A DNA stretch of 39,809 bases from an uncultured Octadecabacter sp. (GTDB lineage: Bacteria > Pseudomonadota > Alphaproteobacteria > Rhodobacterales > Rhodobacteraceae). The position numbers and the translations under genes are program-made. This document shows, one piece after another, positions 1 to 39,809 of the stretch (within the stretch, counting starts at the first letter, position 1; each line of letters starts with the position of its first letter). The stretch lies in the NCBI GenBank assembly GCA_937891785.1, contig CALAGN010000129.1, positions 1 to 39,809 of the forward strand. The letters run 5' to 3'. The notes under the pieces were generated by a model. It saw only the letters and a program-made list of their open reading frames with translations, did not search any database and was not told the DNA's origin.

Positions 1-308
1 AGCGCATCGCGACGCTGGTTGGAGCAAGAGCCATCCACCCCATCAGCAATCCGCCAGAAGTGTCGAAATGTTTCGGTTGCAACATTGAACCCACTGGACT
101 CGTTGCGGACCTTCGCATCACTCGCTCACCAAAAAACCAACAGATCAATACCTATCGCCCCGGGCAAAATCGCCGACGGCGCTATTCCGTCTGGACCGCA
201 ATGGGCCCACGACGCTACAGCCTAGGGCATCAACTGTTGCTGCGGCACGGACCTGACAGATTTTGGATTATTAATGATAATGCGGACTTCATTCACAGCA
301 GCGCCCCT
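1..308. other. Left edge without a recognisable gene
   Basis: I recognise no gene here. A reading frame runs through it into the glycosyltransferase (from about position 60), but its translation resembles nothing known, and the conserved start of the glycosyltransferase lies at 309. An AT-rich patch at about 268-286, with ATTAT and ATAAT arms, may belong to the promoter of that gene. It could also hold the end of a gene that starts outside the window. Confidence 0.4.
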
Positions 309-1889
309 ATGATCCCAAGGATAATTCACCAGACGTGGAAGACCGCCGACATTCCGGAACCGCGCGAGTGGCCGGAAAGCTGGAAGCGGTTGAATCCGGC
401 TTGGGACTATCGGTTGTGGACGGATGACGATCTGCTTGAACTTGTCCGCACGCATTACCCTGCCTTGGAAGAACTGTTCTCGTCCTACCCTAACCCAGTC
501 CAAAGGGCCGACATGGGGCGGTATTTGGTGCTGGACCATTGTGGCGGCATTTATGCTGATCTGGATACAGAATGCTTGTCGTCGCTCGAAGTCATAGCGC
601 AAGAAACACGCGTCGTGCTTTGCGAAGAACCCCCTGAGCACAATTATCATGCGTTGCCACTTGGGATGAACGCGCTCCTGTTCAACGGCGTCATGGCGAG
701 CCCGAAAGGGCATCCGTTTTGGGCGCATCTGTTAAATGTCATGATCAGGTGCCGCCACGCGACCGATTATGTTCTTGAATCGACTGGTCCACTGGCCCTT
801 ACCGGCGCCGTCCAATCGTTTGCAGCACCCGAAACCGTTTCGATCAGCTCATGTCATCTTTTCAATCCGATAACGGAAAGGGGTACCGCAAGCGCCTCGC
901 CGGTTTTCGGAGAGTACGGCACGTGTCGGATCAGCAATCACTACTGGAATGGGTCATGGTTTTCCAAGGGTGCGAAGTCACGAACACAGAGTCTGAAGCG
1001 CGCACTTCGCAAGGCCAAATACAAACTGACCCGCGGCCCGTATTTGTCGCGTGATGACATTGCCAAACAAATCAATAAAACGCGGCTTCATCGACCAATT
1101 TCACCCGACGACCAGAACGTAACTGTCCTCGTTCCTGTGCGGGATGCCGCACCGTTTCTGGACCGCTTTTTTGAACAGCTTGTCGCCCTGGATTACCCCA
1201 AAGATAAACTGCGCGTCGTGTTTTGCGAGGGCGACAGCGTTGATGGAACCGCCACCAAGCTTGATGCTTTGGTCCTTCAAAACAAAGATAAATTTCGCGA
1301 CATAACCGTAACCCACTTGGCAACTGACAACAAAATTCCGCGCGAAGATCGTTGGTTCCCAGCGCTGCAGCTGAAACGTCGCGCAGCGCTGGCAAGGGTC
1401 AGAAACCACCTTGTTGATGTCGGGCTTGCGGAAACGGTTGATTGGGCGTTGTGGATTGATGTCGATATCTGCGACTTTGCCCCCGGTATCCTAAAGCGAC
1501 TGCTGGCCGAGCGCGCAAAAGTTGTGACACCAGAGTGCGTGCGCGAATGGGACGGTCCAAGTTACGATCTCAACGCATTCAACGATACCAGTGAACAACG
1601 CGACCATAAGTATTACAAACATGTGCTGCACGGTCTTTATATGCCGCCAAAGAACCATCACCCGCGCAAGCATATGCAGGTTTTTCGGTTCGTGGATCGT
1701 GTGCCGCTTACGTCGGTCGGTGGCACGATGCTTTTGGTGCATTCATCGGTTTACCAAGGCGGCATCCGGTTCCCCGAGATCCCTTACGATAACCTGATCG
1801 AGACAGAGGGTTTTGGGCGCATTTGCCACGATTTCGGGGTTCAGCCAATTGGTCTGCCCAACGTGCAAATTCGTCATGTACAGTCTTAG
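309..1889 (+). CDS. Two-domain glycosyltransferase (DXD sugar-transferase plus Anp1-like)
   Basis: About 526 residues. The N-terminal domain (about 1-250) opens with IPRIIHQTWKT, the hallmark of the DXD sugar-binding glycosyltransferase family (Gly_transf_sug, OCH1-like). It carries RADMGRYLVLDHCGG and a DLD motif at residues 84-86 for the metal and nucleotide sugar. The C-terminal domain (about 270-526) begins NVTVLVPVRDAAPFLDRFF and has ALWIDVDIC; this resembles the Anp1/GT62 family of GT-A mannosyltransferases. I chose the ATG at 309 because the family signature begins there; the frame is open upstream but that part looks non-coding, and no strong ribosome binding site is visible. Each family normally stands alone, so this is a fusion with two potential active sites. 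The acceptor is unknown; surface polysaccharide or protein glycosylation in the cytoplasm is inferred. No glycan-synthesis neighbour lies inside the window. Confidence 0.75.
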   Translation: MIPRIIHQTWKTADIPEPREWPESWKRLNPAWDYRLWTDDDLLELVRTHYPALEELFSSYPNPVQRADMGRYLVLDHCGGIYADLDTECLSSLEVIAQETRVVLCEEPPEHNYHALPLGMNALLFNGVMASPKGHPFWAHLLNVMIRCRHATDYVLESTGPLALTGAVQSFAAPETVSISSCHLFNPITERGTASASPVFGEYGTCRISNHYWNGSWFSKGAKSRTQSLKRALRKAKYKLTRGPYLSRDDIAKQINKTRLHRPISPDDQNVTVLVPVRDAAPFLDRFFEQLVALDYPKDKLRVVFCEGDSVDGTATKLDALVLQNKDKFRDITVTHLATDNKIPREDRWFPALQLKRRAALARVRNHLVDVGLAETVDWALWIDVDICDFAPGILKRLLAERAKVVTPECVREWDGPSYDLNAFNDTSEQRDHKYYKHVLHGLYMPPKNHHPRKHMQVFRFVDRVPLTSVGGTMLLVHSSVYQGGIRFPEIPYDNLIETEGFGRICHDFGVQPIGLPNVQIRHVQS

Positions 1890-1939
1890 GCATTGATCGC
1901 TGTCTTATTGCGAAAAGGGCACGGGACAGACGACTTGCT

Positions 1940-4129
1940 TTAATAAAAACTCTGCGGGTCGATATCTATCGCCAGGCGCAGTGTGCTGGGCAGTTTGAAC
2001 TGTGCCACCCATGCGGTTAACGCGGCCTGCAACGGCGCACCTTTGTCGGCCTTGACCAGCAATCGCACGCGATGCCGCCCTCTGATGCGCGCAATAGGTG
2101 CCGGGGCTGGCCCGAACACTTGCGCACCGATTCGGCGCAGCGGCGCGTCGTTGCGGGCCATTTCTGCGCCAAGGTCGAACACCTCCTGCACGTTCGGGCT
2201 GCTGAGAACGATCCCTGCCATGCGCCCATAGGGCGGCACGCCCGCGGCTTTACGCTCGGCGGCTTCGGCGGTCCAGAATGCCTCCTCGTCACCGCCCAAA
2301 ATTGCGCGAATGACGGGGTGTTCGGGCTGGAAGGTTTGCATCAATGCCTCGCCCGGCGCTTCGGCCCGCCCAGCACGTCCCGCGACCTGTCGCATCAATT
2401 GAAACGTGCGTTCGGCGGCGCGCAGATCGGACCCTTGCAAACCAAGATCGGCATCAATCACGCCAACCAACGTCAGCAGCGGAAAGTTATGGCCCTTGGC
2501 GACGAGTTGCGTACCGATAATGATATCCGCGTCGCCGCGCGTAATGGCAGCGATGTGTTCCTTCAGCGCGCGGGCCGATCCGAAGTGATCCGAACTAAGA
2601 ACTGCAATCCGCGCGTCAGGAAACAGCGCGATCGCTTCCTCGGCCATGCGTTCCACCCCTGGCCCGACAGGCGACAAACGATCCTCGGCCTCGCAATTGG
2701 GGCAGACTGTTGGTATCGGTTTGGTTTCACCACATTGGTGGCACATCAGGCGTTTCAGAAACCGGTGTTCGACCATCCGCGCATCACAGTGATCGCAGGC
2801 AATCTGGTGCCCGCAGGCACGACAAATCGTGACGGGCGCGTAGCCGCGGCGGTTCAGGAACAGCAGCGATTGTTCGCCCTTTTCCAACCGCGCCCTGATC
2901 GCCGCTTGAAGGGTGGGCGAAACCCAGCGCCCGCCCGGTAAATCCTCGACCCGCATGTCAATCGCGCCCATTTTCGGCATCACCGCAGGGCCGAACCGCG
3001 AGGTCAATTCCAGCTTCGTATACTTGCCAGCCTCGACATTCGCCCAGCTTTCAAGGCTCGGTGTGGCGCTGGCCAGCACCACCTGCGCGTTGTTGATCGA
3101 GGCGCGCAGCACGGTCATATCGCGGGCGTTATACAACACGCCGTCCTCTTGTTTATAGGACGTGTCGTGTTCTTCATCGACGACGATCAAGCCCAGATCG
3201 CGGTATGGCAAAAACAACGCAGACCGCGCGCCAACGACCAGCCCCGCCGCCCCCTGCCCGACCATGCGCCAGCAACGGCGCCGTTCGGTCATTGTCACGC
3301 CAGAGTGCCATTCGGCGGGATTGAAGCCAAAGCGCGCCTCGACCCGCGTGATAAATTCGGACGTCAGCGCGATTTCAGGCAACAGCACCAGCGCTTGCCG
3401 CCCTTGGCGCAAGCATTCGGCGACGGCTTCAAGATAAACCTCGGTTTTGCCCGACCCTGTGACGCCCTTCAGCAACGTGGTGCCATAGGTGCCGGACGCC
3501 ACGGCGCGTTTCAAAACCTCAGCCCCGTCCGCCTGATCTGCCGTCAGTTCCTTGCCACCATAGTCGGGGTCCAACGCCGGATAGGGCGTATCGCGCGGCG
3601 CGTCTTCTTCGCTGACCGCGCCATATTTAACCAAGCCTTTGATCACAGATGACGTGACCCCCGCCATCTCGGCCAATTCGCCCAGGGTAAACGACAACCC
3701 GCCATAATCGCGCAGCACATCCAAAACCTTGGTGCGGGCATCGGTAATCCGATCCGGTGTGCCGGTGCCAAGGCGAAAAACTTTGCGCATCGACGGCGCG
3801 TCGCCAAGGCCCGGGGCACGGGTTGCAAGGCGCAGCATCGCCGACATTGGCGTCAGGGTGTATTCGGCGGCACGGGTCAGAAAGTCATGCATTTCAGCGC
3901 GCATTGGGGCGACATCCAGCACGCCGATCACGCTGCGTACTTTGGCATAATCAAAGTCGCCCTTACCCGATCCCCAGACCACACCCAACACCTTGCGCGG
4001 GCCCAGCGGCACCTCGACGAAAGCGCCCAACATGCAACCGCCTTCGGGCGCTTTGTAGTCCAGGATCCGGTCCAATGGCTGTGCTGTCAGCACGCCAACC
4101 AAATCACCTTCGTGAAAGAACTCTGGCAC
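1940..4129 (-). CDS. priA: Primosomal protein N' (replication restart helicase PriA)
   Basis: A 3'-to-5' superfamily 2 DNA helicase that recognises abandoned replication forks and reloads the replisome. The 729 residues match the family length. An N-terminal DNA-binding region (about 1-105) is followed by helicase lobe 1, with Walker A GVTGSGKTE at 222-230 and the DEEH Walker B box at 318-321. A zinc-binding insert follows, with paired Cys-x2-Cys motifs (CRACGH, CDHC, CHQCG, CPNCE), and then lobe 2 with GTQLVAKGHNFP and the QVAGRAGRA motif. The start is a GTG three bases after the stop of the LysE-type gene, so the two are probably co-transcribed and translationally coupled. No frameshift or missing motif is visible. 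Confidence 0.96.
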   Translation of the reverse strand: MPEFFHEGDLVGVLTAQPLDRILDYKAPEGGCMLGAFVEVPLGPRKVLGVVWGSGKGDFDYAKVRSVIGVLDVAPMRAEMHDFLTRAAEYTLTPMSAMLRLATRAPGLGDAPSMRKVFRLGTGTPDRITDARTKVLDVLRDYGGLSFTLGELAEMAGVTSSVIKGLVKYGAVSEEDAPRDTPYPALDPDYGGKELTADQADGAEVLKRAVASGTYGTTLLKGVTGSGKTEVYLEAVAECLRQGRQALVLLPEIALTSEFITRVEARFGFNPAEWHSGVTMTERRRCWRMVGQGAAGLVVGARSALFLPYRDLGLIVVDEEHDTSYKQEDGVLYNARDMTVLRASINNAQVVLASATPSLESWANVEAGKYTKLELTSRFGPAVMPKMGAIDMRVEDLPGGRWVSPTLQAAIRARLEKGEQSLLFLNRRGYAPVTICRACGHQIACDHCDARMVEHRFLKRLMCHQCGETKPIPTVCPNCEAEDRLSPVGPGVERMAEEAIALFPDARIAVLSSDHFGSARALKEHIAAITRGDADIIIGTQLVAKGHNFPLLTLVGVIDADLGLQGSDLRAAERTFQLMRQVAGRAGRAEAPGEALMQTFQPEHPVIRAILGGDEEAFWTAEAAERKAAGVPPYGRMAGIVLSSPNVQEVFDLGAEMARNDAPLRRIGAQVFGPAPAPIARIRGRHRVRLLVKADKGAPLQAALTAWVAQFKLPSTLRLAIDIDPQSFY

Positions 4130-4132
4130 GTC

Positions 4133-4762
4133 TTAGGCCGCCTTGCGCAGGGTTGCCGTTAACACGCCCATCGCAATCATAACGCCGCCGCCTGCGCGCG
4201 TTATCCATCCCAAAACGGCGGGCCGACGGATCGTGGCGCGCATCCGGTCCGCAAGCAGCGCATAGGCCAGCGCGTTGATCGCGGCGAGCGTGACAAAGGT
4301 TGCGATCAGCACGGCAAATTGAGGCGCAAGCAGGCGATCAACGGCCAGAAACTGCGGCACAAAGGCGATGAAAAATACGATAGATTTCGGGTTCAGCGCC
4401 GTGACGACAGCCGCATTGCCAAACACACGGCGCCGCGTCAGTTCTGGCACATCATCCAATCGGCCCAGCGTCTGCCCCCCAACCGGGCGGATCATGCCGA
4501 TGCCCATCCACACCAGATAAGCCGCCCCGACCCACTTTAGCGCGGTGAACACCGATGCCGATGCCAGCACCAGCGCGCCCAATCCTAACAACGACGCCGT
4601 CATCGCGATCAGATCACCCGTTGCCACCCCCGCAGCCGAGGCCACGGCGACCCTGCGCCCCTGCGTCAACGCATAGGTCAGCACCAGCACGACTGTCGGA
4701 CCGGGAATCATTAACAACACTACGGATGCCACGACAAAGGCCAACCAAACCTGAATTTCCAT
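4133..4762 (-). CDS. LysE/RhtB-family amino-acid exporter
   Basis: About 209 residues, mostly hydrophobic, with roughly six predicted membrane segments. The N-terminus carries the family signature PGPTVVLVLTYALTQGRR and is followed by a Gly/Ala-rich second helix. The central loop contains ALNPKSIVFFIAFVPQF, the typical LysE/RhtB motif. The ATG at 4762 is preceded by AGGAG at a good distance. The frame is open much further upstream, but that extension crosses the divergent fsa gene and is not homologous. Members export lysine, threonine, homoserine lactone and similar amino compounds; the substrate cannot be told from the sequence. It sits directly upstream of priA in one transcript, probably without functional connection, and is divergent from fsa over 85 bases that must hold both promoters. 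Confidence 0.88.
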   Translation of the reverse strand: MEIQVWLAFVVASVVLLMIPGPTVVLVLTYALTQGRRVAVASAAGVATGDLIAMTASLLGLGALVLASASVFTALKWVGAAYLVWMGIGMIRPVGGQTLGRLDDVPELTRRRVFGNAAVVTALNPKSIVFFIAFVPQFLAVDRLLAPQFAVLIATFVTLAAINALAYALLADRMRATIRRPAVLGWITRAGGGVMIAMGVLTATLRKAA

Positions 4763-4847
4763 CACACATCTCCTGAAGGGGTTCCAGCTACGCCCGCCAT
4801 AGGTTAAACGCTGCATCAGCAAACGCCACCCTTCACCGGAGAGAGCC

Positions 4848-5501
4848 ATGAAGTTTTTCGTAGATACCGCCGACATCGCCGCGATCACAGAGTTGAACGA
4901 CCTTGGGATGGTGGACGGGGTGACAACCAACCCTTCCATTATTGCCAAATCAGGCCGCAACATTCTGGAAGTCACCAAGGAAATCTGTGACATCGTTGAC
5001 GGCCCTGTGTCGGCCGAAGTTGTGTCGCTCACCGCGGACGAAATGATCGCCGAGGGCCGCAAGCTGGTCAAAATCGCTGATAACATCGCCGTCAAAGTGC
5101 CGCTGACTTGGGATGGTCTGAAAGCCTGTAAAGTGCTGTCAGATGAAGGAAACATGGTCAACGTGACGCTGTGTTTCAGCGCCAATCAGGCACTGCTTGC
5201 CGCCAAGGCAGGTGCCACATTCATCAGCCCGTTCATTGGCCGTCTGGATGATATTAACATTGATGGGCTTGAACTGATCGAAGACATCCGCATGATTTAT
5301 GACAACTACGGCTTTGCGACTCAGATCCTTGCTGCGTCTATCCGCAACGCCAACCATATGTCCGAATGTGCCAAAATCGGTGCTGATGTGGCCACCGCAC
5401 CGCCAAACGTGATCAAAGCGATGGCCAACCACGTGCTGACTGACAATGGTCTGGCGGGCTTCATGGCCGATATCAAAAAAGCCGGCATCAAGATTCTGTA
5501 A
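4848..5501 (+). CDS. fsa: Transaldolase-like fructose-6-phosphate aldolase (TalC/Fsa type)
   Basis: 217 residues, the short single-domain TIM-barrel type of transaldolase. The N-terminus [10 protein letters not shown] and the [11 protein letters not shown] motif at about 26-37 are family signatures. The Schiff-base lysine is K83 in [12 protein letters not shown], followed by [19 protein letters not shown] and the [10 protein letters not shown] motif. Members either transfer dihydroxyacetone units in the pentose phosphate pathway or cleave fructose 6-phosphate. Sequence alone does not separate these, but the length and motifs fit the TalC/Fsa group. A GGAGAG ribosome site precedes the ATG. It is the first gene of a plus-strand run, nine bases before the unknown gene at 5511. 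Confidence 0.92.
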
Positions 5502-5510
5502 AGCCCCACG

Positions 5511-5870
5511 ATGAACGCGCTTGCCAAGGCGGATGGCAGTTTTGCCGTCCGCAACCCCGACCGCATAACCCCGGACATGGGCGTGGTATCGCTCGCGGTC
5601 AAAGTGACGCTGGCCAATGGTACTCAAGTGCCTGCTGTCATGGCATTGGACGCCGCCATCGGCGATATTCCGCAGGCTGCGCATTTTTGGGTAACGAACC
5701 GTTGGTTTGAACCCGCTAGTCTTGATGATCGCGCGGCAATGGCCACCGCGACCGGGCTAAAAGAGACCGGTATCTTTCCATATACTTGGGCCACGCACAT
5801 CCCGATGGACGTCTCACAGACCACCGCGCGCCATTGCATCCAAGCAACAGCCCGCCTCGTGCGCAAATAA
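5511..5870 (+). CDS. Hypothetical protein between fsa and DUF484
   Basis: 119 residues that I do not recognise. The protein looks soluble and compact. It has no signal peptide, no membrane segment and only one Cys (HCIQ near the end). It contains an Ala- and Val-rich beta-like start (VVSLAVKVTLANGTQVPAV) and a Trp-rich centre (HFWVTNRWFEP, FPYTWATHIP). It begins nine bases after the fsa stop and 59 bases separate it from DUF484, so co-transcription with both is likely. The uninterrupted frame and codon use like its neighbours support a real gene. No function is proposed. Confidence 0.6.
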   Translation: MNALAKADGSFAVRNPDRITPDMGVVSLAVKVTLANGTQVPAVMALDAAIGDIPQAAHFWVTNRWFEPASLDDRAAMATATGLKETGIFPYTWATHIPMDVSQTTARHCIQATARLVRK

Positions 5871-5929
5871 TCCTAGCCGTGCGCCCCATTGCTCTGCTAA
5901 ACTCTGGTCAATCAACAAACGAGCCGAGC

Positions 5930-6634
5930 ATGAGCAGTTCTCCCCTAATGGACGATCTTCGTTCAAAGATTATTTCAGACCCCGAGTCCCTTCTCGAGGA
6001 CCATGATATTATGCGCGCGCTTGTTGCCGCGAACGAGAAATCGCTGGGTGGCAATATCGTCGATCTGCGCGGTATCGCTATGGAACGGCTTGAAGCGCGC
6101 CTTGACCGGCTGGAAGACACGCATCGCAGCGTGATCGCCGCTGCCTATGAAAACCTTGCGGGCACCAACCAGATCCATCGCGCCGTGCTGCGGATGATGG
6201 ACGCGACCAAGTTCGAAAGCTTTTTGCGTGATCTCGGCAGCGATGTGGCCGAAATCCTGCGGGTCGATTGCATACGCCTTGTGCTTGAGTCCGTGACCAA
6301 TACCGATGATCCCGCCGTTGCGCGGCTTGGCAATGTGCTGAACGTTGCCGAACCAGGGTTCGTGGATGATTATCTGACGCTGGGCCGCAATATGCCGGTG
6401 CGTCAGGTCACATTGCGTCAGGTGCAGCCCGAAGATCACAACATCTATGGCGACAAATCCGACTACATCCGCTCGGAGGCCTGCATCAAGCTGGACCTTG
6501 GCGATGGCCGCTTGCCCGGCATGTTGATCATGGGGTCCGAAGACCCACATCAGTTTACCCCGCAGCAAGGCACCGATCTGCTGACCTTCTTTGGTGGCGT
6601 CTTTGAACGTGCCATGCGGCGCAGGCTGTCATAG
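5930..6634 (+). CDS. DUF484 family protein
   Basis: About 234 residues of the DUF484 family, which has a GAF-like fold and commonly precedes xerC in proteobacteria. The N-terminus (about 1-60) is acidic and helical (LEDHDIMRALVAANEKS) and includes the family's short Arg-rich coiled segment MERLEARLDRLEDTHRSV. The C-terminal two thirds is the GAF-like part, ending LLTFFGGVFERAMRRRLS. I chose the ATG at 5930, after a weak purine stretch, because the homologous region starts there; upstream codons in the same frame overlap the previous gene's end. The stop is four bases before the likely xerC start, so the two are coupled. The molecular role of DUF484 is unknown to me; the linkage suggests chromosome processing. 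Confidence 0.88.
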   Translation: MSSSPLMDDLRSKIISDPESLLEDHDIMRALVAANEKSLGGNIVDLRGIAMERLEARLDRLEDTHRSVIAAAYENLAGTNQIHRAVLRMMDATKFESFLRDLGSDVAEILRVDCIRLVLESVTNTDDPAVARLGNVLNVAEPGFVDDYLTLGRNMPVRQVTLRQVQPEDHNIYGDKSDYIRSEACIKLDLGDGRLPGMLIMGSEDPHQFTPQQGTDLLTFFGGVFERAMRRRLS

Positions 6635-6638
6635 GCCG

Positions 6639-7565
6639 TTGATTTCCCCCGCCCTGTCGGATGCCCTGCGCGGCTGGCTGGATCACCAGAAGGCGCTGAA
6701 CGGTGCCGCCGATAACACGCTGACGGCCTATCAGACCGATCTGCTCGGGTTTTTGTCGTTCATGACGCAGCACCACGGCGAACAGCAAGGGCTGGGACCG
6801 ATTTCGGCGATCACTGTCGCGGATATGCGCGCGTGGATGGCCCATGAACGCGGGCGCGGTGTGGCGGCGCGATCGCTTGCGCGGTCGCTCTCGGCTGTGA
6901 AATCATTCTATCGCTGGCTTGCCGAGCGCGAGGGGTTTGAGCCCACCGCCGTGCTGTCCACACGATCACCCAAGTTCCAGAAAAAACTACCGCGCCCTTT
7001 GGCTACCGATGCGGCACGCGCGATGATCGACACTGTTGAACTGCAAGCGCGCGATCCTTGGGTTGCTGCCCGCGACGCTGCGGTGATCACGCTACTTTAC
7101 GGCTGCGGACTGCGTATCTCCGAAGCCTTGGGGCTGCGCGGCGACGATGCCCCGCTGCCCGACGTGTTGCGTATCATCGGCAAGGGCGGCAAGGAACGCA
7201 TCGTGCCCGTCCTGCCTGCCGCACGCGCCGCCGTGGATGCGTATGTGCGCGCCTGCCCCTACAAGGGCGAGCCCGACGGCCCGCTATTTCGCGCCGTTCG
7301 TGGTGGCCCGCTTGCCCCGCGCGCCATCCAAAAGGTGATGGAGCACGCCCGCCTGCAACTGGGCCTACCCGCCACGGCGACGCCCCATGCGCTGCGACAT
7401 TCATTCGCAACGCACCTGTTGTCGGCAGGTGGCGATTTGCGCACCATTCAGGAACTGCTGGGCCATGCGAGCCTGTCGACGACCCAAGCCTATACTGCGG
7501 TCGACACGGCCCGCCTGATGGAAGTCTATGACGCCGCCCACCCCAAATCTGCCGCCAATTCCTGA
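6639..7565 (+). CDS. xerC: Tyrosine recombinase XerC
   Basis: A site-specific recombinase that, with XerD, resolves chromosome dimers at dif during division. All catalytic positions are present. Numbered from the TTG at 6639 they are Arg159 (GCGLRISEAL), the lysine of IGKGGKER (K182 or K185), His250 and Arg253 (HALRHSFATHL), His276 (LLGHASLS) and nucleophile Tyr285 (TTQAYTAVD). The N-terminal core-binding SAM-like domain covers about 5-100. TTG at 6639 gives 308 residues, the normal length. Another TTG at 6591 would overlap DUF484 and add non-conserved residues. The four-base gap to DUF484 suggests coupling. This is a housekeeping recombinase, not an integrase: no phage genes or attachment-site repeats are near. 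Confidence 0.93.
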   Translation: MISPALSDALRGWLDHQKALNGAADNTLTAYQTDLLGFLSFMTQHHGEQQGLGPISAITVADMRAWMAHERGRGVAARSLARSLSAVKSFYRWLAEREGFEPTAVLSTRSPKFQKKLPRPLATDAARAMIDTVELQARDPWVAARDAAVITLLYGCGLRISEALGLRGDDAPLPDVLRIIGKGGKERIVPVLPAARAAVDAYVRACPYKGEPDGPLFRAVRGGPLAPRAIQKVMEHARLQLGLPATATPHALRHSFATHLLSAGGDLRTIQELLGHASLSTTQAYTAVDTARLMEVYDAAHPKSAANS

Positions 7566-7600
7566 TTGCCCTGCCCGCGCAATTGCTACATGAGAACCCC

Positions 7601-8299
7601 ATGACACTTTCCCACAAAGCCCTCCTCGTCCACCTCCTGACCGGCACCGGCGCGATATTCGCGATGCTCGCCCTTTTGGCCGCTGTCGATGAAAAGTGGA
7701 GCCTGATGTTCTTGTGGTTGATCGTCGCGTTCTTCGTGGACGGGATCGACGGGCCTTTGGCGCGCAAATACGACGTAAACACCAACGCGCCGGAATTTGA
7801 CGGCGAATTGTTGGACCTGATTATAGACTACCTGACCTATGTGTTCGTGCCTGCATATGCGTTGTTCAAGCACCCCGATCTACTGCCCGGCTGGACTGGT
7901 TGGATCGTGATTATCGTCGTGACGTTCAGCAGTGCTATGTATTTCGCCGACACCCGCATGAAGACCCGAGACTATTCGTTTTCCGGCTTTCCAGGCTGTT
8001 GGAACATGGTTGTACTAGTGCTTTTCGCGCTGAACCCCGGTTTCTGGGTGATCCTTGGGTTGGTGGCTATGCTGGCCGTCGCGATGTTCTTGCCGATAAA
8101 ATTCGTGCACCCGGTGCGCACACAACGCTGGCGTATCGTCACATTGCCAATGGCGCTGGCGTGGACTGGATTTGCAGGTTGGGCCGCTTGGGTTGATTTC
8201 CACCCGCAAAGCTGGGCGCATTGGGGGTTGATGGTGACGTCGATCTACCTGCTGGGAGCCGGCGCTTTACAACAGGTTCTTTACCGCGAGAAGCTCTGA
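7601..8299 (+). CDS. pcs: Phosphatidylcholine synthase
   Basis: An integral membrane CDP-alcohol phosphatidyltransferase that makes phosphatidylcholine directly from CDP-diacylglycerol and choline, a route typical of alphaproteobacteria. The 232 residues carry the catalytic metal-binding signature D50-G51-x2-A54-R55, then G68-x3-D72-x3-D76, with the long spacer seen in Pcs enzymes. About eight hydrophobic segments follow, and the cytoplasmic loop has the conserved MYFADTRMKTRDYSFSGFPG region (a choline-enzyme feature, split here as family pattern). The ATG at 7601 is taken as start; an upstream TTG at 7583 would add six residues. It lies 35 bases after xerC and converges with ogt across an inverted repeat. 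Confidence 0.93.
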   Translation: MTLSHKALLVHLLTGTGAIFAMLALLAAVDEKWSLMFLWLIVAFFVDGIDGPLARKYDVNTNAPEFDGELLDLIIDYLTYVFVPAYALFKHPDLLPGWTGWIVIIVVTFSSAMYFADTRMKTRDYSFSGFPGCWNMVVLVLFALNPGFWVILGLVAMLAVAMFLPIKFVHPVRTQRWRIVTLPMALAWTGFAGWAAWVDFHPQSWAHWGLMVTSIYLLGAGALQQVLYREKL

Positions 8300-8301
8300 G
8301 G

Positions 8302-8346
8302 CATTTCCAATCAAATTGAATTACTGGCAACGCGAGATTGGAAATG
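8302..8346. repeat. 11-bp inverted repeat between convergent pcs and ogt
   Basis: Arms CATTTCCAATC (8302-8312) and GATTGGAAATG (8336-8346) are perfect complements around a 23-base loop. The element fills the gap between the two convergent genes, which suits a bidirectional transcription stop. There is no T-run on either side, so it is not a classical Rho-independent terminator. It may instead stabilise 3' ends. Confidence 0.6.
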
Positions 8347-8348
8347 AT

Positions 8349-8801
8349 CTAAATCAGCAAACCTGCCGCGCCTTCATGGCGCAGCAAGGCGACCTTGGTT
8401 TCCACGCCACCCTTGCCGGAAAAACCCGTCAGCCCTTTGGCTCCCATCACGCGGTGGCAGGGAATAATCACCGGAATCGGATTGCCGCCACAGGCATTGC
8501 CCACGGCCTGCGCCGATTGGCCCAGCGCGCGGGCGATATCGCCATAGGTCACGGTTTCACCAAATGGGATCGCCGCGATTTGGTCGCACACTGCGCGCTG
8601 GAAATCTGACCCTGCTACACGCATCGGCAGATCGAATTGGGTAAGTGTGCCAGCGTCATAGGCGCGCAACTGGCGTGCGGCCTCGGTCAAAAGCGGGGTG
8701 TCGTCAGCGTGGTCCCCATCCCACTCAACGCGCTCAATTGCGCCGCCCTGTTCAAACAGGGTCAGCGGGCCGAATTGGGTGGGAACGGTGAGGGCAGGCA
8801 T
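8349..8801 (-). CDS. ogt: Methylated-DNA--[protein]-cysteine S-methyltransferase
   Basis: A suicidal DNA repair protein that removes the methyl group from O6-methylguanine (and O4-methylthymine) onto its own cysteine. The acceptor is Cys115 in the invariant PCHR motif (IPVIIPCHRVMG), preceded by the DNA-binding helix TYGDIARALGQSAQAVGNA. The 150 residues match the single-domain Ogt type without an Ada regulatory domain. Its short N-terminal part (about 1-65) is the usual variable domain. It lies 56 bases downstream of the thioesterase gene on the same strand and is probably the last gene of the ileS transcript. No Ada-type regulation is visible. Confidence 0.93.
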   Translation of the reverse strand: MPALTVPTQFGPLTLFEQGGAIERVEWDGDHADDTPLLTEAARQLRAYDAGTLTQFDLPMRVAGSDFQRAVCDQIAAIPFGETVTYGDIARALGQSAQAVGNACGGNPIPVIIPCHRVMGAKGLTGFSGKGGVETKVALLRHEGAAGLLI

Positions 8802-8857
8802 GACCCATCTTCGCGCGCAGCGGGGCGCGCTACAACCCGAATGATGCGCATAGCCAG

Positions 8858-9283
8858 TTACGCCAGCAGCGCTGTGACCGACATCATCGTCGCCTGCATG
8901 GTCGATATCAGAACGCCGTCGCTATATGCCCGCCCCTGCGTCACGCTGATCGTGCGTCCCGACTTGACCACATCACCCTCGAACCGAAACAACCTGCCTT
9001 TGGCAGGAGCAAGGAAGTTCGACTTGAATTCAACGGTCAGCACCTCGGCGTCCGCGGGCATCAGGGTAAAGGCCGCAAAGCCACAGGCACTATCCAAGAC
9101 AGTCGTCACAGTGCCCGCATGCAGAAACCCATGGTGCTGGGTGAAATCGGGTTGAAACGGCATGGTGAGCACCACACGTCCCGGTTCAAGCGATGCAATG
9201 CTGACATCCAGCGTGCGCATCGCCGCCTGATCGAAAAAGCCCGCCTCACAGCGGGCTTTCCAATTTTCGTTACGCGGCCCCAT
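8858..9283 (-). CDS. PaaI-family hotdog thioesterase
   Basis: 141 residues forming one hotdog fold of the 4HBT/PaaI type, which hydrolyses acyl-CoA or aryl-CoA thioesters. The active-site helix region reads HHGFLHAGTVTTVLDSACG, with the conserved His-Gly and the downstream Asp. The central strand EVLTVEFKSNFLAPAKG is also typical. The ATG (9283-9281) lies inside the last codons of ileS, a 14-base overlap, so translation is likely coupled to the synthetase gene. The physiological substrate cannot be inferred; these enzymes often clear dead-end CoA esters. The linkage with ileS and ogt does not suggest a pathway. Confidence 0.87.
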   Translation of the reverse strand: MGPRNENWKARCEAGFFDQAAMRTLDVSIASLEPGRVVLTMPFQPDFTQHHGFLHAGTVTTVLDSACGFAAFTLMPADAEVLTVEFKSNFLAPAKGRLFRFEGDVVKSGRTISVTQGRAYSDGVLISTMQATMMSVTALLA

Positions 9284-12200
9284 TCAGCGCCTCGTCGCAG
9301 CGCCCGCAAACGCCTGCGTGGCTGTGCTTCCCTACATCCGGCAGGATTTTCCAGCAGCGTTGACACTTCTCGCCGGCAGCCTTTTCGAACACGACGCCGA
9401 TACCGTCTACTTCTGGCAGGCGGAACGCTTCGGCGGGGGCAGGATCGGCCGTGACCGAAATCGCGCTGGTGATGCACAGATCATCGAAGGCGACCGTGCG
9501 CAGGATTGCGGCATCATCCGCGCCCACATGCACCACGGGGGCAGCCTCTAGGCTGGCACCGATCACCTTGTCCTGACGCTGCACTTCCAATGCGGCGGTA
9601 ACAACGCGGCGCACGCAGCGGATCGCTACCCATTTTGCGGCCAGCGCATCGTCACGCCACGCGGCAGGAGTTTCGGGGATATCAACCAGATGGATCGAGG
9701 AATCCGCACCGGGGAAGCGCTCGAGCCAGACTTCCTCCATCGTGAACACCAGCACCGGCGCAAGCCACGTTGTTAGGCGATGGAACAGGATATCCAGCAC
9801 TGAGCGCGCGGCGCGGCGGCGATCGGTGTTGCCATCGCAATAGAGCGCGTCCTTGCGGATATCGAAATAGAACGCCGACAGGTCCAGCGTGGCAAATTCA
9901 AATACCGCGCGGAACACACCTTGGAAGTCGTATTTCGCGTAGCCCGTGCGCACGACTTCATCCAACTCGGACAGACGGTGCAGGATCAGGCGTTCCAACT
10001 CCGGCATGTCAGCAGGGTCTACGCGATCAGCCTCGCTAAAGTCAGCAAGCGAGCCCAACATATAGCGCATCGTGTTGCGCAAACGGCGGTAGCTGTCAGA
10101 GGTCCCTTTCAGGATTTCATCACCGATCCGCTGGTCATTGGTATAGTCGGTCTGGGCCACCCAAAGGCGCAAGATATCCGCGCCATATTGCTGCACGATC
10201 TTTTCGGGAACGATGGTGTTGCCGATGGACTTGGACATCTTCATGCCCTTTTCATCCAGCGTAAACCCGTGGGTCAGCACGCCGCGATAGGGCGCGCAGC
10301 CCATTGTGCCACAGCCCTGCAACATCGAGCTATGGAACCACCCGCGATGTTGGTCAGTGCCTTCGAGGTAAAGGTCAGCCAGCCCGTCTTCGGACCCGTC
10401 TTCGCGGTCGCGCAGAGTAAAGGCGTGGGTTGAACCTGAGTCAAACCACACGTCCAGAATATCCATGACCTGATCGTAATCATCGGGGTTGACGATGCCG
10501 TCCAAGAACCGTGCCTTGGCCCCATCCTTATACCACGCATCTGCGCCTTCGACTTCGAATGCGGCAGTCACGCGCGCGTTGACCTCGGCGTTGCGCAGCA
10601 GGAAATCATCGTCCGTGGGCTTCGCGCCAACCTTTGTGAAACAGGTCAGCGGCACACCCCAAGCACGTTGCCGCGACAGCACCCAATCAGGGCGGGCTTC
10701 GATCATGGAAAAAAGGCGGTTGCGGCCTTTTTCCGGCGTCCACGTCACCAATTCGTCGATGCTGCGCAGCGCGCGTTCGCGGATTGTCGTGCCATAGGTG
10801 TCTTGGCCGTCGCCCACGGTTTTGTCGATTGCGGCGAACCACTGCGGCGTGTTGCGATAGATGATCGGGGCCTTGGAGCGCCAGCTATGCGGATAGCTGT
10901 GCTTGATCTTGCCGCGCGCCAGGAGCCCGCCAACTTCGGTCAGTTTGGCGATCACGGCGGCGTTCGCATCGCCTTCCCAATCGCCCTTTTTCGCCTTTTC
11001 GCGCAGGATACGTTTGCCACCAAAGAACGGCAGGTCTTCGCGGAATGAACCGTCGTCCGTGACGTTATAGGTGATGACCTGCTGGAGCATGCCTAGGTCG
11101 CGATAAAGCTCGAATTCCTCCATCCCGTGGGACGGGGCACAATGGACAAAGCCTGTGCCTTCTTCGTCGGTGACGAAATCAGCCGCGCGGAAATCACGCA
11201 GGTCGTCCCATTCGCCGTTTGCACCTTCGGCACCGGCAAGCGGGTGCTGCAACGACAGGCCTGACAGTTCATCCGCACTTACATCGCGCACGCGCTTCCA
11301 CATGCTATCCTCAAGGCGCGCCTTGGCGAACACATCCGCCGCCAGCTTGTCGGCAAGCAAAAACCGCTCGCCCTTTTCGGCCCAGCATTGTTCTGGCGTG
11401 TCGGTGACTTCGTAAAGGCCGTAAGCATAATTCGCACCGTAAACGACAGCCTTGTTGGACGGGATTGTCCAAGGCGTTGTGGTCCAGATAACGACTTTGG
11501 CGCCCTGCAATTCATTCATGGAGTTCGAAAGGCCAGCAAACTGCTTAGGGTCTAGCTTTTTCATTACCTCGTCAGGAAGGCACTGCGCGGCTTGCTTATC
11601 ATTTTCCGGTGATTCAACCTCAAACTTCACCCAAACCGTAAAGCTTTCCTTGTCGTGGTATTCCACCTCGGCCTCGGCCAGTGCTGTTTCCTCGATAGGT
11701 GACCACATCACGGGTTTAGACCCCTGATACAAAGTCCCGTTCATCAGGAACTTCTGGAATTCCTCGGCGATCACGCGCTCGGCGTGGAAATTCATCGTGA
11801 GGTACGGATTGTCCCAATTGCCTGTGACGCCCAGCCGTTTGAATTCCTCGCGCTGGATATCGACCCAGCCGTTGGCAAAGTCGCGACATTCCTGACGGAA
11901 TTCGACGACATCAACCGCGTCTTTATCCAGACCCTTTTCGCGGTATTTTTCTTCTATCTTCCATTCAATTGGCAGGCCGTGGCAATCCCAACCGGGGATA
12001 TAGCGCGCGTCGCGGCCCATCATTTGCTGGCTGCGCACGACCATGTCTTTGAGGATCTTGTTCAGTGCGTGGCCGATGTGCAAATGCCCGTTGGCATAGG
12101 GTGGGCCATCGTGCAGCGTGAAGGGCTGGCGCGTTTCCGATTTCGCTTTGTCGCGCAGCTTTCCGTAGACGTCCATCTGCGCCCAACGTTCCAGCCACTC

Positions 12201-12290
12201 AGGCTCGCGCTTGGGCAGGCCAGCGCGCATCGGGAAATCTGTCTTGGGCAGATGCAGGGTATGTTTGTATTCTGGGGTGTCGGCGCACAT
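9270..12290 (-). CDS. ileS: Isoleucyl-tRNA synthetase
   Basis: A class I synthetase that charges tRNA-Ile and edits misactivated valine. From the ATG at 12290 it has 1006 residues, within the bacterial range. It carries HIGH at 71-74 (NGHLHIGHALNKIL), the WDCHGLP segment, the CP1 editing domain, and the KMSKS loop (GMKMSKSIGN). The anticodon-binding domain is followed by a C-terminal zinc finger with Cys pairs CQRCW and CGRCDEAL. The presence of this zinc-binding tail indicates the mupirocin-sensitive bacterial branch rather than the eukaryote-like branch. AAGGA lies upstream of the ATG; an in-frame extension to 12350 has no homology. Its end overlaps the thioesterase start by 14 bases. It is divergent from allE. 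Confidence 0.96.
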   Translation of the reverse strand: MCADTPEYKHTLHLPKTDFPMRAGLPKREPEWLERWAQMDVYGKLRDKAKSETRQPFTLHDGPPYANGHLHIGHALNKILKDMVVRSQQMMGRDARYIPGWDCHGLPIEWKIEEKYREKGLDKDAVDVVEFRQECRDFANGWVDIQREEFKRLGVTGNWDNPYLTMNFHAERVIAEEFQKFLMNGTLYQGSKPVMWSPIEETALAEAEVEYHDKESFTVWVKFEVESPENDKQAAQCLPDEVMKKLDPKQFAGLSNSMNELQGAKVVIWTTTPWTIPSNKAVVYGANYAYGLYEVTDTPEQCWAEKGERFLLADKLAADVFAKARLEDSMWKRVRDVSADELSGLSLQHPLAGAEGANGEWDDLRDFRAADFVTDEEGTGFVHCAPSHGMEEFELYRDLGMLQQVITYNVTDDGSFREDLPFFGGKRILREKAKKGDWEGDANAAVIAKLTEVGGLLARGKIKHSYPHSWRSKAPIIYRNTPQWFAAIDKTVGDGQDTYGTTIRERALRSIDELVTWTPEKGRNRLFSMIEARPDWVLSRQRAWGVPLTCFTKVGAKPTDDDFLLRNAEVNARVTAAFEVEGADAWYKDGAKARFLDGIVNPDDYDQVMDILDVWFDSGSTHAFTLRDREDGSEDGLADLYLEGTDQHRGWFHSSMLQGCGTMGCAPYRGVLTHGFTLDEKGMKMSKSIGNTIVPEKIVQQYGADILRLWVAQTDYTNDQRIGDEILKGTSDSYRRLRNTMRYMLGSLADFSEADRVDPADMPELERLILHRLSELDEVVRTGYAKYDFQGVFRAVFEFATLDLSAFYFDIRKDALYCDGNTDRRRAARSVLDILFHRLTTWLAPVLVFTMEEVWLERFPGADSSIHLVDIPETPAAWRDDALAAKWVAIRCVRRVVTAALEVQRQDKVIGASLEAAPVVHVGADDAAILRTVAFDDLCITSAISVTADPAPAEAFRLPEVDGIGVVFEKAAGEKCQRCWKILPDVGKHSHAGVCGRCDEALNGAA

Positions 12291-12582
12291 TTCAGGCGTC
12301 CTTTGTCTTGATCTTGGGAAAATACGGATGGGGGCGGTGCGAGGTCTCAAACACCTTAGCCCGGCTACTCATGTCAGAGTGCCGGGGAGATAATTCGCTG
12401 GATGATGGCGTAACCATATCGCATGGCGGGCTTATAGGCCTGCAAAGGCGCAGGGTAAAGGCTGTCTGGCCGCCCCCTATGCCGATTATCAAAACATCCC
12501 GAACAGTCCTGTGCGGCAAATGCGGCTGGTCAATATGCAGGACGCTCCACATAGTAAAAGGCGTTCACAGAGTTAGGATTTC
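12291..12582. other. Intergenic region between divergent ileS and allE
   Basis: No gene is supported. A minus-strand frame (12552-12292) contains a short Gly-rich stretch, VLIIGIGGGQ, resembling a dinucleotide-binding start. The rest is low-complexity and has no known fold, so I do not call it. The region must hold promoters for ileS (minus) and allE (plus). The allE site has TTAGGA just before its ATG. I see no clear promoter boxes or hairpins. Confidence 0.4.
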
Positions 12583-13413
12583 ATGATGTCTGCCAAGTAT
12601 TTCGCCCCCACAGGCGGTCACCCGCCGCAAACCCAGCTTTTGACAGATCGGGCGATTTTTACCGAGGCTTATGCCGTGATCCCTAAGGGCACGATGCGTG
12701 ATATCGTCACCAGCTTTCTGCCGTTCTGGGACAAAACCCGCCTTTGGGTGATCGCGCGGCCGCTAAGTGGCTTTGCCGAGACGTTTTCGCAATACATCAT
12801 GGAAGTCGCCCCCGGTGGCGGATCAGATCAGCCCGAAGCCGACGCCAAGGCCGAAGGCGTGTTGTTTGTCGTCCAAGGTGCTGCGACCCTGACGGTGAAC
12901 GGAGAAACGCATACCCTTGCCGAGGGGGGCTATGCCTTCCTGCCCCCGTCAACAGACTGGACCCTGCACAACGCCACCGACGACATGCTGCGCTTTCACT
13001 GGATCCGTAAATCCTACGAGGCCGTGCCGGGCCTGCCCGCACCCGAGGTGATCATCGCCAATGAAAACGACATCGCCCCCAACGTGATGCCCGACACCGA
13101 TGGCGCATGGGCGACGACCCGCTTCGTTGACCCGACCGATTTGCGCCACGATATGCATGTGACCATCGTAACCCTGCAACCAGGCGCGGTGATCCCGTTT
13201 CTGGAAACGCATGTGATGGAACACGGGCTGTATGTGCTGGAAGGCAAAGCGGCCTATCGGTTGAATGCGGACTGGGTCGAGGTCGAAGCGGGCGATTACA
13301 TGTGGCTACGCGCGTTCTGCCCGCAGGCTTGTTATGCAGGCGGCCCCGGCCCGTTCCGATATCTGCTTTATAAGGACGTGAACCGCCACATGGCGCTGCC
13401 GCCGCGCGGTTAG
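12583..13413 (+). CDS. allE: (S)-ureidoglycine aminohydrolase (bicupin)
   Basis: 276 residues with two cupin domains, of the (S)-ureidoglycine aminohydrolase family (YlbA/UGHY). It hydrolyses (S)-ureidoglycine, an allantoin breakdown product, to (S)-ureidoglycolate and ammonia, using a bound Mn2+. The first cupin (about 65-135) shows VVQGAATLTVNGETHTLAEGG. The second (about 185-265) shows VTLQPGAVIPFLETHVMEHG, whose Glu, His, His and downstream Gln pattern suits the metal site, then LEGKAAYRLNADWVEVEAGD. The final motif is GPFRYLLYKDVNRH. The adjacent product pathway ends in glyoxylate, the substrate of the neighbouring Bhc enzymes. The stop overlaps the bhcR stop by four bases in convergent orientation. 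No other allantoin gene is in the window. Confidence 0.88.
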   Translation: MMSAKYFAPTGGHPPQTQLLTDRAIFTEAYAVIPKGTMRDIVTSFLPFWDKTRLWVIARPLSGFAETFSQYIMEVAPGGGSDQPEADAKAEGVLFVVQGAATLTVNGETHTLAEGGYAFLPPSTDWTLHNATDDMLRFHWIRKSYEAVPGLPAPEVIIANENDIAPNVMPDTDGAWATTRFVDPTDLRHDMHVTIVTLQPGAVIPFLETHVMEHGLYVLEGKAAYRLNADWVEVEAGDYMWLRAFCPQACYAGGPGPFRYLLYKDVNRHMALPPRG

Positions 13414-14243
13414 GTCACTTCGCCGCCAATCGCCAGCGTCAAACGTTGCGCCGCAGCGATCACATGCGCGCCAAGGGCTGCAACACCATCGGGGCCGACA
13501 CGGCTGATCGGCCCTGACACGGAAATGCCGGCCACCGCTTCTTGGTTCATGTCGAACACAGGCGCGGCGATGCAGCGCATCCCAAGGTTTTTTTCCTCAC
13601 CGTCAATCGCAAAGCCCCGCGCACGGGTCGCTGCCAGATCGGCGCGCAACGCGTCAGGATCCGTAATTGTATGGGGCGTGAATTGTTCCATTTTCGCAGT
13701 CAATGCGCGCGCCAATCGACCGCCCTCCATATCCGCCAACAGCGCTTTGCCGATGCCGGATGCATGCATCGGTGACAACGTCCCTGGCGGAAAAAACGCG
13801 CGGATGGTTTCGTGGGTTTCGACCTGACTGAGGAACAGCACCATGTCGCCTTGGGCCACGCCGATGTTGGCCGTCTCGCCCGTGATCTCCATCAATTCGC
13901 GCAGGATCGGGCGGGCGCGTTCGACGAGACTGGTGCGGCGCAGAAACCGTGCGCCGATAACAAAGGCACGCGCACCGATGTGCCAGACCTGTGTGCTGGG
14001 ATCGAATTCCACCAAACCACGCCCTTCAAGCGTCACCAGAATCCGGTAAACCGTGGCTGGCGACTGGCCCATTTCATCGGCCAAGGTGCTGAGAGCCTTA
14101 CCTTGGCCCTCGCTCAGATATTCAAACACTTCCATCGCACGATCCAACGATTTGATCGTATTCTGAGCGGTCTTGTCGTCCCAGTCGCGCGGACGACCAC
14201 GGGCGCGCCGCGGTCCCGATTTTGGATTGTCTTCTGATGCCAT
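13410..14243 (-). CDS. bhcR: IclR-family regulator of the beta-hydroxyaspartate cycle
   Basis: 277 residues. An Arg-rich N-terminal tail (PRRARGRPRDWDDK) leads into the winged helix-turn-helix of the IclR family (about 28-90), with ALSTLADEMGQSPATVYRIL as recognition region. The C-terminal effector-binding domain (about 105-270) has the family landmarks FFPPGTLSPMHASGIGKALL and ARGFAIDGEEKNLGMRCIAAPVFD. Its position, divergent from bhcA, matches bhcR of Paracoccus denitrificans, which controls the bhc genes and responds to glyoxylate. A purine-rich ribosome site, AGGGTAGG, precedes the ATG. The 169-base gap to bhcA contains palindromes that could be its operator. The stop overlaps that of allE. 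Confidence 0.9.
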   Translation of the reverse strand: MASEDNPKSGPRRARGRPRDWDDKTAQNTIKSLDRAMEVFEYLSEGQGKALSTLADEMGQSPATVYRILVTLEGRGLVEFDPSTQVWHIGARAFVIGARFLRRTSLVERARPILRELMEITGETANIGVAQGDMVLFLSQVETHETIRAFFPPGTLSPMHASGIGKALLADMEGGRLARALTAKMEQFTPHTITDPDALRADLAATRARGFAIDGEEKNLGMRCIAAPVFDMNQEAVAGISVSGPISRVGPDGVAALGAHVIAAAQRLTLAIGGEVT

Positions 14244-14259
14244 GACCTACCCTTTTTGA

Positions 14260-14277
14260 GAATTGAAAATTGAATTC
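14260..14277. promoter_or_regulatory. Candidate BhcR operator, palindrome 1
   Basis: GAATTGAAAATTGAATTC is an imperfect 18-base palindrome: outer arms GAATT and AATTC are perfect, and 14 of 18 positions are symmetric. It lies 17 bases upstream of the bhcR start, in an unusually AT-rich gap, so binding there could also autoregulate bhcR. Assignment to BhcR is inferred from location. Confidence 0.5.
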
Positions 14278-14334
14278 GCATTATGAAAAAATCAACCTAC
14301 TGACATTGCTACACTTTTTATAAATTTACGAAAG

Positions 14335-14349
14335 TGAAAAACAATTTCA
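14335..14349. promoter_or_regulatory. Candidate BhcR operator, palindrome 2
   Basis: TGAAA (14335-14339) and TTTCA (14345-14349) form a symmetric site with a five-base centre, 64 bases before the bhcA start. The half-site TTGAAA/TGAAA resembles the core of palindrome 1, which suggests two sites for one regulator. The bhcA ribosome site AAGGAGA follows at about 14401-14407. Confidence 0.45.
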
Positions 14350-14412
14350 AAAAAGTTTCCCTAATCACCCCCTTCCTCTAGTGTCACCTCAGCCGCAGTC
14401 AAGGAGACCGTC

Positions 14413-15579
14413 ATGAGCTTTCAGAACCCAGTGTTTATTCCCGGGCCCACCAACATGCCCGAGGCGATCCGTCAGGCCTGCTATATGCCGACGATCGACC
14501 ACCGTTCGCCGCTTTTTGGCAAAATCCTGCACCCCGTTCTGGATGGTGTGCGCAAGGTTTTGAAATCCAAGGACGCGCATACCTTTGTCTTTCCATCGAC
14601 CGGAACTGGCGGTTGGGAAACAGCGCTGTCCAACTGCCTAAACGCTGGCGACAAGGTTCTGGCCGCACGCAACGGCATGTTCTCGCACCGCTGGATCGAC
14701 ATGTGCCAGCGCCACGGATTGGACGTGCAGGTTGTTGAAACCACTTGGGGTCACGGGTTGCCCGCCGCTGAATACGAAACGATCCTGAAAGCTGACAAGA
14801 ACCACGACATCAAGGTCGTGTTGGCGACACACAACGAAACCGCGACTGGTGTGAAATCCGATATTGCCGCCGTTCGCCGCGCTTTGGGCGCCGCTAACCA
14901 CCCTGCCATGCTGTTTGTTGACGGTGTGTCGTCGATCGGTTCGATGGATTTCCGCATGGACGAATGGGGCGTGGACGTTGCCGTTACGGGGTCGCAAAAA
15001 GGGTTCATGTTGCCCGCAGGGCTGGCCATCGTCGGCTTTTCCGACAAAGCCATGGCCGCGACCGAAACCGCGACCCTGCCGCGCACGTTCTTTGACGTGA
15101 AAGACATGCAAAAGGGATACGACAATAATGCGTTTCCCTACACGCCCCCCGTTGGCCTGATGAACGGGTTGAAACTGGCGCTGGAAATGATCGAGGATGA
15201 GGGTCTTGAGAACGTCTTTGCCCGTCATACCCGCATCGCCACCGGCGTGCGTCACGCGGTTAATGCTTGGGGCCTTGAGCTGTGCGCGGCCTCACCTGAC
15301 GTGTACTCCGATACCGTGTCGGCGATCAAAACTCCCGACGGGTTCAACGCCACTGATATCGTGACTGTCGCCGCTGAAAAGTATGGCATGGCGTTTGGTG
15401 TCGGCCTTGGCGAAGTGGCAGGCAAAGTATTCCGCATCGGCCACCTTGGTAGCCTAACAGACGCGATGATGTTGTCGGGTCTGGGCGTTGCTGAAATGGT
15501 CATGGTCGACCTTGGATTGGACGTGAAATTAGGATCTGGTGTCGCAGCGGCACAAGAATTCTATCGTCACGGTTCCTAG
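14413..15579 (+). CDS. bhcA: L-aspartate--glyoxylate aminotransferase BhcA
   Basis: 388 residues, a class V PLP-dependent aminotransferase of the serine-glyoxylate/alanine-glyoxylate type. It converts glyoxylate to glycine with aspartate as donor in the beta-hydroxyaspartate cycle. The N-terminus VFIPGPTNMPEAIRQACYMP contains the family's PGPT motif. PSTGTGGWETAL at about 61-72 binds the PLP phosphate, the DGVSSIGS segment supplies the ring-binding Asp170, and the Schiff-base lysine is Lys196 in VTGSQKGFMLPAG. A strong AAGGAGA site precedes the ATG. It is the first gene of bhcABCD, divergent from bhcR, with bhcB 19 bases downstream. On its own it could be called a serine-glyoxylate aminotransferase; the gene order settles the call. 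Confidence 0.93.
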   Translation: MSFQNPVFIPGPTNMPEAIRQACYMPTIDHRSPLFGKILHPVLDGVRKVLKSKDAHTFVFPSTGTGGWETALSNCLNAGDKVLAARNGMFSHRWIDMCQRHGLDVQVVETTWGHGLPAAEYETILKADKNHDIKVVLATHNETATGVKSDIAAVRRALGAANHPAMLFVDGVSSIGSMDFRMDEWGVDVAVTGSQKGFMLPAGLAIVGFSDKAMAATETATLPRTFFDVKDMQKGYDNNAFPYTPPVGLMNGLKLALEMIEDEGLENVFARHTRIATGVRHAVNAWGLELCAASPDVYSDTVSAIKTPDGFNATDIVTVAAEKYGMAFGVGLGEVAGKVFRIGHLGSLTDAMMLSGLGVAEMVMVDLGLDVKLGSGVAAAQEFYRHGS

Positions 15580-15598
15580 GCCCGAAGGACTAAAGCAA

Positions 15599-16549
15599 AT
15601 GTATATCCCCACCTATCAGGACATGCTTGAGGCACACGACCGCATCAAGCCATATATCCACCGCACGCCGGTCATGACCTCGGCCTACTTGAACGAGCTG
15701 ACGGGCGCAGAGTTGTTTTTCAAGTGCGAGAACTTTCAGACACCGGGCGCTTTCAAAGTGCGAGGGGCCAGCAATGCGGTGTTCGGCCTAAGTGATGAAA
15801 AGGCCAAACTGGGTGTGGCAACGCATTCGTCCGGCAACCACGCGTCGTGCCTAAGCTATGCAGCCAGCCGCCGTGGTATTCCGTGCAACGTCGTCATGCC
15901 ACGCACGGCCCCGCAGGCCAAGAAAGACACAGTTGCGCGCTATGGCGGGGTAGTCACCGAATGCGAGCCGTCGACCACATCGCGCGAGGAAACATTTGCC
16001 AAAGTGCAGGCTGCAACAGGCGGCGATTTTGTACATCCCTACAACGATCCGCGCGTAATTGCGGGTCAGGGCACCTGCGCGCGCGAATTTATGGAACAGA
16101 CCGACGGGCTAGATATCGTCGTAGCGCCAATCGGTGGTGGCGGGATGATTTCGGGCACCTGCCTGACGCTGTCAAATCAAGCGCCCGAGGTGCAGATCAT
16201 TGCCGCCGAACCAGAACAGGCCGACGATGCATATCGCAGCTTCAAGGCGGGATATATCATCGCCGATGACGCCCCCAAGACCATTGCTGATGGGTTGTTG
16301 GTGCCGCTCAAAGATCTGACTTGGCATTTCGTGTCCAACCACGTGACGGACATCCTCACGGCCTCGGAAGTCGAGATCATCGACGCGATGAAATTGACGT
16401 GGAAGCATCTGAGGATCGTCATGGAAGCCAGCAGCGCAGTGCCGCTCGCGACCATTCTCAAGAATAAAGAACGGTTCGCTGGCAAGCGGGTCGGAATCAT
16501 CATCACTGGCGGGAATGTCGATCTTGACCTTCTGCCTTGGCTCAAGTGA
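15599..16549 (+). CDS. bhcB: beta-Hydroxyaspartate dehydratase BhcB
   Basis: 316 residues, a fold-type II PLP enzyme of the serine racemase/threonine dehydratase group. In the cycle it dehydrates erythro-beta-hydroxyaspartate to iminosuccinate. The PLP lysine is Lys53 in GAFKVRGASNAV. The substrate loop is THSSGNHASCLSYAA, and the Gly-rich phosphate cup is PIGGGGMISG. The C-terminus IIITGGNVDLDLLPWLK is typical. I took the ATG at 15599, with GAAGGA upstream; upstream in-frame codons overlap the bhcA end and are not conserved. It has no C-terminal ACT regulatory domain, so it is not a biosynthetic threonine deaminase. bhcC follows 14 bases later. Confidence 0.93.
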   Translation: MYIPTYQDMLEAHDRIKPYIHRTPVMTSAYLNELTGAELFFKCENFQTPGAFKVRGASNAVFGLSDEKAKLGVATHSSGNHASCLSYAASRRGIPCNVVMPRTAPQAKKDTVARYGGVVTECEPSTTSREETFAKVQAATGGDFVHPYNDPRVIAGQGTCAREFMEQTDGLDIVVAPIGGGGMISGTCLTLSNQAPEVQIIAAEPEQADDAYRSFKAGYIIADDAPKTIADGLLVPLKDLTWHFVSNHVTDILTASEVEIIDAMKLTWKHLRIVMEASSAVPLATILKNKERFAGKRVGIIITGGNVDLDLLPWLK

Positions 16550-16563
16550 AGGAAAACCAAGAC

Positions 16564-17727
16564 ATGAACACGCACCCAAATTTTGAAGACTTCGAAGTCG
16601 GCTATGACATCCCCGCCAAGCCCGGCATGGACGAGGCCGATATCCAAACGCCTTGCCTGATCCTTGATCTGGACGCGCTTGAGCGCAACATCAAGAAGAT
16701 GGGCGATTACGCAAAATCCCATGGGATGCGTCACCGCGTTCACGGCAAGATGCACAAATCTGTTGACGTTGCCCTGCTGCAGGAAACCCTTGGCGGGTCG
16801 TGCGGCGTTTGCTGTCAAAAGGTATCGGAAGCCGAAGTGTTCGCACGTGGCGGCATCAAGGACGTGATGGTATCCAACCAAGTCACCGTACCAGCCAAGA
16901 TCGACCGCTTGGCCCGCATACCCAAGCTGGGCGCACGCGTGTTGTGCTGCGTGGATGATCCCGCCAACGTCGCCGACCTGTCGGCAGCTGCCACAAAGCA
17001 CGGCACACAGATCGAATGTCTGGTCGAGATCGATTGTGGTGCGGGTCGTTGCGGCGTTACCACCACACAGGACGTCATAAACCTCGCCAAGCTGATCGAC
17101 GCGGCAGAAGGCCTCAAGTTTGCGGGCATCCAAGCCTATCAGGGCGCGATGCAGCACCTTGACAGCTACGCTGACCGCGAAGGCAAAACAGCCATCGCAA
17201 TCGGCATGGTCGAAGACGCAATTACTGGTCTGAAATCTGTTGGTCTTGAGTGTGATATCGTTGGCGGTGGCGGCACAGGGTCGTATTACTTCGAAAGCAA
17301 CTCCGGCGCCTTCAACGAACTCCAGTGCGGGTCATATGCCTTCATGGATGCCGACTACGGCCGTATCCTCGACAAAGACGGCAAGCGCATCGACCAGGGA
17401 GAATGGGAGAACGCGTTGTTCATCCTGACCACGGTCATGTCACACGCCAAAGCCGACAAGGCGATCGTTGATGCGGGCCTCAAGGCGCAGTCAGTCGATA
17501 GTGGTTTGCCAACTGTTTATGGCCGCGACGATGTCGAATACGTCAAATGTTCCGACGAACATGGCGTTGTCGCCGACCCGAACGGCGTGCTGAAAGTGAA
17601 CGACACGCTCAAACTGGTTCCCGGTCACTGCGACCCAACCTGCAACGTGCACGACTGGTATGTGGGCGTGCGTAACGGCAAGGTTGAAACCGTTTGGCCT
17701 GTGTCGGCCCGCGGCAAGGCTTACTAA
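16564..17727 (+). CDS. bhcC: beta-Hydroxyaspartate aldolase BhcC
   Basis: 387 residues of the DSD1/D-threonine aldolase family, with an alanine-racemase-like PLP barrel and a C-terminal metal-binding beta domain. It condenses glycine with glyoxylate to erythro-beta-hydroxyaspartate. The barrel starts IQTPCLILDLDALERNI, and the PLP lysine is in RHRVHGKMHKS, probably Lys62. The C-terminal domain has the divalent-metal motif PGHCDPTCNVHDWYV and ends WPVSARGKAY. The ATG at 16564 follows GAAGGA at good spacing. A 102-base gap with a hairpin precedes bhcD. A stand-alone annotation might read D-threonine aldolase; the operon decides for BhcC. Confidence 0.93.
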   Translation: MNTHPNFEDFEVGYDIPAKPGMDEADIQTPCLILDLDALERNIKKMGDYAKSHGMRHRVHGKMHKSVDVALLQETLGGSCGVCCQKVSEAEVFARGGIKDVMVSNQVTVPAKIDRLARIPKLGARVLCCVDDPANVADLSAAATKHGTQIECLVEIDCGAGRCGVTTTQDVINLAKLIDAAEGLKFAGIQAYQGAMQHLDSYADREGKTAIAIGMVEDAITGLKSVGLECDIVGGGGTGSYYFESNSGAFNELQCGSYAFMDADYGRILDKDGKRIDQGEWENALFILTTVMSHAKADKAIVDAGLKAQSVDSGLPTVYGRDDVEYVKCSDEHGVVADPNGVLKVNDTLKLVPGHCDPTCNVHDWYVGVRNGKVETVWPVSARGKAY

Positions 17728-17764
17728 GGTTCAAGGGCGTTTGGCAGGGAGGCCAGACGAAGAC

Positions 17765-17804
17765 GTTCGCGTGCGGTGGCCATCCCTTTGGTATGCACGT
17801 GAAC
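17765..17804 (+). other. Hairpin in the bhcC-bhcD gap
   Basis: GTTCGCGTGC (17765-17774) can pair with GCACGTGAAC (17795-17804) as ten base pairs including one G-U, with a 20-base loop. There is no T-run, so it is unlikely to stop transcription. It sits in the only long gap of the bhc operon, where RNA processing or a change in bhcD level could occur. The bhcD ribosome site AGGAGA lies 13 bases beyond it. Confidence 0.4.
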
Positions 17805-17829
17805 GCACGAAATTTGACAGGAGAACACT

Positions 17830-18795
17830 ATGCTGATCGTCCCCGAACGCGAAATCGCCGACCTGCTGACCCGCGACGCATCCTTTGATGCTGTCGAAAA
17901 GGTCTTTGCCGCAATGGCCGCAGGTGACGCCTATAATTTCCCCGTGATCCGCGAGGCGATTGGCCACGAGGACGCGCTTTATGGCTTCAAAGGCGGGTTT
18001 GACGGCAAGGGCATGACGCTTGGTCTTAAGGCGGGCGGTTACTGGCCCAACAATCTGGAAAAGCGCGGATTGATCAATCACCAGTCCACGGTTTTCCTGT
18101 TCGATCCTGATACGGGCAAGGTCACGGCCATGGTCGGCGGCAACTTCCTGACTGCCCTGCGCACCGCTGCTGCATCTTCTGTGTCGATTAAACATCTGGC
18201 CCGCAAGGACGCCAAGGTGATGGGCATGATCGGCGCGGGCCATCAGGCGACGTTCCAGTTGCGTGCGGCATTAGAACAGCGGGACTTCGACAAGGTGATC
18301 GGCTGGAACTACCACCCCGAGATGCTGCCAAATATCGAAAAGATCGCCAACGAGGCCGGCGTGCCGTTCGAGGCGGTTCCGCTGGAAGGCATGATCGAGG
18401 CCGATGTCGTGATCTCGATCACGTCGACGTTTGCGCCCACTGTGATGTCGCACCACATTTCCGCAGGCACGCATATCGCCTGCATGGGCACCGACACCAA
18501 AGGCAAGCAAGAGATCGAGGCATCGTTGCTGACCCGCGCGACCGTTTTCACCGACGAGGTCGCCCAGTCGATCAGCATCGGCGAAGCCCAGCACGCCATC
18601 GCCCAAGGCTTGATCAAAGAAAGCGACGTTCACCAGATCGGCGCAGTCATCAATGGCACCCACGCGGGGCGCACGTCGGACGATGAAATCACGCTGTTTG
18701 ACGGCACCGGCGTTGGGTTGCAGGATTTGGCCGTGGCCGCGTCAGTTGTTAAACTCGCCATCGCCCAAGGCATCGCGATCGAGGTTGATTTTTAA
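17830..18795 (+). CDS. bhcD: Iminosuccinate reductase BhcD
   Basis: 321 residues of the ornithine cyclodeaminase/mu-crystallin family. BhcD reduces iminosuccinate to L-aspartate with NAD(P)H, regenerating the amino donor used by BhcA and closing the cycle. The N-terminal substrate domain contains GMTLGLKAGGYWPNN, with the conserved substrate-binding Lys. The Rossmann domain has the nucleotide-binding motif GAGHQA at 135-140 (MGMIGAGHQATFQLRAAL). The C-terminal HVGRTSDDEITLF-like region of the family appears here as HAGRTSDDEITLF, followed by GTGVGLQDLAVA. AGGAGA precedes the ATG. It is the last gene of the operon; a strong terminator follows 36 bases after the stop. Confidence 0.93.
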   Translation: MLIVPEREIADLLTRDASFDAVEKVFAAMAAGDAYNFPVIREAIGHEDALYGFKGGFDGKGMTLGLKAGGYWPNNLEKRGLINHQSTVFLFDPDTGKVTAMVGGNFLTALRTAAASSVSIKHLARKDAKVMGMIGAGHQATFQLRAALEQRDFDKVIGWNYHPEMLPNIEKIANEAGVPFEAVPLEGMIEADVVISITSTFAPTVMSHHISAGTHIACMGTDTKGKQEIEASLLTRATVFTDEVAQSISIGEAQHAIAQGLIKESDVHQIGAVINGTHAGRTSDDEITLFDGTGVGLQDLAVAASVVKLAIAQGIAIEVDF

Positions 18796-18831
18796 GAACC
18801 TGCACCAAAAGACCACTCATCTGCTGCACGA

Positions 18832-18858
18832 GGGCTGTCCACATCGGGCAGCCCTTTT
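18832..18858 (+). terminator. Rho-independent terminator of bhcABCD
   Basis: GGGCTGTCC (18832-18840) pairs with GGGCAGCCC (18846-18854) as a nine-pair stem with one G-U and a five-base ACATC loop, followed at once by TTTT. The position, 36 bases after the bhcD stop, fits the end of the operon. Confidence 0.85.
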
Positions 18859-19051
18859 GACGACATCCTCTTAAACGTAAGGGCTGCAGATAATGGTCTT
18901 GCCACACTCACCGCAGGCGCCCTCACTGCGTGGTGCCCTGCATTGCCGTTGCTGCACAGGGTTGCGTTTTAGCGATAGCATCACGGACGTTGCAGCAGCT
19001 GGTGCGTTTATATCCGAAGACAGCCTGAATCCAGATACCCCATTCGTACAG

Positions 19052-19387
19052 TCAGTTGAGGGTAACGCTGCCGGACCCACATCCTTCGATCGTGAACCGC
19101 AAGTATTGCCCAGAGGTTCCCCGATGATCCTCGTCCGAGGCGTTGATATCATATTGGCATGTGGGGTCGGACTCGACTGAGAGGGTAATCGTTTCGCCAG
19201 GAAAGAGTCGCTGGCCAGCCAGACGATCCCTTGTGTATCCCACTTGTGCACCATCGAGAACCAGTTGGACGAATATATCTGCTGTGTTGTTGGTCACAGC
19301 GATCGAGATACTGTCTTCAACAGCCCCAGATGCGAGAAGCGCCGTGATGCAGCCACTGGCAGACGCGCGAAGGGTATTAGAAATCAT
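19052..19387 (-). CDS. Small beta-rich hypothetical protein
   Basis: About 111 residues. The main part (about 28-111) reads as one beta domain: ISIAVTNNTADIFVQLVLDG, then DRLAGQRLFPGETITLSVES, a Cys-Tyr-Asp motif (TCQYDINASDED) and a final strand with a second Cys (LRFTIEGC). This layout (asparagine turn, D-x-L-G-x-x-x-L-x-P-G, C-x-Y-D, terminal Cys) recalls a common family of short exported alphaproteobacterial proteins that I know only as hypothetical. A convincing signal peptide is not visible. The start is uncertain: ATG at 19387 has a weak ribosome site, and GTG at 19426 or ATG at 19417 are alternatives. The two cysteines could form a disulfide. Confidence 0.55.
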   Translation of the reverse strand: MISNTLRASASGCITALLASGAVEDSISIAVTNNTADIFVQLVLDGAQVGYTRDRLAGQRLFPGETITLSVESDPTCQYDINASDEDHRGTSGQYLRFTIEGCGSGSVTLN

Positions 19388-19899
19388 ATTTGATTTTTCG
19401 GTTATCGTGACGACCATCAAAGGCACTATCTGGAAAATTACATTAAGACTTCAAAATTAAACTGACGGACATCTCAGCGACCTGCACCGAGGATGGGTTG
19501 CTGAGCGTCCGACGAAACATCTTCTCAAGGGCTATATGTAGTCGATCAAACAAGGTCTGAATAGGCGTTTTCCTATAGACCGACATTCCCCAAGTTGCCT
19601 ACCGCGTGACGTCAATCACGCCCGATTTTGCCGACAGATCAAGTGGGTTGGGCTCCAAGCCTCAACTGCAACCGTCAGAGCGCGCACATTTGGGAAGATC
19701 GGACCGCGAATTCGCTTCACTTTGGCATGACAGCGAAATCCGCGCGCCACTTGGGAAATGCGGCATAAAGGCGTTTCAAGACCAACACTTAGGCGCAACC
19801 AAAAGGTGCTATCTTTCGTTCGCGTACGCGTGTAGCTTCGAAAAATTGGGCGGTTTATTGCCGGCTTTTGCGCAGTTTCGTCTTGGAGAACTAATCACA
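19388..19899. other. Intergenic region before the modular exported protein
   Basis: About 500 bases without a supportable gene. A plus-strand frame is open from 19606 into the exported protein, but that part has no recognisable domain and precedes a clear signal peptide, so I read it as non-coding. The region should hold the promoter of the gene at 19900 and, near 19388-19430, that of the small minus-strand gene. No repeats or strong hairpins were seen. Confidence 0.4.
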
Positions 19900-21084
19900 T
19901 TGGAACATTCATCAAATTCACGGCTTAGGTCCGTGCTCAGCATTTTAGCAGTCGTCGTTTTATCTCTTGGTGCATTTGCCGGTTCTCCTGCTCAAGCTGA
20001 CAACTCCTGCCAATGGGCGTTCGACGGTATGTGCGACGTTCCCCTTAATTGTAACGTTGGAACAGATGATTCAGATTGCGGTATCGTGAACGTACCTTCC
20101 GGACCAAACGCCTGCGCATGGGCATTCGACGGTCAATGCGACGAACCGGGCATCGGCACTGGCCTGTGTCCTAGTGGGTCTGATACATCAGATTGTACTA
20201 TCGCGAGCACACCTTCGGGACCAAACTCCTGCGCATATGCATTCGACAATGAATGCGACGAACCGGGCATCGGCACCGGCGCGTGTAATAGCGGAACAGA
20301 TACATCAGATTGTACTTTCACCAGCACACCTACTGGACCAAACTCCTGCGCATATGCATTCGACGGTGAGTGTGATGAGCCGGGTATCGGCACCGGCGTG
20401 TGTAACAGCGGGACTGATAGATCTGATTGTACTTTCACGAGCACACCTACACGACCGACTGCTCCCCGCCCGACACCGACACCACGTCGCTCGGGAATTC
20501 AGTCGACCCAACAAGGTGTCGACACTCAGAATGCTCTGAATTACTTTGGCTTCAATGCGGGTCGTGTTGATGGTCAGATTGGTGCAGGCTCTCGCGCCGC
20601 TATCGAGCGTTTCCAGGCGGCGTCGAGCTATCCAATTAACGGCCGGAATTTCCCACCTGACCAGTTTAGCTTTCTTACGGGGGCCTATAGCTGGGCCACA
20701 GGCCCAATTGGCCTCGCACAGGGTCCGGCAGACGGGCCAACAAAGCTTCGCAATTATCGCCTCTTCCTACAGGCGGGCTCCGTTGTACCAGCACCCGTTG
20801 CACCAGCACCCGTTGCACCGGCACCTGTCGCGCCGGTTGTTCAGGCACCTGTGACGCCTCCTCCACCACCGTTGGATCCTGTATGGTTTATCACGGCTGG
20901 CGGCCAGACATCCGGTCCATTCAGCCGCGGTATTATGGGCCAAAAAGTTGCTGAAGGCACATTGACCAGAGAGACCATGGTTTGGACTGCTGGTCAGGGC
21001 GCATGGATGCAGGCAAATAGTGTTCCGGCTCTAACGCAACTCTTTACGTTTGTGCCACCACCGCCACCACCATCTGCGAATTAA
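19900..21084 (+). CDS. Exported modular protein: Cys repeats, peptidoglycan-binding domain, GYF_2 domain
   Basis: About 394 residues from a TTG start. A Sec signal peptide covers about 9-33 (hydrophobic core SILAVVVLSLGAFAG, cleavage after AQA). Four Cys-rich repeats follow at about 35-60, 70-99, 109-138 and 148-177, with four cysteines each; the consensus is C-x-x-A-F-D-x-x-C-D-E-P-G-I-G-T-G, then C-x-x-G-T-D-x-S-D-C. The acidic, Cys-paired pattern suggests a small disulfide-bonded, perhaps calcium-binding, unit. A Thr/Pro-rich linker leads to a PG_binding_1-like domain (about 205-260; ALNYFGFNAGRVDGQIGAGS, AAIERFQ). A VAPAP linker of 15-base DNA repeats (20782-20841) leads to a C-terminal GYF_2/DUF4339 domain (about 327-382; WFITAGGQTSGPFS, LVW-type TMVWTAGQGAWMQA). 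TTG at 19900 has GGAG about 12 bases upstream. It probably binds cell wall from outside; the role is unknown. Confidence 0.75.
   Translation: MEHSSNSRLRSVLSILAVVVLSLGAFAGSPAQADNSCQWAFDGMCDVPLNCNVGTDDSDCGIVNVPSGPNACAWAFDGQCDEPGIGTGLCPSGSDTSDCTIASTPSGPNSCAYAFDNECDEPGIGTGACNSGTDTSDCTFTSTPTGPNSCAYAFDGECDEPGIGTGVCNSGTDRSDCTFTSTPTRPTAPRPTPTPRRSGIQSTQQGVDTQNALNYFGFNAGRVDGQIGAGSRAAIERFQAASSYPINGRNFPPDQFSFLTGAYSWATGPIGLAQGPADGPTKLRNYRLFLQAGSVVPAPVAPAPVAPAPVAPVVQAPVTPPPPPLDPVWFITAGGQTSGPFSRGIMGQKVAEGTLTRETMVWTAGQGAWMQANSVPALTQLFTFVPPPPPPSAN
20101..20451 (+). repeat. Three tandem 117-bp repeats encoding the Cys modules
   Basis: Copies begin at 20101, 20218 and 20335, each starting GGACCAAAC and exactly 117 bases (39 codons) apart. 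They are very similar at the DNA level. A diverged, shorter copy encodes the first module upstream (about 20002-20100). The near identity suggests recent duplication, and copy number may vary between strains. Confidence 0.85.
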
Positions 21085-21093
21085 TCGGAGCAC

Positions 21094-21130
21094 CTTTGAC
21101 ATGTCGCGGGTTAATCCCGACATGTCAAAG
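21094..21130. repeat. Long inverted repeat after the modular protein
   Basis: CTTTGACATGTC (21094-21105) and GACATGTCAAAG (21119-21130) are perfect 12-base complements. The inner CGGG and CCCG can extend the stem across a small bulge, and outer GCAC/GTGC bases pair after one more bulge. No T-run follows. It lies ten bases after the stop codon and 25 bases before a classical terminator. Confidence 0.75.
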
Positions 21131-21154
21131 TGCACGATGAAGAAACAAGAAAGC

Positions 21155-21188
21155 GGGCAGAGGCGCTAGCGGGTCTCTGCCCACTTTT
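21155..21188 (+). terminator. Rho-independent terminator after the modular protein
   Basis: GGGCAGAG (21155-21162) pairs with CTCTGCCC (21175-21182). A mismatch and then AAAG with CTTT extend the stem outward, and the T-run lies in ACTTTTATT just after it. The loop is 12 bases. It would end the plus-strand transcript of the gene at 19900 and separates it from the minus-strand genes to the right. Confidence 0.75.
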
Positions 21189-21364
21189 ATTGCACGTAAG
21201 GCTTTGATCCCAACGCCGCTTGATCGCTCCAAGTCAACGTTTTGAAAGGGCGTCAATCGCCCACTCGGCATTTGCCGTAGTGACAGACCCGAAATGCTCC
21301 GGTCCTTGCCGCATTTCCTGCGGCTAACATCGCGTCACGAACCTGACCATTCTAAAGGAAACGC

Positions 21365-21959
21365 CTACGCGTCGGGCTTGGCCTGTTTGCGTTTCACGCG
21401 TTCTTTCAGCGCCTCGAACCCAATGATCACGTCGAGCAACTCGGTGGTAATCTCGCTTTGACGCACGAGGCGCATTTCGCCTGTGAGGTCTTCCAGTTGC
21501 TCATCAACCGACCGCTCGGCCTGTTGCATCCGCGCCAGACGGGCAGCGTTTTCTGTTACCATCGCTTCGGCTGCGGCGCGGTATAGACCAGCGAACAGGT
21601 AGCTGCGGATCAGCGCCGCCAACAGCCGATCAGGCGGCAAGCGGAACTGCGGCAGACTGCGCGATTTCCAAGGTTTTTGCGCGAACCCTTTTGAAATCGT
21701 CGGGTCCAACGGCAAGACGCGCTGGGTCGTCGCGTGCTGTTGGGCATGATCCGCCCGCTGCGTGAACACCGATGACACGCCAATCGCGCCGCTGCTGGCG
21801 TCGCTGCGCATCCCGTCCAGTACCGCGATCAAGCGGCCCGCAAGCCGCGCCAGTCCGTCGACAGACGCAGGTGGCAACAACGTGGTTTCCGCTCTGATCC
21901 GTTGCCCGATTAACGCATCTTCCAACTGCGCGCCGACACAGACAACATATCTTAGGTTA
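21365..21959 (-). pseudogene. Truncated N-type ATPase gamma subunit remnant
   Basis: The translation matches the middle and C-terminal part of the gamma subunit of alternative (N-type) F1F0 ATPases: YVVCVGAQLEDALIGQRI, then VLPLDP, SRSLPQFRLPPDRLLAALIR, the C-terminal helix LYRAAAEAMVTENAARLARM and RQSEITTELLDVIIGFEAL. The first 90 or so residues, including the N-terminal helix that enters the beta-alpha ring, are missing. No other N-ATPase gene lies beside it. The frame is open, so the loss appears to be a clean 5' deletion rather than slow decay. In intact operons gamma is the last gene, consistent with a deletion that removed the rest. The frame continues upstream to 22051, but that part is an out-of-frame reading of the neighbouring fragment. 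Confidence 0.8.
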
Positions 21960-22094
21960 TTGGCGGCTAAAGCCAACCATGCGCAGGACATAAAACGCCT
22001 TTTGAAAGTCGGGAAAGTTGTCAAACACTCCAACGGCCTCTGGTACCTCAATGACGATTGTCGGTCTGGCGTTTTTTGCAGCTTCGTCAGTCAC
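21957..22094 (-). pseudogene. 5' fragment of a stress-protein-like gene, cut at the junction
   Basis: A GTG at 22094, preceded by GGAG at good spacing, opens a 45-codon frame: it starts VTDEAAKNARPTIVIEVPEA and continues GVFDNFPDFQKAFYVLRMVGFSRQ before a stop. This resembles the N-terminus of a YflT/DUF1269-like membrane stress-protein family, where such a ferredoxin-like start precedes a Gly-zipper membrane region. Here the rest is missing and the sequence passes into the gamma remnant. The fragment keeps a proper start and ribosome site, so it may still be translated. Family assignment is from memory of the N-terminal pattern and is only moderate. Confidence 0.55.
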
Positions 22095-22169
22095 GATAAT
22101 CTCCGCCGACAAAATCTGTATTCACGGTGTGATTGTACAGGCCAGCCCGTTCGCACGCGTTGATCTATG

Positions 22170-22493
22170 TTAAAGGGATTCCCCGCGGGCAGCGACAATC
22201 GCCTGTTTGACATCATCGGGTTGCGCATCGACGGCTTCGGCCAGCCTGCGCAATTCACGGCGCAGCCCATGCACCTGATCCAATAGCGACAGCACGACCG
22301 GGACCGCGTCGTCGGACAGGGACATTTCGTTGCGAAGATCACACACGAGCCGAATGCGTGACACATCCAGATCGTCAAATACCGGGCCACCCTCTGTGTT
22401 AGCTGGTCGTATCCAGCCTTCTTGCACCCAAAGTCGCAACTCTTGCAGTTGGACGCGGCGCACCGTGGCCACAACATCACGTTCACTCAGCAT
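22170..22493 (-). CDS. cbpM: Chaperone modulator CbpM
   Basis: 107 residues of the CbpM family, which binds the J-domain of CbpA and restrains its co-chaperone activity. The N-terminal MerR-like helix-turn-helix region reads LSERDVVATVRRVQLQELRLWVQEGWIRP, followed by FDDLDVSRIRLVCDLRNEMSLSDDAVPVVLSLLDQ, the classical CbpM middle. The C-terminus is a short helical coiled region (LRRELRRLAEAV). The ATG shares one base with the cbpA stop (TGATG), so the modulator is translationally coupled to its target. This is a typical cbpAM pair. DNA binding is not implied despite the MerR-like fold. Confidence 0.9.
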   Translation of the reverse strand: MLSERDVVATVRRVQLQELRLWVQEGWIRPANTEGGPVFDDLDVSRIRLVCDLRNEMSLSDDAVPVVLSLLDQVHGLRRELRRLAEAVDAQPDDVKQAIVAARGESL

Positions 22494-23410
22494 CACAATG
22501 CCCTCCAAAGCGCGGCACGGGGGTCTTCGGTTGTATGGTCCCGCCAGCGCTGTGCGATTTCTTCCATTTCAGCGTCGGGTTTGGCGGGCGCAACGATCTT
22601 GAGCCGCACGAACTGATCGCCCGGCGTACCGTTAGCGGGCGCGATCCCCTTGCCCTTTAACCGCAACCGCTGACCGGACGACGCGCCCTTGGGGACGCCC
22701 ATCGACACCTTGCCCGACAATGTTGGCACCTCGATCTTGGCGCCCAGGATTGCCTCGTCAAAACCGATCGGAACCTCGACTTCGATATCGTTTCCGTCCC
22801 GTGTAAAGATGGGATGCGCCTGCACGCCGATCTCGACATAGGCGTCGCCCGTGGGCCCACCGCCCATCCCAGGCTGGCCCTTGCCGCGCAGCCGAAGCGT
22901 CTGGCCATCGCGCACGCCTGCGGGAATATTGAGGTCAATTGCGCTGCCATCAGGCAGCGGCACCGCGCGTTTGCCACCCTTGGCTGCATCCATGAACGAC
23001 ACATCCAGATGATAGCGCACATCCGCACCACGCGCGGCGTAGCCCTGCGCCCGTGCGTTCGGGCCAAACATGCCCGAGAACACGCCCGACAGATCGTCAA
23101 AGTCTTCGTATCCGGCGCGCGACTCATAGCGCCCCTGCGGATCCGCACGGGTCTGTTGGCGATAGTACTGTCGCTCGGGGCGCTCCTGCCCGCTTGCATC
23201 TATTTCGCCCGCGTCAAAGCGCTTGCGTTTGTCGGCATCGCCAATAATGTCATAGGCCGCCGCGACCGCCTGAAACTCGGCCTCTTTGGTTTTATCACCA
23301 GGGTGCAAGTCAGGGTGAAGCGTCTTCGCCAATTTGCGATACGCCTTTTTAATGTCGGCTTGCGGGGTCCCCTTAGTGGCGCCCAGAACCTTATACGGAT
23401 CATTACTCAT
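22493..23410 (-). CDS. cbpA: DnaJ-family co-chaperone CbpA
   Basis: 305 residues. The N-terminal J-domain (about 4-68) carries the HPD motif in KTLHPDLHPGDK and stimulates Hsp70 (DnaK) ATPase. A Gly/Phe-poor linker with RADPQGRYESRAGYEDFDD follows, then two DnaJ C-terminal beta domains (about 125-290; GAKIEVPTLSGKVSMGVPKG is the second). The Cys-rich zinc finger of DnaJ proper is absent, which marks the CbpA type. It overlaps cbpM by one base. The upstream gap to hutU (258 bases) has no clear heat-shock promoter that I can identify. The location next to remnants of a stress-type gene fits a former stress cluster. Confidence 0.93.
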   Translation of the reverse strand: MSNDPYKVLGATKGTPQADIKKAYRKLAKTLHPDLHPGDKTKEAEFQAVAAAYDIIGDADKRKRFDAGEIDASGQERPERQYYRQQTRADPQGRYESRAGYEDFDDLSGVFSGMFGPNARAQGYAARGADVRYHLDVSFMDAAKGGKRAVPLPDGSAIDLNIPAGVRDGQTLRLRGKGQPGMGGGPTGDAYVEIGVQAHPIFTRDGNDIEVEVPIGFDEAILGAKIEVPTLSGKVSMGVPKGASSGQRLRLKGKGIAPANGTPGDQFVRLKIVAPAKPDAEMEEIAQRWRDHTTEDPRAALWRAL

Positions 23411-23668
23411 TTATCACGACCTTTACTTTGGACGTCATGACCCTGCGCAAATCAAAAAAAAACAGCGCGGCCTCGTCCAACCTTCGGCCCCCAGCAATGT
23501 TGAAGTGGCCTTTTCTAGCATATTTGGATTGGCGGTCGGGATTTCTAGTGCCTGCGCTGAAACATCGCGCCCCGTCGCCACATTCTATGGTATCGTCATT
23601 GATGCCATTCGCAGGTGATTTCACAGACCTAAGCTGCAACATGCCAAGCGTTCATGAGAAATATCAGG
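23411..23668. other. Intergenic region between hutU end and cbpA start
   Basis: No gene is supported. A nine-A run at about 23454-23462 would be read as a T-run on the minus strand, but only a weak GGCC/GGCC stem lies before it, so a terminator for hutU there is doubtful. The cbpA promoter must be in this region; AAAGG precedes its ATG. Confidence 0.4.
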
Positions 23669-25339
23669 TTACCTTCCCAAAATGCCGGGCAAATTCAGCC
23701 CATGTTCGCGTGCGCAGTCCAATGCGTCGTCATATCCCGCATCTGCGTGACGCATCACGCCCGTCGCCGGATCATTCCACAAAACGTTCTTTAAGCGGCG
23801 GTCGGCATCTTCGGAGCCGTCGCAACAAATGACCATGCCAGAGTGCTGGGAAAAGCCCATGCCAACACCGCCGCCGTGATGCAGTGACACCCATGTGGCC
23901 CCACCCGCAACGTTCAGCATCGCGTTCAGCAGCGGCCAATCTGACACCGCGTCCGAGCCGTCCTTCATCGCTTCGGTTTCGCGGTTGGGCGATGCGACAG
24001 ACCCGCTATCCAAATGGTCACGGCCAATCACGACTGGTGCAGACAGTTCACCCGTCCGCACCATTTCGTTGAACGCAAGGCCCAGTTTGTCACGCAGGCC
24101 AAGACCGACCCAGCAAATACGCGCGGGCAGTCCTTGGAACGAAATCCGCTCGCGCGCCATATCCAGCCAGTTGTGCAGATGCGGATCGTCGATCAATTCC
24201 TTCACCTTAGCGTCAGTTTTGTAGATATCTTCGGGGTCACCAGACAACGCGCACCAGCGGAACGGGCCTATGCCACGACAAAACAGCGGGCGGATATAGG
24301 CGGGCACAAATCCGGGGAAAACAAAAGCGTTTTCCAACCCTTCATCCAAGGCCACTTGGCGGATGTTGTTGCCGTAATCAAACGTCGGCACGCCCTGTTT
24401 CCAGAAATCAGCCATCGCTGCCACTTGGATTTTCATCGAAGCACGCGCGGCTTTTTCGACCTCCTTGGGCGCACTTTCCTGTTTCTCGCGCCACTGCGCG
24501 ACACCCCAACCTTGCGGCAGATAACCGTGGATCGGATCGTGTGCGGACGTTTGATCCGTCACCATGTCGGGCCGCACACCGCGTTTGACCAGTTCGGGGA
24601 ACACATCAGCAGCGTTGCCGATCAACGCGACGGACTTTGCCTCGCCTGCCACGGTCCAGCGCTCAATCATCGCCAACGCCTCATCTAGTGAATGGGTCTT
24701 TTCATCCACGTAACGTGTCCGCAGGCGAAAATCAGCGCGGGTTTCGTCACATTCGACAGCCAAACAACAGGCCCCGGCCATGACGGCGGCCAAAGGCTGT
24801 GCGCCACCCATGCCACCCAGACCACCCGTCAGAATCCAGCGACCCGTAAGGTTACCCGCGTAGTGCTGACGTCCGGCCTCCATGAAGGTCTCGTAGGTGC
24901 CTTGCACGATGCCTTGGGTGCCGATGTAGATCCACGATCCGGCGGTCATCTGGCCATACATCGCCAGACCCTTCTTATCGAGTTCGTTAAAGTGATCCCA
25001 TGTCGCCCAATGCGGCACGAGGTTCGAATTGGCAATCAGCACGCGTGGCGCGTCTTTGTGGGTGCTGAACACGCCCACGGGTTTGCCAGATTGAACGAGC
25101 AAGGTTTCCGTTTCCTCAAGGTCCTTCAACGCTGCGACGATGGCATCAAAATCTTCCCAAGTCCGCGCAGCGCGGCCAATGCCGCCATACACAACCAACT
25201 CGTGTGGATTTTCAGCGACGTCTGGGTGTAGGTTGTTCATTAACATCCGCATCGGCGCTTCGGTCAGCCAGCTTTTGCAGGTGATTTCCGTGCCGGTTGG
25301 CGGGAAAACATCGCGGGTGTTGTGGCGGGAGTTGGTCAT
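23669..25339 (-). CDS. hutU: Urocanate hydratase
   Basis: 556 residues, the usual length. It converts urocanate to 4-imidazolone-5-propanoate using tightly bound NAD+ as electrophile. Family landmarks are the start region [20 protein letters not shown], the cofactor region [14 protein letters not shown] and the C-terminal stretch [21 protein letters not shown] chose the ATG at 25339, which overlaps the hutG stop by four bases (ATGA); the frame is open to 25624 but that part is a shadow of hutG. It is the last gene of hutI-hutH-hutG-hutU and catalyses the second step. Confidence 0.96.
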
Positions 25340-26130
25340 GATTTGCCTCCAAAGGGTGGGGCCATGTCGGCCAGTGTCGTCAGGATTTCTGCCAAGTGAG
25401 GGCGCAGGCGTGCGGCCTTGGTTTCGTCGTATGTCCAAGGCGCGGCTTCGTCGTTTAGGTAAGTGAATTGGGCGAGTTCCATCTGGATGGACTGCACGCC
25501 CGCATCGGGTCTTCCGTAATGGCGCGTGGTCCAGCCGCCGCGAAAACGACCATTCATGACAGACGAATACCCGTTCGCAGCAGCGCAGATTGCGTGTGTT
25601 GCTGCCGCGACTTCGGGTGTGCAAGTCTTGCCGTTGTCTGTGCCGATGTTGAAATCGGGCAGGGTGCCGTCAAACAGAAACGGGATGTTTGATCGGATCG
25701 AGTGGCAATCATACAGGATCGCAACGCCGTGCAGATCGCGCACGCGGCTTAGCTCGGCTGCAAGCGCGGCGTGATAGGGCGCATGAAATGCCGCACAAAG
25801 CGCCGCGATATCAGACGGGGGCGTATTCCAGATATCCACCCCATCAAAATCGGTCAGCGGCACCAGCGTCGTGGTGGTCTGTCCGGGATAAAGGCTTGCT
25901 CCCGTAGGGTCGCGGTTGGCGTCGATAACGTAGCGATGGAAATTGGCCCTGACAGTGGTGAGTTCAGGGAGCAATCCGTCATAAAGGCGATCAATATGCC
26001 AGTCGGTGTCGGCCAGTTTGCGTCCATTTTCGTTCAACTTTACCATCACATCGTTGGGTACAAACGTTCCCGTGTGCGGCAACCCCAAAACAATCGGGCT
26101 GGACCCGCGTTTGACAGTTACAGGGATCAC
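25336..26130 (-). CDS. hutG: N-formylglutamate deformylase (HutG type)
   Basis: 264 residues of the FGase family (N-formylglutamate amidohydrolase), which releases glutamate and formate from N-formylglutamate. The start region has [10 protein letters not shown], and a later motif is [10 protein letters not shown], both thought to supply metal ligands; [14 protein letters not shown] and [12 protein letters not shown] complete the family pattern. The presence of hutF in the window supports the five-step pathway through formylglutamate rather than direct formiminoglutamase hydrolysis. Both ends overlap neighbouring hut genes by four bases. An arginase-fold HutG is excluded by the lack of its Asp-rich metal motifs. 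Confidence 0.92.
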
Positions 26131-27668
26131 TGCGCGTGGCCTTTCACGAACGCAGGCAAGTCAACGGCGCGGGTCAGCGCACCGCTGGCGACCAGCTCTG
26201 CCGCGGCTTGGATCGACGGGGCCATATAGCGGTCTTCGGCCAATGTGGGGACGTGGGCGCGCAAAGCCGCCATCGCCGCCCGCAAGGCGGGGCTGGTTTG
26301 CAAGGGCGCGCGAAATTCGATGCCCTGCACGCCGCACATGGCCTCGACGCCCAATATCACATTCAGGTTCGCGTTCATTCGCAGCAAGCGCCGTGCAGCG
26401 TGGGCTGCCATGCTGACGTGGTCTTCTTGGTTGGCAGATGTCGGTGTGCTGTCCGTTACGCAGGGGTTCGCCAGGTGTTTATTTTCGCTCATCAGCGCCG
26501 CAGTGGTGACTTCCGCGATCATCAAACCGGAGTTCAATCCGGGATTGGGTGTCAGGAATGGCGGCAGGTCAAAGCTGAGCGTCGGGTCCACCATCAACGC
26601 CACACGACGCTGCGCAATCGCCCCGATCTCGGACACGGCGACCGCGATTTGGTCAGCGGCGAACCCTACGGGTTCAGCGTGGAAATTACCGCCCGACACA
26701 ATTAAATTATCATCCACCAAGACCAGCGGGTTGTCGGTGACAGCATTCGCCTCGATCTCCAAGGTGCGGGCGGCGAAATTCAGCACGTCCATGGCAGCCC
26801 CCGTGACCTGTGGCTGACAGCGGATGCAATATGGGTCTTGCACACGGGTATCGCCGTCAACGTGGCTTTCGCGAATTTGCGACCCCGCCATCAAGGCACG
26901 TTGCGCGCGCGCCACAGCGATCTGCCCCGCATGGCCGCGCAGGGTGTGGATGGCATCTTGCAATGGCGCCGTGGAGCCCATGATTGCATCGGTGGACAGC
27001 GCGCAGGTCAAAACAGACGTCGCCGCATTCTGCCATGCGCCCCAAAGGCCGACCAAGGCGCAGGCGGTTGAGAACTGTGTTCCGTTGATCAGGGCTAGGC
27101 CCTCTTTGGCACCAAGGATAATCGGCTTTAACCCTGCCTTGGCCAAGGCCTTGGCTGAGGGCATCCGCACGCCGTCAAGCATCGCTTCGCCTTCGCCAAT
27201 CATTGCCGCCGCCATATGCGCCAGCGGGGCCAGATCACCGGATGCACCAACTGATCCCTGGCTTGGGATCACGGGGGTAACGCCTTTGGCCAGCATTGCT
27301 TCGAGACTGTCTACTGTAGTCATGACGACCCCAGACGCTCCGCGCCCAAGCGAGAGAAGTTTCAGCACCATCATCAGGCGGGTTGTGGCAGCATCCAACG
27401 GCTCGCCGACGCCGCAACAGTGGGATAGGATCAGATTGCGTTGCAGGGTAGCCACGTCTTTGGGTGCGATCTTGACGCTTGCCAGTTTGCCAAACCCGGT
27501 GTTGATTCCGTAAACGGCAGCGTCGCCCGCAACGGCTAGCGCGACCAGTGCAGCAGCAGCGTTGATGCCAGCGTACGATGACGGGTCAAGCGTGACAGGT
27601 TTTTGGCCAGACCAAATGTCGTGCAACTGCGCCAAAGTTGCCGCGCCGGGCGTAAGGATAACAGTCAT
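26127..27668 (-). CDS. hutH: Histidine ammonia-lyase
   Basis: 513 residues, normal length. It removes ammonia from L-histidine to give trans-urocanate, the first step of the pathway. The Ala-Ser-Gly triad that cyclises into the MIO cofactor is at 142-144 ([15 protein letters not shown]). [11 protein letters not shown] at about 53-63 carries the catalytic Tyr, and the central helical motif NAVTDNPLV is also intact. The ATG at 27668 overlaps the hutI stop, and the stop overlaps hutG, both by four bases. These overlaps imply coupled translation and fixed proportions of the four enzymes. Phenylalanine or tyrosine ammonia-lyase is unlikely given the hut context. Confidence 0.96.
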
Positions 27669-28855
27669 AGCGACCCCTTGAAGATGCGAGAATGAAGCGG
27701 GTTGAACCCGATACGATAGGAGAGTTCCGCCGGATGGCTGGCGTCCCAGACGTTAAGATCCGCGCGCGCGCCCGCAACAATGCGGCCGCGATCCTGTGCA
27801 CCCAAAGCCTGCGCGGCATGGGCGGTCATGCCCAAAAGCGCCTCAAGCGGGGTCATGCGAAACAAGGTGCAAGCCATGTTCATGGTCAGCAGAGGTGACG
27901 TCAGCGGCGACGAACCGGGGTTGCAATCTGTGGCAAGTGCCATCGGCACGCCATGGTCGCGGAACGCTTGGATGGGCGGGCTTTGGGTCTCGCGCAATGT
28001 GTAGAACGCGCCGGGCAGAATGACGGCAACCGTGCCCGACGCCGCCAGTGCGCTCGCATCCGCGTCCGTGGCATATTCCACATGGTCGGCACTCAGTGCG
28101 CCAAATTTGGCGGCCAATTGCGTGCCGCCAATATTGGACAGTTGCTCTGCATGGAGTTTGACGGGCAATCCCAATTTGATCGCCGCAGCAAACACCCGCG
28201 CGATCTGGGCGGTATCAAAGGCGATCCCTTCGCAGAACCCATCCACCGCATCGACCAGCCCTTCGGCATTCGCAGCACGCAGAGTGGGGATACATACATC
28301 GTCGATATAGGCGTCCGCGTCGGCACACCCCGCAGGCACGGCATGGGCCCCAAGGAAGCTGGTGCGCACGTTAATCGGACGCACTTTCGCGATCTGGCGG
28401 GCCACCCGCAGCATCTTCAACTCGGTCTCGCGGTCCAAGCCGTAGCCGGACTTCACTTCGATCAGCGTGACACCTTCGGAGATCATTGCGTCGACTCGCG
28501 TCAGGGCATCGGCAAGCAGGGCATCCTCGGATGCAGCGCGGGTTGCGGAAACAGTTGACACGATACCACCCCCCGCCTTCGCGACTTGTTCATAGCTGGC
28601 GCCGTTCAGGCGCAGTTCGAATTCGGCCGCGCGGTTGCCGCCGAAAACGACGTGGGTATGACAGTCAATCAATGCTGGTGTTACAAGCCGACCACCAAGG
28701 TCGTGTATTTCAAGGCCGCGGTATGCATCAGGCAAGTCCGACGCCCCTCCGGCCCATGCGATCTTTGCGCCTTCGAGCGCAACCACCCCGTCGCCAATCA
28801 GCCCAAAACTGTCGTCGTTTTGTAACGTTACAAGTTGTGCGTTGGTCAAAAGCAT
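27665..28855 (-). CDS. hutI: Imidazolonepropionase
   Basis: 396 residues from the ATG at 28855. An amidohydrolase-superfamily TIM barrel that opens the imidazolone ring of 4-imidazolone-5-propanoate to N-formimino-L-glutamate, the third step. The metal-binding [10 protein letters not shown] motif is at about 64-73, the ESGYG-type substrate segment appears as [19 protein letters not shown], and [10 protein letters not shown] supplies another metal His. [10 protein letters not shown] near the C-terminus is characteristic. It is the first gene of the minus-strand operon. Its promoter lies in the short gap to the divergent hutF. The upstream frame to 28960 runs through that promoter and is not coding. 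Confidence 0.95.
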
Positions 28856-28892
28856 CGGTATCGGCTCACTTGCTAATAATCTCGATTGATGT

Positions 28893-28921
28893 TTTATGTG
28901 CATACATATTATTTTTGTCAA
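28893..28921 (-). promoter_or_regulatory. hutI promoter
   Basis: On the minus strand TTGACA (28921-28916) and CATAAA (28898-28893) are separated by exactly 17 bases, a good sigma-70 arrangement, with about 38 bases from the -10 box to the hutI ATG. The candidate HutC operator overlaps the -10 box and the spacer. On the plus strand, TATTAT at 28907-28912 could serve as the hutF -10 box. Confidence 0.65.
28895..28908. promoter_or_regulatory. Candidate HutC operator
   Basis: TATGTGCATACATA has perfect TATGT/ACATA arms around a four-base centre. GntR/HutC-type repressors bind symmetric sites with outer GT and AC, as here. It lies between the divergent hut units and overlaps the hutI -10 box, so one bound repressor dimer could silence both. 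Urocanate is the usual inducer of HutC. Confidence 0.6.
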
Positions 28922-28932
28922 GCGAGAGCACG

Positions 28933-30297
28933 ATGCAGACTGTTTGGGCCAAATCCGCATTATTGCCGACAGGCTGGGCGTTAGATGTGCGTGTCGATAT
29001 TGATGACACAGGTCGGATCAGTGCCGTTCAAACCGATACTGCGATGGCAGGTGACAGGCGCGATCTTTTATTGCCCGCCCCCGTGAATGTGCATAGCCAT
29101 GCATTTCAGCGGGCCATGGCTGGTCTGACCGAACGGCGCGGGCCGAATCCAAGCGACAGTTTCTGGACGTGGCGGCAGCTGATGTTCCGGTTCCTTGACC
29201 GGCTGAGCCCTGATCACGTGGAGGCGATTACCGCCTTTGTGCAGATGGAAATGCTTGAAGCCGGATACGCGACCAACGCTGAATTCCACTATCTACACCA
29301 TCAACCAAGCGGCGCGCTTTATGACAGCATTGCCGAGATGTCAGAGAGGATCGCCGCGGCTGCAGCGCAAACTGGAATCGGGCTGTGTCTGCTACCTGTC
29401 CACTATCAGTTTGGCGGATGTGACGGGCGGGATTTGACCGCAGGGCAGATCAGGTTCGGCAATGATCTGGACAGGTTTCAGATGTTGCATGAGGGGGCCG
29501 TCGCAGCGCTCTCGCTGCTACCTGACGACACAGGGCATGGGGCTGCACCGCATTCTTTGCGGGCCGTCAACGTCGAAAACCTCAAATCGTACGGTGCACA
29601 TTTCCCAACTGGTCCGATCCATATGCATTTGGCCGAACAGGCGCCTGAAGTTGACGAAGTGTGCGCCCATTTGGGCGCGCGCCCTGTTGAATGGGCCCTG
29701 GATAACATGGGACTGGATGCACGCTGGTGCCTGATTCATTGCACGCAAATGGCTCCGCGAGAAACTGTCCGGTTGGCGCAGTCGGGGGCCGTCGCCGGGC
29801 TTTGCCCAATTACCGAAAGCAGCCTTGGCGATGGAATTTTCGATGCTGTTCGTTGGACAGACGCAGGGGGCGCAATTGCTGTTGGGTCTGACAGCAACAT
29901 CCGCATCTCGCTGAGCGAGGAGTTGCGCACGCTGGATTATTCGCAACGCCTACGCGACGGCACGCGGGCCGCTTTGGCGTCGTCTGATCACTCGACAGGC
30001 CGACGGATGCTAGAGGGTATTTTACAGGGTGGCGCGCAAGCTGCGCAGCGCAAAACCGGACGGCTCGAAGTTGGGTATTGGGCTGATATGCTAACGCTTG
30101 ATACGGACAATGAACACATGTGGGGTCGGGCCCAAGATACCGCTCTTGACGCTTGGATTTTTGCAGGCGACGACAGGCTAGTGCGCGATGTTTGGTCTGC
30201 GGGTCGTCACATGGTAAAAGGCGGGCAACACATCGCGCGCGCCGACATTATCGCGACCTACAAGCGCACCATTGACGCATTGAAAGACGCCATATGA
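28933..30297 (+). CDS. hutF: Formimidoylglutamate deiminase
   Basis: 454 residues, an amidohydrolase-superfamily enzyme that hydrolyses N-formimino-L-glutamate to N-formyl-L-glutamate and ammonia, the fourth step. The metal-binding pair is His54/His56 in NVHSHAFQRAMAG, followed by the family's FWTWRQLMF segment. Later metal ligands are in PIHMHLAEQ and in GSDSNIRIS, where the Asp binds. The ATG at 28933 follows a purine-rich GAGAG. The stop overlaps hutC (ATGA), so enzyme and repressor are co-translated. The frame is open far upstream, but that part is antisense to hutI. Confidence 0.95.
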   Translation: MQTVWAKSALLPTGWALDVRVDIDDTGRISAVQTDTAMAGDRRDLLLPAPVNVHSHAFQRAMAGLTERRGPNPSDSFWTWRQLMFRFLDRLSPDHVEAITAFVQMEMLEAGYATNAEFHYLHHQPSGALYDSIAEMSERIAAAAAQTGIGLCLLPVHYQFGGCDGRDLTAGQIRFGNDLDRFQMLHEGAVAALSLLPDDTGHGAAPHSLRAVNVENLKSYGAHFPTGPIHMHLAEQAPEVDEVCAHLGARPVEWALDNMGLDARWCLIHCTQMAPRETVRLAQSGAVAGLCPITESSLGDGIFDAVRWTDAGGAIAVGSDSNIRISLSEELRTLDYSQRLRDGTRAALASSDHSTGRRMLEGILQGGAQAAQRKTGRLEVGYWADMLTLDTDNEHMWGRAQDTALDAWIFAGDDRLVRDVWSAGRHMVKGGQHIARADIIATYKRTIDALKDAI

Positions 30298-30995
30298 ACA
30301 CGCACACTTTTCGAAATTGGCAAAGCGTGCAGACCGAAGTGCTGCGCCGCATCCATGCCCGCGAATGGAAGCCTGGCGACCTGATCCCGAACGAGGCAGA
30401 CTTAGCGCTCGAATTTGGCTGCGCGCGCACCACTGTGAACCGCGCGTTGCGCGCAGTGGCTGAGGCCGGCGCGCTGGACCGCCGCCGCAAGGCCGGAACC
30501 CGGGTCGCAACACAACCTGTTGCCAAAGCCACACTCAACATTGCCGTTATTCGCACCGAGATCGAAGATCGGGGCCAAACCTACAGTTATCGGCTGATCA
30601 CGCGGCACGACGCCGTGCCGCCGTTGGCGATCAGCAGTGCAATGGAAACGTCTGCAGGCCGGCCCTTGCTTCATGTTGGTGCGCTGCATTCGGCGGACGG
30701 CACACCCTACGCATTCGAGGATCGGTGGATTGATCCTAACGTGGTTCCTGCCGCTTCGCGCGAGGGTTTTGAAACTGTAAGCGCCAACGAGTGGCTCCTC
30801 AAGCACGCCCCTTATACGCATGGCGAAATATCTTTCGCCGCAACTTCGGCTACCCAAGAAGACGCCGTTCTTCTTCAGTGCCCGGAAGGCAGTGCTTTGT
30901 TTACGATCAATCGCGTCACATGGGATGGCGGGGCGGCAGTGACCAAGGTGCGTTTGCTGTTTCGTCTTGGCCACAGCATGCGCGCGGTCTTGTGA
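30294..30995 (+). CDS. hutC: Histidine utilisation repressor HutC
   Basis: 233 residues of the GntR superfamily, HutC subfamily. The N-terminal winged helix-turn-helix (about 8-75) reads LIPNEADLALEFGCARTTVNRALRAVAEAGALDRRRKAGTRV in family order. The C-terminal UTRA effector domain (about 90-230) contains LLHVGALHSADGTPYAFEDRW, where urocanate binds in characterised members. It overlaps the hutF stop by four bases, so it is probably autoregulated from the shared intergenic operator. It converges with the aldehyde dehydrogenase gene 33 bases downstream. Confidence 0.93.
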   Translation: MNTHTFRNWQSVQTEVLRRIHAREWKPGDLIPNEADLALEFGCARTTVNRALRAVAEAGALDRRRKAGTRVATQPVAKATLNIAVIRTEIEDRGQTYSYRLITRHDAVPPLAISSAMETSAGRPLLHVGALHSADGTPYAFEDRWIDPNVVPAASREGFETVSANEWLLKHAPYTHGEISFAATSATQEDAVLLQCPEGSALFTINRVTWDGGAAVTKVRLLFRLGHSMRAVL

Positions 30996-31028
30996 TGGGC
31001 CGTGCCTGACTGAATTGAAAAATCGGGC

Positions 31029-32441
31029 TTACCCCAGCACGCGCCTAAACAGGCTAATTAGCCGTTTTGCGCGGCCCGTGTAGGGCGGAAAGATCAGCGA
31101 CAGGACAGAGAAATGATTGGTCAGAACGGGGCGCTGGTGGCTAAAGGCGCGAAAGCCGAAATATCCGTGTGCGGCCCCCATCCCCGAGCCATTCACCCCG
31201 CCGAACGGAATGCGATGGTGAACGAACTGCGCCGACGTCAAGTTGACACCCACGCCACCTGAACTTGTGGCAGCGATGACGTCATCAGTCCGCCCGCGGT
31301 GCTTGTCGAAGATATACAGCGCCAGCGGCTTGGGCCGCGCGTTAATCTGGCGAATGACGTCTGCGATATCATCATAGATCACGACGGGCAGGATCGGGCC
31401 AAAGATTTCTTCGTGGTCGATTTGCATCTCAGGCGTGATGGCTTCTATCAGTGTAGGAGCCATGCTGCGGCCCTGTGCGTCGCCACCTAAAATCACCTGC
31501 GCCCCTTTGCTGACAGCATCATCCAATAGACCCACAAGTCGTTCAGCGTGTTTATAACTCACGATATGCGCAAGATGGGCGCTGTTTTTGCCATCGCCAT
31601 AGGACCGCGCAATGCGCTCGCTCAGCGCGGCTAAGAAATCGTCTTTGACCGAGCGGTGGACGAACACGTGATCAGGCGCGATGCAGGTCTGTCCCGCGTT
31701 GGAAAACTTACCAAACGCGATCCACTTTGCAGCCGACTTTAGGTCGGCATCAGGCCCGATAATAGTCGGCGATTTCCCACCCAATTCTAACGTAACAGAA
31801 GCGAGCGTTTTTGCGGCCGCTGCCATCACAATTTTTCCGACCGCGGGGCTGCCCGTAAAGAAGATATGATCAAAGGGTAATGCCAGCAATGCTTGCGACG
31901 CGTCGACGCCGCCCTCGATCACAGTCACGAGGTCGGGCGAGAACGTCTCCTTTACCAGCCGTGCAATCAATGCCGAGGTGGCCGGCGTCATTTCCGACGG
32001 TTTGATGATCGCGCTATTGCCTGCCGCCAATGCGGAAACCAGCGGGCCAATAGCGAGGAGAAAGGGGTAATTCCAGGGCGCAATGATAAGGCAAACACCC
32101 CGGGCCTCGGCCCGCACACGCGCCGATGTACCGAAAGTGACCAGTGTTGGTGCGGCACGGCGTGGTCGCATCCAGCGGCGCAAGTGGCGCGACGCATGGC
32201 GAATTTCTTGCATGGCCGGAATGAATTCGCTCAGGATCACCTCGGCTTTGGGTTTACCAAAATCTGCGGCCATAGCTGCGACAAGTGCTGCCTCGTTTTG
32301 CTTTATAGCGGTGGCAAGATCGTCAAGGGCGACGCGGCGCTCCCTGAGGCCAAAGGTGTGCCTGCGCGCCACCATACCGGCCCGCTGATGCGCAAATGCT
32401 GCGCCAATATGATCCTCATCCATTTGGGCCATCTTACTCAT
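31029..32441 (-). CDS. Aldehyde dehydrogenase (coniferyl-aldehyde/class 3 type)
   Basis: About 470 residues from the ATG at 32441. An NAD(P)+-dependent aldehyde dehydrogenase. The nucleotide-binding motif APWNYPF is at 121-127, catalytic Glu219 is in TLELGGKSP, and nucleophile Cys253 is in FSNAGQTCIAPDHVF. The short length, absent N-terminal extension and hydrophobic C-terminus (VLSLIFPPY followed by basic residues) fit the class 3/coniferyl-aldehyde (CalB-like) group, which handles long-chain or aromatic aldehydes and may touch membranes. It begins two bases after the stop of the alpha/beta hydrolase gene (TAAGATG), so the two are coupled. The substrate is unknown. Confidence 0.88.
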   Translation of the reverse strand: MSKMAQMDEDHIGAAFAHQRAGMVARRHTFGLRERRVALDDLATAIKQNEAALVAAMAADFGKPKAEVILSEFIPAMQEIRHASRHLRRWMRPRRAAPTLVTFGTSARVRAEARGVCLIIAPWNYPFLLAIGPLVSALAAGNSAIIKPSEMTPATSALIARLVKETFSPDLVTVIEGGVDASQALLALPFDHIFFTGSPAVGKIVMAAAAKTLASVTLELGGKSPTIIGPDADLKSAAKWIAFGKFSNAGQTCIAPDHVFVHRSVKDDFLAALSERIARSYGDGKNSAHLAHIVSYKHAERLVGLLDDAVSKGAQVILGGDAQGRSMAPTLIEAITPEMQIDHEEIFGPILPVVIYDDIADVIRQINARPKPLALYIFDKHRGRTDDVIAATSSGGVGVNLTSAQFVHHRIPFGGVNGSGMGAAHGYFGFRAFSHQRPVLTNHFSVLSLIFPPYTGRAKRLISLFRRVLG

Positions 32442-32442
32442 C

Positions 32443-33399
32443 TTATAGCCCAGCCTGTTCAAGTCGTGTCACCTGTTTCAGAATCCAGCTTGAAACCTGA
32501 TCGGGCGCGGTAACAACAATCATATGCCCCCCGTCGATCAATGTCAGCGTCGCGTCCGCCACCGCATCGCGCAACAGATTGCCATGTTGATCGGGTTCAA
32601 GCACTTGATCAGACCGGCCAAACAGGATGCCAACTGGCATATTTAAAGTTGCATAGCGCGCCGCCAAGTCGGGTAAAGCCTCAGCAATTGCAATCATGTC
32701 GCCACCGGCCGTGAAATAACTTTGCGGTCGGATCGACAGAAGGCCGCCGCCCACTGTGCCAAAATCCGAGGGCATGACCTCGGGTGCGAAAACTTCTTTG
32801 GCAGAACTGTCAAAAATCATCAGACCTAAAGGCGTCGCGAAGGTAAGTGACACGAATCGGCGCAGGCCACCCGAGCGAATGCCCAACGCGGCGAATGCGG
32901 TCGATGTGCTGGCGCGCGGCTGACTTGCGGGTGCGATCACGGCCAGCCCGCCAATCTGGTCAGGATGGTTCAGCGCAAGGTTCAGCGCGACCGCACCACC
33001 AAGCGAATGCCCGACGATCAATGGCGCCTTAAGGTCAAGGGCGGCGATCAGCCCTGCCACCACATCAGCCTGGCCATCAATTGGGTTCTCCCCACGCGCG
33101 AGGGGCGCTGAATAGCCCGATCCAGGACGATCGAGAAGTATGACGCGGTGATCCACTGCAAGCCTGTCCACAAGAGCGGGCGCAAAATTGCGCATCTGCC
33201 CCGACAGCCCATGAATCAAAACGATGGACTGGCCCGTGCCGCGATCCAGATAATGAACATCCGCGCCATTGATGGTGAGTATTTCGCCGTTCTGCGGAAT
33301 GCGGCTCTCAAGCCATAGCGTTGCCCCCTGTGTGATCAGTGCAAGGGTCACAAGAGTGGCCAGCGAACCGGCAAGCAGTTTGGTAAGCAACGAGCGCAT
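32443..33399 (-). CDS. Membrane-anchored alpha/beta hydrolase
   Basis: 318 residues. An N-terminal hydrophobic helix (about 8-30) would anchor the protein in the inner membrane with the catalytic part outside. The alpha/beta hydrolase domain (about 45-315) has HGLSGQ for the oxyanion hole, nucleophile Ser132 in GHSLGG, the acid in GRSDQVLEPD and the catalytic His in IDGGHMIVV. It starts inside a TAATG where the stop of a 15-codon leader overlaps its ATG, and it lacks a strong ribosome site of its own. It is followed directly by the aldehyde dehydrogenase, suggesting release of an alcohol or aldehyde from an ester. The substrate is not recognised. Confidence 0.87.
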   Translation of the reverse strand: MRSLLTKLLAGSLATLVTLALITQGATLWLESRIPQNGEILTINGADVHYLDRGTGQSIVLIHGLSGQMRNFAPALVDRLAVDHRVILLDRPGSGYSAPLARGENPIDGQADVVAGLIAALDLKAPLIVGHSLGGAVALNLALNHPDQIGGLAVIAPASQPRASTSTAFAALGIRSGGLRRFVSLTFATPLGLMIFDSSAKEVFAPEVMPSDFGTVGGGLLSIRPQSYFTAGGDMIAIAEALPDLAARYATLNMPVGILFGRSDQVLEPDQHGNLLRDAVADATLTLIDGGHMIVVTAPDQVSSWILKQVTRLEQAGL

Positions 33400-33446
33400 T
33401 AAGCGGCCCTGCCGGCAGCAGGTTTTAGGTGTCTGAACAGGATCAT
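33399..33446 (-). CDS. Possible 15-residue leader peptide
   Basis: A perfect AGGAGG (33461-33456) lies nine bases before an ATG at 33446 that opens MILFRHLKPAAGRAA and stops in TAATG, sharing one base with the hydrolase start. This is the best ribosome site in the neighbourhood, and the hydrolase itself has none. A CTGCCGGCAG palindrome lies inside the leader near the hydrolase start. The arrangement suggests coupled translation. No family match is possible for so short a peptide. Confidence 0.45.
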   Translation of the reverse strand: MILFRHLKPAAGRAA

Positions 33447-33562
33447 GTTTGGGTGCCTCCTAATGCAAACTGCTTTTCACATAGAATAACACGGCCCACC
33501 CCGACGAGAGGAACGCCGCGTCAAGCGAATGCCAAGGCGGAACAAAGACAGCACCGTTTCGT

Positions 33563-35302
33563 TTAAGCGTTCGCCAAAATCTCGAATACGCGCTCGCGGT
33601 CTGACAGGACGAGCAAAAGGGCCAAGTCGCCCGGCTGCAATTGGTCAAATATCTGCTTTGCGCCGATCGATGGGGAACTGACATGCGAGATGTGTTCGGG
33701 TTTGATGCCTGCCGAAATCGCCGAGGTCTGTATAAGGGCTGGCGTTTCATCCAATGCCCGACCGCGCAAGTAGTCCTCGATTTCTGCGATAACGATCAGG
33801 TCGGGCTTAAACTGCAGCGCCGCGATAGTCGCGTCAGCAGTGCTTTGGTCTGATCTGTCGCCGGGTTGGCTTAGCATCATGAAACGACGTTTGGACGGAA
33901 ACAGCGCCATCGCATCACACACCGCTGAAATAGAGTGGGGGTTGTGAGCAAAATCAACGAAAATTCGCGCGCCATTGTGGTGAAATTCATTAAAGCGGCC
34001 GGGGTTGTTTCGGGCGTCAGAAACAAAACTTGAAAGCCCAAGCCGGATCGCGTCGCATGGTAGGCCAAGCGCGCTACTGGCGCATATCGCTGCAAGCGCG
34101 TTGTGGATGTTGTATTTCGCAGCGCCCGCCAAGGTGATCGGCACATCCGTTACCGCGAGGGTCAATGCCGTGGTGGTGCCATCGAAAAAGATCATCTGAC
34201 CTTGGTCAAGATAAGCACAGGGCTGGCCCAGCTTTTGTGCCTGCAATATCTGAGGTGCGGCCGCATCAAGCGAAAACCACCAAATCGGCGCGGAGACGCT
34301 TGCCGCGCCCTCCACCACGAGCGGATCATCAGCGTTGAGCGCCAACACGCCATCCGGCGCCAAGCCCCGCGCAACCGCAAACTTGGCCCGCGCCAGTTCG
34401 GTTAGTGTGTTCACGCCATATTCACCCAAGTGGTCCTTGGCGACGTTTGTGACGACCGCCACACACGCACGCCGGCATGCAAGTCCACGGCGCAGAATTC
34501 CACCACGCGCCACCTCGAGGCAGGCAATCTGAACCCGCGGATCGCGCAGGACCATCCGAGCGCCCCCTGGGCCAGAATAGTCACCACGATCAAGGACATC
34601 GTCATCGACCTTCACATGATCGGTTGACGTCATACCTGTGACCTTGCCCGCAGCGCGGGCAATAGCAGCGCACAGTCGGGTTGTTGTTGTCTTGCCGTTT
34701 GTTCCAGTGATCAGCGCGAACGGCACATCATGCAGGATCGGCCATGGCACCTGATCCGGTTTTGGCAAACCCGCTATGGGCCACGTCCGAGAGCCGCCCC
34801 CGTGGCCAAGCGAAACCTCGTCATCATCGCACAGGATATCCACATCGTGTGCCGCCGCCGCAGCGATCAACGCGATCAAATCCGGATTTGCCTCTTGCGC
34901 CATGACCGTTTTCAAATCGTTGATTATTTGCTCGAACGGCATATACGCGGCGTCCAAAAGCTCGGCAGCGCAATAGTGCCATGCTGTCTGAGCCACAAAG
35001 ATCGCCGTATAAAGCTGGTCCATCGGCGCGGAGATCGCCAGATTAACGCCCCCTTGAAAGCGACGATGCACGAGGCGTTCATCCGTCCAGCCAAGTGCGT
35101 CCAGTACATGGCGCGCGTGCTTTTCCCACAAAGACGTCAGCGTGCCGGCATCGATATCTTCGAAAAAGACATCAACCACTGCGCCGGGTAGATCCCAAAT
35201 AAGGCCCGGTCCGGTCAATCGGCGAACCGGATCAATACGGATATTGTTGGCCTGCGCCCAGTTGATATCAAGCGCGGTTTCAAGCTGTTCGATACGATCC
35301 AT
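33563..35302 (-). CDS. Mur ligase-like protein related to cyanophycin synthetase, without ATP-grasp
   Basis: About 579 residues. The ATP-binding loop GTNGKTTTTRL is at 200-210, followed by MTSTDHV, MVLRDPRVQIACLEVARGGILRRG, NVAKDHLGEYG and a C-terminal domain with FVDFAHNPHS, the Mur ligase central and C-terminal pattern. These segments closely parallel the Mur-type half of the neighbouring CphA (GMTSTDGV, MVLRDPTIDFAVMETARGGLV, DYGHNPAA). Residues 1-195 are not a Mur N-domain. A short piece (HDVDILCDDDEVSLGHGGGS) recalls the CphA N-domain segment ending SLVQFGHGKYQ. CphA's ATP-grasp module of about 250 residues is missing in between. The ATG at 35302 lies 13 bases after the cphA stop, with AGGG upstream; an ATG at 35335 is an alternative. 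The enzyme may attach an amino acid to cyanophycin or to a related peptide. Confidence 0.8.
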   Translation of the reverse strand: MDRIEQLETALDINWAQANNIRIDPVRRLTGPGLIWDLPGAVVDVFFEDIDAGTLTSLWEKHARHVLDALGWTDERLVHRRFQGGVNLAISAPMDQLYTAIFVAQTAWHYCAAELLDAAYMPFEQIINDLKTVMAQEANPDLIALIAAAAAHDVDILCDDDEVSLGHGGGSRTWPIAGLPKPDQVPWPILHDVPFALITGTNGKTTTTRLCAAIARAAGKVTGMTSTDHVKVDDDVLDRGDYSGPGGARMVLRDPRVQIACLEVARGGILRRGLACRRACVAVVTNVAKDHLGEYGVNTLTELARAKFAVARGLAPDGVLALNADDPLVVEGAASVSAPIWWFSLDAAAPQILQAQKLGQPCAYLDQGQMIFFDGTTTALTLAVTDVPITLAGAAKYNIHNALAAICASSALGLPCDAIRLGLSSFVSDARNNPGRFNEFHHNGARIFVDFAHNPHSISAVCDAMALFPSKRRFMMLSQPGDRSDQSTADATIAALQFKPDLIVIAEIEDYLRGRALDETPALIQTSAISAGIKPEHISHVSSPSIGAKQIFDQLQPGDLALLLVLSDRERVFEILANA

Positions 35303-35315
35303 GTTACTGCCCTGA

Positions 35316-38117
35316 TCAATCGCCGTCTTCGACATCGCCACGGGCCAGTCGCACACCGCGTGCGTCGCGTATCATATTTGAATCGCCGTCGACCATATCT
35401 TCAAATGGAACAGGCGCCTGATTGCCAATCGAAGCCGCAGCAATGTGGCCAGCCTGTTCAGGCACGTTGAAATAGATGATCTGTTTCCAGCAGCGCGGGC
35501 TATTGTCTCCAAAAATGATCACAAGATCACCCTGCTTTGCCATATCAAGGCTTGCTGCCACAGCGTCTTCCTCGTTTGGAATGACCGAGATTTGATCCTC
35601 GGAAATTCCGTTCTTGAGGAACTCAGCCTTGAACATTTGCGGGATTTCGTCGTCGCCGCGCTTGCGCCGATCATCGTCTGCTTTGCAGATATAATGGTCA
35701 AAGTGTCCCGACAGAATGCGCGCGGCATCAGCGACATCGCGGTCGCGGCGGTCGCCAGGTATTGATAGCACAGCGATGCGCTGTCCCTTGACATCAAGTC
35801 GATCGACAAGCCCTGCCATTGCGCCCAAGGCCGCTGGATTATGGCCGTAATCAAGGATCACTTTGAAGGGGTGTTCATCAAACACATTCATCCGGCCCGG
35901 AGCCTGAAAGTAGCTGGTGTCGAAGGTTCGCAGGCCGATGCGGATATTGTCCAGATCAACGTCGAAACTGTATGCCATTGCCGCCGCAAACATGGCGTTC
36001 TGAACGTTGTGCATTGCCTTGCCTTCAAGGGTCGCAGGGATCAGATGTGACCACAAAACGGGCATATGCAAGCCGTTGTCATAGATCGTTAGCATGTCAC
36101 CACTCATGCCCTGTTCCAGCACGATTGCCTTGCCACCTGCTTTGATATGTTCCTTGACCAGCGTGTGACTGGGATTGACCGTCACGTAAAAGATTGAATC
36201 CACTTCGGCGTAGTCGGCCATTTTCAAGCATTCAATATCATCGGCATTCAACACAGCGGTTTGCGTCGCGCTTTCGATGACAACACGTTTGACGACGGCA
36301 AGTTGTTCAACCGTTTCAATGCCCCCCAAACCCAGATGGTCGGCAGATACGTTCAAGCAGGCCGCAACGTCCGAATGCTGAAAGCCAAGTCCGCTACGCA
36401 CCAAACCGCCACGCGCGGTTTCCATAACGGCGAAATCGATTGTGGGGTCACGCAGCACCATTTGCGCGGACTTCGGGCCAGTCATGTCGCCTTTGACGCT
36501 AAGCTTGCCATCGACATAAACGCCGTCGGTCGAGGTCATGCCAACGATCTTGCCGCTGGTCTTCATGATGTGGCCCAGCATCCGCGAGGTCGTTGTTTTA
36601 CCATTCGTGCCGGTGATCGCCGCAATCGGAATCCGACTTTGCTGTCCATGCGGAAATAGCATGTCGATGACATTTCCGGCGACATCACGCGATTGACCTT
36701 CCGAGGGGGCAACATGCATCCGAAAGCCGGGGGCCGCGTTCACTTCGACAATCGCGCCGCCAATGTCCTTGTAGGACTTGGTGATATCGTCGATCAGGAA
36801 ATCGACACCGCCAACATCCAATCCTACAGCCATGATCGCGCGTTCTGCCATGTCGCGGTTATCGGGGTGAACGACGTCCGTGAGGTCGACCGCCGTGCCG
36901 CCAGTTGACAGGTTGGCCGTCGCACGCAGATAGAACACCACCCCCGCATCTAGGACAGTATCGGTGGTGTGACCCGCGTCGGCGATCAGACGTTTCGCCT
37001 GATTGTCGATCTCAAGCATGGTCAGGACTTTTTGATGTCCAATTCCGCGGCGCGGATCCTCGTTGGTGATATCCACAAGGTCTGAAATGCTATGCTTGCC
37101 ATCGCCGATGACATGGCCCGGCACGCGTTTGGCAACCGCGACCAACTTGTTATTCACGACCAGCATCCGGTGATCAAAGCCAGTAATAAAGCTTTCGACC
37201 AGAATGGCCGCACTTTTTGAATGAACCTCGGCCTCGGCAAATCCGGCTTTGACCGCTTCATCCTTTAGCAGATTTATGGAAACGCCGCGACCGTGGTTGG
37301 CATCCAAAGGCTTGACCACAACAGGAAAGCCAATTTTGTGGGCTGCCTGAACTGCCTCTTCGGGGGTGTAGACGATACGCTGCTGCGGGACGGGCAGGCC
37401 AAGATCGTTCAGCAGATTATGCGTGTCTTCCTTGTCGCAGGAAATCTCCACTGCGATATGGCGGGTTTCGGATGTGATGGTGGCCTGAATACGCCGCTGA
37501 TATTTGCCATGCCCGAATTGCACGAGCGATCCTTCGTTCAGCCTTATCCAAGGGATATCGCGGTCTTGGGCGGCAGCCACCAAAGCGCCCGTTGACGGGC
37601 CGAATTCCTTGCGCTGGGCATGCAGGACAAAACTGCGCAATTCGGCCTGCCAATCGAAGGCAGGGTCGAAGTCATATTCGGCCTGACCTTGCAGCGACTT
37701 TGGCAAAAGATGCATCAGCAACCGCAGCGCCAGTTCGCCTGCCGCCAATCCCACATCGCGCTGCCGATAGGCGTAAACCATATTGTATTGCCCATGAACG
37801 CCAGTGCCGCGTGTCCGCCCAAAGGTCACATCGGACCCGGCGACATTTTGCACCTCAATTGCGCAGTGCTCAAGAATGTGGCCCATCCAAGTGCCTTCAT
37901 CTTCGCGCAACCGCCGCAAGAATCCGCCTGTTTCGCGATAAGAGCACCCGTGGTCCGATAGTCCGGGCAAGGCGGCAATCAGTGCTTCAACGAAATCAGA
38001 TCCGATTTTTGCAGAGGGCCAGTCTTCCAATACCCCCAGATCAATGACGTGCCGAATTACAGGAAAACCCGCCCAGACGTTTGGGCCGACAAAAACATTG
38101 GATGAGACTATTTTCAA
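35316..38117 (-). CDS. cphA: Cyanophycin synthetase
   Basis: 933 residues. It polymerises aspartate and arginine into cyanophycin, using two ATP sites. The N-domain (about 1-215) includes GTWMGHILEHCAIEVQNVAG and FGHGKYQRRIQAT. The ATP-grasp domain (about 225-485; KEDTHNLLNDLGLPVP, VVKPLDANHGRGVS, EVNAAPGFRMH) adds aspartate. The Mur ligase domain (about 495-890) has GTNGKTTTSRM at 503-513 and adds arginine. The length exceeds that of typical enzymes slightly, through a C-terminal tail of about 45 residues rich in Asp and Arg. It lies 45 bases after cphB. The Mur ligase-like paralogue follows 13 bases later. The order cphB-cphA-paralogue suggests one operon. Confidence 0.96.
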   Translation of the reverse strand: MKIVSSNVFVGPNVWAGFPVIRHVIDLGVLEDWPSAKIGSDFVEALIAALPGLSDHGCSYRETGGFLRRLREDEGTWMGHILEHCAIEVQNVAGSDVTFGRTRGTGVHGQYNMVYAYRQRDVGLAAGELALRLLMHLLPKSLQGQAEYDFDPAFDWQAELRSFVLHAQRKEFGPSTGALVAAAQDRDIPWIRLNEGSLVQFGHGKYQRRIQATITSETRHIAVEISCDKEDTHNLLNDLGLPVPQQRIVYTPEEAVQAAHKIGFPVVVKPLDANHGRGVSINLLKDEAVKAGFAEAEVHSKSAAILVESFITGFDHRMLVVNNKLVAVAKRVPGHVIGDGKHSISDLVDITNEDPRRGIGHQKVLTMLEIDNQAKRLIADAGHTTDTVLDAGVVFYLRATANLSTGGTAVDLTDVVHPDNRDMAERAIMAVGLDVGGVDFLIDDITKSYKDIGGAIVEVNAAPGFRMHVAPSEGQSRDVAGNVIDMLFPHGQQSRIPIAAITGTNGKTTTSRMLGHIMKTSGKIVGMTSTDGVYVDGKLSVKGDMTGPKSAQMVLRDPTIDFAVMETARGGLVRSGLGFQHSDVAACLNVSADHLGLGGIETVEQLAVVKRVVIESATQTAVLNADDIECLKMADYAEVDSIFYVTVNPSHTLVKEHIKAGGKAIVLEQGMSGDMLTIYDNGLHMPVLWSHLIPATLEGKAMHNVQNAMFAAAMAYSFDVDLDNIRIGLRTFDTSYFQAPGRMNVFDEHPFKVILDYGHNPAALGAMAGLVDRLDVKGQRIAVLSIPGDRRDRDVADAARILSGHFDHYICKADDDRRKRGDDEIPQMFKAEFLKNGISEDQISVIPNEEDAVAASLDMAKQGDLVIIFGDNSPRCWKQIIYFNVPEQAGHIAAASIGNQAPVPFEDMVDGDSNMIRDARGVRLARGDVEDGD

Positions 38118-38162
38118 ATGGTGACCTCGTTGATTGTGAGTGTTCCGCGACGATGCGGTGGT

Positions 38163-39026
38163 CTAGACGCTTGTGACTGGCAAAGCGCAAAGCGCCAAAT
38201 GCGCGTCCGGCGGATAAGCAACGCGTGCCTTAAGATCATATCGACAGCCTTCGCCCAAGACGTCAAGTCGCAAGCCCAAAAGGCTGAGCGCCTCGCCCGG
38301 CTTGGCGTCCCACATTGACGAGTGGGTCACCTTGCTGGCGTCGACAACAGTAACCGTGCCGCTCCCGACCACTTCCAACACGTCGTTGGGATCAATGAAG
38401 GCGGCGGTGTCTTCGTCAATACCAAGGCCGATCAGAAACGGATTGAAGGATGATGCAGTTAGCAGGCGACCCAACCGATTTCGCTGGGTGAAGTGTTGAT
38501 CAATAATGACGGCGTTCGTCAGCCCGATACCCGGTGACAGCGTAACTGCACCTTCGGCCGGGGATTCGTTGCCTTGGCCACCAGCGACCATGTGTTCTGA
38601 CATGATGGACGCCCCCGCAGAGGTGCCCGCGACGGGAACACCGGCAGCGTTTTGCCGCCTGATCTTGGTCACTAGCAGTGTCCCGCCCAAAATGGCCGAC
38701 AGACGCAGCTGATTTCCACCCGTGATGAAGATACCGGTGGCACTATCCAGCATCTGCGCAAATTCGGGGTTCTCGCAATCCGAGCGGCGCGTAATGGGAA
38801 GGAAATCAACCTTGCCGGCACCCAGACTAGAGAAGATGCGATTGTAGTCTTCGCCAGTTTCATCAAGCATCGAGGCTGTCGGGATTACAACGATATAGGC
38901 ATCCGCGCCACCCGAAAGCTCGACGAACTTGCGGTGAATTTTCATTTCCTTAACACGGTCCTCGCCACCGCCGATCGGTATAATAAATCCGCGATCGTTT
39001 CCTTTGGCCGGTGATGCTGGGCACAT
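38163..39026 (-). CDS. cphB: Cyanophycinase
   Basis: 287 residues from the ATG at 39026. A serine-type exopeptidase of the S51 family that releases beta-Asp-Arg dipeptides from cyanophycin. Nucleophile Ser136 is in VAGTSAGASIMS, the early motif is FIIPIGGGEDR, and a family segment is IFITGGNQLRLSAIL. The substrate-site stretch SPGIGLTNAVIIDQHFTQRNRLGRL contains the catalytic His-bearing region, ending DQHFTQRNRLGRLL. The ATG at 39026 follows AAAGGA; an upstream TTG at 39065 would add 13 residues without homology. It is the first gene of the cyanophycin unit and lies downstream of a palindromic candidate operator. Confidence 0.94.
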   Translation of the reverse strand: MCPASPAKGNDRGFIIPIGGGEDRVKEMKIHRKFVELSGGADAYIVVIPTASMLDETGEDYNRIFSSLGAGKVDFLPITRRSDCENPEFAQMLDSATGIFITGGNQLRLSAILGGTLLVTKIRRQNAAGVPVAGTSAGASIMSEHMVAGGQGNESPAEGAVTLSPGIGLTNAVIIDQHFTQRNRLGRLLTASSFNPFLIGLGIDEDTAAFIDPNDVLEVVGSGTVTVVDASKVTHSSMWDAKPGEALSLLGLRLDVLGEGCRYDLKARVAYPPDAHLALCALPVTSV

Positions 39027-39165
39027 ATTGTTTTGAAGTCCTTTGACTGCCTTAGCGCGGGCCAAGATTGGCGACCCATCCAGTTGATTTTATGGCGTCC
39101 AAGCGCCAGACATACCACGCCAAATGCGAGATAACATCTAAAGTCGAGAATTTTCGTCTAGAAAG

Positions 39166-39194
39166 ATCGTATCTGCATCGCGCGGACGATCCAA
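39166..39194 (-). promoter_or_regulatory. Candidate cphB promoter
   Basis: On the minus strand TTGGAT (39194-39189) and TACGAT (39171-39166) lie exactly 17 bases apart, a reasonable sigma-70 promoter. The leader to the cphB ATG would be about 130 bases. The palindrome at 39197-39210 begins three bases upstream of the -35 box. Confidence 0.5.
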
Positions 39195-39196
39195 GC

Positions 39197-39210
39197 TGCC
39201 AACGTTGGCA
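39197..39210. promoter_or_regulatory. Perfect 14-bp palindrome, LacI-type operator candidate
   Basis: TGCCAACGTTGGCA is a perfect palindrome with a central CG, the pattern bound by LacI/GalR-family regulators. It lies just upstream of the candidate cphB promoter and 31 bases past the end of the CBS gene. No LacI-family gene is in the window, so the regulator would be encoded elsewhere. Confidence 0.5.
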
Positions 39211-39240
39211 AACGGGTGTCCAATTTTCAGCTTATCACGC

Positions 39241-39633
39241 TCAACCAATGCGGATCAGCAGGGTAAGCACATCCGAGCGGTGCACCAGCCCGATGACTTT
39301 CGCCCCATCAAGGACCGGAAAGACACGGTGGGGGCACGATAGAAACTTTTCGGCAACGCTCACAACGTCGTCATTCTTGTCGACGCAGATCACGTTGCGT
39401 GACATCTGATCGGCAACACTGCCCATCCACTCTTGATAGTAACTCGCCTTAAGAGCGTGCTGAAAACAGTCCTTTTGGGTTAAGAGACCAACAAGACCGC
39501 CATCGTCGCCGATAACAATAGCAGCGGCGGCGCGCGCTTGGACCAGCTCTGTGACTGCGCGCCGGATTGGCATTTCGGGTGTCAGAGTCGGGACGTCGTC
39601 GCGAACGATTTCGGCAACTCGGTATTGCGTCAT
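39241..39633 (-). CDS. Two-CBS-domain protein
   Basis: 130 residues made almost entirely of a CBS pair. CBS1 (about 3-60) contains VPTLTPEMPIRRAVTELVQ and GLVGLLTQKDC. CBS2 (about 72-128) contains VICVDKNDDVVSVAEKFL and KVIGLVHRSDVLTLL. Such stand-alone pairs bind adenine nucleotides and sense energy state, acting on a partner protein. A GGAGG ribosome site precedes the ATG, which overlaps the stop of the upstream Cys protein by four bases (ATGA), so the pair is coupled. The partner is unknown. It ends 31 bases before the cphB control region. Confidence 0.88.
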   Translation of the reverse strand: MTQYRVAEIVRDDVPTLTPEMPIRRAVTELVQARAAAAIVIGDDGGLVGLLTQKDCFQHALKASYYQEWMGSVADQMSRNVICVDKNDDVVSVAEKFLSCPHRVFPVLDGAKVIGLVHRSDVLTLLIRIG

Positions 39634-39809
39634 TGCCCTGCCTCCTCGACTGGCCGTGTTTTGCGACGTAATGGGCAGTCAGAACAGCGCCCTTCGGGTA
39701 GCCCCGCAGACGCGCCACAACTTGTCCGTGCCGGTCCACGCCCGAACGCGAGCCCAAGGCCAAGCCCGGCGGCGGCAAGGCCAAAGATAACGACGGCGAA
39801 CAGGATTTC
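39630..39809 (-). CDS. NqrM-like cysteine protein, partial (N-terminus outside window)
   Basis: 59 residues remain, entering from the right edge. A hydrophobic helix (ILFAVVIFGLAAAGLGLGLAF) is followed by RGPARTSCGASAG and RCSDCPLRRKTR. One membrane helix followed by Ser-Cys-Gly and a closely spaced Cys-x2-Cys resembles NqrM/DUF539-type proteins, which deliver iron to the membrane Cys site of Na+-NQR or RNF-like complexes. The family link is by pattern only; the canonical fourth cysteine is not evident. The stop overlaps the CBS gene start. No nqr or apbE gene is visible inside the window. Confidence 0.6.
   Translation of the reverse strand, partial: EILFAVVIFGLAAAGLGLGLAFGRGPARTSCGASAGLPEGRCSDCPLRRKTRPVEEAGQ

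Follow-up and report, generated by a model that had tools for sequence, protein, structure and literature searches.

Gene X, the third gene of a cyanophycin operon in an uncultured Octadecabacter sp., was confirmed to encode a cyanophycin synthetase (CphA)-family enzyme whose CphA-type Mur (M) domain is intact and which lacks an ATP-grasp (G) domain. It is a partner gene of the cyanophycin operon, adjoining and co-inherited with cphA and cphB. The operon lies on the minus strand of the window, i.e., the whole stretch of 39,809 nucleotides that was analysed, and comprises:

38163..39065, minus strand: cphB, cyanophycinase, given as its longest ORF (TIGR02069, 256 bits vs. a cut-off of 126.6)
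35316..38117, minus strand: cphA, complete partner cyanophycin synthetase of 933 aa, with a zinc motif-containing N domain, G, and M
33563..35302, minus strand: X, the third operon gene, for a Mur-only CphA-family ligase of 579 aa, based on the ORF, Pfam domains, and orthologues

The X reading frame extends from an ATG at 35302 to a stop codon ending at 33563, beginning 13 nt past the cphA stop; a longer GTG-started frame (35356) overlaps cphA, and the aligned orthologues support the start at ~35302. Homology of cphB to most of its orthologues begins at about residue 14, and its true start may lie at ~39026.

The original prediction described the product of this gene as a Mur-type ligase whose own catalytic half parallels CphA, and the domain searches agree with that description. 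The only Pfam domains of X are Mur_ligase_M and Mur_ligase_C, and no ATP-grasp family was recognized by Pfam in any of the 12 members scanned. While the CphA of the window scores 1123 bits against the cyanophycin synthetase model TIGR02068 (cut-off 850), X scores 349 bits, under the cut-off, and matches profile positions 478-857 only. The cut-offs of both MurE models are missed (91 bits vs. a cut-off of 373 and 79 vs. 257), and the solved structures closest to X by sequence are CphA M domains. The Mur half of X shares 35% identity with the M domain of the window’s own CphA and 41% with that of a stand-alone CphA. The NCBI product name is “Mur ligase family protein” and nothing more.

Three elements were located in the Mur half:

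34685..34705, minus strand: P-loop GTNGKTT of the Mur site, residues 200-206, with Lys204 in 33/33 orthologues
34484..34516, minus strand: motif ExARGGxxRxG, residues 263-273, including the Mg-binding Glu263, in 33/33 X and 0/7 MurE
33758..33784, minus strand: loop E-x-x-x-Y-L-R-G-R, residues 507-515, aligned with the MurE DNPR motif

The first of these places the ATP loop at residue 200, where it had been predicted. Residue counts refer to 33 aligned X orthologues unless a smaller set is given. The M-site residues described for TeCphA1 include Lys499, Thr500, Thr522, Glu558, Arg731, and His748 (PMC9427784), which correspond to K204, T205, T227, E263, R436, and H453 of X, and the pair Asp585/His586 reported for the SuCphA1 M site (PMC9262961) corresponds to D290/H291. 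K204, E263, R436, H453, D290, H291, and K307 are invariant in all 33 orthologues, the T227 position is T or S in all 33, and the T205 position is T or S in the 28 sequences counted. K307 lines up with the lysine that is carbamylated in Mur ligases. D482 and R483 are present in 32 of 33, the remaining member having Asn and His, respectively. Thus, the ATP, magnesium, and catalytic positions that were checked are kept. The ExARGGxxRxG motif is also found in 27/28 partner CphAs and 33/37 other CphAs, and we read it as a putative acceptor-side feature of the CphA family.

A short CphA-like N-terminal stretch had been proposed to precede the P-loop. It proved to be real but diverged, and it ends at what is probably a deletion scar:

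34889..35263, minus strand: predicted CphA-like N domain, residues 14-138, from structural similarity to CphA N domains; zinc peptidase motif absent
34787..34945, minus strand: remnant of the G-domain start, residues 120-172, equivalent to CphA 153-208, by hhalign and a shuffle control
34727..34786, minus strand: linker at the probable deletion scar, residues 173-192, by alignment; CphA has ~285 ATP-grasp residues here

The CphA N-domain family PF18921 gave no match in any of 12 X members scanned, and the HxxEH zinc motif of that domain, which is present in 83% of CphA1s (PMC9262961), occurs in 0/33 X sequences. By profile comparison, residues 120-172 match CphA 153-208 (hhalign, probability 80%, E 1.4e-5), and a 33-sequence profile covering residues 16-195 attains 43.0 with CphA 1-232, a value reached by none of 300 column shuffles of CphA 1-232 (maximum 21.8). 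Residues 16-122 taken alone are marginal by profile, the real score being reached in 2/300 shuffles.

The fold of residues 1-195 was predicted with a single-sequence AlphaFold2 model (mean pLDDT 60, pTM 0.55), in which residues 3-40 fall below pLDDT 50 and only two of five models came near 60; in a model of full-length X, the same residues are at pLDDT ~30. Structural alignment of the 1-195 model to 999 of the 1000 top-ranked Foldseek chains returned cyanophycin synthetases as all of the best ten PDB entries (Z 7.6-9.7), led by TeCphA1 (Z 9.7, rmsd 2.9 over 116 residues, X 14-138 on chain residues 1-162) and followed by SuCphA1, CphA2, and the CphA1 of T. morbirosei. The first match of another kind, a viral RNA polymerase subunit, has Z 7.0; Z values under 8 may reflect just a common arrangement of secondary structure, and seven cyanophycin synthetase rows reach at least 8.1. 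Foldseek alone ranked its best CphA second, at E 0.014 and below a designed protein, with no match at E ≤0.001. At moderate model confidence, residues 14-138 are predicted to be a CphA N-domain fold whose sequence has diverged, and an unrelated N-terminal domain was rejected on the strength of the fold match. About 46 CphA residues within the matched span have no partner in the model, and the order of helices and strands suggests that the loop and helix of the zinc site were deleted.

Because X retains the N domain together with the beginning of G, while its P-loop begins at residue 200 rather than at residue 503 as in CphA, the intervening ATP-grasp residues appear to have been skipped. The absent stretch corresponds to CphA residues ~210-493, and these ~285 G-domain residues were probably deleted from X. 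The absence of ATP-grasp that had been claimed therefore stands, although its extent is slightly larger than the ~250 residues first estimated.

The distribution of X was established by searches with residues 1-195, which found it in 9/295 genomes of the family, and with a 12-row alignment, which found full-length X in 22/390 genomes of the order; 13 further genomes of the order sample carry other CphAs only. X is also found in 4/385 genomes of the class, 3/299 of the phylum, and 6/247 from the order of a genome belonging to another class, so that the hosts of the cphB-cphA-X operon are found among the alphaproteobacteria and in one or more further classes. These samples overlap, and the distinct genomes with X number 31; Ruegeria and Shinella plasmids carry it as well. 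The orthologue of the marine roseobacter Ruegeria sp. THAF33 is WP_152460471.1. A search of genome contigs for relatives of X returned one distant Mur protein from Lachnospiraceae, while viral contigs contained no relative and no phage record covered 80% of the query.

In each of the 28 extracted loci, from 26 genomes and two plasmid records, cphB, cphA, and X follow one another in that order on the same strand, and cphA and X either overlap or are separated by a short gap. In 31/31 genomes X adjoins cphA, as determined directly for 26 and from neighbouring M-domain matches for five, and none of these 31 has an X without a neighbouring cphA. Thus, the orthologues found all reside in cyanophycin clusters (28 loci, and five more beside a CphA), in keeping with the operon membership originally claimed. 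The association also holds from the side of CphA. Every CphA at least 58% identical to that of the window (28/28) has X beside it and retains the zinc motif; three of these loci (G252, Ruegeria, and Shinella) were found via X itself and could not have counted against the pairing. None of the loci of the other 55 CphA-like rows contains X, and the nearest unpaired CphAs (L148 and L161) are 53% identical to that of the window and are without the zinc motif. One genome (G372; L133 and L135) has both a paired cphB-cphA-X and, on another contig, an unpaired CphA that is 39% identical to the window’s. The distances of X and CphA are correlated (Mantel r 0.967, p 0.0001), much of which shared ancestry alone would yield. 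X evolves ~2.1 times as fast as CphA, as judged by the distance ratio, and some X are only ~41% identical to the X of the window.

A gene for an IadA-like protein (beta-aspartyl dipeptidase) lies upstream in 12/28 loci (e.g., L047:3100-4266 and L052:10729-11895), and in the four loci with positions given it directly precedes cphB, in the order iadA-cphB-cphA-X. Three such genes were scored against TIGR01975: two are above its cut-off, and the third (L048, 137 aa) is fragmentary. In the genome of the window, no protein scores above the IadA cut-off or matches PF01112; its two PF24827 proteins are encoded away from the operon. Just upstream of cphB, at 39241-39633 on the minus strand, is a gene for a small protein with two CBS domains, whose family occurs in fewer than four of the 28 X loci. 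Near the operon are a histidine utilisation cluster (23669-30995; hutU, hutH, hutF, and hutC) that includes a HutI-like amidohydrolase (27665-28960), and the genes for BhcA and BhcC of the beta-hydroxyaspartate cycle (14413-17727).

The origin of X was addressed with an M-domain tree of 84 rows, from which seven CphA rows without a recognised P-loop had been dropped and for which two of five Mur outgroups tried were usable. The 28 X sequences are monophyletic (SH-aLRT 100), with a long stem, and fall outside the group containing their partner CphAs, and a single clade of X plus partner CphAs is mildly rejected (p-AU 0.024, for a group chosen after seeing the tree). The position of this clade and the p-AU value argue that X probably branched off long ago and travels with this CphA clade, rather than being a recent duplicate of the adjoining gene. 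The claim that X is a CphA paralogue that lost ATP-grasp therefore survives as to family, with the zinc motif lost as well, but not as a simple recent duplicate of the adjoining cphA; this candidate was rejected, on moderate evidence given the long branches, from the 35% M-domain identity, the separate clade, and the p-AU value. CphA is considered to have arisen via fusion of ATP-grasp and Mur domains (PMC11915815). An ancestral Mur-only form predating that fusion was also rejected, since the remnant of the start of G and the N domain in X favour later loss of ATP-grasp over its never having been present.

The DNPR motif of MurE reads the incoming amino acid, as established in structural work on that enzyme. 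The loop preceding RGR in CphA aligns with DNPR, and by this analogy we infer that it selects the amino acid in CphA. The RGR of the loop is kept in 33/33 X. Upstream of it, an acidic residue at -4 is found in 28/28 partner CphAs and 31/34 others (three of the 37 other CphAs, without RxR, were left out of the loop counts), and an acid anywhere from -4 to -1 is found in all of both sets (28/28 and 34/34). In X, the corresponding counts are 17/33 and 25/33, and the X of the window has two such acids (E509 and D510). Conversely, Leu at -1 is present in 33/33 X and 1/62 CphAs, and Tyr at -2 in 30/33 X and 0/62 CphAs. In addition, GDRR is changed to GDRS in 30/33 X. The residue differences in the loop suggest that its constraint differs in X, which makes an incoming amino acid other than arginine plausible. 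A stronger version of this argument, that the acid before RGR was lost in all X, was rejected, as loss is true of only 8/33 and the X of the window is not among them; this lowers the odds of a non-arginine substrate. What the sequences show is the architecture of X, its conserved catalytic residues, its pairing with CphA, and the difference in the loop; we infer the activity, the acceptor, and a non-arginine amino acid, and regard the last as about evenly balanced.

The preferred reading, held at somewhat short of an even chance, is that X is a dedicated Mur-only ligase that acts in trans, alongside CphA, on a chain resembling cyanophycin. In the mechanism envisaged, X would have derived from a cyanophycin synthetase via loss of the ATP-grasp module and the N-domain zinc site. 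CphA would extend the aspartate backbone with G and add arginine with M, and X, from the same operon as CphB and CphA, would bind the chain that CphA makes, phosphorylate the side-chain carboxylate of an aspartate residue using ATP, and join an incoming amino acid, perhaps not arginine, through its amino group to the activated aspartate. This would yield a polymer or oligomer resembling cyanophycin, in which a side chain of a second kind is borne along the chain or caps its end, and CphB, plus the dipeptidase where present, would degrade it again. The more specific proposal, that Proteobacteria with cphB-cphA-X make a hetero-cyanophycin whose second side-chain amino acid is added by a stand-alone Mur ligase, is a tentative and rather doubtful one. 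The retained RGR and the acid within four residues before it in 25/33 X, including that of the window, count against a non-arginine substrate. The preferred reading is also weakened by the helices of charged residues with which CphA anchors cyanophycin, whose conservation in X looks poor by eye, by the one member that departs at D482 and R483, and by the M site that the partner CphA retains, as ordinary cyanophycin does not require a second one.

The same evidence bears on the somewhat unlikely alternative that X adds arginine as the CphA M domain does, filling unmodified aspartates or speeding the slower step of CphA. Its catalytic residues and RGR, the frequent acid just before RGR, and the strict pairing across the loci seen are all consistent with this role, while the intact M site of CphA, the free variation in X of a -4 acid that is nearly invariant in CphAs, and the replacement of other residues by Tyr-Leu argue against it. 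Action on small substrates, in which X would make or recycle beta-aspartyl dipeptides or CphA primers, for example by forming beta-Asp-X from Asp and another amino acid or by coupling to dipeptides freed by CphB and IadA, appears improbable. The upstream cphB and the iadA-like gene of 12/28 loci, one of them a fragment, would suit such a function, as would the report that (beta-Asp-Arg)-Asp is a minimal CphA1 primer (PMC9262961), but the zinc motif, which enables CphA1 to generate its own primers, is retained in each of the 28 partner CphAs, so that a primer maker is not obviously needed.

A mainly structural or regulatory role, with X as a CphA subunit of little catalytic activity, would accommodate both the strict pairing in the loci seen and the faster evolution of X; it is nevertheless very unlikely, given that catalytic residues needless for a non-catalytic subunit are invariant, or T/S, in 33 X. 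Finally, the bare NCBI name would be compatible with an origin in an unrelated peptide or cell-wall pathway, X merely adjoining cphA. This is contradicted by the presence of cphA beside X in 31/31 genomes and sits poorly with the CphA-family motif, the CphA N-domain fold, and the failure to reach MurE cut-offs, making it hardly credible.

Should the preferred reading of X as a ligase acting in trans with CphA hold, it would modify the standing view that cyanophycin is made by one enzyme and has one main side chain, and a hetero-cyanophycin made by two enzymes would be a previously undescribed natural cyanophycin. The finding that X never occurs without CphA in the genomes seen, and accompanies all of the CphAs seen of one clade, suggests that this bacterial group needs another ligase. 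X and CphA would be a natural source of enzyme pairs for making polymers of novel composition, and X, as a natural M-only enzyme, would allow the arginine-adding half of CphA to be studied apart from the aspartate-adding half. No description of X was found in the full-text literature searched on it, although Fuser and Steinbuchel (2007), who sorted cyanophycin ligases into groups (cited in PMC3646047), could mention such proteins. The accessible part of a survey of cphA clusters makes no mention of X (PMC10206079).

Comparison with known systems places X among several rearranged relatives. With MurE it shares the Mur fold and chemistry and a loop at the same place, but no MurNAc-binding N domain was found in it, and it has the CphA ExARGG motif and no DNPR. 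Shortened CphAs that adjoin a CphA, as X does, occur in tandem pairs (L153-L157 and L165-L171) composed of a CphA-like protein of 718-760 aa and a CphA of 854-1069 aa, the latter mostly without the zinc motif. The shortened member, which we take to be the CphA-prime of cphA'-cphA, is complementary to X, having an N domain with the zinc motif and no Mur P-loop recognised in five scanned; the pairs may represent a complementary division of labour.

An N domain joined to M without ATP-grasp was observed elsewhere, on a Legionella adelaidensis plasmid (L045:5323-7191), where the gene adjoins a cyanophycinase and an isoaspartyl peptidase, and on plasmid 3 of Deinococcus deserti (L044:7023-9197). 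The two proteins share with X the CphA N domain joined to M and the lack of ATP-grasp, but their N domain is recognisable by BLAST, with the zinc motif present in that of Legionella, no full cphA lies in the stretch seen, and they occupy separate places in the M-domain tree.

The active site that works in cyanobacterial CphA2 is the ATP-grasp site. CphA2 (PDB 7TA5, 8FXH) repolymerises beta-Asp-Arg with one active site (PMC10206079), and it resembles X in being a reduced CphA and in having an N domain among the ten best fold matches. It differs in the direction of the reduction, as the original prediction had stated: X keeps the M site only and has no G domain, so that CphA has been reduced both ways, to the G-only CphA2 and the M-only X. 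With CphA1 (TIGR02068; PDB 7LG5, 7WAC, 7LGN, 7LGM), X shares the N-domain fold, the start of the G domain, the operon with cphB, and the M-domain ATP, Mg, and catalytic residues checked; it differs in being without G and the N-domain zinc motif and in having another loop before RGR. By analogy, the mode of action of X is expected to be that of the M half of CphA1.
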